From Thermoplasmatales archaeon SW_10_69_26 (GTDB taxonomy: Archaea > Thermoplasmatota > SW-10-69-26), in contig PXUB01000025.1 of NCBI GenBank assembly GCA_003009755.1, positions 78,255-85,114 on the forward strand: DNA of 6,860 bases, read 5' to 3'. The notes under the pieces are model-generated. The model was not told where the DNA came from and did not search any database. It was given only the letters and a program-made list of their open reading frames with translations. Below are positions 1-6,860 of the stretch, one piece after another (within the stretch, counting starts at the first letter, position 1; each line of letters begins with the position of its first letter). The position numbers and the translations under genes are program-made.

Positions 1-377
1 AGGCCGCGCTCGCGGGCAACCCGGTGGGCGCCCTCGCCGGCGAGCACGAGGTGGTCGGTGTCGGCCACGACGCGGGCCGCCTTCACCGGGTACCGGGTTT
101 CGCGCAGGCATGCGACGGCGCCGAACCGTCCCTCGCTGTCCGCGCAGGCCGCGTCCATCTCGACGGTGTCGCCGTCGGCGCGCACGTTCGATCCCCGGCC
201 CGCGTTGAACCGGCCATCGTCCTCGAGGAACGCCACGGCTCGGCACGCCGCCGCCAGCGGGTCGTGGCCCGCGGCCAGCACCTGCTCGGCGGCTTGGGCA
301 GCCTCGTCGGTGACCGGGGAAAGCTGCGCGTGGGACCCGGCGCCGCCGTGGGTAACGATCCGCCAACCCTCGTCCAT
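1..377 (-). CDS. Isoaspartyl peptidase / L-asparaginase (Ntn-hydrolase), N-terminal part, cut by window edge
   Basis: About 125 codons are visible from an ATG at 377; the rest lies left of the window. The translation opens with WRIVTHGGAG, the N-terminal signature of the plant-type asparaginase / isoaspartyl peptidase family. It continues with a helix (DEAAQAAEQVLAAGHDPLAAACRAV), then LEDDGRFNAGRGS and DTVEMDAAC, which in this family build the core around the active site. Family members are precursors of about 280-330 residues that self-cleave before a catalytic threonine near residue 150-180; that residue is outside the window, so activity cannot be judged. The family hydrolyses isoaspartyl dipeptides and asparagine in the cytoplasm, a role in protein-damage turnover. 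The gene is divergent from the SLOG-like gene, with 77 bases between the starts. No Shine-Dalgarno is well placed; a weak TATA-like CTTGTTAG (401-408) about 27 bases upstream fits leaderless transcription. Confidence 0.9.
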   Translation of the reverse strand, partial: MDEGWRIVTHGGAGSHAQLSPVTDEAAQAAEQVLAAGHDPLAAACRAVAFLEDDGRFNAGRGSNVRADGDTVEMDAACADSEGRFGAVACLRETRYPVKAARVVADTDHLVLAGEGAHRVARERG

Positions 378-400
378 CGCCGACCCAACGACTCGCCCTC

Positions 401-408
401 CTAACAAG
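401..408 (-). promoter_or_regulatory. Weak TATA-like box for the asparaginase gene
   Basis: On the minus strand CTTGTTAG is centred about 27 bases before the ATG at 377, the distance expected from an archaeal TATA box to the start of a leaderless mRNA. The match to the TATA consensus is poor, so the case rests mainly on spacing and on the stronger examples elsewhere in the window. Confidence 0.3.
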
Positions 409-425
409 CCCGGCCCAGCGTCAAC

Positions 426-433
426 CTGATACC
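426..433 (+). promoter_or_regulatory. Weak TATA-like box for the SLOG-like gene
   Basis: CTGATACC is centred about 25 bases before the GTG at 455 and resembles the better box TTCTATACC at 4959. There is no Shine-Dalgarno before the GTG, which supports a leaderless transcript starting at or next to it. The motif is weak on its own. Confidence 0.3.
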
Positions 434-454
434 GGCCGTGGCCGTTGGCGAAGC

Positions 455-943
455 GTGACGCGGCGACCGGTCGTCGGCGTGATCGGGACGGGTCAGGCGA
501 ACCAGGACGTCGAGCAGCAGGCGCGCGAGCTGGGCGCGGCGATCGCCCGCCAGGGCTGGGTGTTGGTGAACGGCGGCCGTGCCGCGGGCGTGATGCAGGC
601 CTCGGCCGAGGGCGCCCGCAGCGCGGACGGTCTCGTCGTGGGCGTGCTGCCCTCCGCCGGGTCCGAGGACCCCAGCGCCGACGTGGCTCAGGCGGTGGAC
701 GTGGCGGTGTTCACGGACATGGGCGAGGCGCGGAACAACGTGAACGTGCTCACCGCCGACGCCATCGTGGCGTTGCCGGGCGGGGCCGGGACGCTCTCGG
801 AGGCCGCGCTCGCCGTCGAGAACGATCGGCCGTTGATCGTGCTCGGCGGGTCGACCCCACGGGCGATCGCCGGTCACGCGCACGAGGTCGACACGGTGGA
901 CGAAGCGTTGGCCGCGCTCGTCTCCCGTGTCGGGGACGGCTAA
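455..943 (+). CDS. TIGR00725 / LOG-like Rossmann-fold protein (SLOG superfamily)
   Basis: A 162-residue cytoplasmic protein, the usual length for this family. The N-terminal strand and glycine loop VVGVIGTG (6-13) is followed by GWVLVNGGRAAGVM (34-47), VVGVLPS (61-67), the segment GEARNNVNV (90-98) and the hallmark VALPGGAGTLSE (105-116). This last is the PGGxGTxxE-type motif that binds nucleotide phosphates in lysine-decarboxylase-like / DprA-like SLOG proteins. Characterised LOG relatives release cytokinin-type bases from nucleoside 5'-monophosphates. The TIGR00725 branch has no settled reaction, so only nucleotide or nucleotide-derivative binding is safe to infer. The GTG at 455 is the first start in this frame. 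It stands alone, divergent from the asparaginase gene and convergent with wHTH-A, so context adds nothing about function. Confidence 0.88.
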   Translation: MTRRPVVGVIGTGQANQDVEQQARELGAAIARQGWVLVNGGRAAGVMQASAEGARSADGLVVGVLPSAGSEDPSADVAQAVDVAVFTDMGEARNNVNVLTADAIVALPGGAGTLSEAALAVENDRPLIVLGGSTPRAIAGHAHEVDTVDEALAALVSRVGDG

Positions 944-1098
944 CGCCAGCCGAGCACGGCGACGGCGGCCCCGAGGCTGGTCGAAAGGCGCCCGGCGGGC
1001 CGCCACGCCGCCCGTGGCCACCCGGCTCTGGATCGGTCTCGGCTTCGGGCCCTACGCGGTCGCCCATAGACTGCCGGCTGTGCTTGGGTTAAGCTCTC
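944..1098. other. Convergent intergenic stretch with no recognisable gene
   Basis: This stretch lies between the stop of the SLOG-like gene and the hairpin-ended block. I see no convincing coding frame, no tRNA cloverleaf and no T-run terminator on either strand. Open frames across it are compositional shadows rich in Arg, Pro and Gly. Confidence 0.5.
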
Positions 1099-2132
1099 GC
1101 CGCCCTCAGGCGGTGAAAGCGCGGAGCCGAGACGAAGGAATGCCCGGAGGGCATTTCGAGGTCGAAGGCGACAACGCTTGGAAACCTCACAACGTGCAAG
1201 GATCGTATCATCGCCGCCTGAGGGCGGCCTCGCGTGGAGGCGCCGGTCTGAGGCGGGCAATCTCGTTGTCGCCCTCCGTCGAAAACCCACAGGCATTCCC
1301 GCTCGCTGTCGACCAGATCCTGCTCCTCGAGGCGGGAGATCCACTTGTGCGCCAAGCTGGGCGAGATGTCCAGCGCCTCGCACACGTCGGTCTGGTTGGC
1401 GCCGGGTTCGGCGACGAGGTAGCGGGCGATCTTGTTCGCGTTGTCGTTCTTCAGCACGCCCAGCGCCTCGATGTCGTCGGAGCCGACCTCGCCGTTCTTG
1501 TAGAACCGACGGTGGTGGCCCTGCTTCTCGCTCGTGACGAACCCGGCCTGTTCGAGGCGTTGCAGGTGGTACACGGTGTTGCCCCAGCCGGCGTCGACGC
1601 GATCGCAAAGCTCCTGCGTCGACAGGCCCGGCTCGTCCTCGATCAGGTCGTGCAGCGCTCGCCGGGTCTCGTTCTCCAACAGCTCGTCGTGGGACAGCCG
1701 CGAGTACAGGGGTGCGAACACGCCGGTGAGGAGGTAGCGCCACCGGAACGCCGCGTACGCGGTGGCGCCGAGCACGGCGAGCCCGGCCGGCGTCGCCGTC
1801 TCCTCGGGGCTGGGCATCGTCGCCGGCTCGGCCTCGGCCTGCTCTTCGCCCTCGTCCTTATCTTCCTCCTCGTCCTCGAGGCCGGGATCGGGATCGTGGC
1901 CGCTCTGGTCGGCGGCCGGCAGCCCCTCGGTCAACGAGATGCCCGTCTGTTCGCCGGTCGCGAGCTCGGTCTGTTCGCCGGCGAGGTCCGCCTGGACCTG
2001 GGTCTGGGCCGAGACGGGCTCCTCGACGGAGCTCTCGGTCGCCGATCGGGCCTCGTCCGTGGGCGCTTGGGCCCCGACGGCGACGGGGACCAGCACGATC
2101 GATGCCAGGAGGACGACGAGCATCCGTTGCAT
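1089..2132 (-). CDS. Membrane-anchored tandem winged-helix regulator (wHTH-A), with an atypical C-terminal tail
   Basis: 347 residues. Residues 1-23 are a signal peptide or N-terminal anchor ending in an AQA cleavage-like site. Residues 24-112 are low-complexity, Asp/Glu-rich and predicted outside. Residues about 113-143 are a hydrophobic span. Two winged-helix domains follow. The first (about 150-212) contains ENETRRALHDLIEDEPG, GWGNTVYHLQRLEQAGFV and SEKQGHHRRFY. The second (about 228-286) contains NQTDVCEALDISPSLAH. This is a one-component transmembrane regulator with DNA-binding domains inside the cell. It is a clear paralogue of wHTH-B from the membrane span through the second winged helix, but its outside part is far shorter and unrelated. 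After LWVFDGG the similarity to wHTH-B stops; the last roughly 60 residues are encoded by a hairpin-flanked block and are probably not native. Effector and targets are unknown. Confidence 0.8.
   Translation of the reverse strand: MQRMLVVLLASIVLVPVAVGAQAPTDEARSATESSVEEPVSAQTQVQADLAGEQTELATGEQTGISLTEGLPAADQSGHDPDPGLEDEEEDKDEGEEQAEAEPATMPSPEETATPAGLAVLGATAYAAFRWRYLLTGVFAPLYSRLSHDELLENETRRALHDLIEDEPGLSTQELCDRVDAGWGNTVYHLQRLEQAGFVTSEKQGHHRRFYKNGEVGSDDIEALGVLKNDNANKIARYLVAEPGANQTDVCEALDISPSLAHKWISRLEEQDLVDSERECLWVFDGGRQRDCPPQTGASTRGRPQAAMIRSLHVVRFPSVVAFDLEMPSGHSFVSAPRFHRLRAARA
1099..1228. repeat. Hairpin-ended block, possible small mobile-element remnant or structured RNA
   Basis: The 15 bases at 1099-1113 (GCCGCCCTCAGGCGG) are the exact reverse complement of 1214-1228. 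Each end also folds on itself: 1100-1104 pairs with 1109-1113, and 1213-1218 with 1223-1228. A third hairpin lies inside, AATGCCC - GGA - GGGCATT (about 1139-1155). The interior is visibly less GC-rich than the surroundings. Hairpins at both ends resemble the subterminal palindromes of IS200/IS605-type elements and their non-autonomous derivatives, but no transposase and no clear target duplication are visible. It could instead be a bidirectional transcription stop between convergent genes, or an RNA gene. Confidence 0.55.
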
Positions 2133-2164
2133 GGTGATCCGCGCGCCGGGCAGCGCGCAGGCTG

Positions 2165-2194
2165 GGCTCCCTGCCGACCGGCATAAAGGGAGCC
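2165..2194. promoter_or_regulatory. Inverted repeat spanning the wHTH-A TATA box (candidate operator)
   Basis: GGCTCCCT (2165-2172) and AGGGAGCC (2187-2194) are perfect 8-base arms with a 14-base spacer, so the centres are about two helical turns apart. The right arm overlaps the TATA-like box. A dimer bound here would block TBP, which fits repression; autoregulation by a winged-helix protein is inference. Confidence 0.5.
2182..2189 (-). promoter_or_regulatory. TATA-like box for wHTH-A
   Basis: On the minus strand this reads CCTTTATG. It predicts transcription from about position 2159-2160, giving a short leader of about 27 bases before the ATG at 2132. No Shine-Dalgarno is seen in that leader. 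Confidence 0.5.
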
Positions 2195-2216
2195 TGGATA
2201 CGCGCGTGAATCCAGG
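2193..2216. promoter_or_regulatory. Second inverted repeat just upstream of the wHTH-A TATA box
   Basis: CCTGGAT (2193-2199) and ATCCAGG (2210-2216) are perfect 7-base arms separated by 10 bases. Within the spacer ACGCGCGT (2200-2207) is itself palindromic. It overlaps the first inverted repeat by two bases and lies where an archaeal activator, or a second repressor dimer, would sit relative to the TATA box. Confidence 0.45.
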
Positions 2217-2309
2217 GGGAGGAGGCGAGCACGCTCTCCCGGTCGCGGGCGATCAGGCCCCACCAGGAGCACGGCCGGAGGCGAACACCCGATCACGGCT
2301 CGTCCGCAC

Positions 2310-2577
2310 GATGGGAAGAGGGGAGAAGGTGCACAGGCCGGTGCCTCGTTTCGCGCGCGTCACCGAAGACGACGACCCTCACCGGCAACGAGCAAGGGGC
2401 ATGTTCGTCGCAGGCACGTTGGAGAACGACCAGGACTTGATCGAGAACATCGCGACCGTCATGCAGGGTGCCCGCGTCGGGGCCCGCGGCGCCGACGACG
2501 AGGAGCACGAGCACGGCATCGAGCTGCAACTGGCGCTCAGCGGTCGGGACGGTCCCGAGCCTGAAGAGCCTGCCTGA
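2310..2577 (+). CDS. Possible small acidic protein, unrecognised
   Basis: An open frame of 88 codons from the ATG at 2310, or 58 codons from an internal ATG at 2401. From 2401 on nearly every third codon base is G or C, as in the real genes here, and the product is acidic (MFVAGTLENDQDLIENI, then ADDEEHEHGIELQLAL), matching the acidic tone of the neighbouring proteins. No signal peptide, membrane segment or known domain is visible, and I do not recognise it. Its 3' end overlaps the end of the convergent TraB-like gene by 41 bases. No convincing promoter or ribosome site marks either start. It may be a true small gene or only a favourable open frame; without it the 404 bases between wHTH-A and the TraB-like gene hold only the wHTH-A promoter. 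Confidence 0.35.
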
Positions 2578-3160
2578 CGCCATCCAGGCGCTCGATCTCG
2601 AGCACGCACGCGACCGTGTCGTCCCGGGCCAGGTCGGCCAGTTCGTCGGCCATCCAGCGCTCGCGGTCGCCTTGCAGACGACCGAAGGGCCCGTCGTTGA
2701 CGCGTCGGTCGAAGGCGCGGCAGAAGGCAGCCGGCGACTCCGCATCGGGCGGCAACCAGCCGAGCCACCGCACGCGCAGCGCGCGCTTCAACAACTGGAC
2801 GATGCCGATCCGGTCCAGGTGGTGCTCGAGGTACTCGGCTTCGGGCATGTCGACGCCTTCCACGCGGGCGTCCACGCGCCCGGCTGCATCGGTGACCGCG
2901 GGGAACGTGGAGGCAGGCAGGGTCACCGAGCCCCACTCGCTGAGCCCGCGCATGTAGGCCTCGTCCTCGGCACCGAGAGCCTCGGCACCGACGATCTCGT
3001 CCACCTGTTCGGCCATGTGCGGCCCGAGCGCGATCGCGACGACGGCTGGGCGGCGCTGCTCGACCGCCTCGACCGCCGCCTGGGCCTCGCCCTCGAGGCC
3101 CTGGCAGACGCCGATCAGGTGCACCGTGCCGGAACCGAGGTCGACCGTCGCCGTCTCCAC
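2537..3160 (-). CDS. Divergent TraB/PrgY-like domain protein
   Basis: 207 residues, no signal peptide and no obvious membrane span. The layout matches the TraB/PrgY (TIKI-related) fold: an N-terminal strand and turn VHLIGVCQG (13-21), AVEQRRPAVVAIAL (32-45), a central VEGVDMPE (100-107), and C-terminal ERWMADELADL (167-177) with TVACVLEIERLDGV (182-195). In typical members the first and last of these read GTAH and GAGH, with metal-binding histidines; here they are GVCQ and LEIE, so both histidines are missing. Either it is a non-catalytic relative or the assignment is only at fold level. PrgY is linked to peptide-pheromone control and TIKI to proteolysis, but neither role can be transferred. 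The GTG at 3160 fits a leaderless start from an A/T-run about 28 bases upstream. It shares a divergent control region with wHTH-B. Confidence 0.55.
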   Translation of the reverse strand: METATVDLGSGTVHLIGVCQGLEGEAQAAVEAVEQRRPAVVAIALGPHMAEQVDEIVGAEALGAEDEAYMRGLSEWGSVTLPASTFPAVTDAAGRVDARVEGVDMPEAEYLEHHLDRIGIVQLLKRALRVRWLGWLPPDAESPAAFCRAFDRRVNDGPFGRLQGDRERWMADELADLARDDTVACVLEIERLDGVRQALQARDRPDR

Positions 3161-3187
3161 ACCTCCCGGCAGGGACCGACGCCGTTC

Positions 3188-3192
3188 AAAAA
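3188..3192 (-). promoter_or_regulatory. Weak A/T-run promoter element for the TraB-like gene
   Basis: On the minus strand GGTTTTTGAAC is centred near 3190 and is the only A/T-rich run at a suitable distance, 28-30 bases before the GTG at 3160. It would give a leaderless or nearly leaderless mRNA. GGAGGT directly abuts the GTG, too close to act as a normal Shine-Dalgarno. Confidence 0.35.
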
Positions 3193-3237
3193 CCCCCGGG
3201 TTCAGACCGCCGGTCGGGCCCGCCGGACCGGGGTCGA

Positions 3238-3257
3238 CGTTTCAACGCGTTTCAACG
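3238..3257 (+). repeat. Tandem 10-base direct repeat CGTTTCAACG x2 (candidate operator)
   Basis: The sequence CGTTTCAACG occurs twice back to back. Each unit is itself a palindrome (CGTT-TC-AACG), and the 10-base period puts both on the same helix face. It lies in the 205-base divergent region, about 80 bases upstream of the TraB-like start and 110 upstream of wHTH-B. Related TTCAA cores recur at 3185 and 3315, so it is likely a regulator-binding cluster. Confidence 0.5.
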
Positions 3258-3306
3258 TCGTCTTCGCCGTCGAGGCGCCCGCCAGCGCCGATTTGCGCCG
3301 AGCTTC

Positions 3307-3319
3307 TTGAACAGTTCAA
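3307..3319. promoter_or_regulatory. 13-base palindrome TTGAAC-A-GTTCAA upstream of wHTH-B promoter
   Basis: Perfect 6-base arms around one central base, lying about 18-30 bases upstream of the TATA-like box of wHTH-B. It shares the TTCAA core with the tandem repeat at 3238. The position suits an activator or autoregulatory dimer site. Confidence 0.5.
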
Positions 3320-3327
3320 CGCCGTCC

Positions 3328-3342
3328 GCAGAACCCTTTTAT
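3328..3342 (+). promoter_or_regulatory. BRE/TATA promoter of wHTH-B
   Basis: CCCTTTTATCC, with TTTTAT at 3337-3342, is preceded by purine-rich CGCAGAA where a BRE would sit. Its centre is 26 bases before the GTG at 3366, the classic spacing for transcription starting on the start codon itself. It is the clearest A/T-rich element in the region and decides the GTG start. Confidence 0.7.
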
Positions 3343-3365
3343 CCCCATCCGTCGGATGAGGGACC

Positions 3366-4925
3366 GTGTCCCGGAGGACGATCCTCGTCGGGCTCGCCCT
3401 CGTGGTGGTCCTCGCCCTGCCGGGGGCCGGCCAGGCGGAGTCCGCCCAAGCCGAGCCCCCGATCGAGGTGACCGAGCCCACGATCGAGGCCGAGATCGCC
3501 AGCCTGCTCTTCCAGGAGGGCAACGCATCGCTGGCGGCCTCCACCGCGTCCGGCTCGTTGACGGTGTGGGAGCAACGGACCCCCTGCGTGGAGCCCGACC
3601 CGGATAGCTGTCTCGAAGGGCAATCCGAGACCGCACGGACCTCCAGCTCGCTGGACCGATCCAGCCTGAGGCTGACCCCGCGCGAGGAGGCCGACCACGT
3701 CAGCTTCCTGGCGACCGAGGACGAGTCCCGGTTCCGGCTGTCCGCCGGCCAAGCCGACCTCGGCATCCGCGCCGGCGAGGAGGCGGTGCGGCTGACCGAG
3801 GACGACGATGCGCCCGCCGACATGCGCGAGGCCGAGCTGCCGCGCGGGCTCGACGTCCCGGTCGAAGGGGCCGACGTCCAGCTCGAGGGCTCGATCACGC
3901 TGCAGACCGTCGGCTCCGAGCTCGTCGTGGAACCCAACGGGACCGAGGACCCGCGCACGATCGTGACCGGCGTTACCTGGCAGGAGGACGACGATGGCGT
4001 CTACTACCGCACGCTGCGGCTGGCCTCGGCCAGCTTCGGGGGCGGGCTGAGCGCCGCCTGGGACGGCTCGTTGCTCGCCACGCCCCAGCTGCCGGCGACC
4101 GTGAGGGCCCCCCGCGCCCAGGTCAACGTGACCGAGGGCCAACTGGGCACGGCCAACGCCTCGACGAGCCCCACCCAGCTCGCCGACGCCGAACTCACGA
4201 TCACCGGGATCGCCTGGCAGGGGGAGACCGGTCGCTTCGTCGTGCAGCAGGGCAGCCAGCCCGTGGCTGCTCCCGACGACTCCTCCGCGGAGGAGGGCGT
4301 GTCCACGACGACGCTCGTCGGCGCCGGCCCGGCGGCTGCCGCAGCCGCGCTGTTGACCGCCTACTACTGGCCCAGGCTCTCGTGGGTGGCCACGACGCTC
4401 GTCCTTCCCCTGTACTCCCGCATCGAGAAGGACGAGCTGTTCGAGAACGAGACGCGCGAGCAGCTGTACGAGGAGATCAAGGACGATCCCGGCATCCACG
4501 CGCACGCGCTCTCCGAGGCGGTCGACATCGGGTGGGGCACGACGGTGTACCACCTGCGACGCCTGGAGCGCAACGGCTTCGTGAACAGCGAGAAGCGCGG
4601 CCGCTACCGCCGGTTCTTCCCAGCCAGCGGCTTCGTGGAGCGCCAACGCGAGGTGCTCAGCGTCCTGCAGAACGAGACGACCGAGGACATCGCCGCGCTC
4701 GTGCGCGAGGACCCGGGCCTCAACCAGTCGGCGATCTGCGACGAGCTGGCCATCTCACCGAGCCTCGCCAACTGGCACCTCAACCGGTTGATCGACGCCG
4801 AGCTCGTGGACCGCGAGCGCCGGGGCCGCACCGTGCACTACACGCCCGGCGAGGCCTGGGAGGCTCTCGAGCGGGCCGCCGAGGTCGAAGCCGCCGAGGT
4901 CCCGGGCGACGCCCAAGCCGCATAG
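3366..4925 (+). CDS. Membrane-anchored tandem winged-helix regulator with a large outside domain (wHTH-B)
   Basis: 519 residues. Residues 1-24 are a signal peptide (ILVGLALVVVLALPGAGQA). Residues about 25-312 form an acidic outside region, mostly predicted beta, with four N-glycosylation sequons (NAS at 53, NGT at 191, NVT at 254, NAS at 264) and a cysteine pair at 74 and 82; I recognise no family. A hydrophobic segment follows (about 314-349, possibly a hairpin broken at WPR). Winged helix 1 (about 358-418) contains DIGWGTTVYHLRRLERNGFV and KRGRYRRFF. Winged helix 2 (about 430-495) contains NQSAICDELAISPSLANWHL and RRGRTVHYTPG. It most likely senses something outside or at the membrane and controls genes directly, without a kinase. 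It is paralogous to wHTH-A from the membrane span onward. GTG start is set by the promoter; expression may be controlled by palindromes at 3238-3319. Confidence 0.85.
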   Translation: MSRRTILVGLALVVVLALPGAGQAESAQAEPPIEVTEPTIEAEIASLLFQEGNASLAASTASGSLTVWEQRTPCVEPDPDSCLEGQSETARTSSSLDRSSLRLTPREEADHVSFLATEDESRFRLSAGQADLGIRAGEEAVRLTEDDDAPADMREAELPRGLDVPVEGADVQLEGSITLQTVGSELVVEPNGTEDPRTIVTGVTWQEDDDGVYYRTLRLASASFGGGLSAAWDGSLLATPQLPATVRAPRAQVNVTEGQLGTANASTSPTQLADAELTITGIAWQGETGRFVVQQGSQPVAAPDDSSAEEGVSTTTLVGAGPAAAAAALLTAYYWPRLSWVATTLVLPLYSRIEKDELFENETREQLYEEIKDDPGIHAHALSEAVDIGWGTTVYHLRRLERNGFVNSEKRGRYRRFFPASGFVERQREVLSVLQNETTEDIAALVREDPGLNQSAICDELAISPSLANWHLNRLIDAELVDRERRGRTVHYTPGEAWEALERAAEVEAAEVPGDAQAA

Positions 4926-4958
4926 GTCCTCGACGGACGACGGCTCGCCACCGGACGT

Positions 4959-4966
4959 TCTATACC
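4959..4966 (+). promoter_or_regulatory. TATA box of the ribose-1,5-bisphosphate isomerase gene
   Basis: TTCTATACC begins here, in the 64 bases after the wHTH-B stop. Its centre is 27 bases before the GTG at 4990, matching the spacing seen for wHTH-B. It implies the isomerase gene has its own promoter rather than relying on readthrough, and that translation starts at the GTG, not at the ATG at 4969. Confidence 0.6.
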
Positions 4967-4989
4967 GGATGGCGTGCGAAACGTGGTGC

Positions 4990-5883
4990 GTGTCCGAACG
5001 CGAGGCGCCCACCGTCGACCAGGCGGCGCGCGACATCGAGACGATGGAGGTGCGCGGCGCGGCCAAGATCGCCCGCCACGCCGCCTCGGCTCTGGGGCGG
5101 CTGGCCAGCGAGGGCGCCGACGCCGACGAGCTGCGCGAGGCCGGCCAACGGCTGATCGCCACGCGCCCGACCGCCGTCTCCTTGCAGAACGGCGTTCGCT
5201 ACGTGTTGGCGGGGCTCGATGACGGGCCCGAGGTCGTCGAGGCCCGCTCGCAGCGCTTCGTGCACGATGCATTGCGGGCCAGGGAGCGCGTGGCTCGCAA
5301 CGGCGCCCGCCTGCTGGAGGGCGTCGACGTGGCGATGACGCACTGCCACAGCCAGGCCGCCGCCACGAGCTTGATCGCCCGCCACGACCGCGAGCCCTTC
5401 GAGGCCGTGATCGTGCTCGAAACACGGCCCTGGCGGCAGGGCCTGATCACCGCCGAACAGCTCGCCGACGCCGGGCTGCCGGTCGAGTTCATGGTCGACG
5501 CCGCGATGGGGCGCGCGCTGGAGCGCGCCGAGGTCGCCATCGTGGGCGTGGACACGATCGCCGCCAACGGCGACGTCGTCAACAAGATCGGTACCAGCCT
5601 GGTCTCCTTGGCCGCCGAGGAGGCCGATGTTCCCTTCTACGTCGCCGGCGAGAGCTTCAAGGTCGACCCGGGCTCCGCGACCGGGCACGACGTCGAGATC
5701 GAGGAGCGGGATCCCGCCGAGGTGCTCGAGGATCCGATCGCGGGGGTCGAGGTCGTGAACCCGGTGTTCGACGTGACCCCCGCGGATCGGATCGCCCAGC
5801 TGGCGCTCGAGGCCGGGCGCTTCGCGCCCGAGGAGGCCTTGGACGTGTTCGAGCGCAGCTGGGGCGGCCTCGACGGCGCCTAA
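4990..5883 (+). CDS. Ribose-1,5-bisphosphate isomerase (eIF-2B-like family)
   Basis: 297 residues from the GTG at 4990. It converts ribose 1,5-bisphosphate to ribulose 1,5-bisphosphate, between AMP phosphorylase and type III RuBisCO in archaeal nucleoside-monophosphate degradation. Residues from 4990: EVRGAAKIARHAASAL (about 20-35), TRPTAVSLQNGVRYV (58-72), MTHCHSQA (116-123) with the expected catalytic Cys119, ETRPWRQGLITAEQL (144-158), GVDTIAANGDVVNKIGTSL (186-204) with the expected catalytic Asp188, and VAGESFKVDP (218-227). The THCHS cysteine favours this enzyme over archaeal aIF2B subunits or methylthioribose-1-phosphate isomerase. Length is normal. An in-frame ATG at 4969 would add seven residues, but these fall between the TATA box and the predicted mRNA start, so the GTG is preferred. 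No RuBisCO or AMP phosphorylase is in the window. The acyltransferase follows 30 bases later and may be co-transcribed. Confidence 0.88.
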   Translation: MSEREAPTVDQAARDIETMEVRGAAKIARHAASALGRLASEGADADELREAGQRLIATRPTAVSLQNGVRYVLAGLDDGPEVVEARSQRFVHDALRARERVARNGARLLEGVDVAMTHCHSQAAATSLIARHDREPFEAVIVLETRPWRQGLITAEQLADAGLPVEFMVDAAMGRALERAEVAIVGVDTIAANGDVVNKIGTSLVSLAAEEADVPFYVAGESFKVDPGSATGHDVEIEERDPAEVLEDPIAGVEVVNPVFDVTPADRIAQLALEAGRFAPEEALDVFERSWGGLDGA

Positions 5884-5884
5884 G

Positions 5885-5914
5885 CGGGGGAAAACCGAAG
5901 AACGCGGACCCCCG
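5885..5914 (+). other. Small hairpin in the gap before the acyltransferase
   Basis: CGGGGG (5885-5890) can pair with CCCCCG (5909-5914), with CCG (5895-5897) and CGG (5905-5907) able to pair inside. The 3' arm ends on the first base of the GTG at 5914. It could reduce use of that start or separate the two genes' expression. There is no T-run, so a terminator is not supported. Confidence 0.3.
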
Positions 5915-6669
5915 TGGTCGGCGCGATGGATGGCCCGGGCGAGAAAGCCGGTATCGACGACGGCGTCGCCGAGCGCGTCGCCCAGATCTACCGCCTGGTC
6001 CGCCGGTACTCGCGCCTGGACGTCCACGGCCTGGACTCGATCCCCGAGGGACCGGCCTTGCTCGTCGCCAACCACACCGGCTGGACCGGGTGGGACTTCG
6101 CCAACCTCTACACGGTGATCCACGACGACCTGGACCGGGACCTGTTCACGGCCGTGCACCCGAACTGGTTCAAGCTCGACCGTCTGGCCGAGGTCTCCCG
6201 GCGGTTGGGCATGTACGAGGCCAGCGTCACCGAGACGGTCTCGATCCTCGACGGGGACGACCTGGTCCTGTTCTTCCCGGAGGGCGAGGCCGGCAGCTTC
6301 AAGCCCTTCGGCGACCGCTACCGGTTGGAGCCCTTCCAGCCCGGGTTCGCTCGCGTGGCGGCCGCGGCCGCGGTCCCGATCGTGCCCGTCGTGATCGTGG
6401 GCGGCGAGGAGACCCATCCGACGTTGACCCGGTTGGAGTTCACCAAGGACCTGCTCGGCGTCGGGCTGCCGGTGCCGGCGACGTTGCTCCCGCTGCCGGT
6501 GCGGTGGCGGATCGAGGTGCTCGATCCCGTCCACCCCGACGAGTACATGACGCCCGAGGGCGCCGACCGGGACGTGGTCGAGGACCTGCGCGCGGACATG
6601 GCGCAGCTCATGCAGCGCGAGGTGCAGCGCGTCGTCGACGATCGCGGGCACCCGTTCGTGGAGGAGTGA
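5914..6669 (+). CDS. PlsC-like lysophospholipid / glycerolipid acyltransferase
   Basis: 251 residues. It carries the acyltransferase signatures in order: ALLVANHTGWTGWDFANL (48-65) holding the active-site His-to-Asp block, LFFPEGEAGSFKPF (about 119-132) as the FPEG substrate-binding motif, then GFARVAAAAAVPIVPVVIVGG (144-164). The His-Asp spacing is H-x6-D, not the textbook H-x4-D of PlsC; this longer spacing occurs in the MGAT/DGAT-like branch (NHxGxxPxD). The family moves an acyl group from acyl-CoA or acyl-ACP to a lipid or glycerol hydroxyl at the membrane. The protein has no clear transmembrane helix, so it would bind the membrane peripherally. Archaeal membranes are ether-linked, so its acceptor is unclear. 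Start is uncertain: GTG 5914 or ATG 5926, neither with a Shine-Dalgarno or TATA box. It probably shares the isomerase transcript. Confidence 0.82.
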   Translation: MVGAMDGPGEKAGIDDGVAERVAQIYRLVRRYSRLDVHGLDSIPEGPALLVANHTGWTGWDFANLYTVIHDDLDRDLFTAVHPNWFKLDRLAEVSRRLGMYEASVTETVSILDGDDLVLFFPEGEAGSFKPFGDRYRLEPFQPGFARVAAAAAVPIVPVVIVGGEETHPTLTRLEFTKDLLGVGLPVPATLLPLPVRWRIEVLDPVHPDEYMTPEGADRDVVEDLRADMAQLMQREVQRVVDDRGHPFVEE

Positions 6670-6737
6670 CGGGGCAGCTTCGAGGCAGCGCGAGGGACCC
6701 AAGACGAGAGCGGCGGCCCTCAGAGGCGTCGACACGT
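6670..6737. other. Intergenic spacer, nothing recognised
   Basis: GC-rich sequence between the acyltransferase stop and the first covarying hairpin. I see no gene, no TATA box and no T-run terminator in it. Confidence 0.5.
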
Positions 6738-6785
6738 CTCGAGCATCGAGCCCGCGCGGTGGCTACCGGGCTAGCGATGCTCGAG
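6738..6785. repeat. Structured hairpin unit 1 of a paired element
   Basis: A 48-base unit. Outer arms CTCGAGCATCG (6738-6748) and CGATGCTCGAG (6775-6785) pair over 11 bases without mismatch. Inner arms AGCCCG (6749-6754) and CGGGCT (6767-6772) pair over 6. A 2-base bulge (AG, 6773-6774) lies on the 3' side, and the loop is 12 bases (6755-6766). Unit 2 has exactly the same layout with compensatory stem changes, so structure is what is conserved. The strand of any transcript is unknown. Confidence 0.8.
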
Positions 6786-6812
6786 GATTCGAACGACCTT
6801 CGGTCGTCCTCT
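6786..6812. repeat. Spacer between the two hairpin units, itself able to fold
   Basis: Twenty-seven bases. ACGACC (6793-6798) and GGTCGT (6802-6807) form a 6-base stem with a 3-base loop. In addition GAGGA (6783-6787) can pair with TCCTC (6807-6811), at the cost of the outermost pairs of both units. The array may therefore be three hairpins in a row. Confidence 0.5.
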
Positions 6813-6860
6813 CGCCAGCATCGGGCCCGCGCAACCGCTGTCGGGCCAACGATGCTGGCG
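6813..6860. repeat. Structured hairpin unit 2 of a paired element, ending at the window edge
   Basis: A 48-base unit with outer arms CGCCAGCATCG (6813-6823) and CGATGCTGGCG (6850-6860), inner arms GGCCCG (6824-6829) and CGGGCC (6842-6847), a 2-base bulge (AA, 6848-6849) and a 12-base loop (6830-6841). Compared with unit 1, three paired positions changed on both sides of the stem. Start-to-start distance from unit 1 is 75 bases. Further units may follow outside the window. Confidence 0.8.

Follow-up and report, generated by a model that had tools for sequence, protein, structure and literature searches.

Hairpin arrays at gene edges of a Thermoplasmatales archaeon: possible stacks of minimal integrative elements

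Elements such as e14 and phage 21, found at icd, attach by means of a tyrosine recombinase at the 3' end of a gene and restore that gene, and the core sites usually used by tyrosine recombinases have a short overlap of fixed length. Archaeal integrases target the 3'-distal part of protein genes as well as tRNA genes, one group of them using the 5' half of the latter, and both replaced stop codons and tandem integration have been reported for archaeal integrative elements (PMC6563490; PMC8371274). Casposons insert at gene 3' ends, also in tandem (PMC6563490). Here we describe arrays of short hairpins at gene edges in the MAG of Thermoplasmatales archaeon SW_10_69_26. Their layout is like that of archaeal iMGEs (PMC6563490; PMC8371274) in the location at a tRNA gene or at the 3'-distal end of a protein gene, in a replacement end with possibly another stop codon, in the old end left at the far side and in the tandem stacking. 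Unlike these elements, most units in the arrays measure only ~110-225 bp and carry no genes, the attachment module consists of a long gene-specific palindrome and two more hairpins, and the sites are many and lie in different genes.

The window, i.e. the whole stretch of 6,860 nucleotides analysed here, ends in two 48-nt hairpins of one type, termed X (Table 1). Each comprises an 11-bp outer stem, a 2-nt 3' bulge, a 6-bp inner stem and a 12-nt loop, and forms 17 of 17 stem pairs, exactly as the initial annotation had described them. Its statement that the three stem differences between the units are all compensatory is equally borne out, as pairs 2/47, 4/45 and 12/35 are changed on both sides every time; the bulge reads AG in one unit and AA in the other. 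The folding energies of the two units lie 4.5 and 5.7 sd below those of shuffled sequences, with none of 200 shuffles reaching the same value. The stretch between them forms a third, smaller hairpin (Y) with conserved linkers, which on the minus strand reads GAG-Y-CGAATC, a frame common to other arrays with constant gag and cgaatc flanks. The window array has the order X-Y-X and no detached gene-end copy. Searches of Rfam gave no match overlapping 6738-6860, even at E values up to 1. A CRISPR array was considered and rejected, since stems and loop are not the same in the two window units, and what separates them is itself a hairpin of a recurring type. T or A runs of at least four, the feature of an intrinsic terminator, are absent within 6700-6860.

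A 72-N scaffold gap terminates the window. When the sequence is extended to the right, as had been proposed for counting units, the final 85 bp of the window are found again, without a mismatch, beyond the gap; next come a further hairpin and the 3' end of a gene on the minus strand (L009). It is to this gene, and not to the acyltransferase gene, that the gene-side palindrome of the window array (H, see below) belongs. The exact 85-bp recurrence may represent a true further (third) unit or an unmerged overlap of contig ends, and the assembly fits either. A second dispersed repeat of ~170 bp is found at positions 1067-1233 of the window, at the 3' end of an HTH gene (1089-2132). Inverted repeats (CGCCCTCAGGCGG / CCGCCTGAGGGCG) mark its ends, and the genome contains 45 matches to it with 72-100% identity, several of which lie at contig ends.

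Table 1. Location of the hairpins, the neighbouring gene and island genes
Feature	Location	Strand	Basis or remark
X hairpin, first unit	window 6738..6785	+	covariance model match, 73.5 bits
X hairpin, second unit	window 6813..6860	+	covariance model match, 65.2 bits; scaffold gap separates the rest of the locus
Linker GATTCG, Y hairpin (17 nt, 6792-6808), linker CTCTC	window 6786..6812	.	sequence
Acyltransferase gene (PF01553)	window 5914..6669	+	3' end 68 bp left of the array
N6/N4 DNA methylase with N-terminal HTH, tRNA-Gly island	L159:1757-3046		
BamHI-type restriction enzyme, tRNA-Gly island	L159:3340-4122		

To follow the hairpin through the genome we built a covariance model of X from ten copies and searched the 2.8-Mb genome together with 40 relatives. 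This search, which the initial annotation had suggested, identified about 40 distinct X hairpins in the genome. In an alignment of 38 copies 16 of 18 pairs show changes on both sides, in line with the earlier proposal of a structured element conserved through folding. The covariation score is 0.372, compared to 0.121 in shuffles and at most 0.075 with the pairing partner slid; the structure was defined on ten of the aligned copies, which biases the percentage of paired positions toward the model, while the paired changes and the slid controls do not depend solely on this definition. In most family members the outer stem extends about one pair further, and some copies have a shorter inner stem, from which one base per side has apparently been lost. 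Such covariation could also arise without selection on folding, if imperfect palindromes undergo templated repair in the course of replication; the elements would then be inert. The near-perfect stems and arms, the matching of the model on both strands and the prevalence of paired changes among the differences between X copies agree with this. However, repair is expected to remove or scramble the 2-nt bulge and the parts of the loop that are retained, and it explains neither the placement of the elements nor the gene-end copies described below, so that we consider it very unlikely.

The mosaic to which X belongs is present at about 25 places, in most cases immediately beyond a gene 3' end, and at most sites X lies downstream of and antisense to this end. 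Read on the gene strand, the gene end is followed in order by H, GAG, Y, CGAATC (or a sequence close to it) and X. The array then continues with a further GAG-Y-CGAATC-X or with a second copy of the gene end that has an H and a Y of its own. One unit (gene edge-H-GAG-Y-CGAATC-X) spans ~110-225 bp. The stems and loops of Y vary between arrays while the flanks are constant. H is a gene-specific palindrome and differs gene by gene: one arm is located upstream of the stop codon or at it and pairs with a second arm beyond it, the stop codon itself falls within H, and the loop varies from about 10 to 70 nt. Arms of at least 11 bp (11-19 bp) are present at 12 of 17 array gene ends but at none of 75 control ends, where the maximum is 10 bp. 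This gene-edge mosaic, with its gene-specific palindromes and the detached, recoded gene-end copies, lay outside the single-window view of the initial annotation.

In their general appearance the arrays resemble REP elements and BIMEs (bacterial interspersed mosaic elements), which are also extragenic palindromes forming mosaics with short conserved linkers in many copies per genome. The units described here differ in that they contain a gene-specific palindrome and recoded gene-end copies, and X is longer and bulged. An extragenic palindrome mosaic of this kind would have spread through slippage during replication or the processing of single-stranded DNA, its hairpins would be kept for a stabilising or terminating effect on transcripts at the 3' ends of genes, and the gene-end copies would be by-products of local duplication. 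The fixed linkers, the copy number and strong folds downstream of genes fit this description, as do the H hairpins at stop codons. On the other hand, the Y1/RAYT transposase (PF01797) is absent from this 95% complete genome, while it was found in 5 of 14 control genomes. Units also occur 5' of a tRNA gene, where a role in a 3' UTR would make no sense, and both observations argue against a REP/BIME origin. The lack of a T-run after the window hairpins and the mainly synonymous change of the detached copies, for which local duplication predicts neutral decay, point the same way, and altogether we regard such an origin as unlikely. For the REP-like element put forward in the initial annotation this means that the resemblance stands while the Y1/REP transposase is missing. 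Integron attC sites are similar as well, being arrayed imperfect hairpins with extrahelical bases whose shape is conserved over sequence. The arrays differ from them as there are no cassette genes, no integron integrase was identified here, and the attC boxes GTTRRRY and RYYYAAC each occur in only 1 of 38 X copies.

For each of 20 array genes we compared the terminal 24 nt with the 450 bp following the gene, by nucleotide identity only and with a threshold of 18/24, and used 380 comparisons with other loci as the null. A second gene-end copy at or above the threshold is found for 8 of the 20 genes, whereas the best of the 380 other-locus comparisons reaches 17/24; the remaining 12 have no detached copy at this nucleotide threshold. 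The copies comprise the last codons of the gene plus the stop and lie 108-225 bp downstream. Judged from the translated sequences alone, the genes include TFIIB (NRYKELAEKLDIDIIL*), a COX3-like gene with two copies and an HtpX-like protease. In nine copy pairs we count 5 residue changes compared to 23.3 expected by random substitution, with a minimum of 14 in 100,000 randomisations. When a tenth pair is added that falls below the nucleotide threshold (C27, EASL*, GCC TCG versus GCA AGC), there are 22 synonymous and 5 nonsynonymous codons, and 4 stop codons swapped for other stop codons. The exception is HtpX with three residue changes (RLNDMAY versus RFDDMTY). Decay in place would alter the protein at most changes, and as few such changes are seen, a large part of the divergence appears to date from a time when each copy still served as a working gene end.

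Recombination with diverged strains would account for this synonymous divergence and for the start of the copies directly after X: foreign DNA would pair with the homologous gene body and be joined by illegitimate recombination at the repeated hairpins, so that the recipient's old end stays behind as a fossil. However, about ten independent loci have the same layout, and neither the gene-specific palindromes nor the occurrence of the same module at an integrase island (see below) is explained, and we consider recombination of this type quite unlikely. Alternatively, a transposase or a Cas1-like integrase (casposase) could produce long target-site duplications at gene ends, so that every insertion doubles the edge. 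Casposons are known to insert at gene 3' ends and in tandem (PMC6563490) and duplicate their target, and in one array (C40) a gene-end repeat of 12-15 nt is present on both sides of a unit. The units described here differ from casposons by their tiny size, and their duplicated edges are long, ~15 to 56 nt, and contain recoded codons. Duplication by such an enzyme seems very unlikely to us.

A link to a recombinase is provided by an island at a tRNA gene (C2), in which tRNA-Gly is followed by H, GAG-Y, X, a tyrosine recombinase (PF00589, E 6.6e-13), an N6/N4 methylase, a BamHI-type enzyme and a second tRNA 3' end-H-GAG-Y. The two copies of this att-like module are identical at 93 of 97 nt, X lies just inside, and the H arm is the tRNA 3' end itself. 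The island thus has the layout of a tRNA-gene integrative element, exactly as in the archaeal iMGEs with the old end at the far side, and its attachment module is the same as in the small units, with X in the same place. A direct repeat of the target edge around the insert, by which an integrative element is judged, is accordingly present both here and in the gene-end copies of the 8 array genes. At a tRNA-Ser gene the array is located on the 5' side, where four copies of the tRNA 5' end are spaced by 239, 127 and 127 bp, and a frame beside it has a weak integrase match (19.7 bits, Pfam cut-off 27.1). The small units carry no gene; a tyrosine recombinase is present in the tRNA-Gly island and, as this weak match, near the tRNA-Ser array. 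Of the linkages suggested in the initial annotation, that with a tyrosine recombinase is seen at some sites and that with a Y1/REP transposase at none, while a connection to replication genes is unsupported. Relatives of the island integrase were absent from IMG/VR.

Two tRNA-Arg genes (L105:2255-2329 and 7770-7847) are each followed by an array with a long hairpin, GCTACATCCTATCCTC or CTCAGCTCCAGC, and both hairpins recur in arrays elsewhere, away from their own tRNA-Arg. Near L163:3120-3194 a tRNA-Met 3'-end sequence (GTGGGCCCAGGCGGATTC) is repeated close by, adjacent to a scaffold gap and a Y-type hairpin. At L161:4920-4993 and 5114-5668 a tRNA-Phe gene adjoins a third integrase-like frame, which matches PF00589 at 26.7 bits (27.4 bits when its neighbours are included); hairpin units are absent there.

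The 40 relatives gave only weak, chance-like matches to X, located within coding sequence, so that the copies in related genomes which the initial annotation had asked for were not convincingly found. An X-like pattern had no match in IMG/VR, and a search of the relatives for the Y-linker pattern revealed no array elsewhere. TFIIB, by which the genome is recognised as archaeal, has orthologues in six genomes of the same class, including a fragment from the same family; their C-terminus is the same and none of them has an array. The HtpX orthologue of the same-family genome, which is 75% complete and fragmented, has no array either. As these orthologues are devoid of arrays, the X family looks young or lineage-specific. 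Short hairpins with the Y flanks GAGAG...CGAATC and different stems are present in a genome from another family of the same phylum (G021; L067 ~1500-1530 and L068 ~1207-1237), and this combination of linkers and hairpin may extend beyond the X family. The whole data set is one MAG with scaffold gaps, in which many arrays lie at or near contig ends.

We tentatively favour, with a probability of about 0.4, the reading that the arrays are stacked minimal or emptied integrative elements that lack cargo, attach at gene edges, bring a replacement edge and are moved in trans by a tyrosine recombinase. Such an element would attach at the 3' end of a protein gene or at the 3' or 5' part of a tRNA gene and would supply its own version of the edge, so that the gene stays intact and the old edge is displaced outward; successive insertions would yield stacked units. 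The enzyme would most likely be the tyrosine recombinase of larger relatives such as the tRNA-Gly island. The units would then move or have moved, the folds of H, Y and X would presumably act as DNA in recombination and not as RNA in transcripts, and the gene-end copies would derive from diverged strains. This integrative-element account covers the placement, the gene-edge copies with their synonymous divergence, the tRNA gene that has units on its 5' side and also the island, and is the simplest single account. It leaves the long palindrome H with its variable loop unexplained, and this loop contrasts with the short, fixed overlap that tyrosine recombinase core sites usually have. Junctions of a circular or excised form were not seen in this single MAG assembly. 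A further-reaching version is possible but doubtful: the units could form a new class of integrative elements of ~130 bp that contain no genes and have as their attachment site a palindrome derived from the edge of the target gene itself, each tailored to one gene and carrying a recoded edge, so that the stacks would record past alleles of the gene end.

Even if mobility should prove wrong, the pairing of the gene end with its 3' flank by H at 12 of 17 array genes calls for an explanation. If the integrative reading is true, the units would be among the smallest known integrative elements, and the end of a gene would have been swapped repeatedly with the protein left unchanged. The stacks would then document, much as fossils do, past recombination with diverged strains, and the arrays would offer a clean system for studying how a recombinase uses many unrelated sites that are set by a palindrome and not by sequence.
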